Assembly: GCF_001854805.1 (NCBI RefSeq) | Contig: NZ_MBLO01000272.1 | Coordinates: forward strand, 1-52,658 | Reading direction: 5' to 3' | DNA from: Pseudofrankia coriaricola | GTDB lineage: Bacteria; Actinomycetota; Actinomycetes; Frankiales; Frankiaceae | DNA length: 52,658 nucleotides | Shown: piece by piece, positions 1-52,658 of the stretch | Layout: each line of letters opens with the position of its first letter | How positions within the stretch are numbered: the stretch's first letter is position 1 | Made by a program: the position numbers and the translations under genes | The notes under the pieces: generated by a model | What the model saw: only the letters and a program-made list of their open reading frames with translations | Database searches by the model: none | What the model was told of the DNA's origin: nothing

Positions 1-348
1 TGCGCGATGCCCGCCACGGCCTGCGACCTCGACCACACCCTCGCCAGAACCACCAACGGCCACACCGCACTCGACAACCTCGGCACCCTCTGCCGCCGCC
101 ACCACGTCATGAAACACAGCCCAGGATGGCAACTCCACCAACCCGAACCAGGCACCTTCATCTGGATCACCCCCACCGGCCGAACCCACCACGTCAACAC
201 CACCACCAACGACGAGGAAGGTTTCCTTCCCGAAGAAGACCCCCACACCTGGACCACCGACCCCGCCAGCCTGACATCCGACACCCAGACCAGGACACGG
301 AATGCATCGGACACTCGGCCTCTGGCCGACAACCGTTGCCCGTTCTAA
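1..348 (+). CDS. HNH endonuclease-domain protein, C-terminal end (DUF222/13E12 family), partial
   Basis: Only the last roughly 115 codons are inside the window. The frame is open to the left edge (codons TGC GCG precede the first internal ATG at 7), so that ATG is not the true start. The protein shows the family signature C-x-x-P-A-x-x-C-D-L-D-H-T at the very beginning, then D-N-L and L-C-R-R-H-H-V-M-K-H. These supply the His, Asn and His of an HNH/McrA-type nuclease fold, with cysteines that probably bind a structural zinc. After the HNH part comes the Trp-containing strand usual for this family and a polar tail. The family is very abundant in actinobacteria, often in many copies per genome, and its role is unproven (phage defence or mobile DNA has been proposed). 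The upstream DUF222 helical domain should lie outside the window. Confidence 0.85.
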   Translation, partial: CAMPATACDLDHTLARTTNGHTALDNLGTLCRRHHVMKHSPGWQLHQPEPGTFIWITPTGRTHHVNTTTNDEEGFLPEEDPHTWTTDPASLTSDTQTRTRNASDTRPLADNRCPF

Positions 349-608
349 AACCTGACGCTGGATTGTTGGATCAGGGTCGGAGGTAGAGATAAAGGCGCAG
401 AAGGACGACTGCGCGCGGCCGAATCCACGGCGCACGAGTTTCAGGCGACTACGCGCCCAAGACGACGACAGACCGCTCTAACAAGCACTTAGCACGGGAC
501 CACTCAGCACGGGACACCGTCACTCGTCCGCCGGACGTCACCGTGGCCGGGTCCGCTACCCCAGAGCATCCAGCGTCACTGCCCTCACGCCCACGCCTCA
601 ACGGGCAC
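349..608. other. Intergenic, no gene seen
   Basis: This stretch lies between the stop of the HNH gene and the tRNA terminator. Open frames here are short and lack ribosome binding sites. A short imperfect repeat (AGCACGGGAC twice, near 491-515) is the only structure noticed. Confidence 0.5.
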
Positions 609-643
609 AAAAAAAACGCCGTTCGGGATTTACCCGAACGGCG
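609..643 (-). terminator. Rho-independent terminator downstream of tRNA-Ala
   Basis: An 11-bp perfect stem (positions 617-627 and 633-643, arms CGCCGTTCGGG and CCCGAACGGCG) with a 5-nt loop is followed, reading the minus strand, by a run of eight T. It is a classical intrinsic terminator, unusual in such GC-rich DNA, and lies 54 bp past the CCA end of the tRNA. Confidence 0.9.
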
Positions 644-650
644 AACTGCT

Positions 651-1439
651 TCAGGGGACCGGGGCAGTCAAGATCATGGTTCGAACTTGACGACTCTGGT
701 GGAGGTGAGGGGACTCGAACCCCTGGCCTCCTCCGTGCGAGGGAGGCGCTCTACCAGGCTGAGCTACACCCCCAGAAGCACTTCGCAGCTTACAGGACGG
801 ACATGCGGGTGTGGGCTCTGGGCCCGATCGGGATCTTCCAGGGCAAATCCGACCGCCAGCCGCCTCGGCCAAGGCGGCTGGCACGGAGGCGGCTGGCACG
901 GCCAAGGCAGGTCGGCGGTCAGCGGGATGTCGCGACCGTGGGACGGAGACGACCGCGCCGGTCGAGGTACGGCGTCCAGGAGTGGCCGGGCGCCAGCGGA
1001 CAAGCTCGGGCTCCGCGTCGGCCAGCAGAGCGGCGAAGATCTCGGCGGCGGCGCCCGGGCGCAGCAGACCGGCCTCGTGTCCCCGCCAGCCGCGCTCGCG
1101 CGCACCGTCGAAGACGACCAGGTGGTCGGGCGCCTCGTGGGCGCCGGAGAAGGCGATGCGGGTGCCTTCGGGCACGTCCACCTCGGCGAGGGGCAGCGGC
1201 CGGTGTTCCCACAGTTCCAAGGCGTCCTCGGGCAGGACGTCGCGGTCCCACAGCGGTACCTGCCAGGCCGGACGGCCAGGTCGGTAAAGGCCGAGCTGGA
1301 CACGGACGCCGCGGCAGCGCAGGTGCAGGCCCCAACCGTCGGGGCGCACGGCGCGCAGTTCCACGGGCACGGCCGTGCTGGCCGGGCAGAGCAGGTATCC
1401 GTCGTTCCGGAGCCGGGCGAGCCAGGCCTCGAACGTCAC
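651..1439 (-). CDS. Hypothetical protein with doubtful C-terminus (frame runs through tRNA-Ala)
   Basis: The start is GTG at 1439, nine bases behind AAAGG. The first roughly 165 residues look like a genuine globular protein (T-F-E-A-W-L-A-R-L near the start, then L-W-D-R-D, P-L-W-D and I-F-A-A-L-L-type segments). I do not recognise the family. After the segment V-R-W-R-P-A-T-P-G the translation becomes Arg/Pro/Ala-rich, and from about residue 222 it is simply the tRNA-Ala gene read as protein, a well-known artefact. The real C-terminus is therefore probably upstream of 900, with the true stop lost or displaced by a frameshift. Other frames stop at 919 and 764, either of which could be the original end. 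The gene may be an intact gene with a sequencing or assembly frameshift, or a decaying gene. Confidence 0.45.
   Translation of the reverse strand: MTFEAWLARLRNDGYLLCPASTAVPVELRAVRPDGWGLHLRCRGVRVQLGLYRPGRPAWQVPLWDRDVLPEDALELWEHRPLPLAEVDVPEGTRIAFSGAHEAPDHLVVFDGARERGWRGHEAGLLRPGAAAEIFAALLADAEPELVRWRPATPGRRTSTGAVVSVPRSRHPADRRPALAVPAASVPAALAEAAGGRICPGRSRSGPEPTPACPSCKLRSASGGVAQPGRAPPSHGGGQGFESPHLHQSRQVRTMILTAPVP
697..773 (-). tRNA. tRNA-Ala (anticodon CGC), CCA encoded
   Basis: The minus strand folds into a standard cloverleaf. The acceptor stem is GGGGGTG/CACCTCC with one G-U pair, the D-arm is GCTC/GAGC, and the anticodon stem CCTCC/GGAGG holds the loop CTCGCAC, so the anticodon is CGC. The T-arm is AGGGG-TTCGAGT-CCCCT and the discriminator is A. 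The 3' CCA is encoded (697-699). No tail or integrase is nearby, so it does not appear to be in use as an attachment site. Confidence 0.95.
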
Positions 1440-2332
1440 GGTGGCTGCCTTTCGATGGTGGTGGTCGGTGTCCGCCCGGCCAGCTGTCCTCAGGCACCCC
1501 CGCCCCGGTAGGCGGCACCGCTTCCCAACCCGCGGCCCGAACGACAGGACAACAGGACGGCAGGAAGACAAGGCGGCAAGGCGGCACGAAGACAGCACCG
1601 CCAGTCACAGCGATGAGGCGGGCACCCACGCGCGGGTGGACAGCAGGCTGACGAGTAAGACGTGGCCCTGCCTGTGGCCAGGTGATCGCCTTTGGCGGGC
1701 GATCAGCCTCCGGCCCTGCCGGTCGAGTCAGACGCGACGTCGGGAGTGTTCCCGGAACGCGGTCGCGGCCATCGGCCAGGCTTCAGGATCAGCCAGCTCG
1801 GAACCCCTCGCGTCCCGTGCCACCAGCCTTCCGTGGCTGGCCAGCGGCGCTATGACGTCACCGCGGGATGAACGAGCGCGGGCGTCAGCGGACGCGAGGG
1901 CGTCGACAACGACAACACCGCGGGCAGCGCGCACCGGCCACTGCGCCAAGGGGCGCGAGGCTCGGCCGCACACGGTGGGTCACGGGTCCATTATGCACGG
2001 CCGCGGTCCGGCGCTCCGCCCTCGCGACGCCCCCGTGCCGGAGGCCATAGCCGAACCGGAACCTTGCCGCGACCAGCGCGAACAGGGCCTTTCCGGCGTC
2101 TCGTCCGGTCCCGCTAGCCCGCTGTCAGCTCACCGGACGCCCGGCATGACACCTCGTCCTGACGACCTCCAGGCCGGCGAGGCAGCCAACTGGACACAGG
2201 CCGCCTGGACGTGCGCCACCCGCATGCGCGCCACCCGAACACGCGCCCACGCGCCACGGCTCACGCCCTCACGGTGCGCAGCGTCGCGGCTCACACCCTC
2301 ACGGTGCGCGGCGAGGGTCACGTTCCGTCGTG
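1440..2332. other. Long intergenic stretch, no convincing gene
   Basis: About 0.9 kb lies between the hypothetical gene at 651-1439 and the end of sepX. Several open frames exist in both directions (for example an 81-codon frame at 1728-1973 on the minus strand), but they are Arg/Ala-rich without a plausible ribosome binding site or family signature. I treat them as chance frames of GC-rich DNA. Confidence 0.4.
2257..2309. repeat. Direct repeat, 23 bp, two copies at 30-bp spacing
   Basis: Copies at 2257-2279 and 2287-2309 differ at one base (CGGCTCAC[G/A]CCCTCACGGT and onward). They lie 24 bp downstream of the sepX stop in its direction of transcription. No function is apparent. Confidence 0.7.
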
Positions 2333-3967
2333 TCAGCTGCCGACGGCGGGGCGCAGGACCCGGACGGCGCCGCCCTCCTCCTCGTGGCCGCCCGACGACT
2401 GGCCGTCGGAGGGCACGCCGGTGGAGCCCGGGCTGACCACGCTCGCGGAGGCGACGCCGGGAGGCGAGGCGACCCCGCCGCCCGCGGCTGGCGGAGCGGT
2501 CAGGCCGCCGTGGGTCCCCGGCGGATTCACCTGCACCCGCCCCGGGCGCGACGTCGGCGGACGGGCGTTCGGCCGCCCGGCCGGGCGCGTGCCCGTCACC
2601 CGCACGTTGTTGGTGTATCCCTCGTCCTGGCCGCCGGCCGGCGGGCTCCCCTCGGCCCCGCCCGGGGTCACCGCTGACGCGGCCGCCGCGTAGCCGCCGA
2701 GGTCAACGGTCTGGGCGTGCGCGGTGGCCAGTTCCTCCTCGGTAAGCGGCCGCCCGTCGTCTCCGGAAAGCCGGACGGGGGCGTACTCGGGCGATGCCAG
2801 CCGGCCAGCCTGGTCGCTGGGCACGCGTGGCCGCCCGGCGAGGTCGCTGCCGGCCGGGTCGCTGTCAGAGAACCTGTCAGAGAACTCGGCACCGTGGGCC
2901 GCCGCCGGGTGCGACGGCGGCGGCATCTTCCCGGTCGAGGCCGGTGAGGTCATCCGCGCCGAGGATGTCTCACCCGCCGCCCGCCCGCCGGCGAGGCCGG
3001 CCGAGCCGCGCGAGGCCGTCGCCCTGCTAGGCGGCACCGGTGACGCCGACCGGCTCGCGCGGCGCGCGGCACGCTCCGCCGCGATCCGGCGGTCGCGGGC
3101 GGCGCGGGAGGCCGCGAGGCGGCGCTCGGCCCGCGTCGAGCGCCGCAGATGAGCGACGTAGATCACGAGCCCGACGTCGACGAGCATCTGCACGACGATC
3201 CACATGCCGGCCAGACCGGCGGCGAGCCCGACCGTGATCGGCACGGCGGCGAGCAGCACCCCGAGCCGCTGACGACGCAGCCGCAGCAGCGCCCGGCGCC
3301 GCGGGTCGGCCGTCCGCGCCGGCGGCACGGGCCGGGTCGGCCCCACGGCCACCGTGTGCACGGTCTCGTCCGGCTCACCGCGGCCAAAGCTGTCCGCCAC
3401 GGGCGTGTCCGCACGCGGTGGCGCTACCTGCCCGCCCGGGCCGCGGCCCTGGCCGGGCCGCCTGCCCGACGCCGTCCCGCCGTTTGCCGCCGGGCGGCCC
3501 GAGCGGGCTGGGCCGGCCAGGCCGGAGTCAAGGCCCGGCCCTGGCAGCCGGGACACCGACGCACCGTCGGCGGCCCCACCGAGCCGAGCGAAGGAGGGCA
3601 CATCGACGACCTGCCCATCCCTCGATGCCCGGGACTCTCCGCGCACGGCCGGGGCGGCCACATCATCGGACGCCATACCAACCATCTGGTCGTCCGTACC
3701 AACCATCTGGTCGTCCGCGTCCGTCGCCTCATCCACGTTCTCGGCCTCGCGGCGGCCGGCGGGGTCCGCATCGCCGGCGTCGACGACTCCGGACGCGGCG
3801 GCCGGTGCCGGCTGAGCGCGCCCACCGCGGCGGGACAGCACACGCATCGCGGTGGAGAACCGGTCGGCGGAACGCTGCTCGAGCGCGCCGTCATGATGGC
3901 GCAGCCACATCGGGATGAGGACAAATCCCCACACGCCTACGATCGCGAGCCAGATCAACGCGCTCAT
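2333..3967 (-). CDS. sepX: SepX/GlpR-type divisome membrane protein
   Basis: The protein has 544 residues. It opens with M-S-A-L-I-W-L-A-I-V-G-V-W-G-F-V-L-I-P-M, one membrane segment (2-21), followed at once by W-L-R-x-H-D and R-F-S-T-A-M-R-V-L-S-R-R. This is the signature N-terminus of the actinobacterial protein called SepX in Streptomyces (stabilises FtsZ rings) and GlpR in Corynebacterium (membrane receptor for the gephyrin-like protein Glp). A long disordered Pro/Gly/Ala region follows, then two closely spaced membrane segments (about 236-257 and 258-274) and another disordered tail. A small duplication (D-D-Q-M-V-G twice, residues 85-97) is visible. It is the last gene of the galU-moeA/glp-moaC-mogA-rimJ block, which fits the GlpR-Glp partnership. 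The ATG at 3967 was chosen because the conserved N-terminus begins there; it overlaps a short upstream ORF. Confidence 0.85.
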   Translation of the reverse strand: MSALIWLAIVGVWGFVLIPMWLRHHDGALEQRSADRFSTAMRVLSRRGGRAQPAPAAASGVVDAGDADPAGRREAENVDEATDADDQMVGTDDQMVGMASDDVAAPAVRGESRASRDGQVVDVPSFARLGGAADGASVSRLPGPGLDSGLAGPARSGRPAANGGTASGRRPGQGRGPGGQVAPPRADTPVADSFGRGEPDETVHTVAVGPTRPVPPARTADPRRRALLRLRRQRLGVLLAAVPITVGLAAGLAGMWIVVQMLVDVGLVIYVAHLRRSTRAERRLAASRAARDRRIAAERAARRASRSASPVPPSRATASRGSAGLAGGRAAGETSSARMTSPASTGKMPPPSHPAAAHGAEFSDRFSDSDPAGSDLAGRPRVPSDQAGRLASPEYAPVRLSGDDGRPLTEEELATAHAQTVDLGGYAAAASAVTPGGAEGSPPAGGQDEGYTNNVRVTGTRPAGRPNARPPTSRPGRVQVNPPGTHGGLTAPPAAGGGVASPPGVASASVVSPGSTGVPSDGQSSGGHEEEGGAVRVLRPAVGS

Positions 3968-4083
3968 GTGGCGACCACCCGTCTCGGGTGACCGGCGGCT
4001 CCATGCGCCGGAACCGCCCGCCAGCCGTGGCGACGGCGCCAGCTCGACGCCGAACGCGCACGGAGCGCGGGAGTGCCGGCCAT
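3964..4083 (-). CDS. Possible 39-codon leader ORF translationally coupled to sepX
   Basis: The ORF starts at ATG 4083, six bases behind the strong Shine-Dalgarno AAGGAAGG, and ends with a TGA that shares bases with the sepX ATG (ATGA overlap). sepX itself has only a weak site (GGGTGG), so translation of sepX may depend on this ORF. The peptide is Arg/Ala-rich (begins M-A-G-T-P-A-L-R-A-R) and has no recognised domain. It may be a regulatory leader rather than a functional protein. The strength of the ribosome site and the exact stop/start overlap support it; its composition, close to random GC-rich coding, argues against it. Confidence 0.35.
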   Translation of the reverse strand: MAGTPALRARSASSWRRRHGWRAVPAHGAAGHPRRVVAT

Positions 4084-4260
4084 GTAACACCTTCCTTGTC
4101 GTGGTGTGACTTTGGCGGTGGGTTTCCGATTTCTTGCTTGACGCTAGTGAGGGAAATCCGTCCGGTCACCGACCACAAGCCCGCGTGTCGCGCAACAGCT
4201 GGCGCTCGTCAAGCGCGCGGCCTCGACACCCCCGCGGACTTTCCGTACCGCCCGGAGCCC

Positions 4261-4360
4261 GCACCGGACCGCGCCGGACCGCGCCGGACCGCGCCGGACC
4301 GCGCCGGACCGCGCCGGGCGGCGCCGGGCGGCGCCGGACGGCACCGGACGGCACCGGGCT
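4261..4360. repeat. Ten tandem copies of a 10-bp unit
   Basis: The stretch consists of ten consecutive decamers of the form GCGCCGGACC (variants GCACCGGACC, GCGCCGGGCG, GCACCGGACG). It lies three bases beyond the rimJ stop and about 280 bp upstream of sepX, so it is transcribed in the rimJ-sepX spacer. Such an array is likely to vary in copy number between strains. Confidence 0.9.
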
Positions 4361-4363
4361 CGG

Positions 4364-4996
4364 TCACGGCTTGGTGGAGCGCAGCGCCTGCCATCGGCTC
4401 AGCAGCCCTTCGGGCACGTCCTCCGTGGTGAGCGCGTAGCCGATGTGATCGCGGTAGAAGCCATCGATGGCCAGGTAGCGCCGATGCATGCCTTCCTCGC
4501 GGAATCCCAGCTTCTCCAGTACGCGACGACTCGCCACGTTCTCCGGCCGCACGTTCGCTTCGAGCCGATGCAGGCCGACGGGTCCGAAACAGTGGTCGAC
4601 GACGAGCGCGAGCGCGGTGGGCGTGATTCCGCGCCCGGCGTGCCCGCGATCCACCCAGTAGCCGACGTGACCGCTGTTGAACGCGCCGCGCACGATCGTC
4701 GACACCGTGACCTGCCCGACCAGCGTTCCGCCGTAGAAGGTCGCGAACGGCAGGGCGATGCCCACCCTGGCCTGCTGGCGCAGCCGGCGCAGCATCTGGC
4801 TGTAGATGCCGAGCGTCTGGCGCTGCGCCCAGCTGAGCCGAAAGGACGTCACGCCCGGCGGCGTCGCCTCCCAGGGCGCGAGCCAGTCGCCGTTGCGCCG
4901 GCGCACGTCGACCCAGGACGGTCCGTCGCGGACCCGCAGCGGGCGTACCTCGACCGGGCCGTCGGCCAGCCGCGCGGGCCAGCCCGGCGCGTTCAC
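4364..4996 (-). CDS. rimJ: RimJ-like GNAT N-acetyltransferase
   Basis: This 210-residue GNAT protein is of the RimJ/RimL branch, which acetylates protein N-termini (RimJ: ribosomal protein S5) using acetyl-CoA. The N-terminal strand V-E-V-R-P-L-R-V-R-D is followed by W-L-A-P-W-E-A-T-P-P, the central strand V-G-Y-W-V-D, the acetyl-CoA loop G-H-A-G-R-G-I-T-P-T-A, and the C-terminal L-H-R-L-E-A-N-V-R-P-E-N-x-A-S-R-R-V-L-E motif with K-L-G-F-R-E-E-G. The ATG overlaps the mogA stop by four bases, so the two are translationally coupled. The M. tuberculosis counterpart of this locus also places rimJ between moeA1 and the sepX homologue. The true acetyl acceptor in this organism is unknown. Confidence 0.85.
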   Translation of the reverse strand: MNAPGWPARLADGPVEVRPLRVRDGPSWVDVRRRNGDWLAPWEATPPGVTSFRLSWAQRQTLGIYSQMLRRLRQQARVGIALPFATFYGGTLVGQVTVSTIVRGAFNSGHVGYWVDRGHAGRGITPTALALVVDHCFGPVGLHRLEANVRPENVASRRVLEKLGFREEGMHRRYLAIDGFYRDHIGYALTTEDVPEGLLSRWQALRSTKP

Positions 4997-5580
4997 GGGC
5001 CCGCTGCCGGTTCCACGCCCGTGCCGTGGGCGTCGGAACCACCGCCGCCCTGCCCACCGGCTCGGTGGTCGACGGCTCGGTGGTCGCCGGCGCCGCGAAG
5101 CTGGTCGATGGCGTGACCGACGACGGGCCCGAGTACCGCGAGACCGTCGCGCACCCCGCCGGTCGAACCGGGCAGGTTCACCACGAGCGCGCGGCCGGCG
5201 ACGCCGGCGAGCCCGCGGGAGAGCACCGCGGTAGGCACCTTGGCCCGGCCCGCCGCGCGCAGCGCCTCCGCGAGGCCGGGCACCGCCCGTTCGATGACCT
5301 CGGCCGTCGCCTCCGGCGTGACGTCGCGGGGCGCGAGCCCGGTGCCGCCGGTGGTGACGACCAGGTCGGCCCCCGCCGCGATCGCCGCCCGCAGCGCCGC
5401 GGCGATCTGCTCGCGCTCATCCGGCACGACCGCCGGGCCGTCGACGGCGAAGCCCAGCGCCGCGAGCCCTTCCGCCAGCACCGGGCCGGACCGGTCCGAG
5501 TAGCTTCCGCGGAACGCCCGGTCGGAGACGGTGACGACGCTGGCCCGCGCGTCCTCCGGCAACCCAGCGGCTCCGCTCAC
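4993..5580 (-). CDS. mogA: Molybdopterin adenylyltransferase, MogA/MoaB family
   Basis: This 195-residue cytoplasmic enzyme of molybdenum cofactor synthesis activates molybdopterin with ATP to give MPT-AMP, the substrate of MoeA. Residues 14-22 give the first strand (V-V-T-V-S-D-R-A-F) followed by Y-S-D-R-S-G-P, and the nucleotide/pterin-binding core T-T-G-G-T-G-L-A-P-R-D-V-T-P-E-A-T is intact. V-V-N-L-P-G-S-T-G-G-V-R-D is the conserved late loop. The last roughly 30 residues are a polar, Gly/His-rich tail not typical of the family. It starts with GTG overlapping the moaC stop (GTGA) and ends overlapping the rimJ start, so it sits in a tight operon. Confidence 0.9.
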   Translation of the reverse strand: MSGAAGLPEDARASVVTVSDRAFRGSYSDRSGPVLAEGLAALGFAVDGPAVVPDEREQIAAALRAAIAAGADLVVTTGGTGLAPRDVTPEATAEVIERAVPGLAEALRAAGRAKVPTAVLSRGLAGVAGRALVVNLPGSTGGVRDGLAVLGPVVGHAIDQLRGAGDHRAVDHRAGGQGGGGSDAHGTGVEPAAGP

Positions 5581-6167
5581 GACTGACCTTGCTCCTTGCC
5601 GGCCCTCCGCGTCGCGTCGGCCGTCTTCGGGCCGTCGGCCGTCTTCGGGCCGTCGGCCGTCTTCGCGGCGTCGGCCGTCCTCGGGTGGCGCCAGTCACCG
5701 TGCCGGCCGCCCGACTTCGCCAGCAGCCGGACGTCGGTGAGCTCCGCCGCCGGGTCCACCGCCTTGACCATGTCGTGCAGTGTGAGGCCGGCTACCGCGA
5801 CCGCCGTGAGCGCCTCCATCTCGACGCCGGTCCGGTCCGTCGTCTTCACCGTGGCGGTGATCTCCACCGCGTCGTCGCGCACGGCGAGGTCGACGGCTAC
5901 TCCGGACAGGGAGAGCGGATGACACAGCGGCACCAGCTCGGACGTCCGCTTCGCGCCCATGATTCCGGCGATCCGGGCGGTGCCCAGCGCGTCTCCCTTC
6001 GGCACGCCCTCGCCGCGCAGCAGCTCGACCACGGCCGGGCTCACCAGCAGGCGGCCACCGGCGGTGGCGGTGCGGACGGTGACGTCCTTCGCGGACACGT
6101 CGACCATCCGGGCGGCGCCGGTCTCGTCGACGTGGGTCAGGCGGGGCGTGGGCGGCGGGGTGGCCAT
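5577..6167 (-). CDS. moaC: Cyclic pyranopterin monophosphate synthase MoaC, with repetitive C-terminal tail
   Basis: The 196-residue protein catalyses the second half of the first step of molybdenum cofactor synthesis, converting cyclic dihydro-GTP to cPMP. Conserved elements are M-V-D-V-S-A-K near residue 21, G-T-A-R-I-A-G-I-M-G-A-K-R-T-S-E, the strictly conserved L-C-H-P-L, T-D-R-T-G-V-E-M-E-A-L, and L-H-D-M-V-K-A. The core of about 160 residues is complete. It carries a lysine-rich tail made of repeats of K-T-A-D-G-P, encoded by 18-bp DNA repeats, probably disordered and not needed for catalysis. Its ATG follows directly on the moeA stop codon, and its stop overlaps mogA. Confidence 0.93.
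   Translation of the reverse strand: MATPPPTPRLTHVDETGAARMVDVSAKDVTVRTATAGGRLLVSPAVVELLRGEGVPKGDALGTARIAGIMGAKRTSELVPLCHPLSLSGVAVDLAVRDDAVEITATVKTTDRTGVEMEALTAVAVAGLTLHDMVKAVDPAAELTDVRLLAKSGGRHGDWRHPRTADAAKTADGPKTADGPKTADATRRAGKEQGQS
5616..5684. repeat. 18-bp tandem repeat inside the 3' end of moaC
   Basis: Unit GTCGGCCGTCTTCGGGCC occurs at 5616-5633 and 5634-5651, with degenerate copies at 5652-5669 and 5670-5684. It encodes repeats of K-T-A-D-G-P in the MoaC tail. The period of 18 keeps the frame, so copy-number change would lengthen or shorten the tail without breaking the gene. Confidence 0.9.
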
Positions 6168-7439
6168 CTAGGCGTCGGTCTCCAGGGTCTCGGTGATGGC
6201 CGCGGCGGCGAGCAGGGAGTCCGCAGGGTCGGCCGTGAGCAGGATGGCGGTCAGCGGCTTGCCCTGCTCCACCTCGGTCACGTCCTCCGGGACGACGAGC
6301 AGCGCGTTCGCCCCCGCGGCGGCGGACAGGTGGTGCGAGCCCTGGCCGCCGGCCGACCATGCCACCAGCCCACCATCCTCCCCTCGGCCGACGCGCACCC
6401 GTAGGTAGGAGCGCTTTCCGGGGGGCGAGGTGAGCCTCTCGGCGGCGGTGACGATCAGCCGCGGACGGCCCGGCCCGATCAGCCCGCGCATCCTGCGCAG
6501 CGCGGGCCGGACGAACACCTCGAACGACACCAGCGCGCTGACCGGGTTGCCGGGCAGCGTGAACACCGGGACGCCGTCGATCACGCCGAACCCCTGCGGT
6601 TTGCCCGGCTGCATCGCGATCCGTTCGAAGGTGACCTCGCCGGTGGCGGCGAGCACCTCCTTGACGACGTCGTGCGCGCCGACGCTGACCCCGCCGGTGG
6701 TGACGACCGCGTCCACCGTGGGCAGCACGGCGCGCAGCGTGGCCTCGAAGCGTGCCGGGTCGTCCGGCACGCCGATCAGCCGGTGCACCTCGGCCCCGGT
6801 CTCGCGGGCCGCCGCCGCGATCGCGTGGCTGTTCGAGTCGACGATCTGCCCGGGGCCGATCCGTTCGCCGGCGTCGACGAGCTCGCTGCCGGTCGAGAGC
6901 ACCGCGACGCGCGGGCGCGGGTGGACGGGGGGGCGGGCGATGTTGATGGCGGCGAGCAGGCCGATCTGCACGGCACCGAGCGGGGTTCCGGCGGCGAGCA
7001 CGAGGTTGCCAGGGGCGACGTCCTCGCCGGCGCGGCGGATGTGCAGGTTCCGACGCGCCGGTCGATAGACGGACACCGTCTCGGTGCCGCCGTCGGTCCA
7101 CTCGACCTGCACGACGGTGTCGGCGCCCAGCGGGAACGGCGCGCCAGTCATGATTCTCACCGCGGTGCCCACCGCGACCTCGCCCGGCGTCGCGGCGCCC
7201 GCGGCGATCTCCCCGACCACCGGCAGGCGCACCGGGGCATGCTCCGAGGCGGCCGCGACGTCGGCCGAACGCACCGCGTAACCGTCCATCGCGGAGTTGT
7301 CGAATCGAGGAAGCGCGAGGGTCGCCCGTACGTCGGCCCCCAGCACACACCCGTGCGCGGCGGCCAAGGGCACACGTTTCGCCGGCAGCACCGCGACCGC
7401 GCCTAGAATGTCCGAAATGTACTCATCGACCGTCTTCAT
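6168..7439 (-). CDS. moeA: MoeA/gephyrin-like molybdopterin molybdenumtransferase (Glp)
   Basis: This is a 423-residue MoeA protein, which inserts molybdate into adenylated molybdopterin. The ATG at 7439 has GGAGG about ten bases upstream and gives the family N-terminus (M-K-T-V-D-E-Y). Landmarks in order are F-D-N-S-A-M-D-G-Y-A-V-R, I-M-T-G-A-P-F-P-x-G-A-D-T-V-V, R-x-A-G-E-D-V, S-T-G-S-E-L-V, T-T-G-G-V-S-V-G-x-H-D-x-V-K, F-x-L-P-G-N-P-V-S, and a C-terminal domain IV. In this actinobacterial locus the MoeA homologue also acts as the gephyrin-like division protein Glp, binding the receptor GlpR/SepX (known in Corynebacterium). Dual use here is inferred from synteny. The stop abuts moaC. A perfect 20-bp palindrome lies just upstream. 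Confidence 0.92.
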   Translation of the reverse strand: MKTVDEYISDILGAVAVLPAKRVPLAAAHGCVLGADVRATLALPRFDNSAMDGYAVRSADVAAASEHAPVRLPVVGEIAAGAATPGEVAVGTAVRIMTGAPFPLGADTVVQVEWTDGGTETVSVYRPARRNLHIRRAGEDVAPGNLVLAAGTPLGAVQIGLLAAINIARPPVHPRPRVAVLSTGSELVDAGERIGPGQIVDSNSHAIAAAARETGAEVHRLIGVPDDPARFEATLRAVLPTVDAVVTTGGVSVGAHDVVKEVLAATGEVTFERIAMQPGKPQGFGVIDGVPVFTLPGNPVSALVSFEVFVRPALRRMRGLIGPGRPRLIVTAAERLTSPPGKRSYLRVRVGRGEDGGLVAWSAGGQGSHHLSAAAGANALLVVPEDVTEVEQGKPLTAILLTADPADSLLAAAAITETLETDA

Positions 7440-7459
7440 CGGCGCTTGACCTCCATAAC

Positions 7460-7479
7460 CCACGGAACGCGTTCCGTGG
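7460..7479. promoter_or_regulatory. Perfect 20-bp palindrome upstream of moeA
   Basis: CCACGGAACGCGTTCCGTGG is fully self-complementary with a central CG, the layout of LacI-family or other dimeric-repressor operators. It ends 20 bp before the moeA start and just upstream of its GGAGG site, so a bound protein would block transcription entry. An RNA hairpin here is also possible. The regulator is unknown. Confidence 0.5.
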
Positions 7480-8005
7480 ACGGCTCGGCCAACCCGCGTC
7501 CTCCGGTCGCGAACCGTTACGAGCCTTGGCCCGACGTCCGGACACCCGAGCACCTCGGCCGACCGCGGCCAGCGTCTCCGGCGGCCGGCCGCCGACCGGC
7601 GGGCCTGGCGTTCACACGTCCCAGACCCCGCAGCGTTCCGGCGGCACACCACCGGCGTCAAGCGATCGCCGCCGGTTTGTGCACAGGCACCGTCGGGCCA
7701 CGCCAGATCGAGGCACCGGGCGCGGCCCGGCCGCGACGCGCACCACCAAGTCAGTCGCCCACAGTTACCATCCACCGCCGTCGCCAGCCGCCGCCCACTC
7801 CTGAAGGAACTCCGACTGAGGCGGCTCCGGCACGCAGGGCTACACGGCTGTCGCGCGCCCTTCCGCGATAGTGAGTGGCGGGCGATCAGTGGGAAAGGAG
7901 CACCGTGTGCTGATGGCCACAGCGCGAGCACCTTCCCTTCCCACCCTTTTGGGGGATGCCGGTCACCTGGCCTGGCCGTCGACGCGCGCGGCGCCGAGGA
8001 CGAGG
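7480..8005. other. Intergenic, galU to moeA spacer
   Basis: This is a 526-bp spacer between the galU stop and the moeA operator. A frame continuous with moeA extends upstream into it, but that sequence is Arg/Cys-rich, crosses the palindrome and lacks family similarity. No RNA gene or second CDS could be supported. Confidence 0.5.
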
Positions 8006-8926
8006 TCAGATGTCGGCCTTCGGGCCGCCACCCGCGACGTACTCCTCGAGCCAGGGGTAGAGCTCGGGACCGATGTCGGGCCGCTCGCAGGCCAGGCGGA
8101 TGACCGCCTTGAGATAGTCGATCCGGTCGCCGGTGTCGTAGCGGCGGCCGGTGAAGACCACACCATGCACCGGCTCGCCGGCCTCGTCCGCCGCCATCGC
8201 CAGCTCCCGCAGCGCGTCGGTCAGCTGGATCTCACCGCCGCGGCCGGGCCCGGTACGCCGCAGCACGTCGAAGACGGCCGGCGAGAGAACATAGCGGCCG
8301 ATGATGGCGAGATTGCTCGGCGCCTCGGCGACCGGCGGCTTCTCGACCAGGTCGCGGATGCGCACCGTCTGGTAACGGCCATCGGCCCGCACCGGCTCCG
8401 GGTCCACGGTGGCCACGCCGTACAGCGAGACCATCTCCTCCGGGACCTCCATCAGCGCGACGACGCTGCCGCCGAACCGGGCCTGCACCGCGATCATTTC
8501 CGGCAGGAGCGGGTCGCGTTCGTCGATCAGGTCGTCACCGAGCAACACGGCGAACGGCTCGTCACCCACATGGGCGGCACCGCACAGCACGGCATGTCCA
8601 AGGCCGCGCGGCGCCCCCTGCCGGACAGAATGCACCTCGCCCAGCTCGCTCGAGGCGCGCACCCGTCCGAGCCGGGTGGCGTCGCCCTTGCGCTCGAGCA
8701 GCAGCTCCAGCTCGGCATCCCGGTCAAAGTGGTCCTCGATGGCCTTCTTCGACCCGCTCGTAATGAGCAGGACATCCCGCAGGCCAGCCCGCGACGCCTC
8801 CTCGACCACGTATTCGATGGCCGGACGGTCGACGACGGGCAGCATCTCCTTGGGCACGGCCTTCGTCGCCGGAAGGAACCGGGTCCCGAGGCCCGCGGCC
8901 GGAATAACCGCCTTCGTCACTGCCAT
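8006..8926 (-). CDS. galU: UTP-glucose-1-phosphate uridylyltransferase
   Basis: The 306-residue enzyme forms UDP-glucose from glucose-1-phosphate and UTP, feeding cell-envelope polysaccharides and trehalose/glycogen metabolism. The nucleotidyltransferase motif A-A-G-L-G-T-R-F-L-P-A-T-K-x-x-P-K-E-M-L-P starts at residue 10. V-L-L-G-D-D-L-I-D, L-V-E-K-P, I-G-R-Y-V-L, G-R-G-G-E-I-Q-L-T-D-A-L and R-x-Y-D-T-G-D-R-x-x-Y-L-K are all present. The ATG at 8926 gives the conserved M-A-V-T-K-A-V-I-P start, with AAGG upstream. It is divergent from the cyclo-ligase gene with only 40 bp between starts. A 526-bp spacer separates it from moeA, which may therefore have its own promoter. Confidence 0.95.
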   Translation of the reverse strand: MAVTKAVIPAAGLGTRFLPATKAVPKEMLPVVDRPAIEYVVEEASRAGLRDVLLITSGSKKAIEDHFDRDAELELLLERKGDATRLGRVRASSELGEVHSVRQGAPRGLGHAVLCGAAHVGDEPFAVLLGDDLIDERDPLLPEMIAVQARFGGSVVALMEVPEEMVSLYGVATVDPEPVRADGRYQTVRIRDLVEKPPVAEAPSNLAIIGRYVLSPAVFDVLRRTGPGRGGEIQLTDALRELAMAADEAGEPVHGVVFTGRRYDTGDRIDYLKAVIRLACERPDIGPELYPWLEEYVAGGGPKADI

Positions 8927-8966
8927 GGCCGGAACCTTAGTAGCCCCAACTGTCGGAGGCACAGCC

Positions 8967-9662
8967 ATGGCCGCACGGCTCGGTAAACACCACACCGAGG
9001 GATCGGAGGGAGCGGTGCGGGAGAGACGTTCGGGTGACCGGCCCGACTCGCCGACCACCGGGCCGGCCAGCGCCGGCCCGAAGGCCGGCTCTGAGGCGGA
9101 CGCGAAGGCGGAGCTCCGCCGGCTGATGGCGGCGCGCCGGGGCGGCAGCGGGCCGCGGGCCGCCCAGACCGGCGGCGCCGAGATCGCGCGCCGGGTGCTC
9201 GCCCTGCCCGAGGTGGCCACCGCGGTGTGGGTGGCGGCGTTCGTCGGCCTGCCGAACGAGCCCGACACGAGGCAGCTGCTGGCGGCCCTGCGCGCCCACG
9301 GCACCCGGGTGCTGCTGCCGGCGGTCCGGGAGGACCTGGACCTGGACTTTCGCGAGTTCACCGGCGCCCTCGTCCCAGGAGCGCTGGGCACCCGGGAGCC
9401 ACCACCGGCGGCGCCGGCCGTCGACCTCGCGGCGGCGGACGTCGTGCTCGTTCCCGCCGTCGCCGTCGACCGGCGCGGCCACCGCCTGGGCCGTGGAGGC
9501 GGTTCCTACGATCGCGCGCTGCGCCGGGTACACCCCCAGGCGCCCCTGGTCGCCGTCGTCGACGACCTCGCGATCGTGGACGGGGTGCCCGTCGACGCGC
9601 ACGACCTGTCCGTCTCCGTCATCGTGACACCCACCCAGGTCGTGCGCCGCGGGCCGGTGTGA
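8967..9662 (+). CDS. 5-formyltetrahydrofolate cyclo-ligase
   Basis: The 231-residue enzyme converts 5-formyl-THF to 5,10-methenyl-THF with ATP, recovering folate from its storage form. After a polar N-terminal extension of about 45 residues, the domain begins with A-K-A-E-L-R-R-L-M-A-A-R-R. The ATP/folate site shows P-x-V-R-x-D-L-D-L-D-F-R-E-F and the late signature V-D-R-R-G-H-R-L-G-R-G-G-G-S-Y-D. The ATG at 8967 was chosen for the GGAGG seven bases upstream. GTG 9015, behind GGAGGGAG, is an alternative that would remove 16 residues and widen the gap to galU. The same divergent pairing with galU is found in mycobacteria (Rv0992c/Rv0993). Confidence 0.9.
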   Translation: MAARLGKHHTEGSEGAVRERRSGDRPDSPTTGPASAGPKAGSEADAKAELRRLMAARRGGSGPRAAQTGGAEIARRVLALPEVATAVWVAAFVGLPNEPDTRQLLAALRAHGTRVLLPAVREDLDLDFREFTGALVPGALGTREPPPAAPAVDLAAADVVLVPAVAVDRRGHRLGRGGGSYDRALRRVHPQAPLVAVVDDLAIVDGVPVDAHDLSVSVIVTPTQVVRRGPV

Positions 9663-9722
9663 CAGGTCGGATACCCGTGCGCGGGCTCCGGCGGGAACGT
9701 GACGGCGGCCGACCGGTTAGAG

Positions 9723-9749
9723 TTGGCAGTCGCTACTGTCGAGTGCCAA
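9723..9749. promoter_or_regulatory. CIRCE-like HrcA operator
   Basis: TTGGCAGTC, nine bases, then GAGTGCCAA: the spacing and arms of the CIRCE heat-shock operator (consensus TTAGCACTC-N9-GAGTGCTAA), with one mismatch between arms. Complementarity extends three bases outward on each side (9720-9752). It ends five bases before the GGGGAGGAG ribosome site of the next gene, consistent with HrcA repression. The hrcA gene is not in the window. Confidence 0.75.
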
Positions 9750-9766
9750 CTCCTGGGGAGGAGACC

Positions 9767-10135
9767 GTGCCGACGTACCAGTACCGCTGCACCGCCTGCG
9801 GCAATGACCTCGAGGCCGTGCAGAGCTTCAGCGACCCCGCGCTGACCGAGTGCCCGGTCTGCGCAGGCCGGCTGCGCAAGGTGTTCAGCTCGGTTGGCCT
9901 GGTCTTCAAGGGCAGCGGGTTCTACAAGACCGACAGCCGCTCGGGCTCGTCCGCGACCGCGCCGGCGCAGCGGTCCAAGGAGGCCGCGGCTGACGGCGGC
10001 GGCAACGAGGCCGCGACCGGGGGCGGTGGCAAGGACACGAGCTCGGACGCGGCGAAGTCCACCGCGACGCCGACGGCCGCGAGTGCCTCCTCCTCGTCCA
10101 CCGGCAGCGGGGGCAACGCGGCCAACGCCGCCTGA
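9767..10135 (+). CDS. ruc: FmdB-type zinc-ribbon protein, Ruc-like redox-regulated chaperone
   Basis: This 122-residue protein starts at GTG 9767 behind GGGGAGGAG. The N-terminus P-T-Y-Q-Y-R-C-T-A-C-G and T-E-C-P-V-C form a four-cysteine zinc ribbon (about residues 8-35), followed by F-S-S-V-G-L-V-F-K-G-S-G-F-Y-K-T-D. The last about 70 residues are low-complexity Ser/Ala/Gly/Thr and surely disordered. This is the architecture and neighbourhood of M. tuberculosis Rv0991c (Ruc), an HrcA-controlled chaperone that is activated when its zinc cysteines are oxidised and then prevents aggregation in cooperation with the Hsp70 (DnaK) system. The CIRCE-like operator directly in front supports the assignment. 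The chaperone activity here is inferred. Two strong hairpins follow the stop. Confidence 0.82.
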   Translation: MPTYQYRCTACGNDLEAVQSFSDPALTECPVCAGRLRKVFSSVGLVFKGSGFYKTDSRSGSSATAPAQRSKEAAADGGGNEAATGGGGKDTSSDAAKSTATPTAASASSSSTGSGGNAANAA

Positions 10136-10155
10136 CCCGAGCCCGGCCACGGGAG

Positions 10156-10176
10156 GGCCCGCGATGATCGCGGGCC
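10156..10176 (+). terminator. Terminator-like hairpin downstream of ruc
   Basis: Nine-bp perfect stem GGCCCGCGA/TCGCGGGCC with a 3-nt loop, 20 bp past the ruc stop. No T-run, as is common in GC-rich actinobacteria. Confidence 0.65.
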
Positions 10177-10180
10177 AGGG

Positions 10181-10210
10181 CCCCACGATCCGCTTCCACG
10201 GATCGTGGGG
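10181..10210. terminator. Second hairpin, 12-bp perfect stem
   Basis: CCCCACGATCCG and CGGATCGTGGGG flank the loop CTTCCA, four bases after the previous hairpin. The tandem hairpins probably insulate ruc from the oppositely oriented HTH gene, which ends at 10467. No gene is seen in 10211-10466. Confidence 0.6.
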
Positions 10211-10466
10211 AGAGCCTTCGGTCCGCCAACTGGCCGGCCCACGCGCGAGCTGGCCCTTCCGTATCGGTCCGTTCACTGGGTTCCCTGGTTCTGCTTCCCT
10301 GGGTTCCGCCGATCGATCCGCGAAGCGGTCGGAGTAGCCAAGTTTGGCAACGGACGTTCCGTTTAACCGGCGACAATAAGGCACCCAGTGCCATCAAAGC
10401 GCGGGCGGACGACAACCTGGACGCCACCAACGGGCGAAGCGCCCTGGTGTTTGACCGCTCGAGCCG

Positions 10467-10730
10467 CTACGCCTTGCGCCTTCGGTAGTGATCGATGATC
10501 CACGCATCTACCTCACACTTGCGCCAGACCCGAGTTCCTTTGGCCCCGCTGCCCGTGGGTGCGTTGATGACCTGCAAGGGTTCAGGGAACTTAGGGTCCT
10601 TACGAGTCCAGTAGTCCACCGCCTGACGCGTGATCTTGAGCTGGAACGCGATGTCCCCGATGCCGACCAACTGCTCACCGTCGTCCACGGCGGACATCGT
10701 AGCCACTTTGCTCTCGTGCAAGATAGACAC
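10467..10730 (-). CDS. Small HTH DNA-binding protein (MerR/excisionase-like)
   Basis: The protein has 87 residues from GTG 10730, or 76 from ATG 10697; neither start has a good ribosome site, so the start is uncertain. The sequence L-V-G-I-G-D-I-A-F-Q-L-K-I-T-R-Q-A-V-D-Y-W is a winged helix-turn-helix of the MerR/AlpA/excisionase type, followed by the wing P-K-F-P-E-P-L and W-R-K-C-E-V-D-A-W-I. Such one-domain proteins serve as phage or plasmid excisionases, or as small regulators. No integrase, repeat or mobile gene lies next to it, so a regulatory role or a remnant is equally possible. Its codon use is slightly less GC-rich than the neighbours (for example AAA, TTT and AAG-rich segments), a mild hint of acquisition. 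Confidence 0.75.
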   Translation of the reverse strand: MSILHESKVATMSAVDDGEQLVGIGDIAFQLKITRQAVDYWTRKDPKFPEPLQVINAPTGSGAKGTRVWRKCEVDAWIIDHYRRRKA

Positions 10731-10855
10731 TAGGGCCGATTTGCTTTCTAGCGATAAGTTGCGGATGAATCCGGCGCCTCATCGCCCGAGCGAACCGGAG
10801 ACGATCGGCACGACGCACCGAGCCCGCGCACAGCTGTAGGGAGCACGATCGAACC

Positions 10856-11113
10856 ATGACAAGCGAAAGCCGGCCCAAGGATGGTCGAACGGAGGACAGG
10901 ATTCCGGCGGACGCTCGCGACGCTCCCGCGCCACGGGTGCCGCGACGTCACCTCGACCTTGACTGGGAACGCGAGCCCGCGCAGGACGTCGACCCTGAGG
11001 ATTCGCTGCGCGGCGGAAACGGCGGAGGCGACGACCTCGCTCGCCTGCTCGCGGACGTGCCTCCGCACCACGTCGACCGGGCCTCCGCTGTCGGTTGGCC
11101 AGACGAGGACTGA
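10856..11113 (+). CDS. Small acidic hypothetical protein
   Basis: This 85-codon frame starts at ATG with GGGAG twelve bases upstream, divergent from the HTH gene. It is rich in Asp/Glu/Arg (L-D-L-D-W-E-R-E-P, D-V-D-P-E-D, L-A-R-L-L-A-D-V-P) and ends W-P-D-E-D. It has no recognised domain, membrane segment or signal peptide. Its acidic composition, unlike that of shadow frames in this DNA, makes it plausible, but there is no family support. Confidence 0.45.
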   Translation: MTSESRPKDGRTEDRIPADARDAPAPRVPRRHLDLDWEREPAQDVDPEDSLRGGNGGGDDLARLLADVPPHHVDRASAVGWPDED

Positions 11114-11159
11114 GGGCTAGCGACGACCAGCGAGGACCGGGCGCCCAAGAAACCGTCCG

Positions 11160-11846
11160 TCAGTCCAGGCTCCTAGCGGCATCGAGCAGCCGGGCGGCGA
11201 ACTCGGCCGGCGCCTCCAGGTGGGCCGCGTGCCCGCAGCCGGCGAGCACCCGGACCGTCACACCCAGTTCGCGATGCAGCAGCTCGGCGGCACGGTGGCG
11301 GACGTCGGGGGAACGCTCGCCGACCGTGACGATCACCGGGCCGGGCGTCGGCCCCGGCGCGGCCGGCTCGAAGCGCAGGAACATCGCCAGGTCGCGCGCG
11401 ACCGCGCCCGGGTCGGCGGGCGCGTTGGACGGTCGCCAGCGCTCGCCATAGAGCGTCCGCCCGAAGGCCGCCACCCCGCCCGTCTCGAAGGCGGCCGCCA
11501 TGGGGGCGAGCAGGCCGGGCAGCAGGGACCCGACGGCCGGCTCGTGCAGCACGGCCGCCGCCAGCGGCACCCCGGCGGCCAGCGCCGCCAGGCCCAGGGT
11601 CGCCCCGCCGCTCACCCCACCGAACACCACCGGGGTGGGCACCGGGACGCCGAGCCGTCCGGCCTCGTCGACGGCGGCGCGCAACGCGGCCAGCTCCCGC
11701 GCGAGATCGCCGGTGGACGGCCGGTCAGGGGCCAGCACCGGGCGCTCCCCCAGCTCCCGACGCACGCCCGCCCAGATGGCGCCGGTCGTCGCCGCCCCAT
11801 GCAGCAGCAGGAACGACGGCGCGGACGCCGGCTCAGCCGTACTCAT
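11160..11846 (-). CDS. Alpha/beta-hydrolase fold protein
   Basis: The protein has 228 residues from ATG 11846. The fold is evident from the oxyanion strand F-L-L-L-H-G-A-A-T-T-G-A-I-W near the N-terminus, the nucleophile elbow G-G-V-S-G-G-A-T-L-G (Ser in G-x-S-x-G), V-I-V-T-V-G-E-R-S-P-D near the acid position, and the catalytic His in G-C-G-H-A-A-H-L-E-A-P. The substrate cannot be told from the sequence; small esters, lactones or epoxides are typical. The only good ribosome site (GGAGG, 11861-11865) lies 14 bases before this ATG and one base before GTG 11858, so the start could be either. The gene stands alone, convergent with the small acidic gene. Confidence 0.8.
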   Translation of the reverse strand: MSTAEPASAPSFLLLHGAATTGAIWAGVRRELGERPVLAPDRPSTGDLARELAALRAAVDEAGRLGVPVPTPVVFGGVSGGATLGLAALAAGVPLAAAVLHEPAVGSLLPGLLAPMAAAFETGGVAAFGRTLYGERWRPSNAPADPGAVARDLAMFLRFEPAAPGPTPGPVIVTVGERSPDVRHRAAELLHRELGVTVRVLAGCGHAAHLEAPAEFAARLLDAARSLD

Positions 11847-12038
11847 CCTCGCGGTCACACCTCCATTCGTGAGAGCGGCCGCCGCCCGCCAGGCGCCGTG
11901 GGCAGGCGCGGCGGCCCCGGCCGACATCATCGGTCCACCACGCCCGGGGGCCTCCGGAGACGCCTGCCGCGACGCGGGAACGTAACAAGCAGCGCGTTGA
12001 TCCGAAACACGCGAATCTCTACCGTCACCTGCATGTAC

Positions 12039-12060
12039 ACGGGCCTGTATACAGACCCGT
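12039..12060. promoter_or_regulatory. 22-bp near-perfect palindrome, candidate GntR operator
   Basis: The arms are ACGGGCCTGTA and TACAGACCCGT, with one mismatched pair, centred on TGTATACA. The site lies about 130 bp upstream of the leader ORF and gntR, in the spacer after the divergent hydrolase gene. Symmetric sites of this size are usual for FadR/FCD regulators, so autoregulation is the simple reading. Confidence 0.5.
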
Positions 12061-12186
12061 ATTCAGAAACGGAAGGGGGTCACGACATGCCTCGCGCAGC
12101 CCGCCCGCCGCCGCGGCGTGCCGCCCCTCCTTCCCCGCCACGGCCCAGACCGCTCCCAGCAGCCGCCCGCTTCAGGAGGTACGACC

Positions 12187-12294
12187 GTGCCTGTCGCCGC
12201 GCCCGTCGGGAGCCAGGTCCGGCCCGGTCGTCGCCAGCGGCTGGTGGGGGCCTGCGACGCGGCGGTGGTCCATGACGGATGCTCGGCTGCATGA
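12187..12294 (+). CDS. Possible 35-codon leader ORF coupled to gntR
   Basis: GTG 12187 lies six bases behind a perfect AGGAGGT Shine-Dalgarno, the best in the region. The frame runs 35 codons and its TGA shares bases with an in-frame ATG of gntR (ATGA at 12291). The peptide starts M-P-V-A-A-P-V-G-S-Q and has no recognised domain. The gntR start has no ribosome site of its own, so initiation there probably depends on termination of this ORF. It may be a regulatory leader or merely a translation enhancer. Confidence 0.4.
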   Translation: MPVAAPVGSQVRPGRRQRLVGACDAAVVHDGCSAA

Positions 12295-13100
12295 CACCGA
12301 CGCAACCGCCGACAGCGCAGCCGCCAGCAGCACGGCCGCCGGGCGCGCAGGTTTCGGGCGCGCAGCCGCGCGCCGTGCAGCGACGGCCGTCGGCGAAGCC
12401 CGCGGCGGTCGGGAACCTGCGCGAGCACGCCTATGTCGCCCTGCGGCAGCGGCTCATGGAGGGCGAGTTCTCCTTCCGCGACCGGCTGACCGAGGAGCGG
12501 CTCGCCGCGCTGCTCGGGGTCTCGCGAACACCGGTGCGCGAGGCGCTCACCCGGCTGGCGGGAGACGGCCTGGTCGAGAAACGGCCGGACGGGGGCTACT
12601 ACCCGGCGGAGCCGGATCTCACCGGCCTGCGCGACCTCTACGAGATCCGGGTCGTGCTGGAGCTGCGAGGCATGGAACGGGCGCTGGAATCCGGCGTCCC
12701 GCACGAGGCCGCGCTGCTGGAGCCGCTGCGCGACTACTGGCGGGCGCTACGCACCGCGCCTCCCGACCCTGACCCCTCCTTCGTCGCCCTCGACGAGGAA
12801 TTCCATCTAACGCTGTCCCGGGCGTCCGGCAACCTCGAGCTGGCCAACCTGCTCGACGCCATAAACGCCAGGATCCGGCCCGTCCGCATGCACGACTTCC
12901 TCACCGAGGACCGCATCCACCTCACGATCGAGCAGCATCTCGGCATCGTCGAGACGGTGCTCGCCGGCGACCTGACCGACGCGGTGCGCAAGCTGCGCAG
13001 CCACGTCGGCGAGTCGATGGAGGTCGTGGAGAAGCGGGCCGCCCGCGCAATCACCCAGATGGTGCTCCGCCGAGGCCGCTCACCGCGCCAAGGCCCGTGA
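12291..13100 (+). CDS. GntR-family regulator, FadR/FCD subfamily
   Basis: This is a 269-residue DNA-binding regulator. After a Pro/Ala/Gln-rich N-terminus, the winged HTH runs from L-R-E-H-A-Y-V-A-L-R-Q-R-L (about 43) through R-L-T-E-E-R-L-A-A-L-L-G-V-S-R-T-P-V-R-E-A-L to the wing G-G-Y-Y. The C-terminal FCD domain shows D-L-Y-E-I-R-V-V-L-E, then D-E-E-F-H-L-T-L, E-Q-H-L-G-I-V-E and S-H-V-G-E-S, supplying the Asp and His ligands of the metal site. FCD regulators sense small carboxylates or related metabolites. It sits 415 bp before the BMP transporter operon and is its likely regulator. The start at 12291 was chosen for its ATGA overlap with the leader ORF; the upstream ATG 12279 lacks a ribosome site. 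Confidence 0.85.
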   Translation: MTPTQPPTAQPPAARPPGAQVSGAQPRAVQRRPSAKPAAVGNLREHAYVALRQRLMEGEFSFRDRLTEERLAALLGVSRTPVREALTRLAGDGLVEKRPDGGYYPAEPDLTGLRDLYEIRVVLELRGMERALESGVPHEAALLEPLRDYWRALRTAPPDPDPSFVALDEEFHLTLSRASGNLELANLLDAINARIRPVRMHDFLTEDRIHLTIEQHLGIVETVLAGDLTDAVRKLRSHVGESMEVVEKRAARAITQMVLRRGRSPRQGP

Positions 13101-13133
13101 CATCGCCACGCCGCTCGCCGCCGTCGTCGGCCC

Positions 13134-13153
13134 GCGGGAGACAGATCTCCCGC
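13134..13153 (+). terminator. Terminator-like hairpin after gntR
   Basis: Eight-bp perfect stem GCGGGAGA/TCTCCCGC with the 4-nt loop CAGA, 34 bp past the gntR stop. It lacks a T-run. It suggests that gntR and the transporter operon are separate transcription units. Confidence 0.5.
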
Positions 13154-13375
13154 TGACCACGTTCGCCGGTGCCGCGCGCGGCGGGCCCACGCGGCCGGAC
13201 GGCCGGGCGCTGCCGAAGGAAGTGCGACCCGCGGGCTACGCGCAAGGCAATGCCACGTAGTTAGGATCCTCCGCGATCTTCATGCAAACCGTTGACCTGC
13301 GGTGATGACGGTCGATCTTGGCTAACTAAGCAGCATTGCCGCGCGCCTCGCCCAAGGCGCACGCCCTTCCTTCGC

Positions 13376-13400
13376 GTCTTCGAGAACACCTTTCGAAGAC
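13376..13400. promoter_or_regulatory. Inverted repeat upstream of the transporter operon, candidate operator
   Basis: GTCTTCGA, nine bases, then TCGAAGAC: perfect 8-bp arms with operator-like spacing, 115 bp before the ATP-binding gene. A TTGACC hexamer (13292-13297) lies upstream without a clear -10 partner. The rest of 13154-13515 holds no gene. The site could bind the GntR protein or fold in the leader RNA. Confidence 0.4.
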
Positions 13401-13515
13401 ACGGATCCAGCACCGCCCGACAGGCCCAGCGAGGACACCTCTCCGGGCCGAGGAACCGGAAGGCCGCGATGTCAGGATTGTCTGGGTGTTTGCCCGGAGC
13501 CACTGAGGACACGCC

Positions 13516-15168
13516 ATGTCCACGGTGACCGTCGAAGCGACCGGCGGGGCGACCACCACCGCCGAGCCGCTGCTCGCCGTCACCGGATTCACCAAGCGGT
13601 TCGGCGAGGTACTCGCCAATTCGGACGTGAGCCTCGACGTCCGGCCAGGTGAGGTACACGCCCTCATCGGCGAGAACGGCGCCGGAAAGTCCACGCTGCT
13701 CAAGCTCGTCTACGGCATGTACCGGCCGGACTCCGGCGAGATGCGGGTGGCCGGTGAGCGGGTCGCCGTCGGATCGCCGACGCAGGCCCGTGCCCTCGGT
13801 ATCGGCATGGTCTTCCAGGACCTGCGGCTGGTGCCCGCATTCACCGTGACCGAGAACTACGCGCTGGCGCTGGCCAGGGCCGGCCTCACGCTGCGGCAGA
13901 GCGAGCTGCGCAAGCGGATCGCCGAGGCCAGCGAGTCCTACGGGCTGGCCGTCGACCCGACGGCGCTGGTGCGCCACCTGTCGATCGGTGAGCGCCAGCG
14001 CACCGAGATCCTCAAGGTGCTGATGACGGGCGCCCGGATCGTCATCCTCGACGAGCCGACCAGTGTGCTCGCGCCGTCCGAGGTCGACGCGCTGTTCGCG
14101 ATGGTGAACGGTCTGAAGGCGCAGGGCTTCGGCGTCGTGATCGTCACCCACAAACTGGCCGAGGTGCGGGCCATCGCCGACCGGGTGACGGTGCTGCGCG
14201 GCGGGCGGGTCGTGCTGGGGGGCGTGGACCCGAAGCCGATGACCGACGCCGAGCTGGTCGAGGCGATGGTCGGGCAGACGGTGGCACCCCTGCCGGCCCA
14301 GCGGCCGACGGTCGTCTCGGAGGCGCCGCCGGCGCTGGAGCTGGTCGGGGTGAGCGCGGTCGGCGACCGCGGCGTCACCGCGCTGCACGATGTCACCCTC
14401 ACCGTCCAGCCAGGCGAGATCGTCGGCGTGGCCGGCGTGGCTGGCAGCGGGCAGCGGGAGCTGTGCGAGGTCGCCGTCGGCGCCCGCCCGGCGTCGGCCG
14501 GCACCGTCCGGGTGAGCGGCCAGGAGCTCGGCCGCGGCGGCCCGACCGCGGGGATCACCGCCGGTGCCGTCGACGTGCCGGAGGACCCGGTGAACGACGC
14601 CGTCGTCCCGACGCTGACCGTGCTCGAGCACATGGCCCTGGGCAACCTGCGGGCCTTCCTGCGCCGGATCGGCGTGGACTGGCGCCGGATCGGCAGGCAC
14701 ACAACGGAGATCAACGACCGGGTCAGGCTGCGGATGGCGCCGGCGCACCGCCGGGTCGCCGACCTGTCCGGCGGCAACATCCAGCGCGTCATGCTCTCGC
14801 GGGCGCTCGGCCGGGAGGCGAGCCTCGTCGTCGCCGCCTACCCGAGCCGGGGCCTGGACATCGCCACCACCCGGCGCACCCAGGAGCTGCTACTGGGCCG
14901 CCGTGCCGACGGCGCCGGGCTGCTGGTGGTCTCCGAGGACCTCGACGAGCTGATGTCGGTCGCGGACCGGATCGCGGTGTTCTGCGCCGGCCGGCTCACC
15001 GGCGTCGTGTCGGCGGCGGCCACGAACCGCCAGGAGCTCGGCGCCCTGATGACGGGCGCACCGGCCCCGGCCGAGCCGCCGGCGGCGGCCCCGGTGCCAG
15101 CCGAGCAGGTCGCCGTGGCTGGACAGCTGGCGGACGGCCCGATGCCTGAGGGGGGCGAGGGGGCATGA
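13516..15168 (+). CDS. BMP-type ABC importer, duplicated ATP-binding subunit
   Basis: This 550-residue protein has two fused nucleotide-binding domains in the layout of RbsA/YufO (NupA) subunits. Domain 1 (about 20-250) has Walker [11 protein letters not shown]-loop V-F-Q-D-L, the signature replaced by L-S-I-G-E-R-Q-R, Walker B I-V-I-L-D-E-P-T and the switch His T-H-K. Domain 2 (about 275-500) has a degenerate Walker A (G-V-A-G-S-G-Q-R-E), signature L-S-G-G-N-I-Q-R and no classical Walker B acid ([11 protein letters not shown]). This asymmetry is normal for the family. The Pro/Ala-rich tail is disordered. The subunit powers uptake by the two permeases that follow; the stop overlaps the first permease by four bases. 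Confidence 0.92.
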
Positions 15169-16412
15169 GCGACACGACCATTCCGGCTCAGGCCGAAGGA
15201 GGCGCGACAATGGCGGAGCCTCGCGCCGCCGGAGGCCCGCAGATAGTCGCGCAGTTCAAGCCGGAGGACGCGACCGGCGGTGGGGGCGCGGTCGCGACGG
15301 CGACCCTTGCTCCCGAGGTACCGGTCGCCCCGGGGACTCCTGGCGCCTCCGCCGTGCCGGCCGCGCCGGCCGTCGAGAGCCGGCTGACCGGGATCGGACG
15401 CGGGGTCGCCCGGTGGGCCGCCGCGCTCGCCGGCGCGATCGCCATCTTCACCGTGCTCCTGCTGCTCAAGGGCGCGAACCCGGCGAGCGTCTACTCCAAC
15501 GTGTGGACCTCGACGTTCACCAACCAGCCGTCGATCGAACAGATCTTCGTCAAGGCGGCGCCGCTGCTGCTCGGCGCGCTCGCCGTCGTGGTGCCGGCCA
15601 GGGCCGGGCTCGTCAACGTCGGCGGCGAGGGCCAGATCGTGATCGGCGCGGTCGCCGCCGGCGGGATCGGGATCTCGCTCGGCGACAGGCTCGGCGGCGG
15701 GCTGGTCATGATCCTCATGGTCGTCGCGTCGATGGCCGCGGGCGCGGCCTGGGCGGGGCTCGCGGCGGTGCTGCGCCTGACGGTCGGCATCAACGAGGCG
15801 GTCAGCACGCTGCTGATGAACTACATCGCCCTCGACCTGCTGCTCTACCTGATCTACTCGCCGTGGAAGGACCCGCACGGCACCGGGCAGCCGACGACCG
15901 CACCGCTCGCGGACACGGCGAAGCTGCCCTACCTCGGCACCACCGCGGTCCACGTCGGGATCGTGTTCGCACTGATCGCGACCGCGGTCGTCTGGCTGCT
16001 GCTGCGCTACACGACCTGGGGCTTCCGGCTCCGGGTGATCGGCGGCAACCCGGAGGCGGCCCGGCGCGCCGGGCTCCCGGTCGCGCTGCTGCTGCTCTCG
16101 GCGATGCTCGTCGGCGGGGCGCTCGCCGGGCTCGGCGGCATGGTCCACTACGCCGGCGTCGAGTACAAGCTGCGCACCGGCATCACCACCAACTTCGGCT
16201 ACATCGCGTTCCTCGCGAGCTGGCTCGCGCGGCACAACCCGGTGAGCGTCGTGCTCGCGGCGCTCGCGCTCGCGGCCATCACGGTGGCCGGCGACAGCCT
16301 GCAGCTCGACTCGGCGCTGCCGGCGGCCACGGTGAACATCCTGATGGGCCTGGTGCTCATCGCCGTCCTCGGTTGGACGACACGCAAGAAGAGCGGGGGG
16401 AAGGCGCGATGA
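15165..16412 (+). CDS. BMP-type ABC importer, permease subunit 1
   Basis: The 415-residue integral membrane protein belongs to the BPD_transp_2 (RbsC/YufP-NupB) family. A soluble, Ala/Pro/Gly-rich N-terminal extension of about 75 residues is followed by some eight to ten hydrophobic helices, beginning [18 protein letters not shown]. The family motif [10 protein letters not shown] and the coupling segment [15 protein letters not shown] are clear, as is [10 protein letters not shown]. It pairs with the next permease to form the channel. It overlaps both neighbours by four bases, so stoichiometric coupled translation is expected. The long N-terminal extension is unusual, and an alternative ATG at 15210 would shorten it by 15 residues. 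Confidence 0.92.
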
Positions 16413-17326
16413 GCAGCCTGGTGGTCGACGTCCTGGCCGGCGCCGTCGGCGGTGGCACGGCGATCATGTATGCCGGGCTCGGCGAGACCATCTCCGAGCG
16501 GGCGGGCGTGATCAACCTGGGCACCGAGGGGAGCATGCTGGGCGGCGCCCTGGCCGCCTACGCGGCCACCGCGACCTCGGGCAGCCCGTGGGTGGGTGTG
16601 CTCGCCGGTATGGGCGCGGGCGCGGCGCTCGCCGGCGTGCACGCGGTGCTGGTGGTGGCCCGCAAGGCCAACCAGTTCGCGTCGGGCCTGACGGTGATGT
16701 TCTTCGCGCTGGGCCTCACGTCCCTGTTCGGCGCGGCCTACGTCGGGCGGCAGATCCACGCGCTCAACCCGTGGAAGGTGCCGGGCCTGTCGGCCATCCC
16801 CTGGGTCGGCCCGATCCTGTTCGACCACGACCCGCTGACCTACATCTCGTTCGCGGTCGCCCCAATGGTGTGGTGGCTGCTCTACAAGAGCCGGGTCGGC
16901 CTGCTGATCCGCACGGCGGGCGAACACTCCGAGGTGCTGCTCGTCCATGGCTACTCGACGAACACCGTGCGCTATGTGTCGGTCATCGCCGGGGGCGGGC
17001 TGTGCGGGCTCGGCGGGGCGCAGCTGTCGATCGCCTACTCGAACGCCTGGTTTGAGAACATGACGGTCGGCCGCGGCTTCATCGCGGTGGCGCTGGTGAT
17101 CTTCGCGACCTGGAACCCGCTGCGGGTCATGGCCGGCTCGTACCTGTTCGGCGCGGCGCTCGCCCTCTCCCCCGCGCTGCAGGCCCGTGGCTACGGGATC
17201 AACCAGTTCGCCCTGGACGCGATCCCGTTCGTCGTGACGATCCTGGTGCTCGCCGTACTGGGCAAGCGCACTCTGCTCGCCGCGCCCGACGAGCTGCGCC
17301 GCGTCTTCGAGACCCGCGCCGCCTAG
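16409..17326 (+). CDS. BMP-type ABC importer, permease subunit 2
   Basis: The 305-residue membrane protein is the second half of the channel (YufQ/NupC-like). G-E-T-I-S-E-R-A-G-V-I-N-L-G-T-E-G-S near residue 25 is the family hallmark. About eight to nine transmembrane helices follow, with A-N-Q-F-A-S-G-L-T-V-M-F in the coupling region and R-T-A-G-E-H-S-E-V-L-L-V-H-G-Y in the cytoplasmic loop before the last helices. The ATG overlaps the previous stop. After its stop a 215-bp gap contains a short GC palindrome (CGGCCGG/CCGGCCG around 17382-17396), which may attenuate or stabilise the transcript before the binding-protein gene. Confidence 0.92.
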   Translation: MSSLVVDVLAGAVGGGTAIMYAGLGETISERAGVINLGTEGSMLGGALAAYAATATSGSPWVGVLAGMGAGAALAGVHAVLVVARKANQFASGLTVMFFALGLTSLFGAAYVGRQIHALNPWKVPGLSAIPWVGPILFDHDPLTYISFAVAPMVWWLLYKSRVGLLIRTAGEHSEVLLVHGYSTNTVRYVSVIAGGGLCGLGGAQLSIAYSNAWFENMTVGRGFIAVALVIFATWNPLRVMAGSYLFGAALALSPALQARGYGINQFALDAIPFVVTILVLAVLGKRTLLAAPDELRRVFETRAA

Positions 17327-17541
17327 CGCGAGACCCGCGCCGCGCGGCGCCACAAAGCCCCCGCATCGGTTTCTGACCGATCGGCCGGACCGGCCGGGAT
17401 CCTCCCCTGCCCCCTTTGGCCGTCCGGCCATCTCCTCCTGCCCGCGCGCCGCACTGACCCCACGGCGCCATCCCTCCCTGCCCAGAACGACCCGTTCGCG
17501 GGAACCTCGGCTCACTTCCACCGGGAAGGACCTCTTTCACA

Positions 17542-18714
17542 ATGCGATTCCGTTCACGGCGGGTCGTGGTGGCGTTCACCGCCGTCGCCTCCGCGCTCGC
17601 GATCGCGGCCGCCGGCTGCAGCAGCGCGGCGTCCCACGACTCCGCCGCTACCGCCTCCGGCTCCTCGGCGCCGGGCAAGGACAGCAAGGCCGTCGGTTTC
17701 ATCTTCGTCGGCCCGAAGGACGACTACGGCTACAACCAGGCCGCCTACCAGGGCAGCCAGGAAATCAAGAAGGCCTTCCCGGACCTGCAGGTCATCACCG
17801 CGGAGAACGTCCCCGAGGACGACAACGCGGCCCGGGTCATGGAAGGCATGATCCAGAAGGGGGCGAAGATCATCTTCGCCACCAGCTACGGCCACCTGGA
17901 CGCCGCGCTCAAGGTCGCCGCCGCCCACCCGGACGTAGTCGTCGTCCAGCAGGGCAACGTGATCGCCGACGGAAAGGTCACGGCGAACACCGGCACCTAC
18001 TTCGGCACGGTCTACGAGCCGGTCTACCTGGCCGGCATCGCCGCCGGGAAGGCGACGAAGTCCAACAAGCTGGGCTACGTCTACGCGTTCCCGATCCCGC
18101 AGACCATCGCGAACATCGACGCGTTCGAGCTCGGCGCGAAGTCGGTCAACCCGGACGCGAAGACCTACACCGTCAACACCTCCAACTGGTGCGACCCGGC
18201 CAAGCAGGCCCAGGCCACGCAGAGCCTGCTCTCCCAGGGCGTCGACGTCATCAGCCAGCACCAGGACTGCACCGGCACCGTCATCAAGGCGACCGAGGCC
18301 GGCGGGGCATTCACCGTGGGCTACCACGCGGACGCCTCGTCGCTCGCGCCTAAGGGCTGGCTCACCGGCTCCGAATGGGCCTGGGGCCCGCTCTACACCG
18401 ACATCGTGAAGACCGCGCTGGGCGGGACCTTCACCGGTAGCAAGTACAACGCGAACTACCGCGTCGGATACAAGAACGGTGAGAACCCCTTCGTCCAGTC
18501 GAAGTTCGGGCCATCCGTGACCCAGGAGACGAAGGACGCCATCACGAAGGCCAAGACGGACATCTCGGCGGCGGACGGCTCGCCGTTCAAGGGCCCGATC
18601 ACCGACCAGGAGGGCAAGGTGCGCATCCCGGCCGGCACGGTCCCGGACTACGCCACCCTCGACACCATCGACTACTTCGTCGACGGCGTCGTCGGGGAGC
18701 TTCCCAAGTCCTGA
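17542..18714 (+). CDS. BMP-family solute-binding lipoprotein
   Basis: The protein has 390 residues. The signal peptide has Arg-rich n-region M-R-F-R-S-R-R, a hydrophobic core and lipobox A-A-G-C, giving a lipidated Cys26 anchored outside the membrane. The mature protein starts with a Ser/Ala linker and the BMP fold, opening [21 protein letters not shown]; then [30 protein letters not shown], and [10 protein letters not shown]. Known BMP proteins (PnrA, BmpA) bind purine nucleosides, but this subgroup with G-P-K-D-D is linked to other solutes. Its position before biuret and allophanate hydrolase genes suggests a ureide or biuret as ligand; this is inference. A strong hairpin follows the stop. 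Confidence 0.9.
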
Positions 18715-18731
18715 GGACGGCCCGGATCATG

Positions 18732-18775
18732 ACCTGACCGCGGCCAGGGGCGTCGCCGTCCCGCCGCGGTCAGGT
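18732..18775 (+). terminator. Hairpin with 12-bp perfect stem between binding-protein and hydrolase genes
   Basis: ACCTGACCGCGG and CCGCGGTCAGGT flank a 20-nt loop, 18 bp past the lipoprotein stop and 126 bp before the hydrolase start. It could terminate most transcripts or protect the 3' end of the transporter message, letting transporter and enzymes be made in different amounts. Confidence 0.6.
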
Positions 18776-18901
18776 CTACCGCTCCACCCCCGCGACGCCC
18801 CGGGGCGCGGCTTCCGTGCCGCCGGGGCGTCCGGGCCGCCGACGGCCGCCGTCGCCGGCCGTCGACCACGCCAGCAGCTCGGGGAAACCGAAAGGACCAC
18901 G

Positions 18902-19615
18902 ATGACCGCCAACGACGTCACCTTCGCCACCGTTGAGGCGGACCCGTACAACTGGCCGTACAACGGATCGTTCTCCCCGGCCACCACCGCCGTGATCAAC
19001 ATCGACTGGCAGGTCGACTTCTGCGGCAAGGGCGGCTACGTCGACGCCATGGGCTACGACCTGGAGCTCACCAGGGCGGGGCTCGCACCGACGGCGCGAC
19101 TGCTCGAGGTACTGCGGCCGCTCGGGTTCTTCATCGTGCACACCCGCGAGGGCCACCGCCCGGACCTGTCCGACTGCCCGCCGAACAAGCTGTGGCGCTC
19201 GAAGCGGATCGGCGCCGGCATCGGCGACGAGGGCCCGTGCGGGCGGATCCTGACCCGCGGCGAACCAGGCTGGGAGATCGTCCCCGAGGTCGCCCCACTG
19301 CCCGGCGAGGTCGTCATCGACAAGCCGGGCAAGGGCTCGTTCTACGCGACCGACCTGAACCTGGTCCTGCAGCGCGCCGGCATCACCCACATCATCCTGA
19401 CCGGCATCACCACCGATGTGTGCGTCCACACCACGATGCGCGACGCCAACGACCGTGGCTACGAGTGCCTGCTGCTGTCCGACTGCACGGGCGCGACCGA
19501 CCACGGCAACTACGAGGCCGCCCTCAACATGGTCAAGATGCAGGGCGGCGTCTTCGGTTCGGTCGCCACCTCGGACGCGCTGCTCACCGCCGTGGCCGCC
19601 CCGGTCGCCGGCTGA
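18902..19615 (+). CDS. biuH: Cysteine hydrolase, biuret amidohydrolase type (BiuH-like)
   Basis: This 237-residue protein is of the isochorismatase-like hydrolase family. The triad is visible as Asp35 (I-N-I-D-W-Q-V-D-F), Lys141 ([10 protein letters not shown]) and Cys174 (G-I-T-T-D-V-C-V), with the cis-peptide G-I-T-T before the Cys. Long stretches match my memory of rhizobial biuret hydrolase: D-P-Y-x-W-P-Y-N-G, C-G-K-G-G-Y-V-D-x-M-G-Y-D, [22 protein letters not shown] and [14 protein letters not shown]. BiuH cleaves biuret to allophanate and ammonia. The next gene consumes allophanate, which strengthens the call. The close alternative, ureidoacrylate hydrolase RutB, lacks these signature stretches. 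Cytosolic. A GGAAACCGAAAGGACCACG stretch precedes the ATG. Confidence 0.85.
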
Positions 19616-19621
19616 CCGGCG

Positions 19622-21229
19622 ATGGTCAGCGCCTTCCCCGAGCCCGAAGCCCTGGCACATCCTAAAACCCAAACCCAAACCCAAACCCAAACCCAAGCCC
19701 TGACCGGAGCCCCAGCCCCAGCCCCGGCTTCCCCGACCGCGCCGGCGCTCGTGCCGGCGCCGCTCGACCTGCAGGCCGCCGTGCTGCGCGCCGCCTACCT
19801 CTCGGGGCGGCTGCGCGTGGCCGACGTCGTCGACGCGGTGCTGGCGGCGATCGCCGCCCGCGGCGACGATGGCGTCTGGATCCACGTCGCCGACCGCACC
19901 GACCTCCTCGTCAGGGCGGCCGAGCTCGACGCGCGTGCCGCGGCGGTGGCGCCCGGTGACGACCTCCCGCCGCTGTTCGGCCTGCCGTTCGGGGTGAAGG
20001 ACAACATCGACGTCGCCGGGATGCCGACGACGGCCGCCTGCCCGGGCTTCGGCTACCAGGCCACCGTCGGCGCGCCGCTGGTCGACGCGCTGCTCGCCGC
20101 CGGCGCCGTCTGTGTCGGCAAGACCAACCTCGACCAGTTCGCCACCGGCCTGTCCGGGGTCCGCAGCCCCTATGGCATCCCCACCTCGCCGTTCGACCCG
20201 GCGATGATCGCCGGCGGGTCCAGCTCCGGGTCGGCGGTCGCGGTCGCCGCGGGCCTGGTCACGTTCGCCATCGGCACCGACACCGCCGGCTCCGGCCGGG
20301 TGCCGGCCGCGCTGACGAACACCGTCGGCATCAAGCCGTCCCGGGGGCTGGTCAGCTCCAGGGGCGTTGTGCCGGCCTGCCGGTCGCTGGACTGCCCTTC
20401 CGTGGCGGCGCTGTCGATCGCCGACGGCGCGCTCGTGTTGGACGTCATCAGCGGCTTCGACGAGCACGACCCCTGGTCGCGCCAGTTTCCCTCGCCGACA
20501 CCCGGCCGGGTCCCCTGGACGGGCGAGGGAGGCGCGCCCAGTCTCGGGGGGCTGGGCGCGCCGTCCGTCCGGCTGGGGATCCCGGCCGCGGCCATGGTGG
20601 CCGCCGACTGCGACGACGCGGTCCAGGCGGTGTTCGGGCGCGCGCTCGACCTGCTCACCGCCATGGGCGCGGAGCTGGTCGAGATCGACCTCGCCCCGTT
20701 CTTCGAGGCCGGGACCATGCTCTACGGGGGCCCGTGGCTTGCCGAGCGCTACGCCGCGGTCGGCGACTTCCTGGAGGAGCATCCGGACGCCGTGCACCCG
20801 GTCGTCGCCGAGCTGCTCGCGCCCGGCGCCCGGATCAGCGGCGTGGACGTCTTCACCGGTGTCGACCGACTGCGGACGCTGCGCCGCCAGACCGAGGCGA
20901 CGTGGCGGGCGGTCGACGCGCTGGTGCTGCCGACCGTGCCCCGGACGTTCTCCGTCGCGGACATGCTGGCCGACCCGATCCGGCGCAACGCCCGCCTCGG
21001 TCGGTACACGACGTTCGCGAACCTGCTGGACCTCGCCGCCGTCGCGGTCCCGGTCGGCTTCGGCGGCGGTCTGCCCTACGGCGTGAGCGTCATCGGCCCG
21101 GCCGGCTCCGACGCCCAGCTCGCCGCCGTCGGCGCCGCGCTGCACACGAGTTCCGGCCTCGCGCCAGGACGCGGCACCTTCCCGCTGGCCGCGGCACCCG
21201 GGACGGCGGCCACCAGCCTGCCTGCCTGA
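19622..21229 (+). CDS. atzF: Allophanate hydrolase (amidase-signature family)
   Basis: The 535-residue enzyme hydrolyses allophanate (urea-1-carboxylate) to CO2 and ammonia, the last step of biuret breakdown. The Ser-cisSer-Lys triad is present: Lys in G-V-K-D-N-I-D, cis-Ser in A-G-G-S-S-S-G-S, and the nucleophile in T-D-T-A-G-S-G-R-V-P-A. The stretch D-N-I-D-V-A-G-M-P-T-T-A-A-C-P and L-D-Q-F-A-T-G-L-S-G-V-R-S-P-Y-G identify the allophanate branch. It lacks most of the C-terminal domain present in AtzF of about 600 residues, as in shorter homologues. The N-terminus is odd: a Gln/Thr repeat from telomere-like DNA followed by a Pro/Ala linker, before the domain starts near residue 48. The ATG lies seven bases after the biuH stop without a clear ribosome site; a GTG near 19751 is an alternative. 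Confidence 0.88.
   Translation: MVSAFPEPEALAHPKTQTQTQTQTQALTGAPAPAPASPTAPALVPAPLDLQAAVLRAAYLSGRLRVADVVDAVLAAIAARGDDGVWIHVADRTDLLVRAAELDARAAAVAPGDDLPPLFGLPFGVKDNIDVAGMPTTAACPGFGYQATVGAPLVDALLAAGAVCVGKTNLDQFATGLSGVRSPYGIPTSPFDPAMIAGGSSSGSAVAVAAGLVTFAIGTDTAGSGRVPAALTNTVGIKPSRGLVSSRGVVPACRSLDCPSVAALSIADGALVLDVISGFDEHDPWSRQFPSPTPGRVPWTGEGGAPSLGGLGAPSVRLGIPAAAMVAADCDDAVQAVFGRALDLLTAMGAELVEIDLAPFFEAGTMLYGGPWLAERYAAVGDFLEEHPDAVHPVVAELLAPGARISGVDVFTGVDRLRTLRRQTEATWRAVDALVLPTVPRTFSVADMLADPIRRNARLGRYTTFANLLDLAAVAVPVGFGGGLPYGVSVIGPAGSDAQLAAVGAALHTSSGLAPGRGTFPLAAAPGTAATSLPA
19665..19694. repeat. Five tandem AAACCC hexamers in the atzF 5' end
   Basis: A telomere-like hexamer array, perfect over 30 bp, encodes alternating Thr-Gln, and is followed by CAGCCC-type repeats encoding Ala-Pro. 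The low GC of this patch stands out against its surroundings. Hexamer slippage would keep the frame. Confidence 0.9.
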
Positions 21230-21299
21230 TCGCGCCCGACGAGCCCGGGCCACGGCCGTGTGGCGGCCGCGGCCCGCCCCACGGCGGCGAGCCGGCTGG

Positions 21300-21316
21300 G
21301 TACCCTTGGGGAGTAC
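21300..21316. promoter_or_regulatory. CsoR-type copper operator
   Basis: GTACCCTTGGGGAGTAC: GTAC ends with a C-run and a G-run between, the pattern of CsoR operators (TACCC-N-GGGTA type). It lies 21 bp upstream of csoR, so the gene is probably autoregulated and derepressed by Cu(I). Confidence 0.6.
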
Positions 21317-21337
21317 CTGGTGGGCTAGGGACGGGGC

Positions 21338-21724
21338 GTGGCAGCCATGTCGACGAAGCCGCGGGCAGGCGACGGGCCCGACGTGAGCGGCGACGAGGAC
21401 GGGACCCAGGACCCGGTCGCCGAGGCGGTGCCGTCACACGGCCAGCACGGCTACAGTGCGCACCGCGATGACTACCTCGCTCGGCTGCGCCGGATCGAGG
21501 GCCAGGTCCGTGGTCTGCAGCGCATGGTCGACGAGGACAAGTACTGCATCGACATCCTGACGCAGGTCTCCGCCGCCACCCGCGCCCTGCAGTCCGTCGC
21601 GATCGGCCTGTTGGAGGACCACCTCGGCCACTGCGTCGCGGACGCCGTCGCCACCGGCGGCCCGGTCGCCGACGAGAAACTGCGCGAGGCGAGCGCCGCC
21701 ATCGCCCGCCTCGTCCGCTCCTGA
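21338..21724 (+). CDS. csoR: CsoR-family copper-sensing repressor
   Basis: This 128-residue all-helical repressor of the CsoR/RcnR family has the copper ligands in exact register with M. tuberculosis CsoR: Cys70, His95 and Cys99 (spacing 25 and 4), in the contexts D-K-Y-C-I-D-I-L, L-L-E-D-H-L-G-H-C. The DNA-contact helix is R-L-R-R-I-E-G-Q-V-R-G-L-Q-R-M. An N-terminal extension of about 40 polar residues, ending in a His-containing segment, precedes the core. GTG 21338 (AGGGA seven bases upstream) is taken as the start; ATG 21347 is possible. No copA or copZ is in the window, so the wider regulon is elsewhere. It is convergent with the kinase gene; 40 bp separate the stops. Confidence 0.9.
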   Translation: MAAMSTKPRAGDGPDVSGDEDGTQDPVAEAVPSHGQHGYSAHRDDYLARLRRIEGQVRGLQRMVDEDKYCIDILTQVSAATRALQSVAIGLLEDHLGHCVADAVATGGPVADEKLREASAAIARLVRS

Positions 21725-21764
21725 CCTTGCCCGCTCCCGCCCCTCGCCTGTCCTCCCCCGCGGG

Positions 21765-24761
21765 CTACGGGCAGGGGGCCTCGTAGGTGCGGCCAGGGGC
21801 GGCGCGCAGCCATTCGGCCTGGGTGAGGCGAGTGCCGACGCGGGCGCAGACCTGCTCCGCGGCGACCGCCGGGTCGAGCTCCCACACCCGCGCCGAGCCG
21901 GCGCCGGCGGCGGCCAGCACCCAGCCGCGGCCGGACGAGCTGAGGGCCAGCGCGCCCGGCGTCCCGTCCACGCGCAGGGTCCCGCCGACCTTCGGGCGCG
22001 TCGGCGACGTCATGTCCCAGACCGAGATCTCACCGTCGGCACCGCCGGTCAGAAGCGTCCGCCCGTCCAGGCTGAAGACCAGTCCGGCGACGCCGGCGGG
22101 GCGGGCGCCGAACGTGGCTACCGGCCGTGGCCGCCGGCCGCCCGAAAGCTGGTAGAGCTGGACCTTGCCGCCGTCCGACGCCGTGGACGCGGCGACGCCG
22201 GCGGAGCGCCGGTCGAGCGGGGTGGTGGCGACGGCGAGCAGGGAGTCATCCGGGCTGAACCGGACCTGACTCGCCTTGGCCCAGACGTAGAACTCGGCGT
22301 ACGGGCGAGGCTGGGCCCGCTCCGGGAGATCCCAGATCCGCAGGAAGCCGACGGCCCCGACCGCGAGGGTCCGGCCGTCCGGCGCGAGCGCGACCGACAG
22401 CGCCGGGCCCGCGACCCTGACGGCGGCGAGCTGGCGGGGGTGGGCGTGGTCGGCGACGTCCCAGAGCCGCACGGCGCCATCCGCCTCGGCGGTGGCCAGC
22501 GTGCGGCCGTCGGCGGAGAAGGCGATGTCGTTGACCGTCGCCGCGGCGCCGCGCAGCGCCGCGAGCTGGACGGGGCGGGCCGGGTCGGTGAGGTCCCACA
22601 GCCTGACCAGCCGGTCGGCCCCGCCGGTGGCCATCACCCGCCGGTTGCCGGCGTCCGCCGGCGCGGCGGTGACCGCCATGACCGCGCCCGTCTTCGCGAG
22701 GAGCGTGGCACCGCGGTGAACCGTGCTCGGGTCGCGCAGGTCCCAGACGCCAACGCCGGTGTCACCCGCCTGCAGGAGGGTGGCGCCGTCCGCGCTGAGC
22801 GCGACGTCATGGACAGCGCCGCCCGCCTGCCCGGTCTCGCGCACCGCGGCGTCGACCAGCACCTTCGCGGCCTGCGGCGTCTCGGAGATCCGGTATGCGG
22901 CCACGGCGAGCTGGCCGGCGAAATCCGGGCGCGCGGGGAGGAGCTGACCCGCCTCGGCCGCCAGCCGCCGCGACGTCGCGGCGTCCCGGGCCGCGTGCGC
23001 CCGGTCAAGGATGGCGATCACGCCGACGACCACCACGGCGACCATGATGGCGCCGGTTAGCACGCTTGCCGGCGTCACCAGCGCCCGCGGCCGGCGGGCG
23101 GCCGCCCGGAGCCAGCGGCTACCGCCCCCGCCCCGCGCTGGCTCGGTGTCCGGCGCCGGCGGCGAGGCCGACTCGTCGTCGGCGCCCTGGGCGGCGGAGG
23201 GCAACGGGACGATGGCGGACTCGCCGGGAGCGTCATCCGATCGCGTCGGCTCGGCGGACGGCTCGCTGTCCCCCGTCAGCTTCGTCCCGCCCTTTGGGGC
23301 GGACGCCGCTGGCGCGGATGCACCGGCGTCCTCGTCGGGCGCCGGTGGGCCGTCCTCGTCAGGCACCTCGTCGTCGGGCACCTCGTCGTCGGGCACCTCG
23401 TCGTCGGGCACCTCGTCGTCGGGCACCTCGTCGTCGGGCACCACCACCGGGGCGTCCGGAACCGTTGCGGCGCCTTCCGGAAGGTCGACCGCGCTCAATG
23501 CCTCGGCCGTCGCCAAAATCGCCGTGACGTCGCTCTCAGCCGTCGCGACGGGCTCGGCTGTCTCCTCGGGCGAGGCTGTCTCCTCGGGCGAGGCTGCCGT
23601 AGCCGTCGCGGACCCGGGCGGCGCGGACGTGGCTGGTGCTGACGTGGCATCGTCCGCCGCCGGCTCGTCCACCGCGGTCGGCTCGTCCACCGCCACCGGC
23701 TCGTCCGCTGGACGGGTGTCGTCGTTCTCCAGCCGCGGCGCGACGTCCTCGAAGAGGTCCTCGAGCCCGGCTGCCGCCGCGAACTGGCCGGCCGTGGCAC
23801 GGGCGAGGGGGGCCGGGGGCGCGGGGACAGGCGCGGTGGCCGGTGTGGGCAGGTTGGCCAGCTCGAGCAGGCGGTCGGCGAGGTCGCGCGCGCTGATCCG
23901 GCGGTCCGGGTTCTTGCGCATCACGTCGGCCAGCAGCGCCGCGAGCGGCGCCGGCACGCCCGCGAGGTCGGGCTCGGTGTAGACGACCCGTTGCAACAGC
24001 GCGCGCGGCGCGCCCTCGCCGAACGGCGGCCGGCCGGTGGCCGCGTAGATGATCAGCGCACCACAGGCGAACACGTCGGCGGCGGCTGTCAGCGAATGGC
24101 CCAGGGCCAGCTCCGGTGCCATGAACGCGGGCGCGCCGAAGGTCGCCATCGCCGGGCCGCGGCGCGTCCCCTTGCCGAGGCGGCCGGCGGCCCGGGCGAC
24201 GCCGAAGTCGATGAACCGGGGCCCGCCGGCGGCGAGCACGACCCGCGCCGGCTTGAGGTCGCCTAGCACCAGGTCCTGGTGATGCAGCTCGGCGAGCCCG
24301 GTGGCCATCGCCGCTCCCAGCCGCCCGACCGCGGCCGCGGACAACGGGCCGCCGGAGGCGACCATCGCGCCGAGGGTCGGAGCGTCGAGGAACTCCGTCA
24401 CGACGTACGGCGTCGGCCCGTCCACGTCGACGCCCAGGACCTCGGCCAGGCAGGCCGGCGCGGTGTCTCGCGCACGCAGCGCCTCGACGCGCAGCTGCCC
24501 CAGGAACGCCCGGTCACAGGCCAGGTCGGGAGCGATGATCTTCACGGCCGAGCGGCTTCCGTCGCCCGCGCGGCACAGGTGCACCACCCCGGTGCCGCTG
24601 GTCACGAGGACCCGCTCCACGAAGTACGGACCAATCCGCGTCGGGTGTTCCGCGCGGCCGCCGCGGCTCCGGCGCGCGGGTGTCGGGCGCTCACCGGCCA
24701 CGCACAGACCTCCAGGAAACGCCGACCAGCCAGGGGACGACGCGGTCTCGCCGAACGACAT
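21765..24761 (-). CDS. Membrane Ser/Thr protein kinase-like protein with WD40 domain
   Basis: The protein has 998 residues. The kinase-like domain (about 43-300) has a loose glycine loop (T-S-G-T-G-V-V), Lys74 in S-A-V-K-I-I, Glu93, catalytic-loop Asp168 in L-G-D-L-K-P, D185-F-G and A-P-E-L. HRD is replaced by L-G-D, and the Asn five residues after the Asp is Arg (R173), so Mg binding may be impaired and the domain could be weakly active or a pseudokinase. A disordered acidic linker follows (five D-D-E-V-P repeats, about 443-467), then one membrane helix (about 563-585) and a C-terminal WD40 propeller (about 645-990) with repeated W-D-L/W-D-V ends and G-R-T-L turns. The kinase faces the cytosol and the propeller probably lies outside. 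The start has no strong ribosome site and may lie further inside. Confidence 0.85.
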   Translation of the reverse strand: MSFGETASSPGWSAFPGGLCVAGERPTPARRSRGGRAEHPTRIGPYFVERVLVTSGTGVVHLCRAGDGSRSAVKIIAPDLACDRAFLGQLRVEALRARDTAPACLAEVLGVDVDGPTPYVVTEFLDAPTLGAMVASGGPLSAAAVGRLGAAMATGLAELHHQDLVLGDLKPARVVLAAGGPRFIDFGVARAAGRLGKGTRRGPAMATFGAPAFMAPELALGHSLTAAADVFACGALIIYAATGRPPFGEGAPRALLQRVVYTEPDLAGVPAPLAALLADVMRKNPDRRISARDLADRLLELANLPTPATAPVPAPPAPLARATAGQFAAAAGLEDLFEDVAPRLENDDTRPADEPVAVDEPTAVDEPAADDATSAPATSAPPGSATATAASPEETASPEETAEPVATAESDVTAILATAEALSAVDLPEGAATVPDAPVVVPDDEVPDDEVPDDEVPDDEVPDDEVPDEDGPPAPDEDAGASAPAASAPKGGTKLTGDSEPSAEPTRSDDAPGESAIVPLPSAAQGADDESASPPAPDTEPARGGGGSRWLRAAARRPRALVTPASVLTGAIMVAVVVVGVIAILDRAHAARDAATSRRLAAEAGQLLPARPDFAGQLAVAAYRISETPQAAKVLVDAAVRETGQAGGAVHDVALSADGATLLQAGDTGVGVWDLRDPSTVHRGATLLAKTGAVMAVTAAPADAGNRRVMATGGADRLVRLWDLTDPARPVQLAALRGAAATVNDIAFSADGRTLATAEADGAVRLWDVADHAHPRQLAAVRVAGPALSVALAPDGRTLAVGAVGFLRIWDLPERAQPRPYAEFYVWAKASQVRFSPDDSLLAVATTPLDRRSAGVAASTASDGGKVQLYQLSGGRRPRPVATFGARPAGVAGLVFSLDGRTLLTGGADGEISVWDMTSPTRPKVGGTLRVDGTPGALALSSSGRGWVLAAAGAGSARVWELDPAVAAEQVCARVGTRLTQAEWLRAAPGRTYEAPCP
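23361..23441. repeat. 15-bp tandem repeat in the kinase linker
   Basis: About five copies of CTCGTCGTCGGGCAC, encoding D-D-E-V-P on the minus strand. In-frame period; likely length-polymorphic. It forms part of the acidic linker between the kinase and membrane segments. Confidence 0.9.
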
Positions 24762-25053
24762 CCAGCCGCCTGGTTACCCCAGCGGATACCGCTGGCCCGC
24801 CGGCAACCGCGACGACCCGGCCGTCCTTGAAAGCCGGACTCGGAGGTGTCATCGAGTTTGCCGTTCGGTACGTCTGTCCAGGTCGGATGCTATCCGCGTG
24901 CCCGGGCGGCCCGATGACGAGCCGGAATGCCCGGACAGCGCAGATGCGGACGCGCGGGCGTTTCGCCCGCGTTCCCCGACCGCCGCACGCCGCCACCCCG
25001 ACCATCGACAACAAAGGGCCGGCCACCGACGACCGCCGATCACCCAGGCGACA

Positions 25054-25695
25054 TCAGCCGGCGGGCGTTGACCGGGCGAACGGCCGCAGTCGTGCCACCA
25101 ACCCGCGCACCTCCGCGCCCGCCGCCGCGATGATCTCTTCGGGAGAGGCGTCGCGCGCACCCTCCAGCAGCACATCGAGCGCGGTCAACCGCTCCGCGAC
25201 CTCGGTCATCAGGTCGAAGTCGCGGACCCGCTGGTGGGCCAGCTCGCTGAGCCGCTCGTTCTTCTCGAACAACTCGACAAAGACACTGACCTTGGCCCGC
25301 AGCAGCCACGGGTCGAACGGCTTGGCGATGTAGTCGACGGCGCCGACGGCGTATCCCCGGAAGGCGTGATGCGGCTCACGGTCGATGGCGGTGAGAAAGA
25401 TGATCGGCGTGTCCCTGGTCCGCCCACGCTGCTTGATCCGGTGGGCGGTCTCGAACCCGTCCATACCGGGCATCTGCACGTCCAGCAGGATCACCGCGAA
25501 GTCATCGACGAGCAGCCGTTTGAGCGCCTCCTCGCCGGAGGAGGCGGTTACGAGCTCCTGGTCCAGAGAGGCCAGGATCGCCTCCAGCGCCATGAGGTTG
25601 TCGGGCCGGTCGTCGACCAACAGGATCTTGCTCCGTGGCCGTTCCGCACTCGGCCCGTCTCCTGGGTCGACAGGACCGCCGGTCCGCTCGGTCAC
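25054..25695 (-). CDS. Response regulator with helical C-terminus, OsaB-like
   Basis: The protein has 213 residues from GTG 25695, behind AGGAGGAAGG. The receiver domain (about 22-140) has the acidic pocket D28-D29, the phosphorylatable Asp72 in V-I-L-L-D-V-Q-M-P-G-M-D-G, the Thr in F-L-T-A-I-D and Lys in A-K-P-F-D. No DNA-binding domain follows; instead there is a helical, coiled-coil-like tail (F-E-K-N-E-R-L-S-E-L and L-T-A-L-D-V-L-L-E-G-A). Size and layout match OsaB of Streptomyces coelicolor, the output regulator of an osmoadaptation system whose kinase OsaA and phosphatase OsaC lie next to it, as they do here. Transcribed after the hybrid kinase with a 361-bp gap, so it may have its own promoter. 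No gene is seen in 24762-25053. Confidence 0.82.
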   Translation of the reverse strand: MTERTGGPVDPGDGPSAERPRSKILLVDDRPDNLMALEAILASLDQELVTASSGEEALKRLLVDDFAVILLDVQMPGMDGFETAHRIKQRGRTRDTPIIFLTAIDREPHHAFRGYAVGAVDYIAKPFDPWLLRAKVSVFVELFEKNERLSELAHQRVRDFDLMTEVAERLTALDVLLEGARDASPEEIIAAAGAEVRGLVARLRPFARSTPAG

Positions 25696-26056
25696 CCGCC
25701 TTCCTCCTCCTGTCGTGATGCGCCTCGGTCGCGCCGGTTCCGCGGGTCATGGGGCCCCAGACTCGTCCTCCATGCGCGCGCCGGCATACCAACCATCGCT
25801 GATAGCCCCCGAGCGGTCACCACCGCCCCCCGAAGAATCGCCTGTGAGCCGCGCCTACCGGCTTCCCAGGCAGGCGCCGGTCCCCGCCCAGCGAGGCACG
25901 CCGCCGCCCGGTGACGGCGCATCGGCGCGGCGCCAACTCAGCCACCTCCTCGACCCGGAATCAGCTCAGCCACCGCCATATACCTCGGTCCGGAACCACG
26001 TAGGGACGGCGCTGGCGCCCGACAGTTCTCATCTGTGACGGGCGCCCCGGCGCCCG
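25696..26056. other. Spacer between hybrid kinase and response regulator
   Basis: 361 bp with no supported gene. Its left end holds the ribosome site of the response regulator and its right end the terminator hairpin of the kinase. A promoter for the regulator is expected here, but I cannot point to clear hexamers. Confidence 0.4.
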
Positions 26057-26067
26057 CTAAAGATGAG
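26028..26067 (-). terminator. Nested hairpin at the kinase gene end
   Basis: GGGCGCC/GGCGCCC (26040-26055) forms a tight stem directly abutting the TAG stop. CTCATCT (26028-26034) and AGATGAG (26061-26067) can pair outside it, the latter inside the last codons. A likely terminator or 3' stabiliser. Confidence 0.5.
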
Positions 26068-29000
26068 AGCGCATGACGGAGAGGAGGCGGTCGAGGTCGA
26101 CCGGCTTCGTGATGTAGTCGCTCGCGCCGGCCGAGATGCTCTTCTCACGGTCGCCTGGCATCGCCTTCGCGGTCAGCACCAGGATAGGCAGATCGACGAA
26201 CGCCGGCATCGCCCGGATCACCGTGGTCGCCTCGTTGCCGTCCATGCCGGGCAGCATCACGTCCATCAGCACCAGCCTGACGGCCTCGTCGCTCTCCTGC
26301 TGCAACAGCTTGATTGCGTCACGCCCGTTGTCCGCGTACCGCACCCGCATGCCGAACATCTCCAGCGCGCTCGTCAGCGCGAAGACGTTACGAACGTCAT
26401 CGTCGACGACCAGCACCGTGGTGCCCTGCAGCGGGTCGGCCTCGTCCGGGTCGACCTCGCGGCGCGGCCGCGAGGTCTCGGTGAGGAACGGCGTCCCGCC
26501 CGGCTCCGGTGTACCCAGCTCCCCACGCCCGGTGGCGACGCCCGTGCCGGCGCCGCCCACCGGCTCGCCGGCCGGGAGCGTCCGCATGGCCGGGAGGTCG
26601 GTCGCGTCCGGCTCGCCGCTCGGCAGCGCCGGCTGGGAGGGCGCGAGACGCGTCACCGAGGTGTCGGGGGCCCAGGCGTCGCCAGGGCCGACGGCCGGGT
26701 AGCCGGTGCCGGGCTGGCCGGGCGGGGTGAACGCGCCGTGGCCGTCGAGCCCGGGCTGGCCCCCGCTCGACGCGCCCTCGTCCCCGATGATGATCAGGAC
26801 ATCGTCCGGCTCGCCGGGCGTGAGCCCGTAGGGCACGTGATCCGTGGGCATCACCGACGGGACGTAGAGAGTGAAGGTGCTGCCCTGCCCGAACGCGCTG
26901 GACACCGCGATCGAGCCGCCGAGCAGCCGCGCGATCTCCTTGCTGATCGACAAGCCGAGCCCCGTGCCGCCGTAGCGCCGCGACGTCGTCCCGTCCGCCT
27001 GCTGGAACGCCTCGAAGATCATGCGGAGCTTGTCGGCGGCGATCCCGATGCCGGTGTCGGACACAGCGAACGACAGCACGGTCGGTGCCGAGCGCAGGCT
27101 CGGCACGATGAACGGCCCGTCGGACGAGGCCACCGTGACCTCCAGGCGGACCGTGCCGGCATCGGTGAACTTGACCGCGTTCGACAGCAGGTTGCGCAGC
27201 ACCTGCTGGATGCGCTGCTCGTCGGTGACGAACTCCGCCGGCACGTCCGAGGCGACCGTCACCGCGAAGGTGAGCCCCTTCTGCGCGGCCAGCGGCCTGA
27301 CCGCCTGCCCGATGCCGTCGCACAGCGCGTCCGTGCGCACCGTCGCCGCCTCGACGTCCATCTTCCCGGCCTCGACCTTCGACAGGTCGAGGATGTCGTT
27401 GATCAGCATGAGCAGCTCGGAGCCGGACGAGTGAATCGTCTTGGCGAACTCGATCTGCTGGAACGTGAGGTTGTCGTCCTGGTTGTCGGCCAGCAGCTTC
27501 GCCAGGATGAGCAGGCTGTTCAGCGGGGTGCGCAGCTCGTGGCTCATGTTGGCGAGGAACTCGGTCTTGTACTGCGACGACAGCGCGAGCTGCTCGGCCT
27601 TCTCCTCCAGGCCGATCCTGGCGAGCTCGATCTCGCGGTTCTTCACCTCGAGAAGCTGCGCCTTCTCCTCCAGCTCGGCGTTCGTGCGCTGCAGCTCGAC
27701 CGACTGGGAACGCAGCTCCTGGGTGAGCCGCTGGGATTGTGCCAGCAGCTCCTCGGTCCTGGCGTTCGCCATGATCGTGTTGAGCACCACGCCGATCGTG
27801 TCGACGAGCTGCTCGACCAGGTTCAGGTGCAGGTCCGAGAACGGCGTGAAGCTCGCCAGCTCGATCACGCCGAGCACCTGGTTCTCGAACAGCACCGGCA
27901 CCACGACCAGGTCGCACGGCGGCGCGCTGCCCAGGCCGCTGCGGATGGTGAGGTAGCCGGCCGGCACCTTCTCCACCCTGATCCGGTTCTTCTCGACGGC
28001 GGCCTGGCCGATCAGGCCCTCGCCGAACAGGAACGTGCCGTCCGAGCGGCGCCGCGGCACCGAGCCGTAGCCGGCGACGTAGCGCAGCTTGTCGCCCTCG
28101 ATGAAGTCGAGCAGGTAGACGGTGCCCTGCTGGGCGTTCACCGCCGGGGTCATCTCGGAAATGATCATCTGGCAGACGGCGTACAGGTCGCGCTGGCCCT
28201 GCATCTTGCTGCCGATCCGAGCCAGGTTCGACTTCAGCCAGTCCTGCTGCGCGTTCACCTCGGTGGTCTCGCGCAGCCGGGTGATCATCTGGTTGATGTT
28301 GTCCTTGAGCTCGGCGACCTCACCCTCGGCCTCGACCGAGATCGTCCTGGTCAGGTCGCCGCGGGTCACGGCCGTCGACACGTCACCGATCGCGCGCAGC
28401 TGGATGGTGAGCGTCGAGGCGAGCTGGTTGACGCTGTCGGTCAGGTCGCGCCACACGCCGGCGACCCCGGCGACCGTCGCCTGGCCACCGAGCTCGCCCT
28501 CGACGCCGACCTCGCGGGCCACCCTGGTGACCTCGGCCGCGAACGAGGACAGCTGGTCAACCATGATGTTGACGGTGTCCTTGAGCTCGGCGATCTCGCC
28601 CTGCGCGTTGACGGTGATCTTCTGGGACAGGTCGCCCTTGGCGACCGCCGTCGTGACCAGGGCGATGCCGCGGACCTGGGTGGTCAGGTTGGCGGCCATG
28701 ACGTTGACCGAGTCGGTCAGGTCCCGCCACACGCCGGAGACCCCGCGCACGTGCGCCTGCTCGCCCAGGTTGCCTTCGGTGCCCACCTCCTTGGCGACCC
28801 GGGTGACCTCGTCGGCGAAGGCCGAGAGCTGGTCGACCATCGTGTTCAGGGTTTCCTTGAGGTCGAGGATCTCACCCTGAGCGGTAACGGTGATCTTCTG
28901 TGAGAGGTCGCCGTTGGCGACGGCCTTCGCCACCAGGGCGATGTTGCGGACCTGGGCGGTCAGGTTGCCCGCCATCGAGTTCACCGACTCGGTCAGGTCC

Positions 29001-30310
29001 CGCCAGACCCCGGAGACCCCGCGCACGTGCGCCTGGCCGGCCAGGTTGCCCTCGGTGCCCACCTCCCAGGCGACCCTGGTCACCTCGTCGGCGAACGACG
29101 AGAGCTGGTCGACCATCGTGTTCAGCGTGTGCGCGAGCGCGGCCACCTCGCCGCGGGCGTCGACCTGGATCTGGCGGGTCAGGTCGCCGCGCTGGACCGC
29201 CGCCGCCATCTCGGCGATGCCGCGGACCTGGGTGGTCAGGTTGGCGGCCATGACGTTGACCGAGTCGGTCAGGTCTCGCCAGACGCCGGAGACGCCCTTG
29301 ACCGTCGCCTGGCCGCCGAGCTTGCCCTCGGTGCCCACCTCCTTGGCGACCCGGGTGACCTCGTCGGCGAAGGCCGAGAGCTGGTCGACCATCGTGTTGA
29401 CGGTGTGCTTGAGCTCGGCGATCTCGCCCTGAGCGTCGACGGTGATCTTCTGCGACAGGTCGCCGTTCGCCACCGCGGTGGTGACGTGGGCGATGCCGCG
29501 GACCTGGGCGGTCAGGTTGCCCGCCATCGAGTTCACCGACTCGGTCAGGTCCCGCCACACGCCGGAGACGCCCTTGACCTGCGCCTGGCCGGCCAGCTTG
29601 CCCTCGGTGCCCACCTCGCGGGCCACCCTCGTCACCTCATCGGCGAACGAGGACAGCTGGTCGACCATAGTGTTCACAGTCGTGCCGATGTGCAGGAACT
29701 CACCCCGCACCGGCTGGCCCGCGATCTCCAGCGGCATGTGCTGGGAGAGATCGCCCTCGGCCACCGCCGCGATGACCCGACCGACCTCGTGCGTCGGGCG
29801 GGCGAGGTCGTCGATCAGCGAGTTCACCGACCGGGTGAGGCTGCGCCAGCCGTCCCGGCCGCCGAGGTCGTCCATCCGCTGCGTCAGCCGGCCCTCGCGG
29901 CGGATGACATTGCTCACCCGCTCCAGCTCGCGGGCATGCCGCTCCTGGGTGGCGGCCAGCTCGTCGAACCGGCGGGCGACCTCGCCGGACAGCCCGTCCC
30001 GGAGGCCGAGGCGGACGCTGAAGTCGCCGTCACAGAGTCCGGACAGGCCGGCAAGCAGATCTGCCAGCAGGTCGTCCACGGCGGCCGAGGCGAGGTCGTG
30101 GCCCCCTCCTGGCCCATCCGGCGGCGCGCCGTCCAGAACGGCGGTCGCTGTCCCATGACCGCCGCCGTTCTGGCTCGACGATCCAGCACCCTCCGTGGTC
30201 CCCCCGTGGTCGGCCAATGCTGAGCGGGCCTTCGTGCTCGCCGACGAACCGGACAGGGCACCATCATCTTGGCGCGCGTCCGGCGCTTCGTGGTCACGAT
30301 CGAGGCTCAT
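26057..30310 (-). CDS. Hybrid histidine kinase with tandem HAMP repeats, OsaA-like
   Basis: The protein has 1417 residues with no signal or membrane segment, so it is cytosolic. A disordered start (1-75) is followed by a poly-HAMP region (about 150-685) in which five units of exactly 92 residues each contain E-V-G-T-E-G and [10 protein letters not shown]. Then come a GAF domain (about 705-850), a coiled coil (850-910), HisKA with His924 in M-S-H-E-L-R-T-P-L, HATPase ([22 protein letters not shown]), a Gly/Pro linker, and a C-terminal receiver with Asp1350 in [11 protein letters not shown]. Poly-HAMP kinases sense osmotic state in fungi (group III kinases), and the S. coelicolor counterpart OsaA acts in osmoadaptation. 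It is divergent from the SpoIIE gene; GAGGAGACAG precedes the ATG. Confidence 0.9.
28238..29617. repeat. Five 276-bp imperfect tandem repeats (HAMP units)
   Basis: The DNA encoding the five 92-residue HAMP units keeps a strict 276-bp period and high identity, especially in the segment encoding [10 protein letters not shown]. The similarity is high enough for unequal recombination to add or remove units. Confidence 0.88.
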
Positions 30311-30424
30311 CTGTCTCCTCGGGGTCTACGGCAGCACACCGGTGGTAGCTATTCGTCCCTCGGCAGGTCACACCCGGCGTCAGTATCCGCCTAGCCGGGG
30401 ACATCACAGGAGAGACTGACCGAC

Positions 30425-32815
30425 ATGAGCGCCGTAGGGCTGGATGGACGGCTACCTCACCACACCATCACACTGCCGCCCGCAGCGGAGTCACCGCGCT
30501 CCGCCCGCAGGTTCCTGCTGTCCGCTCTTCGCGGAAGGATCGACGAGGACACCCTCGACTCGGCGTTGTTGCTGGTCACGGAACTTGTCACCAACGTGGT
30601 GGTCCATGCGGGCACGCCGGCGACGGTCGATGTCACGGCCATCTCGCCTGGGGAGCTGGCGGTCCGGGTGCACGATCTGCATCCGGTGCGCATCGGCTCC
30701 TCCCGGCGCGGCGCGGGCGACGGGCAGGCTGGTGGCCAGGAGGGTGGCCTCGGCGAGTCGGGCCTGGGCGGCCTGCGCGAGGACGGCCGAGGTCTCGCCC
30801 TCGTCGACGCGCTGGCCAGCAGCTGGGGCACTGAGCACGGCGCTGGAGGCAAAACCGTCTGGTTCCGTCTCATCGGCACCACCCGGACGGAATCATCGCC
30901 CGGCGAGCCAGCCACCGCCCCCTCCGAGCCGGCAGACAATGTGATTTCTCTCACATCTGCGCCCGCGGCGCGGTCGTCCCCCGCCGCGAGCACCACGCCG
31001 GCGCGGGTGGAGCGGTCCCCGGCCAGCCCGCTGGCCGGGCCGACACAGCCGACCGCGGTACCCACCGACCCGCCCGCCGACGGTTTTCTCCCTCGTCACA
31101 GCGAGCGAACCTGCCAGACCACGACCTCCCAGATCGGCTCCGCCGATCCGGCAGGGACCCCGTTCGTCGATCCGGCAGGGACCCCGGGCGCCTCGCCGTC
31201 GGCCGCCCCCGAACCGGCGCTGGAGCCCTACCCGCGGTCCCCTCGGATCATCTCCCGGTCGACCGCGCGTGCCCTCACGGCCGAGGGCGAGGTCGCCGAG
31301 CTGCTCGCCCAGCTCGTCGACGCCCAGCCGGTGACCGGCGGACTGGTTCACCGGCCGTCGCCAGACGACCCGGAGCCGGAGATCGTCGCCGCCCTCGGCA
31401 ACACCGGCGAGCCCACCGACGCGTTGTCGTTCCCGCTCGACCCGACCCAGGACAGCCTCGGCGAGGTGCTGCTCTGGCCGGACCCCGCCCATCCGGGCCA
31501 CGGCGGCCAGCCGGCGGCCGTCGACGCGGAGCGGGTCCGGCTCGTCGCGCGCTGGATGGCGCTCGCGCTGGGCGGCGGCGACATGCGCCAGGCCGAGGAG
31601 CGCCGGATCGGGATGCTGTCGTTCCTCGCCGAGGCCTCCGACCTGCTCGCCGGCAGCCTCGAGCTGGAGCACACGCTGTCCATGCTGGCCCACCTGCCGG
31701 TGCCGCGGATCGGCCGGTGGTGTGCCGTCTACCTGCGCCGCGACGACGGAAACCCGGTCCTCTCGGCGGTCGCGCACGCGGAGGAGGCCGCGGAGCCCGA
31801 GCTCACCGCGGCGGCCACCGACCCCGCCGGCCCCCTGCTGGCGGCCGTGCGCGGCGCCGGCACGACACCGGTGCGGCAGGTGACCACCCCGGACGGCCCG
31901 GTCCTCGTGGCCGTGCTGCGTGCCCGGCGCCGGGTGCTCGGCGTGGTCGCGATCGGGCGTGACCCTGGTGGCATGTTCGCGGCCGACGAGGCCGACCTGC
32001 TGGCCGACCTCGCCCGCCGGGCCGCGTTCGCGGTGGACAACGCCAAGCTCTACAGCCGGCAGGTGGAGCTCGCCGACGGCCTGCAGGCGGGGCTACGCCC
32101 GCCCGTGCTGCCCGAGATCCCCGGCCTCGACCTCGGCGCCGCCTACGGCGCCGCCCGCTCCGCCGGGCTGGACGTCGGCGGCGACTTCTTCGACCTGATG
32201 CCCGGGCCCGACGGCTGGACGGTCGCGATCGGCGACGTCTGCGGCAAGGGCGCCGAGGCGGCCACCGTCACCGGCGTCGCGCGGGCCGTCCTGCGGCTGC
32301 TCACCGGCCAGGCCACCCCGGTGGGAAAGATCCTCGTCGACCTGAACAGGACGCTGCGCGACACCGCGACGGCCTACCCCCACGGCCAGCCGAGGTTCTG
32401 CACCATGGCGACGGCGAGCCTCGCCGAGCCGTCGGAGAAGGGTGTTCGGCTCACGCTGCACCTGGCTGGCCATCCGCAACCGGTGCTGCTGGCCGGGGAC
32501 GGCGGCGCGGCCTACGTGGGCGTGCCCGGGACGCTGCTGGGCGTGCTCGACGACGACGAGGTCGCGTTCCCGTCCACGGACGTGGAGCTGCACCCCGGCG
32601 ACGCCCTGGTGCTCTATACGGACGGGGTGGTGGAGGCCCGGTCGGGCCGGGAGCTGCTCGGCGAGCAGCGGCTCCTGGAAGCGGTCGGCGGCTGCGCGGG
32701 GCTGTCCGCGCAGGGCGTCGCCGATCGGGTGCGTGCCGCGGCCGACCGGTTCGCGGGCGGCAACCTGCGCGACGACATCGCCATCGTCGTCCTCCGCGTG
32801 CCCAGCCAGCCTTGA
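30425..32815 (+). CDS. RsbW-GAF-SpoIIE phosphatase, OsaC-like
   Basis: This 796-residue signalling protein combines opposing activities. Residues about 10-150 form an RsbW-type anti-sigma kinase fold (E-L-V-T-N-V-V-V-H-A-G and D-G-R-G-L-A-L-V-D-A-L). A disordered Pro/Ala/Thr linker (150-280) contains a captured DNA repeat. A GAF-like domain (about 375-550) is followed by a PP2C/SpoIIE phosphatase (about 570-795) with D-V-G-G-D-F-F-D, I-G-D-V-C-G-K-G, L-Y-T-D-G-V-V-E-A and D-D-I-A-I-V-V metal-site motifs. OsaC of S. coelicolor has the same order plus a PAS domain and returns SigB to its resting level after osmotic stress. Here it probably binds a stress sigma factor and dephosphorylates an anti-sigma antagonist; neither partner is in the window. 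Divergent from the kinase with a 114-bp shared promoter region. Confidence 0.88.
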   Translation: MSAVGLDGRLPHHTITLPPAAESPRSARRFLLSALRGRIDEDTLDSALLLVTELVTNVVVHAGTPATVDVTAISPGELAVRVHDLHPVRIGSSRRGAGDGQAGGQEGGLGESGLGGLREDGRGLALVDALASSWGTEHGAGGKTVWFRLIGTTRTESSPGEPATAPSEPADNVISLTSAPAARSSPAASTTPARVERSPASPLAGPTQPTAVPTDPPADGFLPRHSERTCQTTTSQIGSADPAGTPFVDPAGTPGASPSAAPEPALEPYPRSPRIISRSTARALTAEGEVAELLAQLVDAQPVTGGLVHRPSPDDPEPEIVAALGNTGEPTDALSFPLDPTQDSLGEVLLWPDPAHPGHGGQPAAVDAERVRLVARWMALALGGGDMRQAEERRIGMLSFLAEASDLLAGSLELEHTLSMLAHLPVPRIGRWCAVYLRRDDGNPVLSAVAHAEEAAEPELTAAATDPAGPLLAAVRGAGTTPVRQVTTPDGPVLVAVLRARRRVLGVVAIGRDPGGMFAADEADLLADLARRAAFAVDNAKLYSRQVELADGLQAGLRPPVLPEIPGLDLGAAYGAARSAGLDVGGDFFDLMPGPDGWTVAIGDVCGKGAEAATVTGVARAVLRLLTGQATPVGKILVDLNRTLRDTATAYPHGQPRFCTMATASLAEPSEKGVRLTLHLAGHPQPVLLAGDGGAAYVGVPGTLLGVLDDDEVAFPSTDVELHPGDALVLYTDGVVEARSGRELLGEQRLLEAVGGCAGLSAQGVADRVRAAADRFAGGNLRDDIAIVVLRVPSQP
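31124..31187. repeat. Copy of palindromic repeat captured in the osaC-like linker
   Basis: The stretch beginning ACCTCCCAGATCGG (31124) and GATCCGGCAGGGACCCCG (31145-31162), repeated as GATCCGGCAGGGACCCCG at 31169-31186, matches the right half of the element at 32826-32933. It encodes the twofold D-P-A-G-T-P of the disordered linker, without breaking the frame. Confidence 0.8.
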
Positions 32816-33538
32816 GGCGGTCCCGCCGGGGTTCCTGCCGGATTGGCGGAGCTTGCGTAGCCAATCTGGGAGGTCCGGGACGCTTCGCGCCCCAGACCTC
32901 CCAGATCGCTTCGCGATCCGGCAGGGACCCCGGGTGCTGCGCTGAGGCGCTGTCACCGGCGGTCGCTGAGTGGCGCTGCGCCGATGATGTTGGCAGGCAT
33001 GTCGTTCGCCGGGATGGCGGCGCCATCTGCGACCTGGAGTGGCATCACCCAGAGTGATGCGACTGTCCCGCCACGCGTCAGCGCGAGTTCGGGAGATGGA
33101 CGACGTATCCGGCCCCATTCGGTGCGGCGTGTGTCCCGTCTGCCCCGGTTTGCCGTTCATCCTCGGGAACGAACAGCGACTCTCCGTGGTCAACAACGAC
33201 GGGTGGTTGCGACAACGGGTAGTGGGGTAGGAGGCTGGCGGCAGCCCCCGGCAATGACCGACCGTCATTTCGGGGTGAGCCGACCCGGAGCGTGACCAAG
33301 GCTCGCCGACACCAGACCGGCGCTCCCGCGTTCCCGGGCCACCGGACGCGCGGGTGGACCGGCCGCGCGGGCTCCGGACGGCGAGGTGGCCGGAAAAATC
33401 GGTGTCTAACGAGGCTTCCGGACCGCTCCGGCTGGGTAGACCGTGTTGGATGTTCTCGTTCCGATTTGGTGGTCGATGAGCGCGATGCAGGGGTCCCCTT
33501 CGATGCCGCTCGCGGAACCGAAGGGGGAGGCGGTGCCG
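32816..33538. other. Intergenic, osaC-like gene to RsbW-like gene
   Basis: 723 bp. The first 120 bp carry the compound palindrome described separately. In the remaining 600 bp I find no gene: frames are short, and the one continuous with the RsbW-like gene begins far upstream without a ribosome site. Confidence 0.5.
32826..32933. repeat. Compound palindromic element (108 bp)
   Basis: The outer arms CCGGGGTTCCTGCCGGAT (32826-32843) and ATCCGGCAGGGACCCCGG (32916-32933) pair with one mismatch. Inside are ATCTGGGAGGTC/GACCTCCCAGAT (32864-32875, 32895-32906), ATTGGC/GCCAAT (32842-32847, 32859-32864) and GATCGC/GCGATC (32904-32909, 32913-32918). It begins 11 bp after the stop of the SpoIIE gene. 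It could serve as terminator, but its partial copies inside the gene mark it as a dispersed repeat. Confidence 0.85.
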
Positions 33539-33562
33539 GTGAATGTGGTGCCGGTGAATGTG
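33533..33562. repeat. Two perfect 15-bp copies over the RsbW-like start codons
   Basis: GTGCCGGTGAATGTG occurs twice head to tail, directly after AAGGGGGAGG. Each copy carries several in-frame GTG codons, which makes the start ambiguous by up to ten residues. Confidence 0.9.
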
Positions 33563-34039
33563 GTGCGCCGGGCGTCGTCGGGCACCCCACCCGCTACCCA
33601 CATCCTCGCTGAGTTGCCCTACCTGCCTTCGGCCGTGCCGCACGCCCGCCAGGTGCTGCGTGAGTCACTGCGTGGCGCCGGCCTGGACGAGGACGCCACA
33701 TCGGTCGCCGAGCTCCTCGTCAGCGAGCTGGTGACCAATGCCGTGAAGTACGGCCAGCCGCCCGTATGGCTGCTGGTAGAGCTGCGCCCAGGGCTGATCC
33801 ACGCCTCGGTCTCCGACACCTCCACAGCGCTTCCCGAACGCCGCGCCGTCGACGACGACTCCGAGGGCGGCCGTGGCCTGCTCGTCCTCGACGCGCTCGC
33901 CGGCAGCTGGGGGGCCGTGACCGTCGGCTCCGGCAAGTACCTCTGGTTCGACCTGGCCGTCACCCCGGCCCACACCCCCGACGGCCACGCCTCGGCTCCC
34001 GTCCCGGCCGCCACCCCGCGGCCGACCCCGGCGGCCTGA
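33539..34039 (+). CDS. RsbW-like ATP-binding anti-sigma regulatory protein
   Basis: The protein has 166 residues from GTG 33539, eight bases behind AAGGGGGAGG; longer starts upstream lack a ribosome site. It is a single GHKL kinase domain of the HATPase_c_2 type: L-P-S-A-V-P-H-A-R-Q-V-L-R-E-S-L at the N-terminus, the N-box E-L-V-T-N-A-V-K-Y-G binding Mg-ATP, V-S-D-T-S and the G-box G-G-R-G-L-L-V-L-D-A-L-A-G-S-W-G. The tail is Pro/Ala-rich. Such proteins phosphorylate anti-anti-sigma factors or hold sigma factors. Its closeness to the RsbW-GAF-SpoIIE gene suggests a shared partner-switching circuit, but no STAS antagonist or sigma gene is adjacent. Confidence 0.85.
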   Translation: MNVVPVNVVRRASSGTPPATHILAELPYLPSAVPHARQVLRESLRGAGLDEDATSVAELLVSELVTNAVKYGQPPVWLLVELRPGLIHASVSDTSTALPERRAVDDDSEGGRGLLVLDALAGSWGAVTVGSGKYLWFDLAVTPAHTPDGHASAPVPAATPRPTPAA

Positions 34040-34116
34040 GCCGGCCGCCGAGGCGCGAAGGACACCCGCGCCGGCGACCGATGGGCTGACAGCCGGCGCG
34101 GAGTCGGATGGCGAGG

Positions 34117-36456
34117 TCAGGGCGTGGTGGCGGAGGCGGCCGAGGAGGTCCGGCCTTCTGGCTCGCCGCCCGGGCGCGGGATGTTGGCCGGGACCGGGGC
34201 CGCCGCCGCGGCCGGAGCGAGGGCCGGGGTGGCCTCACCGGCCTCGCTGAGGCCGATACGGGCGTGGAGCCAGCGAAGCGGCGCGGGAGCCCACCAGTTG
34301 AGGTCGCCCGCGACCCGCATGAAGGCCGGGACGAGGACGCCGCGGACCAGGCTCGCGTCCAGCAGGATCGCCAGCGCCGTCCCCAGGCCGAACATCTGCA
34401 TGAACCGCACCGAGCCGGTCGCGAACGCGGCGAAGGTGACGGCGAGCAGCACCGCGGCGGTCGTGACGATCCGGCCGGTGCGGGCGAGGCCGGTGGCGAC
34501 GGCCTCGGCGTTGGGCCGGCCCGCGTCGTGCTGTTCCTTGATGCGGGACAGCAGGAAGACCTCGTAGTCCATCGACAGGCCGAACGCGATGCAGAACAGC
34601 AGCACTGGCATCGACGTGTCCAATGGGCCCGGCGTGAAGCCGAACAGGCCGGCGAGGTGCCCGTCCTGGAAGATCCAGACCGAGACGCCCAGGACGGCGC
34701 CGAGCACCAGCCCGTTGAGCACGATGGCCTTGAGCGGGAGAACCAGGCTTCCGGTGAACAGGAACAGGAGCACGAACGTCGCGAGCGCGATCAGACCGAT
34801 GGCGAGCGGGAGCTTCGCGCTGATCGCGTGCTTGCCGTCGGTGAGATAGGCCGACTGGCCACCGACGAGGACCTCGGTGTCCGCCGGCACCGGCAGCGCG
34901 CGGGCCTCGCGGACCAGGTCCTGGCCGGCGGCGGACATCGGGTCGATCGACGGGACGACCCGCAGGTAGGCTCCGGCGTCTGCGGTGAAGCGGGCGGAGG
35001 CGGGGCCAGGTGGCTCGGTCCGCGCGCCGCCGCGGAACTCGCCCACGGCGCTGTCGACCCGGCCGACGCCCGGCAGCCTGGACAGCTCGGTGGCGTAGCC
35101 GGCGAGCGCGTCGGTCGTGGTGGGGCCGTTGACGACGACGTCGAGCGCGCCGCTGATGTTGGAGTCGAAGTCGTCCCGAAGGACGTCGCCGACGACCCGG
35201 CTCGGCGTGCCGCCGCTCAGCACCCGGTCGTCCGGCGTGCCGAAGCTGACGTGCAGGAGCGGAGCGGCGAGCAGCAGGAGCAGCGCGACCACCGGCAGGC
35301 CGGTGAGCAGCGGCCGGCGCATCACCTGGGTCGCGACGACGCGCCAGAACGGCGACTCGGTGGCCTCTCGCGGCGTGGCGCCGGCCGCCGCGGACGCCGC
35401 ACTCTCCCGGGCGACGCGGCGACGCCGGATCAGGCCGACCAGGCCACCCACGCGCAGCGCGTTGACCCGTTCGCCGAGCAGCAGCAGGACGGCCGGCAGC
35501 GCCACCACGGCGGTGAGCATCGTGACCAGGGTGACGGCGATGCCCGCGTACGCCATCGACTTCAGGAAGAACGGTGGGAAGACGAGCATCACGGCGAGCG
35601 CGACGATGACGGTGGCGCCGCTGAACAGGATGGTGCGCCCGGCGGTACGCACGGTCGCGACCGTCGCGGCGCGCTTGTCCTTGCCGGTGGCGAGCTCCTC
35701 CCTGAAGCGACTCACCGTGAGCAGCGCGTAGTCGATGCCGAGGCCGAGCCCCAGCGACGTCGCCAGGTTGACCGCGAAGATCGAGACGTCGGTCGCCTCG
35801 GCGATCACGGACAGCGCGGCGAACCCGCCGAGGATCCCGATCAGGCCGACGCCCAGCGGGAGCAGCGCGGCGACGACACCGGCGAACGCGATGACCAGCA
35901 GGACGAGCGTGATCGGGATGGCGAACGACTCGGCGGTGGCGAGGTCGGTGCTCACGCTGCTGCCGATGTCCCTGTTCACGCCCGCCGGCCCGCCCGGTCG
36001 CACCGTGACCGGGCCGGCCGCGTCGGCCGCGTCCTCGTACTTCTTGACAAGGTCATCCGCGTGGTCGTCGTCGACCGTCGCGACGACCAGCGCCTCGCGG
36101 GAGTCGTCCGAGCGCAGCGACGGACCGGCACCCGTCCAGTAGGAGGCGGCGCCTCGCACGCCCGGCTCCTTGCCGAGCTCGGCGGTCAGCGACCGGCCGG
36201 CCGCGGCGACGGCTGGGTCGTCGACGGTCCCGGATCGCGCGGTGACCAGCAGGACCAGGTTGGGCGCGCCGCCGAACTGGGTGTCGACGATGTCGGCGGC
36301 ACGGGACGAGTCGGACTTCGGGTCGTCGAAGCCGCCGGTCATCAGCTTGCCGAAGGCGCCGACGCCGAGCACGCCCGCCCCGACGACGAAGATCAACGTG
36401 ATGGTCAGGACCAGGCGGGGCCGGCCGGTGACTGCCCCGGCGAGACGTGTGAACAC
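34117..36456 (-). CDS. MMPL-family RND transporter
   Basis: This 779-residue membrane protein starts at GTG 36456 behind AGGAGG. It has the duplicated MMPL layout: one N-terminal helix (R-P-R-L-V-L-T-I-T-L-I-F-V-V-G), a large periplasmic-type loop, five to six helices including G-L-G-L-G-I-D-Y-A-L-L-T-V-S-R-F-R-E-E, a second loop, and helices with G-L-S-M-D-Y-E-V-F-L-L-S-R-I-K-E. The conserved Asp-Tyr pairs in the two transmembrane motifs are the proton-relay residues. Such pumps export lipids, siderophores or drugs. A gene for a TetR regulator is divergent, with a perfect operator at the promoter, so the pump is probably induced by a ligand of that regulator. The tail is Ala/Pro-rich. Confidence 0.92.
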   Translation of the reverse strand: MFTRLAGAVTGRPRLVLTITLIFVVGAGVLGVGAFGKLMTGGFDDPKSDSSRAADIVDTQFGGAPNLVLLVTARSGTVDDPAVAAAGRSLTAELGKEPGVRGAASYWTGAGPSLRSDDSREALVVATVDDDHADDLVKKYEDAADAAGPVTVRPGGPAGVNRDIGSSVSTDLATAESFAIPITLVLLVIAFAGVVAALLPLGVGLIGILGGFAALSVIAEATDVSIFAVNLATSLGLGLGIDYALLTVSRFREELATGKDKRAATVATVRTAGRTILFSGATVIVALAVMLVFPPFFLKSMAYAGIAVTLVTMLTAVVALPAVLLLLGERVNALRVGGLVGLIRRRRVARESAASAAAGATPREATESPFWRVVATQVMRRPLLTGLPVVALLLLLAAPLLHVSFGTPDDRVLSGGTPSRVVGDVLRDDFDSNISGALDVVVNGPTTTDALAGYATELSRLPGVGRVDSAVGEFRGGARTEPPGPASARFTADAGAYLRVVPSIDPMSAAGQDLVREARALPVPADTEVLVGGQSAYLTDGKHAISAKLPLAIGLIALATFVLLFLFTGSLVLPLKAIVLNGLVLGAVLGVSVWIFQDGHLAGLFGFTPGPLDTSMPVLLFCIAFGLSMDYEVFLLSRIKEQHDAGRPNAEAVATGLARTGRIVTTAAVLLAVTFAAFATGSVRFMQMFGLGTALAILLDASLVRGVLVPAFMRVAGDLNWWAPAPLRWLHARIGLSEAGEATPALAPAAAAAPVPANIPRPGGEPEGRTSSAASATTP

Positions 36457-36485
36457 CGTTGCCTCCTGAGAGCTATAGTCTCAAG

Positions 36486-36502
36486 AGAGAACAGTGTTCT
36501 CT
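36486..36502. promoter_or_regulatory. Perfect 17-bp palindrome, TetR operator
   Basis: AGAGAACA-G-TGTTCTCT lies 30 bp upstream of the MMPL start and 128 bp upstream of tetR, in a patch of low GC typical of a promoter. TATAGC on the minus strand (36472-36477) is a possible pump -10 box beside it. Confidence 0.7.
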
Positions 36503-36629
36503 GAAGAGAATGCTGTCAAGAGCAACCACCGCGCCCCGCCCCTCGGACCCCGAGGGCCGCTGGCACTGACCGGAATGCGACTCGCCGGCCAGGCACGACC
36601 GGTCGCGGCATCGGATCTCGGCTGGAAAG

Positions 36630-37439
36630 ATGACCCGGATGACTCCACTGGCACCGCGTCGCGAGCGACAGCGCGCGGCGACGATCGCGGAGATCAAGCA
36701 GGCTGCCCGCGACCAGGTCGCGCTGGGCGGGGTCGCGGCGATCTCGCTGCGCGGCGTGGCCAGGGCGATGGGAATGACCCCGTCGGCGCTGTATCGGTAC
36801 TTCGACAGCCACGACGTCCTGATCACCGAGCTGTGCGCGGACGCGTTCGGCTCGCTCGCGGACACGCTCGAGGCGGCCTTCGACGCCGCCGTCGACGAGC
36901 CGGACCAGGCCAGGCGCTGGCTGCTGCTGGCCAGGGCATACCGCCACTGGGCGCATGAGAACGAGCCCGCGTACGCGCTGCTGTTCGGGCCGCGCACGCT
37001 GGAGCTGGACAAGTCCGGGCGGTGCGGCGCCGAGATGCACCGCGCCACCGGCGTGCTGTTCCGCTGCATGATCGAGCAGATGGGCGGCGGTGCGGTCGAC
37101 CCGTCCCACCTCGACGAGCAGCTCAAGCCGGAACTGCGGGCGCGGCTGGTCGACTGGGGGGTGGACGAGGGCGCCCCGATCTCCGCGGCGGGCCTGGCCG
37201 GCTGCCTGATCGTCTGGACCCAGCTGCACGGCTTCCTGTCGCTGGAGCTGTTCGGCCACCTGCCGCCGACACTCGGCCAGTTCGACGACCTGTTCGACCA
37301 GCAGATGCTGGACGTCATCGTCCGCATCGGCTACCGGCACCCGATCGACATCGCGACCACCGCCGCTCCCTCGCCCGCCGACTGGCTCGCCGGGAGCGCG
37401 GCGCCCACCGGCGCGCCCAGCGCCCATCCCGCTCGGTAA
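36630..37439 (+). CDS. TetR-family regulator with WHG-type C-terminal domain
   Basis: The protein has 269 residues. The HTH (about 12-60) reads R-R-E-R-Q-R-A-A-T-I-A-E-I-K-Q-A-A through A-I-S-L-R-G-V-A-R-A-M-G-M-T-P-S-A-L-Y-R-Y-F-D-S-H-D-V-L. The ligand domain contains Y-R-H-W-A-H-E-N-E-P-A-Y-A-L-L-F-G-P and W-T-Q-L-H-G-F-L-S-L-E-L-F-G-H-L, the W-x-x-x-H-G motif of the TetR_C_33/WHG group. It probably represses the divergent MMPL pump through the AGAGAACA palindrome, and may autoregulate. An in-frame ATG at 36639 is an alternative start; neither has a strong ribosome site. Confidence 0.88.
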   Translation: MTRMTPLAPRRERQRAATIAEIKQAARDQVALGGVAAISLRGVARAMGMTPSALYRYFDSHDVLITELCADAFGSLADTLEAAFDAAVDEPDQARRWLLLARAYRHWAHENEPAYALLFGPRTLELDKSGRCGAEMHRATGVLFRCMIEQMGGGAVDPSHLDEQLKPELRARLVDWGVDEGAPISAAGLAGCLIVWTQLHGFLSLELFGHLPPTLGQFDDLFDQQMLDVIVRIGYRHPIDIATTAAPSPADWLAGSAAPTGAPSAHPAR

Positions 37440-37497
37440 CCGATCGCGGGAGGGGCGAGGGCAGAAGGCACGGTCACGTGCCCGGCGGGCCGGGCCG

Positions 37498-38568
37498 TCA
37501 GGCGGAAGTACGCATCTTGTGGCTGAGCGCGTCCAGCGCCGCGTGCCGCGCGGCCATGATCTCGGGCATCCGCGCCTGGTAGGCGGGCGAGCTCGCCAGC
37601 GGCGGGTAGAAACCGAGGCGCGGGACGAAGTCGACCTGGTCGTAGCCCGGTGGCCGGTGCAGCGCGTACTGCCGGCCCGGGAACAGCAGGTCGTACTCGT
37701 CCGCGATCTCGCAGACCGTCACGCGCGGATCGACCCGGCGGCGTTGGAAGTATGCCTCCAGCACGTCGACGGTGAAACTGATCTCATGGAACTGCTTGAC
37801 CAGGTCGTGATAGTGCTGGCCGACCTGGTATTTGATCGGCAGTTCCACCTGGGCGCATTCCTCGGGGGCCAGCAGGTCCATGGCCAGGACCTTCACCGAC
37901 GTCTCGACGCCGTAGCCCCGCGAGAACGCCAGCGCGGCAAAGACATCCGCGTCGAGGACGAACTCACCGATCAGGGGCTGGTACGTCCCGGTGATCGCCG
38001 GGACGTAGCCTGAGAGCTGCTTCGAGTAGAGCGACCGCAGCATCTCCGTGGTACGCCCACCCGGCTGGCCGCCGCCGGTGAGCCGGGGCGAGCTGCCGTT
38101 GACGAACATCAGGCCCTCGTCGGCGGTGGCCGCGGCCGCGAGCCGGCCGACCGTGGCCGTGTCGTAGTTCTCCAGGTCGGAGTCGTGGAAGATCAGCCGG
38201 CTGCCGAAGGCGAGGTAGGCCAGGCTGCGCATGGCCCCGGCCTTGCCGCCCAGCGACGGGGCCTCCGCGCCCGCGTGCGCCGCCAGCACGCTCTCGCCGC
38301 GCACCGCCCAGCTGGCACCAGCCTCCTCGGCGATCTCCATCAGGCCGTGCTCGTCGCCGTCCGAGGTCGGATCGACGATCACGCCTATCTCGTCGAGGAC
38401 ATGCCGGTCCCGCATCCATCGATCCCGAAGCTGCGCGATCATGTTTCCCAAAGTTTTCGCGGACTCCGGCCCTCTGGCCGGAATCAGCAGGCTCAGCGTG
38501 ATTCCCCTCGCGAGCCTGTCTTCCTCGATCGCGTCGAGGTCGAGGGTGGTGGGATCGAGCGTTTGCAC
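37498..38568 (-). CDS. GT-A glycosyltransferase resembling glucosyl-3-phosphoglycerate synthase
   Basis: The protein has 356 residues from GTG 38568, behind GAGGGG. The Rossmann-like start I-T-L-S-L-L-I-P-A-R, G-G-K-A-G-A-M-R-S-L-A and the metal-binding D-S-D-L-E-N-Y identify a GT-A fold enzyme. P-L-I-G-E-F-V-L and S-R-G-Y-G-V-E-T-S-V-K-V-L are close to the acceptor-side motif P-L-x-G-E-x-A and G-Y-G-V-E of GpgS (family GT81), which makes glucosyl-3-phosphoglycerate for compatible solute or methylglucose lipopolysaccharide synthesis. No GpgP phosphatase is next to it. An osmolyte role would fit the nearby osa-like locus, but that is inference, and mannosylglycerate synthase is another possibility. 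Confidence 0.65.
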   Translation of the reverse strand: MQTLDPTTLDLDAIEEDRLARGITLSLLIPARGPESAKTLGNMIAQLRDRWMRDRHVLDEIGVIVDPTSDGDEHGLMEIAEEAGASWAVRGESVLAAHAGAEAPSLGGKAGAMRSLAYLAFGSRLIFHDSDLENYDTATVGRLAAAATADEGLMFVNGSSPRLTGGGQPGGRTTEMLRSLYSKQLSGYVPAITGTYQPLIGEFVLDADVFAALAFSRGYGVETSVKVLAMDLLAPEECAQVELPIKYQVGQHYHDLVKQFHEISFTVDVLEAYFQRRRVDPRVTVCEIADEYDLLFPGRQYALHRPPGYDQVDFVPRLGFYPPLASSPAYQARMPEIMAARHAALDALSHKMRTSA

Positions 38569-39353
38569 GGACGCCCCTCTCTGGTGACCTTGTCTGGTGT
38601 GGACATCCCCTCCACCCGGCCATGGGTGTTGTCGCGCCCGCCGCCTGGAGCGTCGTCGGCGCGGGGTGTCGGCCACCACGTGCGAGTCGCGCCGAACCCG
38701 CACCACCCCGCTCCAGCGCGCGCGTCGCGACAGCGAAGGAGCTCGCCCGGGCACCGCGCCCGGCCCGGCTCCGCCCGTCGGCCGGAACACTTCCTCTCTA
38801 TCCGTACGGTCTCTCTATCCGTACGGTCGCTCTCCCGGGCCGCCCAGCGGCGGCACGGGCACCGAACAGCGACCCGCCAATCTGCCTGACAACGTGGTCC
38901 GTCGCGTCCGTCCTCGCCGCGGCGAGGGCAGACCGGCGGCGGCCCGCACGGGGCGGGCGATATCGGAAAGGTCCTCCTGGCCAAAGTATCCGCTTCCGGC
39001 CATTCCTCCCACCCGGGCGCGGGGCGGGGCGTTAGCTCCCTCACACCGGAGCCCCGGGTGACGGTCATGGTCGGTGGCGACATCGTCACCCTGACGCATC
39101 TTGGCCTCATGACAATGGGCGGGGCCGCACCCGAGTTTTCAGCGTCCGGTAGGGACTACCCGCAGTCGGCCGGTTCGATGCGCGTGACGCCGACTCGACG
39201 CTTACTCGCCACCTGACGTCTTTCCGACACCCCGGCGTCACCCGGACCGCCCACCATGCCCGATGGCCGCGCCGTAGATTCGGGGCCCGGCCACGCACCA
39301 TAGGCCTTCGAACCGCCGTGCCCGGCGCATGAGCCACAAAATGCCCTATGGCA
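38569..39353. other. Intergenic, no convincing gene
   Basis: 785 bp between the glycosyltransferase start and the diguanylate cyclase stop. It contains a pair of 17-bp palindromic repeats (separate entry). Frames here (for example 86 codons at 39107-39367 on the minus strand, overlapping the cyclase end) lack ribosome sites and family features. Confidence 0.45.
38795..38828. promoter_or_regulatory. Two tandem 17-bp repeats, each with the palindrome CCGTACGG
   Basis: TCTCTATCCGTACGGTC occurs at 38795-38811 and 38812-38828. The head-to-tail spacing of 17 bp puts two symmetric sites about 1.6 helical turns apart, as expected for a cooperatively bound repressor. It lies about 230 bp upstream of the glycosyltransferase start. 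Confidence 0.45.
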
Positions 39354-41060
39354 TCAATACGAGCCAAACGCTCGCAGCCGGGTATGGGCGCGAATGCGCT
39401 CGCACTCGACGCAGTCGGCGACGGCGACGCGGTCGCGGCCGGCGGACTTCGCGGCGTAGAGGGCCCGGTCCGCGCGGTCGACCAGCTCCGCCGGGCTCGC
39501 GGGCGCCGCGGCGACCGCGGCCGCGCCGACCGAGACGGTCACCGTCAGCTGGACTCCGTCCGCGATGACGACCGGCGTCGCCGCGACCGTCGCGCGCAGC
39601 AGCTCCCCAAGTGCACGCAGGTCGTCCTGGCCGACTCCGGTGGCGAGCAGCGCGAACTCCTCGCCGCCGTAGCGAGCCACAACGTCCCGGGACTGGGCCA
39701 CGGCGCGCAGCCGGAGCGCCACCTCGGCCAGCGCGCGGTCCCCGGCGGGGTGGCCGTACCGGTCGTTGATCGACTTGAAGTGGTCGATGTCGACCAGGAA
39801 CAGCGCGAGCGCCCAGCCGCGCGGTGCGGCCCTCGCCGTAGCCAGCGCCAGCCGGGTTTCCAGGAAGCGCCGTGTGCACAGGCCGGTCAGCACATCGGTG
39901 TTGGCCAGCCGGCGCTGCTGGACCTCCGCGTACCGCATCCGGATCATGATCAGTCCGGTCGCCACGGCCATGGCCAGTGCGCTGACCAGCTCGGTGCACG
40001 AGTCTGCCCGCCCGCGCCGCAGGACCAGGGTGAGGGGCCCGGCCAGGCCGGCGAGATAGAGCGCCCAGAGCCGCAGGCGGCCGAGCCCGGCGGGACGGTG
40101 CGCGGGCTCGGCGATACTGGCCATCGTGGGGTGCAGCGCGGCGGCGCCGAGGGCGAGGCTCCCGGCAAGCCAGACCGCGTCCAGCCCACCGCCCACCGAA
40201 TAGCCGTCGCCGAGCTGTCGCAGCGCGTAACCGGCGTCCGCGGCGAGGCTCAGGAACAGACTCGCGGCGAGCAGGCTGAACGCCGGCGGGCGGCTGCCGG
40301 TGCCCAGCACCAGCCGGACACCGATCGCGAACAGGATGAGGTCGGCGATCGGGCACGCGACCCACATGACGGCGATCGCCGTGGACAGTTCGCCATCGAG
40401 TCGCGGCTTGATCAGGTTCAGGTAGGACAGCGTCGCCGCGCCGGTGGCGGCCAGCAGCCCGTCGAGCAGGCCCGGCAGGTCCCCGCCGGGCGCGCGCAGG
40501 CGGACGATCGGCAGCAGGCCGGCGACCAGCACCGGGTAGTGGGCCAGGTAGAGCACGTCCCTGACGGCCAGGAACGTCGGCGAGGCGTACAGGTAATGAT
40601 CGACGCAGAAGGCGACGCCCGCGCCGGCGTAGACCAGCTGCGAGATCCCGATGAGCAGCCAGGGCGACCAGTGCGCCGGGCGGAACCGCAGGAGCCCGAA
40701 GAACACCGCGCCGGCGGCCGACGCGGTGGTGGCGCTGTAGACGGCAAGCCGCGCGACCAGCCAGCCGTGGGACGCGGAGCCCGCCCAGTGCCCGGCGACG
40801 TAACAACTGGCGACCACCACCGCGCCGACAGCCACGTAGCCCAGCCAGAGCCGGCCCGCCCACGGGTACGAGAGCGCGGTCGCCCGCTCGGCGGCCGGGA
40901 CGGGCGAGCGGGCGAGGCTCACCGCGACGCGGCCCGCGGACGCAAGCCGGGCGGGCCCCACCGGGCTCGGCGGCGAGCCGCCGGGCGCGCCGAACTCCGG
41001 CGCGGACAGGCGGGCCGGCGACGGCGAGCCGGCCTGGCAAAGATCGTTAGCCGATGCCAT
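39354..41060 (-). CDS. Membrane diguanylate cyclase (GGDEF)
   Basis: The protein has 568 residues with AAAGG eight bases before the ATG. A disordered start is followed by about eight to ten membrane helices (about 70-375), an MHYT/7TM-like sensor region without recognised ligand motif, and a C-terminal GGDEF domain (about 395-550). The catalytic signature is Y-G-G-E-E-F, with D-x-D-H-F-K-S-I-N-D-R-Y-G-H-P-A-G-D upstream, as in active cyclases making c-di-GMP from two GTP. The inhibitory I-site R-x-x-D is absent (the residues are A-Q-S-R-D-V-V-A-R), so product inhibition is not expected. No EAL phosphodiesterase is adjacent. The last residues are Arg-rich. Confidence 0.9.
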   Translation of the reverse strand: MASANDLCQAGSPSPARLSAPEFGAPGGSPPSPVGPARLASAGRVAVSLARSPVPAAERATALSYPWAGRLWLGYVAVGAVVVASCYVAGHWAGSASHGWLVARLAVYSATTASAAGAVFFGLLRFRPAHWSPWLLIGISQLVYAGAGVAFCVDHYLYASPTFLAVRDVLYLAHYPVLVAGLLPIVRLRAPGGDLPGLLDGLLAATGAATLSYLNLIKPRLDGELSTAIAVMWVACPIADLILFAIGVRLVLGTGSRPPAFSLLAASLFLSLAADAGYALRQLGDGYSVGGGLDAVWLAGSLALGAAALHPTMASIAEPAHRPAGLGRLRLWALYLAGLAGPLTLVLRRGRADSCTELVSALAMAVATGLIMIRMRYAEVQQRRLANTDVLTGLCTRRFLETRLALATARAAPRGWALALFLVDIDHFKSINDRYGHPAGDRALAEVALRLRAVAQSRDVVARYGGEEFALLATGVGQDDLRALGELLRATVAATPVVIADGVQLTVTVSVGAAAVAAAPASPAELVDRADRALYAAKSAGRDRVAVADCVECERIRAHTRLRAFGSY

Positions 41061-41610
41061 GCGCAGCCTTTCGCCAGAGGGCCCAGGGACGCGCCGCGCG
41101 TCGGGGCGGCCGCCTCACGTCGGGACACGGGCCGCGGGCACCGCCGAGACGACGTCCACGGCGAAGGAGACGTATCGCGCCCGCGATCTTGGCCGTGCCG
41201 GCACCCGCGACGGCGCCAGCACACGGTTCGCATACATACCGGTATGAACTGTTTGCCGCTGGGAGCCGGCCTACCGTGACTTCCAACGCAACAGTATCGA
41301 GTCGTCGCTCTTCGTATAGATCATGCCATGGAACATGTGCCTTACTTGTCCAGAATTTGTTCCTCTCGGTTGCGGGGCGCAGTCGCCCTACCAACAGCCC
41401 AGGAACCCCGCACAGGGCACACGCTTATGCGACAGATCTACCCAATGGTGCTGAACGCAACCTTTGGTCACATACGGCCGCCGGTTCGTCAGATGTCCGC
41501 CGGTCTGCCAGTCGCGCGCGCGACTGCCCGCGGATGACCACGGATGTCACAGTCCCCGGGCCCGGCTCGTCATGTCGGGGACCGCGACCCCGAGGGGAAC
41601 GAGGAAAACG
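41061..41610. other. Divergent promoter region between diguanylate cyclase and MMPL genes
   Basis: 550 bp without a supported gene. It has lower GC in its middle (41230-41480), consistent with promoters in both directions. The palindrome at 41235 is its clearest site. Confidence 0.45.
41235..41246. promoter_or_regulatory. Perfect 12-bp palindrome CATACCGGTATG
   Basis: Self-complementary site in an AT-richer part of the divergent spacer, 175 bp from the cyclase start and 365 bp from the MMPL start. Resembles operators of TetR or MarR proteins; no candidate regulator is adjacent. Confidence 0.4.
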
Positions 41611-43851
41611 ATGTCCGGGTTCTTGCACCGGTTGGGCGGGGCCTGCGCCGCCCATCCCTGGCGGGTGATCGGCGCCTGGGTCGCCGCGCTGGTACTGACG
41701 TTTGGGCTGGCGAGCGTGTTCGGCGGTACGCCGCAGGACAACTACGACACCCCGGGCCTTCCGTCCCAGGTGGCGACCGACCTACTGCGCAGCGGATTCC
41801 CCGAAGTCGCGGGCGCCGACGCGCGCATCGTGCTGCACGACCGCGACAGCCGGCTCGACGACGCCGTCATCGCCGCCGTCTCCAGAAACCTCGCCGGCGT
41901 CGAGCACGTCGACCTGGTCACCCCGCCCCGGCTGTCCGCCGACGGCGACACGGCGCTCATCACCGCCTACTACGACCGGCCGGTCACCGACGTCGGCGGC
42001 AAGAAGGCACTCCACGACCTGGTCGCGGCCGTGGCCGGTCCCACCCGGACCGCGGGCGTGACCACCGAGATCGGCGGCCAGGTCGCGGAGAACATCCAGA
42101 AGGTCAACGGCGCGGCCGAGGCGATCGGCATCGCCGCCGCCCTGGTCATCCTGCTGCTCGCGTTCGGCTCGGTCGTCGCCGCGGGCGTACCACTGGCCGT
42201 CGCCCTGATCGGGCTCGGCGTCGGCTCCTCCGGCGTCACGCTGATCGCGGCGGCGACCCAGGTCAGCACCATCGCCCCGACCCTCGGCACGATGGTGGGC
42301 CTCGGCGTCGGCATCGACTACGCCCTGCTGCTCGTCACCCGGCACGTCGAGGGCCTGCGCGCCGGCCTGCCGGTGCGGGAGGCGGCGGCCAGGGCCACGG
42401 CGACGTCCGGGACCTCGGTGCTGTTCGCCGGCGCCACGGTGGTGTTGGCACTGATGGGCCTGCGACTCGTCGAGCTCAAGACCTATTCCACGACCGGCTT
42501 CACCACGGCCGTGGTCGTCGTCGCCGTCGTCGCGACGTCACTCACGCTGGTGCCGGCCCTGTGCGGCCTGACCGGTTACCGGCTGCTCGGCCGGAAGACC
42601 CGCCGGGCCCTGACGGCTACCGCGGCGGCGGCCGCCGCCGGGACCGGCCCGGGCGGCGAGACCGGCATGACCGGCCCCGCCCCAATGGCCGGCCAGCCAG
42701 CCAGGCAACCGCTCACCGCGCGCTGGGCCGCCCGGGTCGGCCGCCGGCCGTTGCCCTGGGCGCTGGGCGCGCTCGGACTGCTGCTCGCCCTGGCGGCCCC
42801 GGTGCTCGACATGCGGACCTGGCCGCAGGACGCCGGCAGCCAGTCGACGTCGCTCACGCAGCGGCGCGCCTACGACCTGATCGCGGCTGAGTTCGGCCCG
42901 GGGGCCAACGGTCCGCTGCTGATCGCCGCGGACCTGCGCACGCTGCCGAGGGCCGAGCTCGACCCGCTGGCCGAGAGGATCCGCTCGACTCCCGACGTCG
43001 CCGACGTGGCCGCGCCGATCTTCTCCGCGGACGGGTCGACGGCGCTTCTCGTCGCCGAGCCGGCTGTCGGCCCGAGCGACCCGAAGGCCGCCGCGCTGGT
43101 CCGCCACCTGCGGGCCGACGTGCTGCCCGGCGGCGCCGAGATCACCGGTTGGACGGCCTCGTTCACAGATATCTCCGCCCTGCTCGCCGACCAGCTGTGG
43201 GAGGTCGTCGGCTTCGTCGTCGGCGTCTCGGTGCTGCTCCTGCTGGTGGTGTTCCGCTCGCCGCTGGTTGCGGTGAAGGCCGCGGTGATGAACATGCTGT
43301 CGATTGCCGCGGCCTACGGCGTCATCGTCGCCGTCTTCCAGTGGGGCTGGGGCGCTGAGGCCCTTGGCCTGCCGCACGCGGTGCCGATGTCGAGCTGGCT
43401 GCCGCTACTGATGTTCGCGGTGCTCTTCGGGCTGAGCATGGACTACGAGGTGTTTCTGCTCTCCCGGATCCGGGAGGACTGGCTGGCCACCGGCGACGCG
43501 CGCGGCAGCGTCACGCGGGGCCTCGCCAGGACCGGCCGGGTCATCACCAGCGCCGGCCTCATCATGATCGCCGTCTTCGCCGGCTTCGCGCTGGACCCGG
43601 ACGTGACCGTCAAGATGCTCGGCCTTGGCATGGCGGTCGCCGTCCTGGTCGACATGACCGTCATCCGGATGGTGCTGGTGCCGGCGACCATGGCCCTGCT
43701 CGGCCGCGCCAACTGGTGGCTGCCCCGCTGGCTCGACCGGATCCTGCCGCACCTCGACCTGCACGGCGGTGGGGCGGCGGCGGCGTCGACTGTGGCGCTG
43801 CCCTCGCCGCGCGCCGAACCGTCCGACGAAGAGCGGGCAGCCATCAGCTGA
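41611..43851 (+). CDS. Second MMPL-family RND transporter
   Basis: The protein has 746 residues from ATG 41611, six bases behind GAGG; the upstream part of the open frame is not family-like. The start M-S-G-F-L-H-R-L-G-G-A-C-A-A-H-P-W-R-V-I-G-A-W is the classic MMPL N-terminus. The first loop begins G-G-T-P-Q-D-N-Y-D-T-P-G. Transmembrane motifs L-G-V-G-I-D-Y-A-L-L-L-V-T-R and F-G-L-S-M-D-Y-E-V-F-L-L-S-R-I-R-E supply the Asp-Tyr relay pairs of each half. About twelve helices are expected. The cargo is unknown. It shares its strand with no downstream partner and ends at a strong bidirectional terminator. Confidence 0.92.
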   Translation: MSGFLHRLGGACAAHPWRVIGAWVAALVLTFGLASVFGGTPQDNYDTPGLPSQVATDLLRSGFPEVAGADARIVLHDRDSRLDDAVIAAVSRNLAGVEHVDLVTPPRLSADGDTALITAYYDRPVTDVGGKKALHDLVAAVAGPTRTAGVTTEIGGQVAENIQKVNGAAEAIGIAAALVILLLAFGSVVAAGVPLAVALIGLGVGSSGVTLIAAATQVSTIAPTLGTMVGLGVGIDYALLLVTRHVEGLRAGLPVREAAARATATSGTSVLFAGATVVLALMGLRLVELKTYSTTGFTTAVVVVAVVATSLTLVPALCGLTGYRLLGRKTRRALTATAAAAAAGTGPGGETGMTGPAPMAGQPARQPLTARWAARVGRRPLPWALGALGLLLALAAPVLDMRTWPQDAGSQSTSLTQRRAYDLIAAEFGPGANGPLLIAADLRTLPRAELDPLAERIRSTPDVADVAAPIFSADGSTALLVAEPAVGPSDPKAAALVRHLRADVLPGGAEITGWTASFTDISALLADQLWEVVGFVVGVSVLLLLVVFRSPLVAVKAAVMNMLSIAAAYGVIVAVFQWGWGAEALGLPHAVPMSSWLPLLMFAVLFGLSMDYEVFLLSRIREDWLATGDARGSVTRGLARTGRVITSAGLIMIAVFAGFALDPDVTVKMLGLGMAVAVLVDMTVIRMVLVPATMALLGRANWWLPRWLDRILPHLDLHGGGAAAASTVALPSPRAEPSDEERAAIS

Positions 43852-43874
43852 CCACGGTCCCACCCGACAAACGG

Positions 43875-43915
43875 CTGGCCCGTTGCGAGGCGTCGAGCGC
43901 CTCGCAACGGGCCAG
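43875..43915. terminator. Bidirectional terminator, 18-bp perfect stem
   Basis: Arms CTGGCCCGTTGCGAGGCG (43875-43892) and CGCCTCGCAACGGGCCAG (43898-43915) with loop TCGAG, placed in the 66 bp between the convergent stops of the MMPL and MaoC genes. It should serve both. Confidence 0.85.
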
Positions 43916-43917
43916 TC

Positions 43918-44373
43918 TCACGCGAAGTAGCGGGAGATGAACTCCGCGACGCAGACCGGCTTGGTCTGGCCCTCGAGCTCGATGGTGATCTGGTTGACGA
44001 CCTGGACGCCGCCGGTGACGTCCTCGACCGACAGGTTCTTGATGTGTGCGCGCAGCTTGGAGCCGACCGGCACCGGCGCGGGGAACCGCACCTTGTTCAG
44101 GCCGTAGTTCACCGCCATGGAGATGCCGTCGACGTGGATCGCGTCGTGGAACAGCACCGGGATCAGCGACAGCGTGAGGAAGCCGTGCGCGATCGGCCCG
44201 CCGAACGGCCCGGTCTTCGCCCTCTCGACGTCGACGTGGATCCACTGGTGGTCCCCGGTGGCGTCGGCGAAGGTGTTGACCTGCTCCTGGGTGACCTCGA
44301 CCCAGCCGCTGCTGCCCCAGTCCTGGCCGGCCAGCGCCTTGGCGCCCTCGATCCCCTGGACCGTCGTGACCAT
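43918..44373 (-). CDS. MaoC-like (R)-specific enoyl-CoA hydratase
   Basis: This 151-residue single hot-dog domain protein has GGAGGAGTCCG directly before the ATG. The hydratase-2 motif F-A-D-A-T-G-D-H-Q-W-I-H-V-D is complete with its catalytic Asp and His, and is followed by G-P-F-G-G-P-I-A-H-G-F-L-T-L-S-L. V-N-Y-G-L-N-K-V-R-F-P-A-P-V-P-V-G forms the second half. It closely recalls the mycobacterial Rv0130/HtdZ group, which hydrates trans-2-enoyl-CoA to (R)-3-hydroxyacyl-CoA. Cytosolic, probably a homodimer. It stands alone, so its pathway (fatty acid or polyketide degradation) cannot be fixed from context. Confidence 0.92.
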   Translation of the reverse strand: MVTTVQGIEGAKALAGQDWGSSGWVEVTQEQVNTFADATGDHQWIHVDVERAKTGPFGGPIAHGFLTLSLIPVLFHDAIHVDGISMAVNYGLNKVRFPAPVPVGSKLRAHIKNLSVEDVTGGVQVVNQITIELEGQTKPVCVAEFISRYFA

Positions 44374-44541
44374 CGGACTCCTCCAAGCTCCGCCGAGCGC
44401 CCGGCCCGGCCGGCATCACCCACGCACCCGGCGCCGCGCGCGCCGCGGCGAGCAGTATCCCAACCCCCGCATCCAGATGCGCGGTTCCCGCCCGGACGCT
44501 GTTCGGGACTCACGGCGCGGTCCTGCCCGGTGGCAGCTCGC

Positions 44542-45813
44542 TCATGGCCGACGCGGCACCCGCCTCGCCGGTGGGCTGACCCTGGTGTCGCCCTGGGGAC
44601 TCGCGAGGCGCCGCTCCAGCAGGGTGAACGCCTCGATCGCCTCGCCGGCCTCGAAGGCCCGATTGCGCCGGCCGACCGTGACCTGCCGAATCACTCCGGC
44701 GTCCACCAGCCGGCCCACCGCATCATTGCTGGTCTGCACGGAACGTCCGGTCAGCTTCGACGCCGACTGCACGGTGAGCACGGGCGCCGCGGGCAGCATT
44801 CTCAGCAGGCGGTCCAGCGTCGAGTCGGGCCGCACCGGACCGACTCGCTGGTACCAGTCCTCCTGGATGGCGCCGATCCGCCGTTCAAAGTCGGTCGCGT
44901 CGGCGCATGCTCGCACGCAGGCTCCCGCGAACATCGCGATCCAGGAATCGCTCGCGGCCCGCGCCTGCCCTGAGTCTGGTGGCCCGACGTATCGGGTCGC
45001 GGTCAAAGCCGCCACGTAGTCCCGCGCCAATGTCGCGAGAACCAGCGAGACCGGCGGGAGTACGTCGGCCGCGAGGCCGCGCCGACGAAGGACCATGTGG
45101 ATCAGCGCACGACCAGCCCGGCCGTTGCCATCGACAAAGGGATGAATGGTCTCGAACTGGGCGTGCGCTACGGCCGCCTGCGCCACCGCCGGCAGACCGT
45201 CGTCGGCGCAGAACGCGCAGAGATCCTCAAGAAGCTGGGGCACGACGTCAGGCGGCGGTGGCACGAAGGCCGCGGAGCAGGGGTTGTAGCTGCTGCCGCC
45301 GATCCAGTTCTGCTCGCTCCGGATCATGCCGCCATACGGCTCAAGCCGGCCCCCGGCAAGCAGCCGCCGGTGGATCTCCAACAGGGACGGCACCGTGATC
45401 GGGTCACCGACACCGACCAGTTCCGATGCCCGGACCATCGCGTCGACGTTCGCGAGCACCTCGGACGCCGTGACATCCGTCGTGGGCTCCCCGAACTCAC
45501 GGTCCGCCTCCGCGCGCAGGAGGCGGCGGCCGCCGACCTCAAGCCCCTCGATCCAGGACGAGCCAACCGACTCGGCCCGCAGCAGGATGCGAGCCAGCAC
45601 CTCGGTCCCACGCAACACCACCGCGTCCCGATTGAGGGTGGCGATCGCGTGCTCCGCATCGACGACGTCGGCCACGGTCTCCCCGTCCAGGGAAAAGGCG
45701 CGCCCGACGAGGGGATCCGGCAGATAGGCGTCGTATTCACACGACCGCCGGTCCCGCCTCGACAGGCCGGCGCCGAGGTCGCTATCCCAGCGGCGCCGCA
45801 GGAGCTGTGCCAC
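44542..45813 (-). CDS. Fic-family protein (putative AMP-transferase) with own inhibitory helix
   Basis: The protein has 423 residues from GTG 45813; GGAGG lies five bases upstream and itself begins two bases into the alternative ATG 45825. The Fic core has the catalytic loop I-H-P-F-V-D-G-N-G-R-A-G-R (His224), and the N-terminal segment S-S-W-I-E-G (85-90) is the inhibitory motif [S/T]-x-x-x-E-[G/N], so this is a class II, self-inhibited Fic enzyme. It would transfer AMP from ATP to a hydroxyl side chain of a target protein. The C-terminus is a winged helix (S-A-S-K-L-T-G-R-S-V-Q-T-S-N-D-A-V), suggesting DNA binding. The promoter carries a long inverted repeat overlapping the -10 region, so autoregulation through the winged helix is an attractive idea. 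Confidence 0.9.
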   Translation of the reverse strand: MAQLLRRRWDSDLGAGLSRRDRRSCEYDAYLPDPLVGRAFSLDGETVADVVDAEHAIATLNRDAVVLRGTEVLARILLRAESVGSSWIEGLEVGGRRLLRAEADREFGEPTTDVTASEVLANVDAMVRASELVGVGDPITVPSLLEIHRRLLAGGRLEPYGGMIRSEQNWIGGSSYNPCSAAFVPPPPDVVPQLLEDLCAFCADDGLPAVAQAAVAHAQFETIHPFVDGNGRAGRALIHMVLRRRGLAADVLPPVSLVLATLARDYVAALTATRYVGPPDSGQARAASDSWIAMFAGACVRACADATDFERRIGAIQEDWYQRVGPVRPDSTLDRLLRMLPAAPVLTVQSASKLTGRSVQTSNDAVGRLVDAGVIRQVTVGRRNRAFEAGEAIEAFTLLERRLASPQGDTRVSPPARRVPRRP

Positions 45814-45822
45814 GACGACCTC

Positions 45823-45856
45823 CATATTCAGGCATCCTAAGCATAGCCTGAATATG
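45823..45856 (-). promoter_or_regulatory. Fic promoter framed by an 11-bp inverted repeat
   Basis: CATATTCAGGC (45823-45833) and GCCTGAATATG (45846-45856) are perfect complements separated by 12 bp. On the minus strand the spacer reads TATGCTTAGGAT, containing TATGCT, a good -10 box. A protein bound to both arms would cover the promoter. A clear -35 is not seen. Confidence 0.65.
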
Positions 45857-45868
45857 GGGCAGAGATCT

Positions 45869-46111
45869 TCATCCTTTCCGACCAGTCCGGACCTGTCCCG
45901 CGCACCGGGCCTCCCCAGCATGGCTACCGTGGCCGGCAGCTCCTCTCAGGTCATGGGCCGCCGACCACGGGTCGGCGCCCTCAGGAGGAGCCGTCGCCCC
46001 TAGCGCGACGGCGAGCCGGCGCAATTGCCGCTCCAGCGACCGTTCCCCATCTCTGGCACCATCGGGATCAAGATCAGTCAGACGTTGTGCGTCGGTGATG
46101 GTGGCACGCAA
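45869..46111 (-). CDS. Small ORF of unknown function, possibly a gene remnant
   Basis: 80 codons if started at TTG 46111. The same frame stays open back into the gcvP end, and reads N-D-L-F-K-I-G-Q-A-L-R-A-T-I-T-D-A-Q-R-L-T-D-L-D-P-D and R-Q-L-R-R-L-A-V-A-L-G, which looks like real coding sequence of a helical protein. No ATG/GTG start or ribosome site precedes it, and the C-terminal third becomes low quality. It could be a small gene with a rare start, or what is left of a truncated gene upstream of fic. I do not recognise the family. Confidence 0.3.
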   Translation of the reverse strand: MRATITDAQRLTDLDPDGARDGERSLERQLRRLAVALGATAPPEGADPWSAAHDLRGAAGHGSHAGEARCAGQVRTGRKG

Positions 46112-46172
46112 CGCCTGACCGATCTTGAAAAGGTCGTTCCGAAATGGGCGAACGCTGCCGCCAGAAGCGGTG

Positions 46173-49100
46173 CTAGCCGGCGGCGCCGACCGGGGTGAGG
46201 GGAACGGCCGAGCGGGCGTCCGGGACGGTGGTGGCGGTGTCCTGCGCCGTCAGGTCGTCGGCGAAGGCCTCCGGCGGCGGGCAGGTGCAGACCAGGTTGC
46301 GGTCGCCGTACGCGCCGTCGATCCGCCGGACCGGGGGCCAGTACTTCGCCGTCCGCAGCGACGCCACCGGGTAGGCGGCCACCGACCGCGGGTACGGGTG
46401 GTCCCAGTCGTCGCCGGTGACCATCTCGGCGGTGTGCGGGGCGTTGCGCAGCGGGTTGTCGTCCTGCGGCCAGGTGCCGTCACCCACCTTGCCCGCCTCG
46501 GCACGGATCGCGATCATCGCGTCGCAGAACCGGTCGATCTCGGCGAGGTCCTCGCTCTCGGTCGGCTCGACCATCAGCGTGCCGGCGACCGGGAACGACA
46601 TCGTCGGCGCGTGGAAGCCGTAGTCGACGAGCCGCTTGGCGACGTCGTCGACGGTCACGCCCATCTCCTTGGTGAGCTGGCGCAGGTCGAGGATGCACTC
46701 GTGCGCGACCAGCCCGCCCCGGCCGGCGTAGAGCACCGGGTAGTGGTGGCGCAGCCGGCTGGCGATGTAGTTCGCGTTCAGCACCGCGACCGACGTCGCC
46801 GCGCGCACGCCCTCGGCACCCATCAGCCGCAGGTACACCCACGGGATCATGAGGATTCCGGCCGAGCCCCACGGCGCCTCGGAGATCGGGCCCACACCGG
46901 TGGCCGGGCCCGCCTCGGGGCACAGCGGGTGGTTCGGCAGATACGGCAACAGCTTCTCGCCCACCGCGACCGGGCCGACGCCGGGGCCACCGCCGCCGTG
47001 CGGGATGCAGAACGTCTTGTGCAGGTTGAGGTGGCTGACGTCCGCGCCGAACCGGCCGGGGCGGGCGAGGCCGACAAGCGCGTTCAGGTTCGCCCCGTCG
47101 ACGTAGACCAGGCCGCCGGCGTCGTGCACGATCGCGCACGCCTGGCCGATGCCCTCCTCGTAGACGCCATGCGTCGACGGGTAGGTGACCATCAGCGCGG
47201 CCAGCCGCGCGGCGTGCTGGGCCGCCTTCGCGGCGAGGTCGGCGAGGTCGACGTTGCCGTCGGCGTCGCAGGCGACGACGACGACCTTCATCCCGGCCAT
47301 CGCCGCGCTCGCGGCGTTCGTGCCGTGCGCCGACGACGGGATCAGGCAGATGTCGCGGAGCGCTTCCCCCGCCTGGGCGCGGTCGCGGTGGTACGCCCGG
47401 ATGGCCAGCAGCCCGGCGAGCTCGCCCTGGCTGCCGGCGTTCGGCTGCACCGACACCCCGGCGTAGCCGGTGATCTCGATGAGCCAGCGCTCCAGGTCCG
47501 TGATCATCTCCAGGTAGCCGGCGGCCTGGTCCAACGGCGCGAACGGGTGGATCTCGGCGAACTCCGGCCAGGTGACGGCGGCCATCTCGGCGGTGGCGTT
47601 CAGCTTCATCGTGCAGGAGCCGAGCGGGATCATCCCGCGGTCGAGCGCGAAGTCGACGTCGGCGAGGCGGCGCAGGTACCGCAGCATCGCCGTCTCCGAC
47701 CGGTGGGCGTGGAACACGGGGTGCTCCAGGTAGCCGGAGGTACGGACGAGCGCCGCCGGCAGCGCGACGGCCGCCACCCCGGCCTCCGGGACGGCCGGCG
47801 GCGCGTCACCTGGGCCCGGGACGCCGAAGGCGGCCCAGGCGGCGTGCAGGTCGGCGTCCAGAGTCGCCTCGTTGCAGGAGATCCCGACATGGTCGTCGTC
47901 GACAAGGCGCAGGTTCACCCCGTGCTCCAGCGCCACCGCGACGACCTCGGCCGCCCGCGCGGGCACCCGGGCGAGCACCGTGTCGAAGAAGTGGTCGTGG
48001 ACGACCTCGACCCCGCCGGCGCGCAGCGCCTCGGCGAGGCGGGCGGCGTGGGCGTGGACCGTCGTCGCGATCCCGGCAAGCCCGCCGGGCCCGTGGTAGA
48101 CGGCGTACATCGAGGCGATCACGGCCGGCAGCACCTGGGCGGTGCAGATGTTGCTGGTGGCCTTCTCCCGGCGGATGTGCTGCTCGCGGGTCTGAAGCGT
48201 GAGCCGGTAGGCCGGCTTGCCCGCGGCGTCGACCGAGACGCCGACGAGCCGGCCGGGCAGCATCCGCTCCAGGCCCCCCCGCACCGCCATGTAGCCGGCG
48301 TGCGGGCCGCCGAACATCACCGGCAGCCCGAACCGCTGGGTGGTACCGACAGCGATGTCAGCGCCAAGCTCACCGGGCGAGGCGAGCAATGTGAGCGCGA
48401 GCAGGTCGGCGGCGACGGCCACCGTCACGCCGTGGTCGCGCGCCTGGGCGATGACGCCGCGCAGGTCACGGACCTCGCCGTTCGCGCCAGGGTAGGACAG
48501 CAGCACGCCGAACGTGTCGGCCAGCACGTCGGCCGGGAGCTCGCCCGACGCCTCGGCGGGCTGCTCGCCCGGCTCGGCGGGCAGCGGCTCGGCCGCTCCC
48601 TCGCCCGGGGCTGGCGCTGGGCGGGCAACGATGCCCTCGCGCAGGTCGGCGACGTGGACCACCAGGCCCAGTGCCTCGGCCCGGGTCCGCACGACGGCGA
48701 TCGTCTGCGGCAGCGTGTCGGCGTCGATGAGGAAGGTCGAGCGCTTCTTCTTGTCGACGCGGTGGGCGAGCTGCATCGCCTCGGCCGCCGCCGTCGACTC
48801 GTCGAGCAGCGATGCGCCGGCGGTCGCGAGGCCGGTGAGGTCGGTGACCATGGTCTGGAAGTTCAGCAGCGCCTCGAGGCGGCCCTGCGAGATCTCCGGC
48901 TGGTACGGCGTGTAGGCGGTGTACCAGGCCGGGTTCTCGAGCACGTTGCGCTGGATCACGCCAGGCAGCACGGTCGGGTGGAAACCGAGGCCGATCATCG
49001 AGGTCACCCGCCGGTTGCGGCGGGCCAGCGCGCGCAGCTCGTCGAGCGCGGCGCTCTCGGGGATCGGCGCCGGCAGCTCGAGCTCGGTCGAACGGATGCC

Positions 49101-49280
49101 CGCCGGCACGGCCGCGTCGGTCAGCGCGTCGAGGGACGGGTAGCCGAGCGCGGCGAGCATGGTCGCCTGGGCCTCGGCGTCCGGCCCGATGTGCCGGTCG
49201 GCGAACGCCCGGTACGCGGCGGTCGGGAGCGTGGCGGTCGGGAGCGTGGCGGTGGCCGTAGTCGGGGTGGTGGCAGGCAC
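46173..49280 (-). CDS. gcvP: Glycine dehydrogenase (decarboxylating), P-protein of the glycine cleavage system
   Basis: The 1035-residue fused P-protein decarboxylates glycine using PLP and passes the aminomethyl group to the lipoyl H-protein. The start is GTG 49280 with GGAG upstream. Landmarks are R-H-I-G-P near residue 29, [38 protein letters not shown], the PLP lysine in [17 protein letters not shown], and S-A-A-H-G-T-N-type [10 protein letters not shown]. Compared with family members it has a Pro/Glu-rich insertion (about 225-262) and a short T-A-T-L-P repeat at the N-terminus. gcvT and gcvH are not in the window. Expression is governed by the tandem glycine riboswitch in its leader. Confidence 0.96.
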
Positions 49281-49512
49281 GTGTCGCTCCGAAGGTCAGG
49301 CGGCGCCGGCCTGGCACCGGCCCCGCTTCGGGGTCCGGGAGATGATCCCCCGGCAGGCACGGCGAGCGTTCGACCACGGGGCAGCGACCAGGGCGGCCGC
49401 CTCGGGAAGGTCGTCCTTCCAGTGGCAGGCCCGTGAAGCTGACCGAAGGTGCTCATCCGCCGGTCCGCCGTCGACGGACCGGCGGGACCCCGCGCGGGGT
49501 CGCTCGCCTCGG

Positions 49513-49702
49513 CCTCCCCCTCTGTCATGGGCCTGAGAGCTTCACCGGGCGACGTCATGCCCGGCTTGCACCGTCGGCGGGATGCCCAGCGGCGTCCGCT
49601 TTCCAGAGTTGCCTGACCCGGCGGTTGGGGGCCTGAGAGTTTGTAGGGAGATCTTGCTCCTTCGGCGCCACGGGCCGGCTTGCCCGGGACTCTCCCGCAC
49701 GG
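49513..49702 (-). promoter_or_regulatory. Tandem glycine riboswitch upstream of gcvP
   Basis: Read on the minus strand, two aptamers are visible. Aptamer 1 starts GCGGGAGAGT, has the core GCGCCGAAGGAGCAAG (49652-49667) and closes with CTCTCAGG (49631-49638). The linker contains CTCTGGAAAGCGG. Aptamer 2 has the core CGCCGACGGTGCAAGCC (49563-49579) and closes CTCTCAGG (49532-49539), followed by ACAGAGGGGGAGG. These are the conserved elements of actinobacterial glycine riboswitches, which turn on glycine cleavage when glycine is abundant. About 230 nt separate it from the gcvP start; the expression platform is not obvious. Confidence 0.93.
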
Positions 49703-49713
49703 GTGTGAGCGGC

Positions 49714-49719
49714 ACAGTA
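49714..49719 (-). promoter_or_regulatory. Likely -10 box of the riboswitch-gcvP transcript
   Basis: TACTGT on the minus strand fits TAnnnT and would start transcription about 49706, a few bases before the first aptamer. A convincing -35 hexamer is not seen. Confidence 0.4.
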
Positions 49720-50103
49720 TGTGGTTGTGACCCCGGTTCACGGACCCGCGAACCGACGGCCGACCCGACCACCGGACGGCTTTCCGCCAAGTGAACAGGT
49801 CCGTACCGAGACTATCGGTGGCGCGCAGACGGCGCGACCGCGACCACGGCCACGAAACCACCCCGCAACGTCGTCCGCCGGAGCCGCGCCCGGCAGCTCT
49901 CGCCCGGTCACCGGGCCGGGCCGCGCCGCCCCGACGTCGGGTCGCGTCGCGTCGCGTCGCCAGCATCACATCGCGGGCCGAATGGCGTCCCCAACGATCC
50001 GCCGACGCGGGCCGTTGGGGACGCCTGCCCGCGGCAAGGGGCGAATCCTCGCGCCGCCGGCGGCCTCCTGGCTGCCCGGGCTACCCGGTGCGCCGCCTCC
50101 ACG
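49720..50103. other. Intergenic, no gene seen
   Basis: Spacer between the gcvP promoter and the end of the ChaB-family gene. It holds four tandem GTCGC pentamers (49941-49960), otherwise nothing supported. Confidence 0.45.
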
Positions 50104-50628
50104 TCATCGCGCGGCGCCGGGTCGCCTGCGGGCGGCGGCGGCGGCACGCCGGTTGGCCTTCTTGATCGCGGAGACCAGCTCGTCCTTCGTCATCCGGGTA
50201 CGGCCGGAGATCTCCAGCTCGCGGGCCATCTCGCGCAGCCGGGTCAGCGGCGCGTTCGCGTTCACGCCCTCGGCGGTCGGCCGCGGCCGGCGCACGCTCG
50301 CCGGCGTGCTCTGCTTTGCCTGCGCGTCGGACGGGCCCGGGGACGGCTTCGGCTGCCAGCGGTCGCCGATCCTCTCGTGGGTGTGCTTCAGCGCGGCGTA
50401 CGCGGCGCGGTGCGCGCGCTGGCCCTCGCCATGGGTGCCCACCGCCGAGTCATGCGCCTTCATCCACGTGCGGACGGCCTTGCTGTCCGACCGCGCGACC
50501 GTCGACGGCACGCCGGCGCACATCTGGTCGGCCTGCCCCGCCTTACTGGCACGGGTCGTCGTCTTGGCGGAACTGGAACGGGTCGTCGTCTTGGCGGGAC
50601 TGGAACGGATCGTCGTCTTGGCAGGCAT
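50104..50628 (-). CDS. ChaB-family protein with C-terminal Rho_N/SAP-like domain
   Basis: The protein has 174 residues from ATG 50628, eight bases behind a perfect GGAGG; GTG and ATG codons a few bases upstream overlap that site. The N-terminal 35 residues are a K-T-T-T-R-S-S repeat. The ChaB domain follows: V-P-S-T-V-A-R-S-D-S-K-A-V-R-T-W-M-K-A-H-D-S-A-V and H-G-E-G-Q-R-A-H-R-A-A-Y-A-A-L-K-H. The C-terminal domain L-R-E-M-A-R-E-L-E-I-S-G-R-T-R-M-T-K-D-E-L-V-S-A-I resembles the Rho N-terminal/SAP helix-extended-loop fold that binds nucleic acid. ChaB was named as a regulator of the E. coli cation antiporter ChaA; the role of this actinobacterial fusion is unknown. Very basic overall. Confidence 0.88.
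   Translation of the reverse strand: MPAKTTIRSSPAKTTTRSSSAKTTTRASKAGQADQMCAGVPSTVARSDSKAVRTWMKAHDSAVGTHGEGQRAHRAAYAALKHTHERIGDRWQPKPSPGPSDAQAKQSTPASVRRPRPTAEGVNANAPLTRLREMARELEISGRTRMTKDELVSAIKKANRRAAAAARRRPGAAR
50556..50624. repeat. 27-bp tandem repeat at the ChaB-family gene start
   Basis: Units begin at 50556, 50583 and 50610 (TCGTCGTCTTGGCGG followed by ACTGGAACGG). They encode the K-T-T-x-R-S-S-x-A repeats. The period keeps the reading frame. Confidence 0.88.
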
Positions 50629-50940
50629 CTGCATCACCTCCGCTGGAAACCCTCGTCGCCCGCGACGAGGGGCGAGCAGCCTCGACCGAGGCGCCGGTCA
50701 CGCTCTGGGAATCCCTTCCGACGGCGTCTGCCATGCGTCCTCTGTTCGAGTCGCGCGCCGCCGCGGTCGGGGGCGCGCGTTCGGCTCGGTGTCTGTCGGT
50801 GAGTTCCCGGCGGGCGCAGCGCAAACCCCGCCCCCACCCACCTTCGACGACGAATGCTCGGTCCGCAGGGGCGCGCGACGAATCAACGCTGGATGTGCCC
50901 GTTTGACCAGCGGCGGTTTACGCCTACTTCAGCGGGTCCG
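50629..50940. other. Intergenic, no gene seen
   Basis: 312 bp between the ChaB-family start and the stop of the small gene upstream of it. Frames are short and lack ribosome sites. Confidence 0.45.
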
Positions 50941-51183
50941 CTATTTCACCTGGTCGGCGCGCGCCTTGGCTGCCTCGACGTCGGTGGCCGCTCCGCCCCG
51001 CTCACGCTCGAAGAAGGGTTCGACCGCCCGGTCGGACGCGGTCTGGCTGGCGACCTGCCGGGCCATCTCCTCATCGCTGGCGCCCGCGCCGGCCTCCGCG
51101 GTCCTGCCCCGCGCCGGGCCGGTCGCGCGCCCCGAACGTGTGTCCGTTCCCTTGGCGGCTCGCCCGCCGGATGGAGTCGTCAT
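50941..51183 (-). CDS. Small hypothetical protein
   Basis: 80 residues starting at ATG 51183 with GGGGAGGGACG directly before it, a strong ribosome site. The first half is Gly/Arg/Ala/Thr-rich and disordered; the second is a helical, charged segment (S-D-E-E-M-A-R-Q-V-A-S-Q-T-A-S-D and V-E-P-F-F-E-R-E-R-G-G-A-A-T-D-V-E-A-A-K). No membrane segment or cysteine. I do not recognise it. It points the same way as the ChaB-family gene 312 bp downstream, so the two may share a stress-related regulon, but nothing in the sequence proves this. Confidence 0.65.
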   Translation of the reverse strand: MTTPSGGRAAKGTDTRSGRATGPARGRTAEAGAGASDEEMARQVASQTASDRAVEPFFERERGGAATDVEAAKARADQVK

Positions 51184-51517
51184 CGTCCCTCCCCGCTCGT
51201 CTCGCCGTACTCGTCCCGTCGCGCAGGTACCCGGACGGCCGGGGCGGAACCGCCGCCAAGGGACCGGCCTGGCGTCGGCCGCGAGGCAACGGTGGAGAGG
51301 CAACGGTGGACACGGTGGACAGGTCACGGAGGTCACGGAGGAGAGGTCCAGGTGGCAGCGCCGCATTGACCGGGGCCGCGGCCTCTCGGGAGGCTGACCC
51401 TCAAGCCGTGCGCCCGGTCGCCGCGGCCGGGACATGCCGGATGGGCCCGCGTACCACCCCGCGGGTGGGGGCCTCAGGTACGACGATGGCCAGACCGATG
51501 ACCGAGGGAGCCGAGCG
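51184..51517. other. Divergent intergenic region with short direct repeats
   Basis: 334 bp between the small hypothetical gene and the enoyl-CoA hydratase gene. GAGGCAACGGTGGA occurs twice in tandem (51283-51310) and GGTCACGGA twice (51322-51339). No gene is supported. Confidence 0.55.
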
Positions 51518-52246
51518 ATGCCGCACCTGGAGCACGACGGGGACGTGTACGTGCTGGATCTCGGCGACGGCGAGAACCGGTTCACGACCGACTGGTTGAT
51601 GGCGGTGAACGCGCTGCTGTCCGAGGTCGAGGATGCCGATGGGCAGAAGGCCCTGGTCACCACCGCGCGGGGGAAGATCTGGTCGAACGGGCTCGACCTG
51701 GACAGGGTCCTGGCCTACCCGAGCGAACTGGGCGCCTACCTGCACGCTGTGCAGGCCCTGCTCGCCCGGGTGCTGACGCTGCCGTTCGTCACCGTCGCCG
51801 CGGTGCAGGGACACGCCTTCGGGGCGGGCGCCATGCTCGCGCTCGCGCACGACCAGCAGGTGATGCGCGCCGACCGCGGCTACTGGTGCCTGCCCGAGGT
51901 CGACCTGCGCATGCCGTTCACCGCGGGGATGACGAGGCTGCTCGCCGCGCGGCTCCCCGCCAGGACGGCCGCCGAGGCGATGGTCACCGGCCGCCGCTAC
52001 GGAGGCGTCGACGCGCTCGAGGCCGGGATCGTCGACGCCGTCGCCGCCGAGAGCCTCGCGGACGCCGCGGACCTGGCCGCCGCGCAGCGCGCCGTGCTCG
52101 TCGCCGCCCTCGGCCGCGCCCGCCCGCGCGCGACCAAGGCCTCTCCAGCGCTCGGCACGATCAAGTCCGGCCTGTACGCCGACACCGTCAACGCCCTGCT
52201 GGCCGACGGGAACGTCGGCCTCGCCCCATTCCCACCCGTCGGCTGA
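51518..52246 (+). CDS. Enoyl-CoA hydratase/isomerase family protein
   Basis: This 242-residue crotonase-fold protein starts at ATG 51518 behind GAGGGAG. The fold begins L-E-H-D-G-D-V-Y-V-L-D-L-G-D-G-E-N-R-F. The first oxyanion segment is W-S-N-G-L-D-L-D, the second V-Q-G-H-A-F-G-A-G-A-M-L-A-L-A-H-D-Q. Downstream, the L-P-E-V-D-L-R-M-P-F-T-A-G-M-T region lacks the second hydratase Glu and is similar to delta3-delta2-enoyl-CoA isomerases (ECI/PECI type), which act in oxidation of unsaturated fatty acids. Isomerase is therefore a little more likely than hydratase. No CoA ligase or thiolase is adjacent. Confidence 0.88.
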   Translation: MPHLEHDGDVYVLDLGDGENRFTTDWLMAVNALLSEVEDADGQKALVTTARGKIWSNGLDLDRVLAYPSELGAYLHAVQALLARVLTLPFVTVAAVQGHAFGAGAMLALAHDQQVMRADRGYWCLPEVDLRMPFTAGMTRLLAARLPARTAAEAMVTGRRYGGVDALEAGIVDAVAAESLADAADLAAAQRAVLVAALGRARPRATKASPALGTIKSGLYADTVNALLADGNVGLAPFPPVG

Positions 52247-52252
52247 CCGGGG

Positions 52253-52658
52253 TTAGGCGGCGAAGTCGAAGATCAGGCGGTCGGGGCCGGTCAGCTCGGT
52301 GACCCGATAGCCGACGACGTCGTCGAGGCCGACGCCCAGATGGACGTAGCCCTCGAAGTCACCGGCCATGGCGACCTGGCGCACCGCCGGCAGCCCGCCG
52401 CCGCTGACTGGCGAGCGCAGCGTCGACCGGCCCGAGTCATCGTGGGCATCGGCCGGGTGCAGCACGATCTCGAAGTGCGCCTGACCGGTCAGCGCGAGCG
52501 GCGAGCCCTCGCCCGGCCTGACCACGTCGTCGACGTAGCGGGCGGAGTAGCCGGGCAGGCCGCCGGTGAACTCCAGGACGATCCGGTCGAAGCTCAGCCC
52601 GCCCTCGACGTTGTGCGCCGCGCGCACCTCGACCAGCCGCGGCGAGGGGCTCGTCGAG
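52253..52658 (-). CDS. AMIN-like-domain protein, C-terminal part (partial at window edge)
   Basis: The stop is at 52253 and the frame remains open to the right edge, so the N-terminus (signal peptide or lipobox expected) is outside; the GTG at 52627 is internal. Visible features are F-D-R-I-V-L-E-F-T-G-G-L-P-G-Y-S-A-R-Y-V-D, then H-P-A-D-A-H-D-D-S-G, L-P-A-V-R-Q-V-A-M-A-G-D-F-E-G-Y-V, L-G-V-G-L-D and V-T-E-L-T-G-P-D-R-L-I-F-D. This is the AMIN-like beta-sandwich common in secreted actinobacterial lipoproteins of unknown role, distantly similar to AMIN domains of envelope-targeted amidases. It is convergent with the crotonase gene, six bases apart. Confidence 0.82.
   Translation of the reverse strand, partial: STSPSPRLVEVRAAHNVEGGLSFDRIVLEFTGGLPGYSARYVDDVVRPGEGSPLALTGQAHFEIVLHPADAHDDSGRSTLRSPVSGGGLPAVRQVAMAGDFEGYVHLGVGLDDVVGYRVTELTGPDRLIFDFAA

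Follow-up and report, generated by a model that had tools for sequence, protein, structure and literature searches.

The window, the whole 52,658-nucleotide stretch of DNA analyzed here from the soil actinobacterium Pseudofrankia coriaricola, carries at 12034–21229 a set of genes on one strand, consisting of a probable operator followed by genes for a GntR-FCD regulator, an ATPase, two permeases, a BMP lipoprotein, biuret hydrolase (BiuH) and allophanate hydrolase (AtzF). We propose that this is probably a ureide-scavenging operon that imports a ureide that is small, planar and uncharged, biuret being the likeliest candidate, and degrades it to ammonia. The linkage of the importer to BiuH, the phylogeny of the BMP protein and a glutamine at the position of AtzT Glu165 in its ligand pocket all point to import of a neutral ureide, which is predicted from these sequence features to be biuret. 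The original prediction had listed the importer, both hydrolases and the GntR regulator, and every gene is where it was placed. Homology argues strongly for the predicted functions of the enzymes, and comparative evidence makes the operon structure and the operator probable.

Table. Features of the putative ureide-scavenging operon, in window coordinates
Feature	Position	Strand	Basis
Probable operator: overlapping palindrome, core TGTATACA at 12046-12053	12034..12065		Single exact copy, conservation
GntR-family regulator with FCD domain	12279..13100	+	Pfam GntR and FCD
ABC importer ATPase, two nucleotide-binding domains	13516..15168	+	Pfam ABC_tran, two stretches; kept across BiuH-linked importer loci
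Importer permease A	15165..16412	+	Pfam BPD_transp_2; 4-bp overlap with ATPase gene
Importer permease B	16409..17326	+	Pfam BPD_transp_2; 4-bp overlap with permease A gene
BMP-family substrate-binding lipoprotein, AtzT-like, Gln at AtzT Glu165 position	17542..18714	+	Pfam Bmp; nearest structure, pocket, tree
Inverted repeat with perfect 14-nt arms, in the gap from the BMP gene to the BiuH gene	18731..18776	+	
Biuret hydrolase BiuH	18902..19615	+	NF050097, identity to crystallized BiuH, active-site residues, tree
Allophanate hydrolase AtzF, amidase domain only	19622..21229	+	TIGR02713, identity to Pseudomonas ADP AtzF amidase domain

The assignments of the two enzymes go beyond chance, since BiuH scores 412.5 bits against the NF050097 equivalog (cut-off 370) and AtzF scores 515.7 bits against TIGR02713 (cut-off 511.05), the latter by a narrow margin. 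BiuH is 70% identical over 221 residues to the crystallized Rhizobium leguminosarum BiuH, and its triad, D35/K141/C174, corresponds exactly to Asp36/Lys142/Cys175 of that enzyme. It also keeps F40, K144 and Q214, the counterparts of F41, K145 and Q215, which are among the catalytic and biuret-contacting R. leguminosarum residues named in the available text of PMC5806882. In our tree, the window enzyme lies within an 83-tip clade that contains the crystallized BiuH (support 0.914), and TrtA forms a separate clade of 31 tips (support 0.997). These profile scores and this grouping bear out the proposal that the hydrolase is BiuH and not RutB or a nicotinamidase, identities that we rejected (RutB score 97 bits, cut-off 378).

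AtzF, with 535 amino acids, aligns to positions 2–416 of the 563 in its profile and is 46% identical to AtzF of Pseudomonas ADP across the amidase domain of the latter. As it has no match to the C-terminus of that protein, we regard it as an amidase-domain form only. The C-terminal domain was unmatched in 9 of the 51 rows compared (the window, L004, L005, L069, L181, L185, L186, L187 and L189, of which L185 repeats L004 and L187 repeats L005) and was matched in the other 42, in L017 only to residue 543, where the contig ends. There is no support for a frameshift that hides the domain: beyond the stop codon the sequence reads as a small gene of its own, and AtzF of four congeners (G293, G333, G379 and G423) is without the domain as well. 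AtzF without this domain may be impaired. The gene sits outside the operon in three congeners, and in G423 it appears as two pieces. Elsewhere, a stand-alone protein resembling the AtzF C-terminus is encoded next to another importer-like gene (G000:C135).

The importer set is complete by Pfam, with a BMP lipoprotein (PF02608; lipobox AAGC, read from the sequence), two BPD_transp_2 permeases and a two-domain ATPase. The nearest solved relative of the lipoprotein is AtzT (6pi5), not PnrA; Brucella 3s99, in which adenine is modeled, is also among the nearest structures. According to the available text of PMC6834077, AtzT binds guanine at 110 nM, hydrogen-bonding it through Glu165, and also binds 2-hydroxyatrazine and ammeline. 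The window protein keeps Tyr45, Ser97 and Trp194 of the AtzT pocket and has Gln, His and Asp in place of Glu165, Asn218 and Asn220. Judged by the six guanine-contact residues, it falls outside the AtzT/purine-binding group, from which it is also separated as a distinct clade. The 62 BiuH-linked BMPs that were compared all group in a single clade (support 0.952), in which 62 of the 65 tips are linked and which spans Actinomycetota, Pseudomonadota and Cyanobacteria. Gln occupies the Glu165 position in 59 of these 62 proteins (the exceptions are L050, L056 and L079); among 20 unlinked AtzT-like BMPs, the residue is Glu in 14, Asp in two, Thr in two and Gln in two, L107 being an unlinked BMP with Gln. 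The window BMP shows every mark of the BiuH-linked clade, a grouping defined in the present analysis: its position in the tree, Gln165 and adjacency to BiuH. The tree and pocket thus support the earlier suggestion that a subgroup of BMPs recognizes a ureide-like ligand, the ligand itself being a prediction from sequence. Since the linked BMPs form a single clade, Gln165 may mark ancestry and not ligand. In the literature searched, we found no description of the family of this BMP transport protein and its changed ligand pocket.

The order GntR-ATPase-permeases-BMP-BiuH is found in seven of eight members of the genus (in one of the seven, G423, spread over two contigs); in the eighth, G333, BMP-BiuH-AtzF is visible and the locus is cut by the contig. 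Among 345 genomes sampled from the class, all 14 that encode a close BMP (at least 60% identity) also encode BiuH, which lies within 1 kb of the BMP gene on the same strand in 13 and is split from it at contig ends in the 14th. Of the 80 nearest BiuH loci, 46 have a BMP gene next to BiuH. The gene set is therefore conserved together in relatives, which the original prediction required, yet BiuH does not need this BMP importer: in the class sample, 19 of the 33 genomes with BiuH lack it, among them all 13 that belong to the same family but not to the genus, and in a phylum sample three of five lack it.

If biuret is imported, what else could enter by this route? The genome encodes, outside the operon, a TrtA-like hydrolase that is 51% identical to the window BiuH, so triuret could also feed in. 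One alternative, which we consider distinctly less probable than biuret uptake but worth serious attention, is that the importer takes triuret (or carboxybiuret) and that this enzyme supplies BiuH and AtzF. The hydrolase falls in the TrtA clade, and 12 of 15 type-P loci, the arrangement of Pseudomonadota and Cyanobacteria, contain a TrtA gene in the sequence fetched. However, the TrtA gene of P. coriaricola has its own neighboring permease-like gene, and, among 31 type-A importer loci, the fetched sequence includes a TrtA gene in L060 only. The claim that the operon is a self-contained module with biuret as its entry compound is nonetheless weakened by the presence of the TrtA-like gene and by the displacement of AtzF in congeners.

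It is unlikely, though conceivable given the kinship to AtzT and 3s99, that the transporter is of the AtzT kind and carries purines or nucleobases, its linkage to BiuH and AtzF arising because nitrogen scavenging is regulated as a whole or because products of purine breakdown are used. A ring ligand would also suit the pocket, which retains the Tyr45/Trp194 pair that sandwiches the guanine ring in AtzT, and "nucleoside transporter" is the name given to the same importer type in the available text of a paper on nitrifiers (PMC12625717). The replacement of Glu165 in nearly all linked BMPs, and their separation as a clade, argue against this. That the importer takes up an s-triazine, whether cyanuric acid or a different one, as has been suggested for AtzT, seems very improbable: AtzD is present in the R. 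leguminosarum 3841 importer cluster and two of the 15 type-P loci, and AtzT has s-triazine ligands (PMC6834077, available text), but AtzD occurs in none of the 31 type-A loci. A genome-wide search for cyanuric acid hydrolase (AtzD/TrzD) gave no matches and detected both positive controls, confirming the absence noted in the original prediction.

Uptake of biuret remains our preferred reading. The lipoprotein-dependent ABC importer would take up the ureide, as linkage, phylogeny and pocket suggest, and BiuH would convert biuret to allophanate and ammonia. The AtzF amidase domain would then deamidate allophanate, and, as the C-terminal domain is missing, the N-carboxy product would presumably shed CO2 unaided. 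The predicted net yield per biuret is three ammonia and two CO2. The GntR-FCD regulator probably binds the palindrome, to be released when the imported compound or its product is present.

The palindrome was found via alignment, and position 12039, where the feature had previously been taken to start, lies inside it. In the window the exact core sequence occurs once, against an expected 0.02 copies. Of 27 type-A importer loci, 16 have an exact core near the GntR or ATPase gene start, and it also stands before GntR in all seven genus members that cover the region (the window, L181–L185 and L197); one-mismatch copies, present in seven of the 11 type-A loci that lack an exact one, were left out of the evidence. 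The FCD-type pattern TNGTN(2-5)ACNA had no match in the ten upstream stretches scanned. Riboswitch control was rejected, as Rfam gave no hit around the operon at the gathering score. The inverted repeat after the BMP gene, which is followed by no T-run, is possibly an mRNA-stabilizing hairpin.

The pairing of a BMP importer with BiuH and AtzF is already published for nitrifiers, and one such cluster surrounds the crystallized BiuH, so the system is less under-described than first thought. In the available text of PMC12625717, bmpA-nupABC adjoins biuH with trtA and, in bacterial nitrifiers, atzF, and gntR is named in a figure legend. Unlike the window operon, which lacks trtA, these clusters are described for triuret; a BMP tree, pocket analysis and operator were not found in that text. 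The pRL10 cluster of R. leguminosarum (johnstonii) 3841 likewise unites BMP, two permeases, ATPase, GntR and the crystallized BiuH, and its BMP belongs to the same clade with the window's letters at seven of eight pocket positions (Phe for Tyr at 98). It differs in gene order, in carrying formamidase, AtzD and a TrtA-like hydrolase, and in having GntR on the opposite strand; AtzF was not found in the stretch shown. In Pseudomonas sp. ADP, pADP-1 AtzRSTUVW/atzDGEHF places an AtzT-type importer beside AtzF, there with cyanuric acid enzymes (PMC6834077, available text), but has a LysR regulator and AtzD/AtzEG/AtzH instead of BiuH. The Herbaspirillum TrtA-BiuH-AtzF triuret pathway shares the last two steps and adds the TrtA step; in the main text available for PMC7948467, "transporter" occurs once, in the reference list.

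If the ligand is biuret, a Gln165 BMP next to BiuH would be a gene-level marker of active biuret uptake, the label "nucleoside transporter" on such genes would be corrected, and a purine receptor fold would have been turned to ureides. Since biuret and triuret are impurities of urea fertilizer, and triuret is also formed when urate is oxidized (available text of PMC7700744 for biuret and PMC7948467 for triuret), the operon bears on nitrogen scavenging in soil and plant-associated bacteria.

Finally, in most actinobacterial importer loci, BiuH has next to it a paralogue that is catalytically dead. The paralogue is missing from the window and is possibly a newer side finding. We had taken this second IHL gene to be TrtA, until alignment and tree placed it in a separate dead clade. 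We raise tentatively, leaning slightly against it, a broader proposal: that BiuH-linked BMPs evolved from purine receptors, through the Glu-to-Gln change, into a receptor family devoted to acyclic ureides (biuret, triuret) and present in at least three phyla, and that in most actinobacterial members the dead paralogue serves with BiuH as a structural or regulatory subunit, lost from or never present in the genus of the window. The paralogue is encoded between BMP and BiuH and, in two metagenome-assembled loci, is fused to BiuH.

The operon in the window is a new actinobacterial member of the known BMP importer-BiuH-AtzF clusters. Its genes, which the original prediction had described as an importer and two hydrolases with a GntR regulator on a single strand, were all found where predicted (see table). 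The window is contig C272 of its own genome (G000), an assembly of 11.2 Mb in 280 contigs, and the closest named relative by BiuH (biuret hydrolase), among the genomes listed, is Pseudofrankia asymbiotica (locus L004, 96% identity).

Genes of the window operon, and examples of the catalytically dead BiuH paralogue at other fetched loci (L numbers)
Feature	Position	Strand	Remark
GntR-FCD regulator	12279-13100	+	family match
ABC ATPase, two-domain	13516-15168	+	family match
Permease, first	15165-16412	+	4-bp overlap with preceding ATPase gene
Permease, second	16409-17326	+	4-bp overlap with preceding permease gene
BMP-family lipoprotein	17542-18714	+	family match
BiuH	18902-19615	+	biuret amidohydrolase equivalog above cut-off
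AtzF	19622-21229	+	amidase domain, without C-terminal domain
Dead BiuH paralogue	L013:9421-9972		between BMP and BiuH
Dead BiuH paralogue	L016:9731-10306		between BMP and BiuH
Dead BiuH paralogue	L026:8621-9307		between BMP and BiuH
Dead BiuH paralogue	L025:9293-10696		fused to BiuH in one frame

On the biuret amidohydrolase equivalog the window BiuH reaches 412.5 bits, above the cut-off of 370, and over 221 residues it is 70% identical to R. leguminosarum BiuH. The triad proposed for it, D35/K141/C174, aligns with the catalytic residues of that enzyme and, together with F40, K144 and Q214, matches the catalytic and biuret-contacting residues described in the accessible text of the structure paper (PMC5806882). 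A FastTree phylogeny covered 142 isochorismatase-like proteins, taken almost entirely from the fetched loci and with no RutB or nicotinamidase of known function among them; in it the window protein and the crystallised BiuH share an 83-tip clade (support 0.914). This clade is apart from a 31-tip clade (0.997) that holds the R. leguminosarum TrtA-like protein (TrtA, triuret hydrolase) and a second copy from the window's own genome; a further 26-tip clade (0.999) comprises catalytically dead BiuH paralogues. RutB and nicotinamidase, considered as identities for the window hydrolase by profile score, separately from the tree, were rejected, RutB at 97 bits against a cut-off of 378.

The allophanate hydrolase, AtzF, is the sole AtzF above cut-off in the genome; its amidase domain shares 46% identity with that of the Pseudomonas ADP enzyme. 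The C-terminal domain, for which the window protein gave no match, is also missing from 8 of the other 50 AtzF rows (L004/L185, L005/L187, L181 and L186 from the same genus, L189 from the family, and L069) and was matched in the other 42, at L017 in part, where the contig ends. This domain aids product decarboxylation or enzyme assembly, and the amidase domain is active by itself; the window AtzF is therefore a putative working but minimal enzyme. A stand-alone protein resembling the C-terminal domain is encoded near an importer-type substrate-binding protein elsewhere in the genome (L213:3310-3951, G000:C135). Three congeners (G283, G313 and G520) have no AtzF gene after BiuH, and each carries one long copy elsewhere (575-619-aa frames, 652-653 bits with neighbours). 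The predicted absence of a cyanuric acid hydrolase held genome-wide, as a search that found both positive controls returned no AtzD/TrzD. The genome does encode a TrtA-like hydrolase (G000:C271:60214-60858; L092:9688-10803; 51% identity), with which triuret could be converted to biuret in the same cell. Adjoining this gene is a 560-aa permease-like gene, judged by eye to be of NCS2-like type.

How closely are importer and BiuH associated? A BMP importer gene adjoins BiuH in 46 of the best 80 of at least 590 loci, a nearest-locus sample biased to close relatives. Thirty-one of the 46 have the order of the window, ATPase, permeases, BMP and BiuH, as far as the contig shows (type A), and 15 have BMP, permeases, BiuH and then the ATPase gene (type P). 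The remaining 34 of the 80 have no BMP importer gene in the fetched stretch, which in 8 of them reaches less than 4.5 kb upstream. Among the 345 genomes of a class sample, the BMP was found at 60% identity or more in 14; every one of these also has BiuH, which in 13 lies on the same strand no more than 1 kb away. In the reverse direction, 14 of 33 class-sample genomes with BiuH (at least 69%) carry the BMP, which is present in 8/8 genus members of this sample and in none of the 13 genomes with BiuH that belong to other genera of the family. In a phylum sample of 198 genomes, 5 have BiuH (at least 70%), 2 of them with the BMP next to it. A formamidase gene adjoins importer and BiuH at L103, L040, L043, L050 and other loci, among them 8 of the 15 type-P loci, and in R. 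leguminosarum 3841, which suggests a broader role in amide-nitrogen scavenging at those loci. The Citrobacter plasmid pK218-KPC (L206, NZ_OL988823.1) carries a BMP importer, two isochorismatase-family hydrolases, formamidase, atzF and GntR, flanked on both sides by IS elements.

The top solved relatives of the lipoprotein are AtzT, the guanine-binding BMP of Pseudomonas ADP (6pi5, 202 bits), and Brucella 3s99 (184 bits); the remaining 11 chains listed score 23 to 77 bits. Structure matches to an AlphaFold2 model (35-sequence alignment, pLDDT 89.4, pTM 0.84) again placed these two first, with guanosine- and nucleoside-bound proteins after them, and the nearest NCBIfam BMP model gave 81.5 bits, far under its cut-off of 400. 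According to the accessible text on AtzT (PMC6834077), guanine is bound at 110 nM in a site formed by Tyr45, Ser97, the Phe98 backbone, Glu165, Trp194, Asn218 and Asn220. We mapped these positions and Asn169 by alignment to 62 distinct BMPs whose genes lie no more than 8 kb from one for BiuH (linked BMPs). Ser97, Asn169, Trp194, His218 and Asp220 are identical in all 62, and position 165 is Gln in 59, the others having Thr (L050), Ser (L056) or Ile (L079). Of 20 unlinked AtzT-like BMPs (at least 180 bits in the pocket comparison), 14 have Glu at this position, and Asp, Thr and Gln occur there in 2 each; coverage was about 4 kb for L108-L116, whose genomes have no BiuH at 70% identity, and the plasmid stretch only for the plasmid controls. 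The two unlinked Gln165 proteins are L107 and L197, the latter separated by contig ends from its own BiuH, which sits 105 bases before C27 ends.

A neutral Gln165 would be a better fit to an imide/amide edge, as biuret has, than to the amidine edge that guanine presents. The original prediction holds in outline, with biuret or a similar compound as the putative ligand of the importer. It is also possible that Gln165 is a mark of descent, since the linked BMPs fall in a single 65-tip clade (support 0.952; the 62 plus L107, L197 and L210) beside the AtzT/Glu165 proteins. The L107 BMP gene (L179; G055:C278:7330-8421) has beside it, in place of BiuH, a large frame that by eye looks sensor-kinase-like, which may point to a ureide sensor.

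Related clusters have been described. In the accessible text of a paper on nitrifiers (PMC12625717), bmpA-nupABC accompanies biuH, trtA, trtB and atzF, the importer is labelled a nucleoside transporter, and gntR is named in a figure legend. In the sequence record of R. leguminosarum 3841, the gene for the crystallised BiuH (identical over the stretch of chain compared) belongs to a BMP importer cluster that also encodes GntR, formamidase, AtzD and a TrtA-like hydrolase. The main text, as accessible, of the BiuH structure paper (PMC5806882) does not contain the word "transporter". In the accessible parts of the literature on AtzT, on biuret, triuret and allophanate hydrolases, and on transporters, Frankia and GntR, neither the BMP clade nor the Gln165 change nor the operator was found described, although the BiuH surveys of Robinson et al. 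(2018) and Aukema et al. (2020) may contain parts. Two points merit follow-up: the altered pocket shared across the clade, and the catalytically dead paralogue of BiuH.

This paralogue is a second isochorismatase-like gene, located between BMP and BiuH in 27 of the 31 type-A loci. It occurs in 0/15 type-P loci and is missing from 32 of the 34 importer-less loci, the two that have it (L031 and L035) being cut off upstream by contig ends. No such gene lies in the 187-bp BMP-BiuH gap of the window. None of 29 paralogue sequences (L031 and L035 cut short, L028 poorly aligned) has the full triad: Asp36 is kept in 1, Cys175 in 4, and Lys142, Lys145 and Gln215 in none; 28 share Ser at 215 and Ile at 218. 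Because its dN/dS is 0.26 to 0.52 in 9/9 pairs (0.05 to 0.30 for BiuH), the paralogue is evidently under constraint. Paralogue and BiuH are fused in one frame of 467 aa in L025 and of 343 aa in L031, where the start is cut off; both are bins named DBS1-3. We read the paralogue as a putative pseudoenzyme partner of BiuH, of which the open-licence literature on pseudoenzymes, isochorismatases and biuret gave no description in titles and opening lines of abstracts.

A candidate operator, TGTATACA, occurs once in the window (12046-12053; 0.02 expected), inside an overlapping palindrome (12034-12065) about 226 bp upstream of the GntR start. Among the type-A loci, 27 extend at least 4.5 kb upstream of BiuH; 16 of these carry an exact copy no more than 320 bp before the GntR or ATPase match, counting that of L016, which lies 9 bp inside the match, and 11 have none. 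In L033, L034 and L036 the GntR gene follows BiuH, yet the site still stands before the ATPase gene, which argues that this putative operator serves the operon. It precedes GntR in 7/7 genus members covering the region (the window, L181-L185 and L197), and also in the importer-less Frankia-family loci L006, L008, L017, L188, L189, L190, L198 and L199. The 80 loci hold 32 copies in all, some away from GntR or ATPase genes.

Downstream of the operon, the window encodes a small protein that by eye resembles a CsoR-type repressor (21347-21724, +) and a 998-aa Ser/Thr kinase that has WD40 repeats at its C-terminus and a repeat-rich acidic linker (21765-24761, -). Two tandem glycine riboswitch aptamers lie at 49515-49707 (-).
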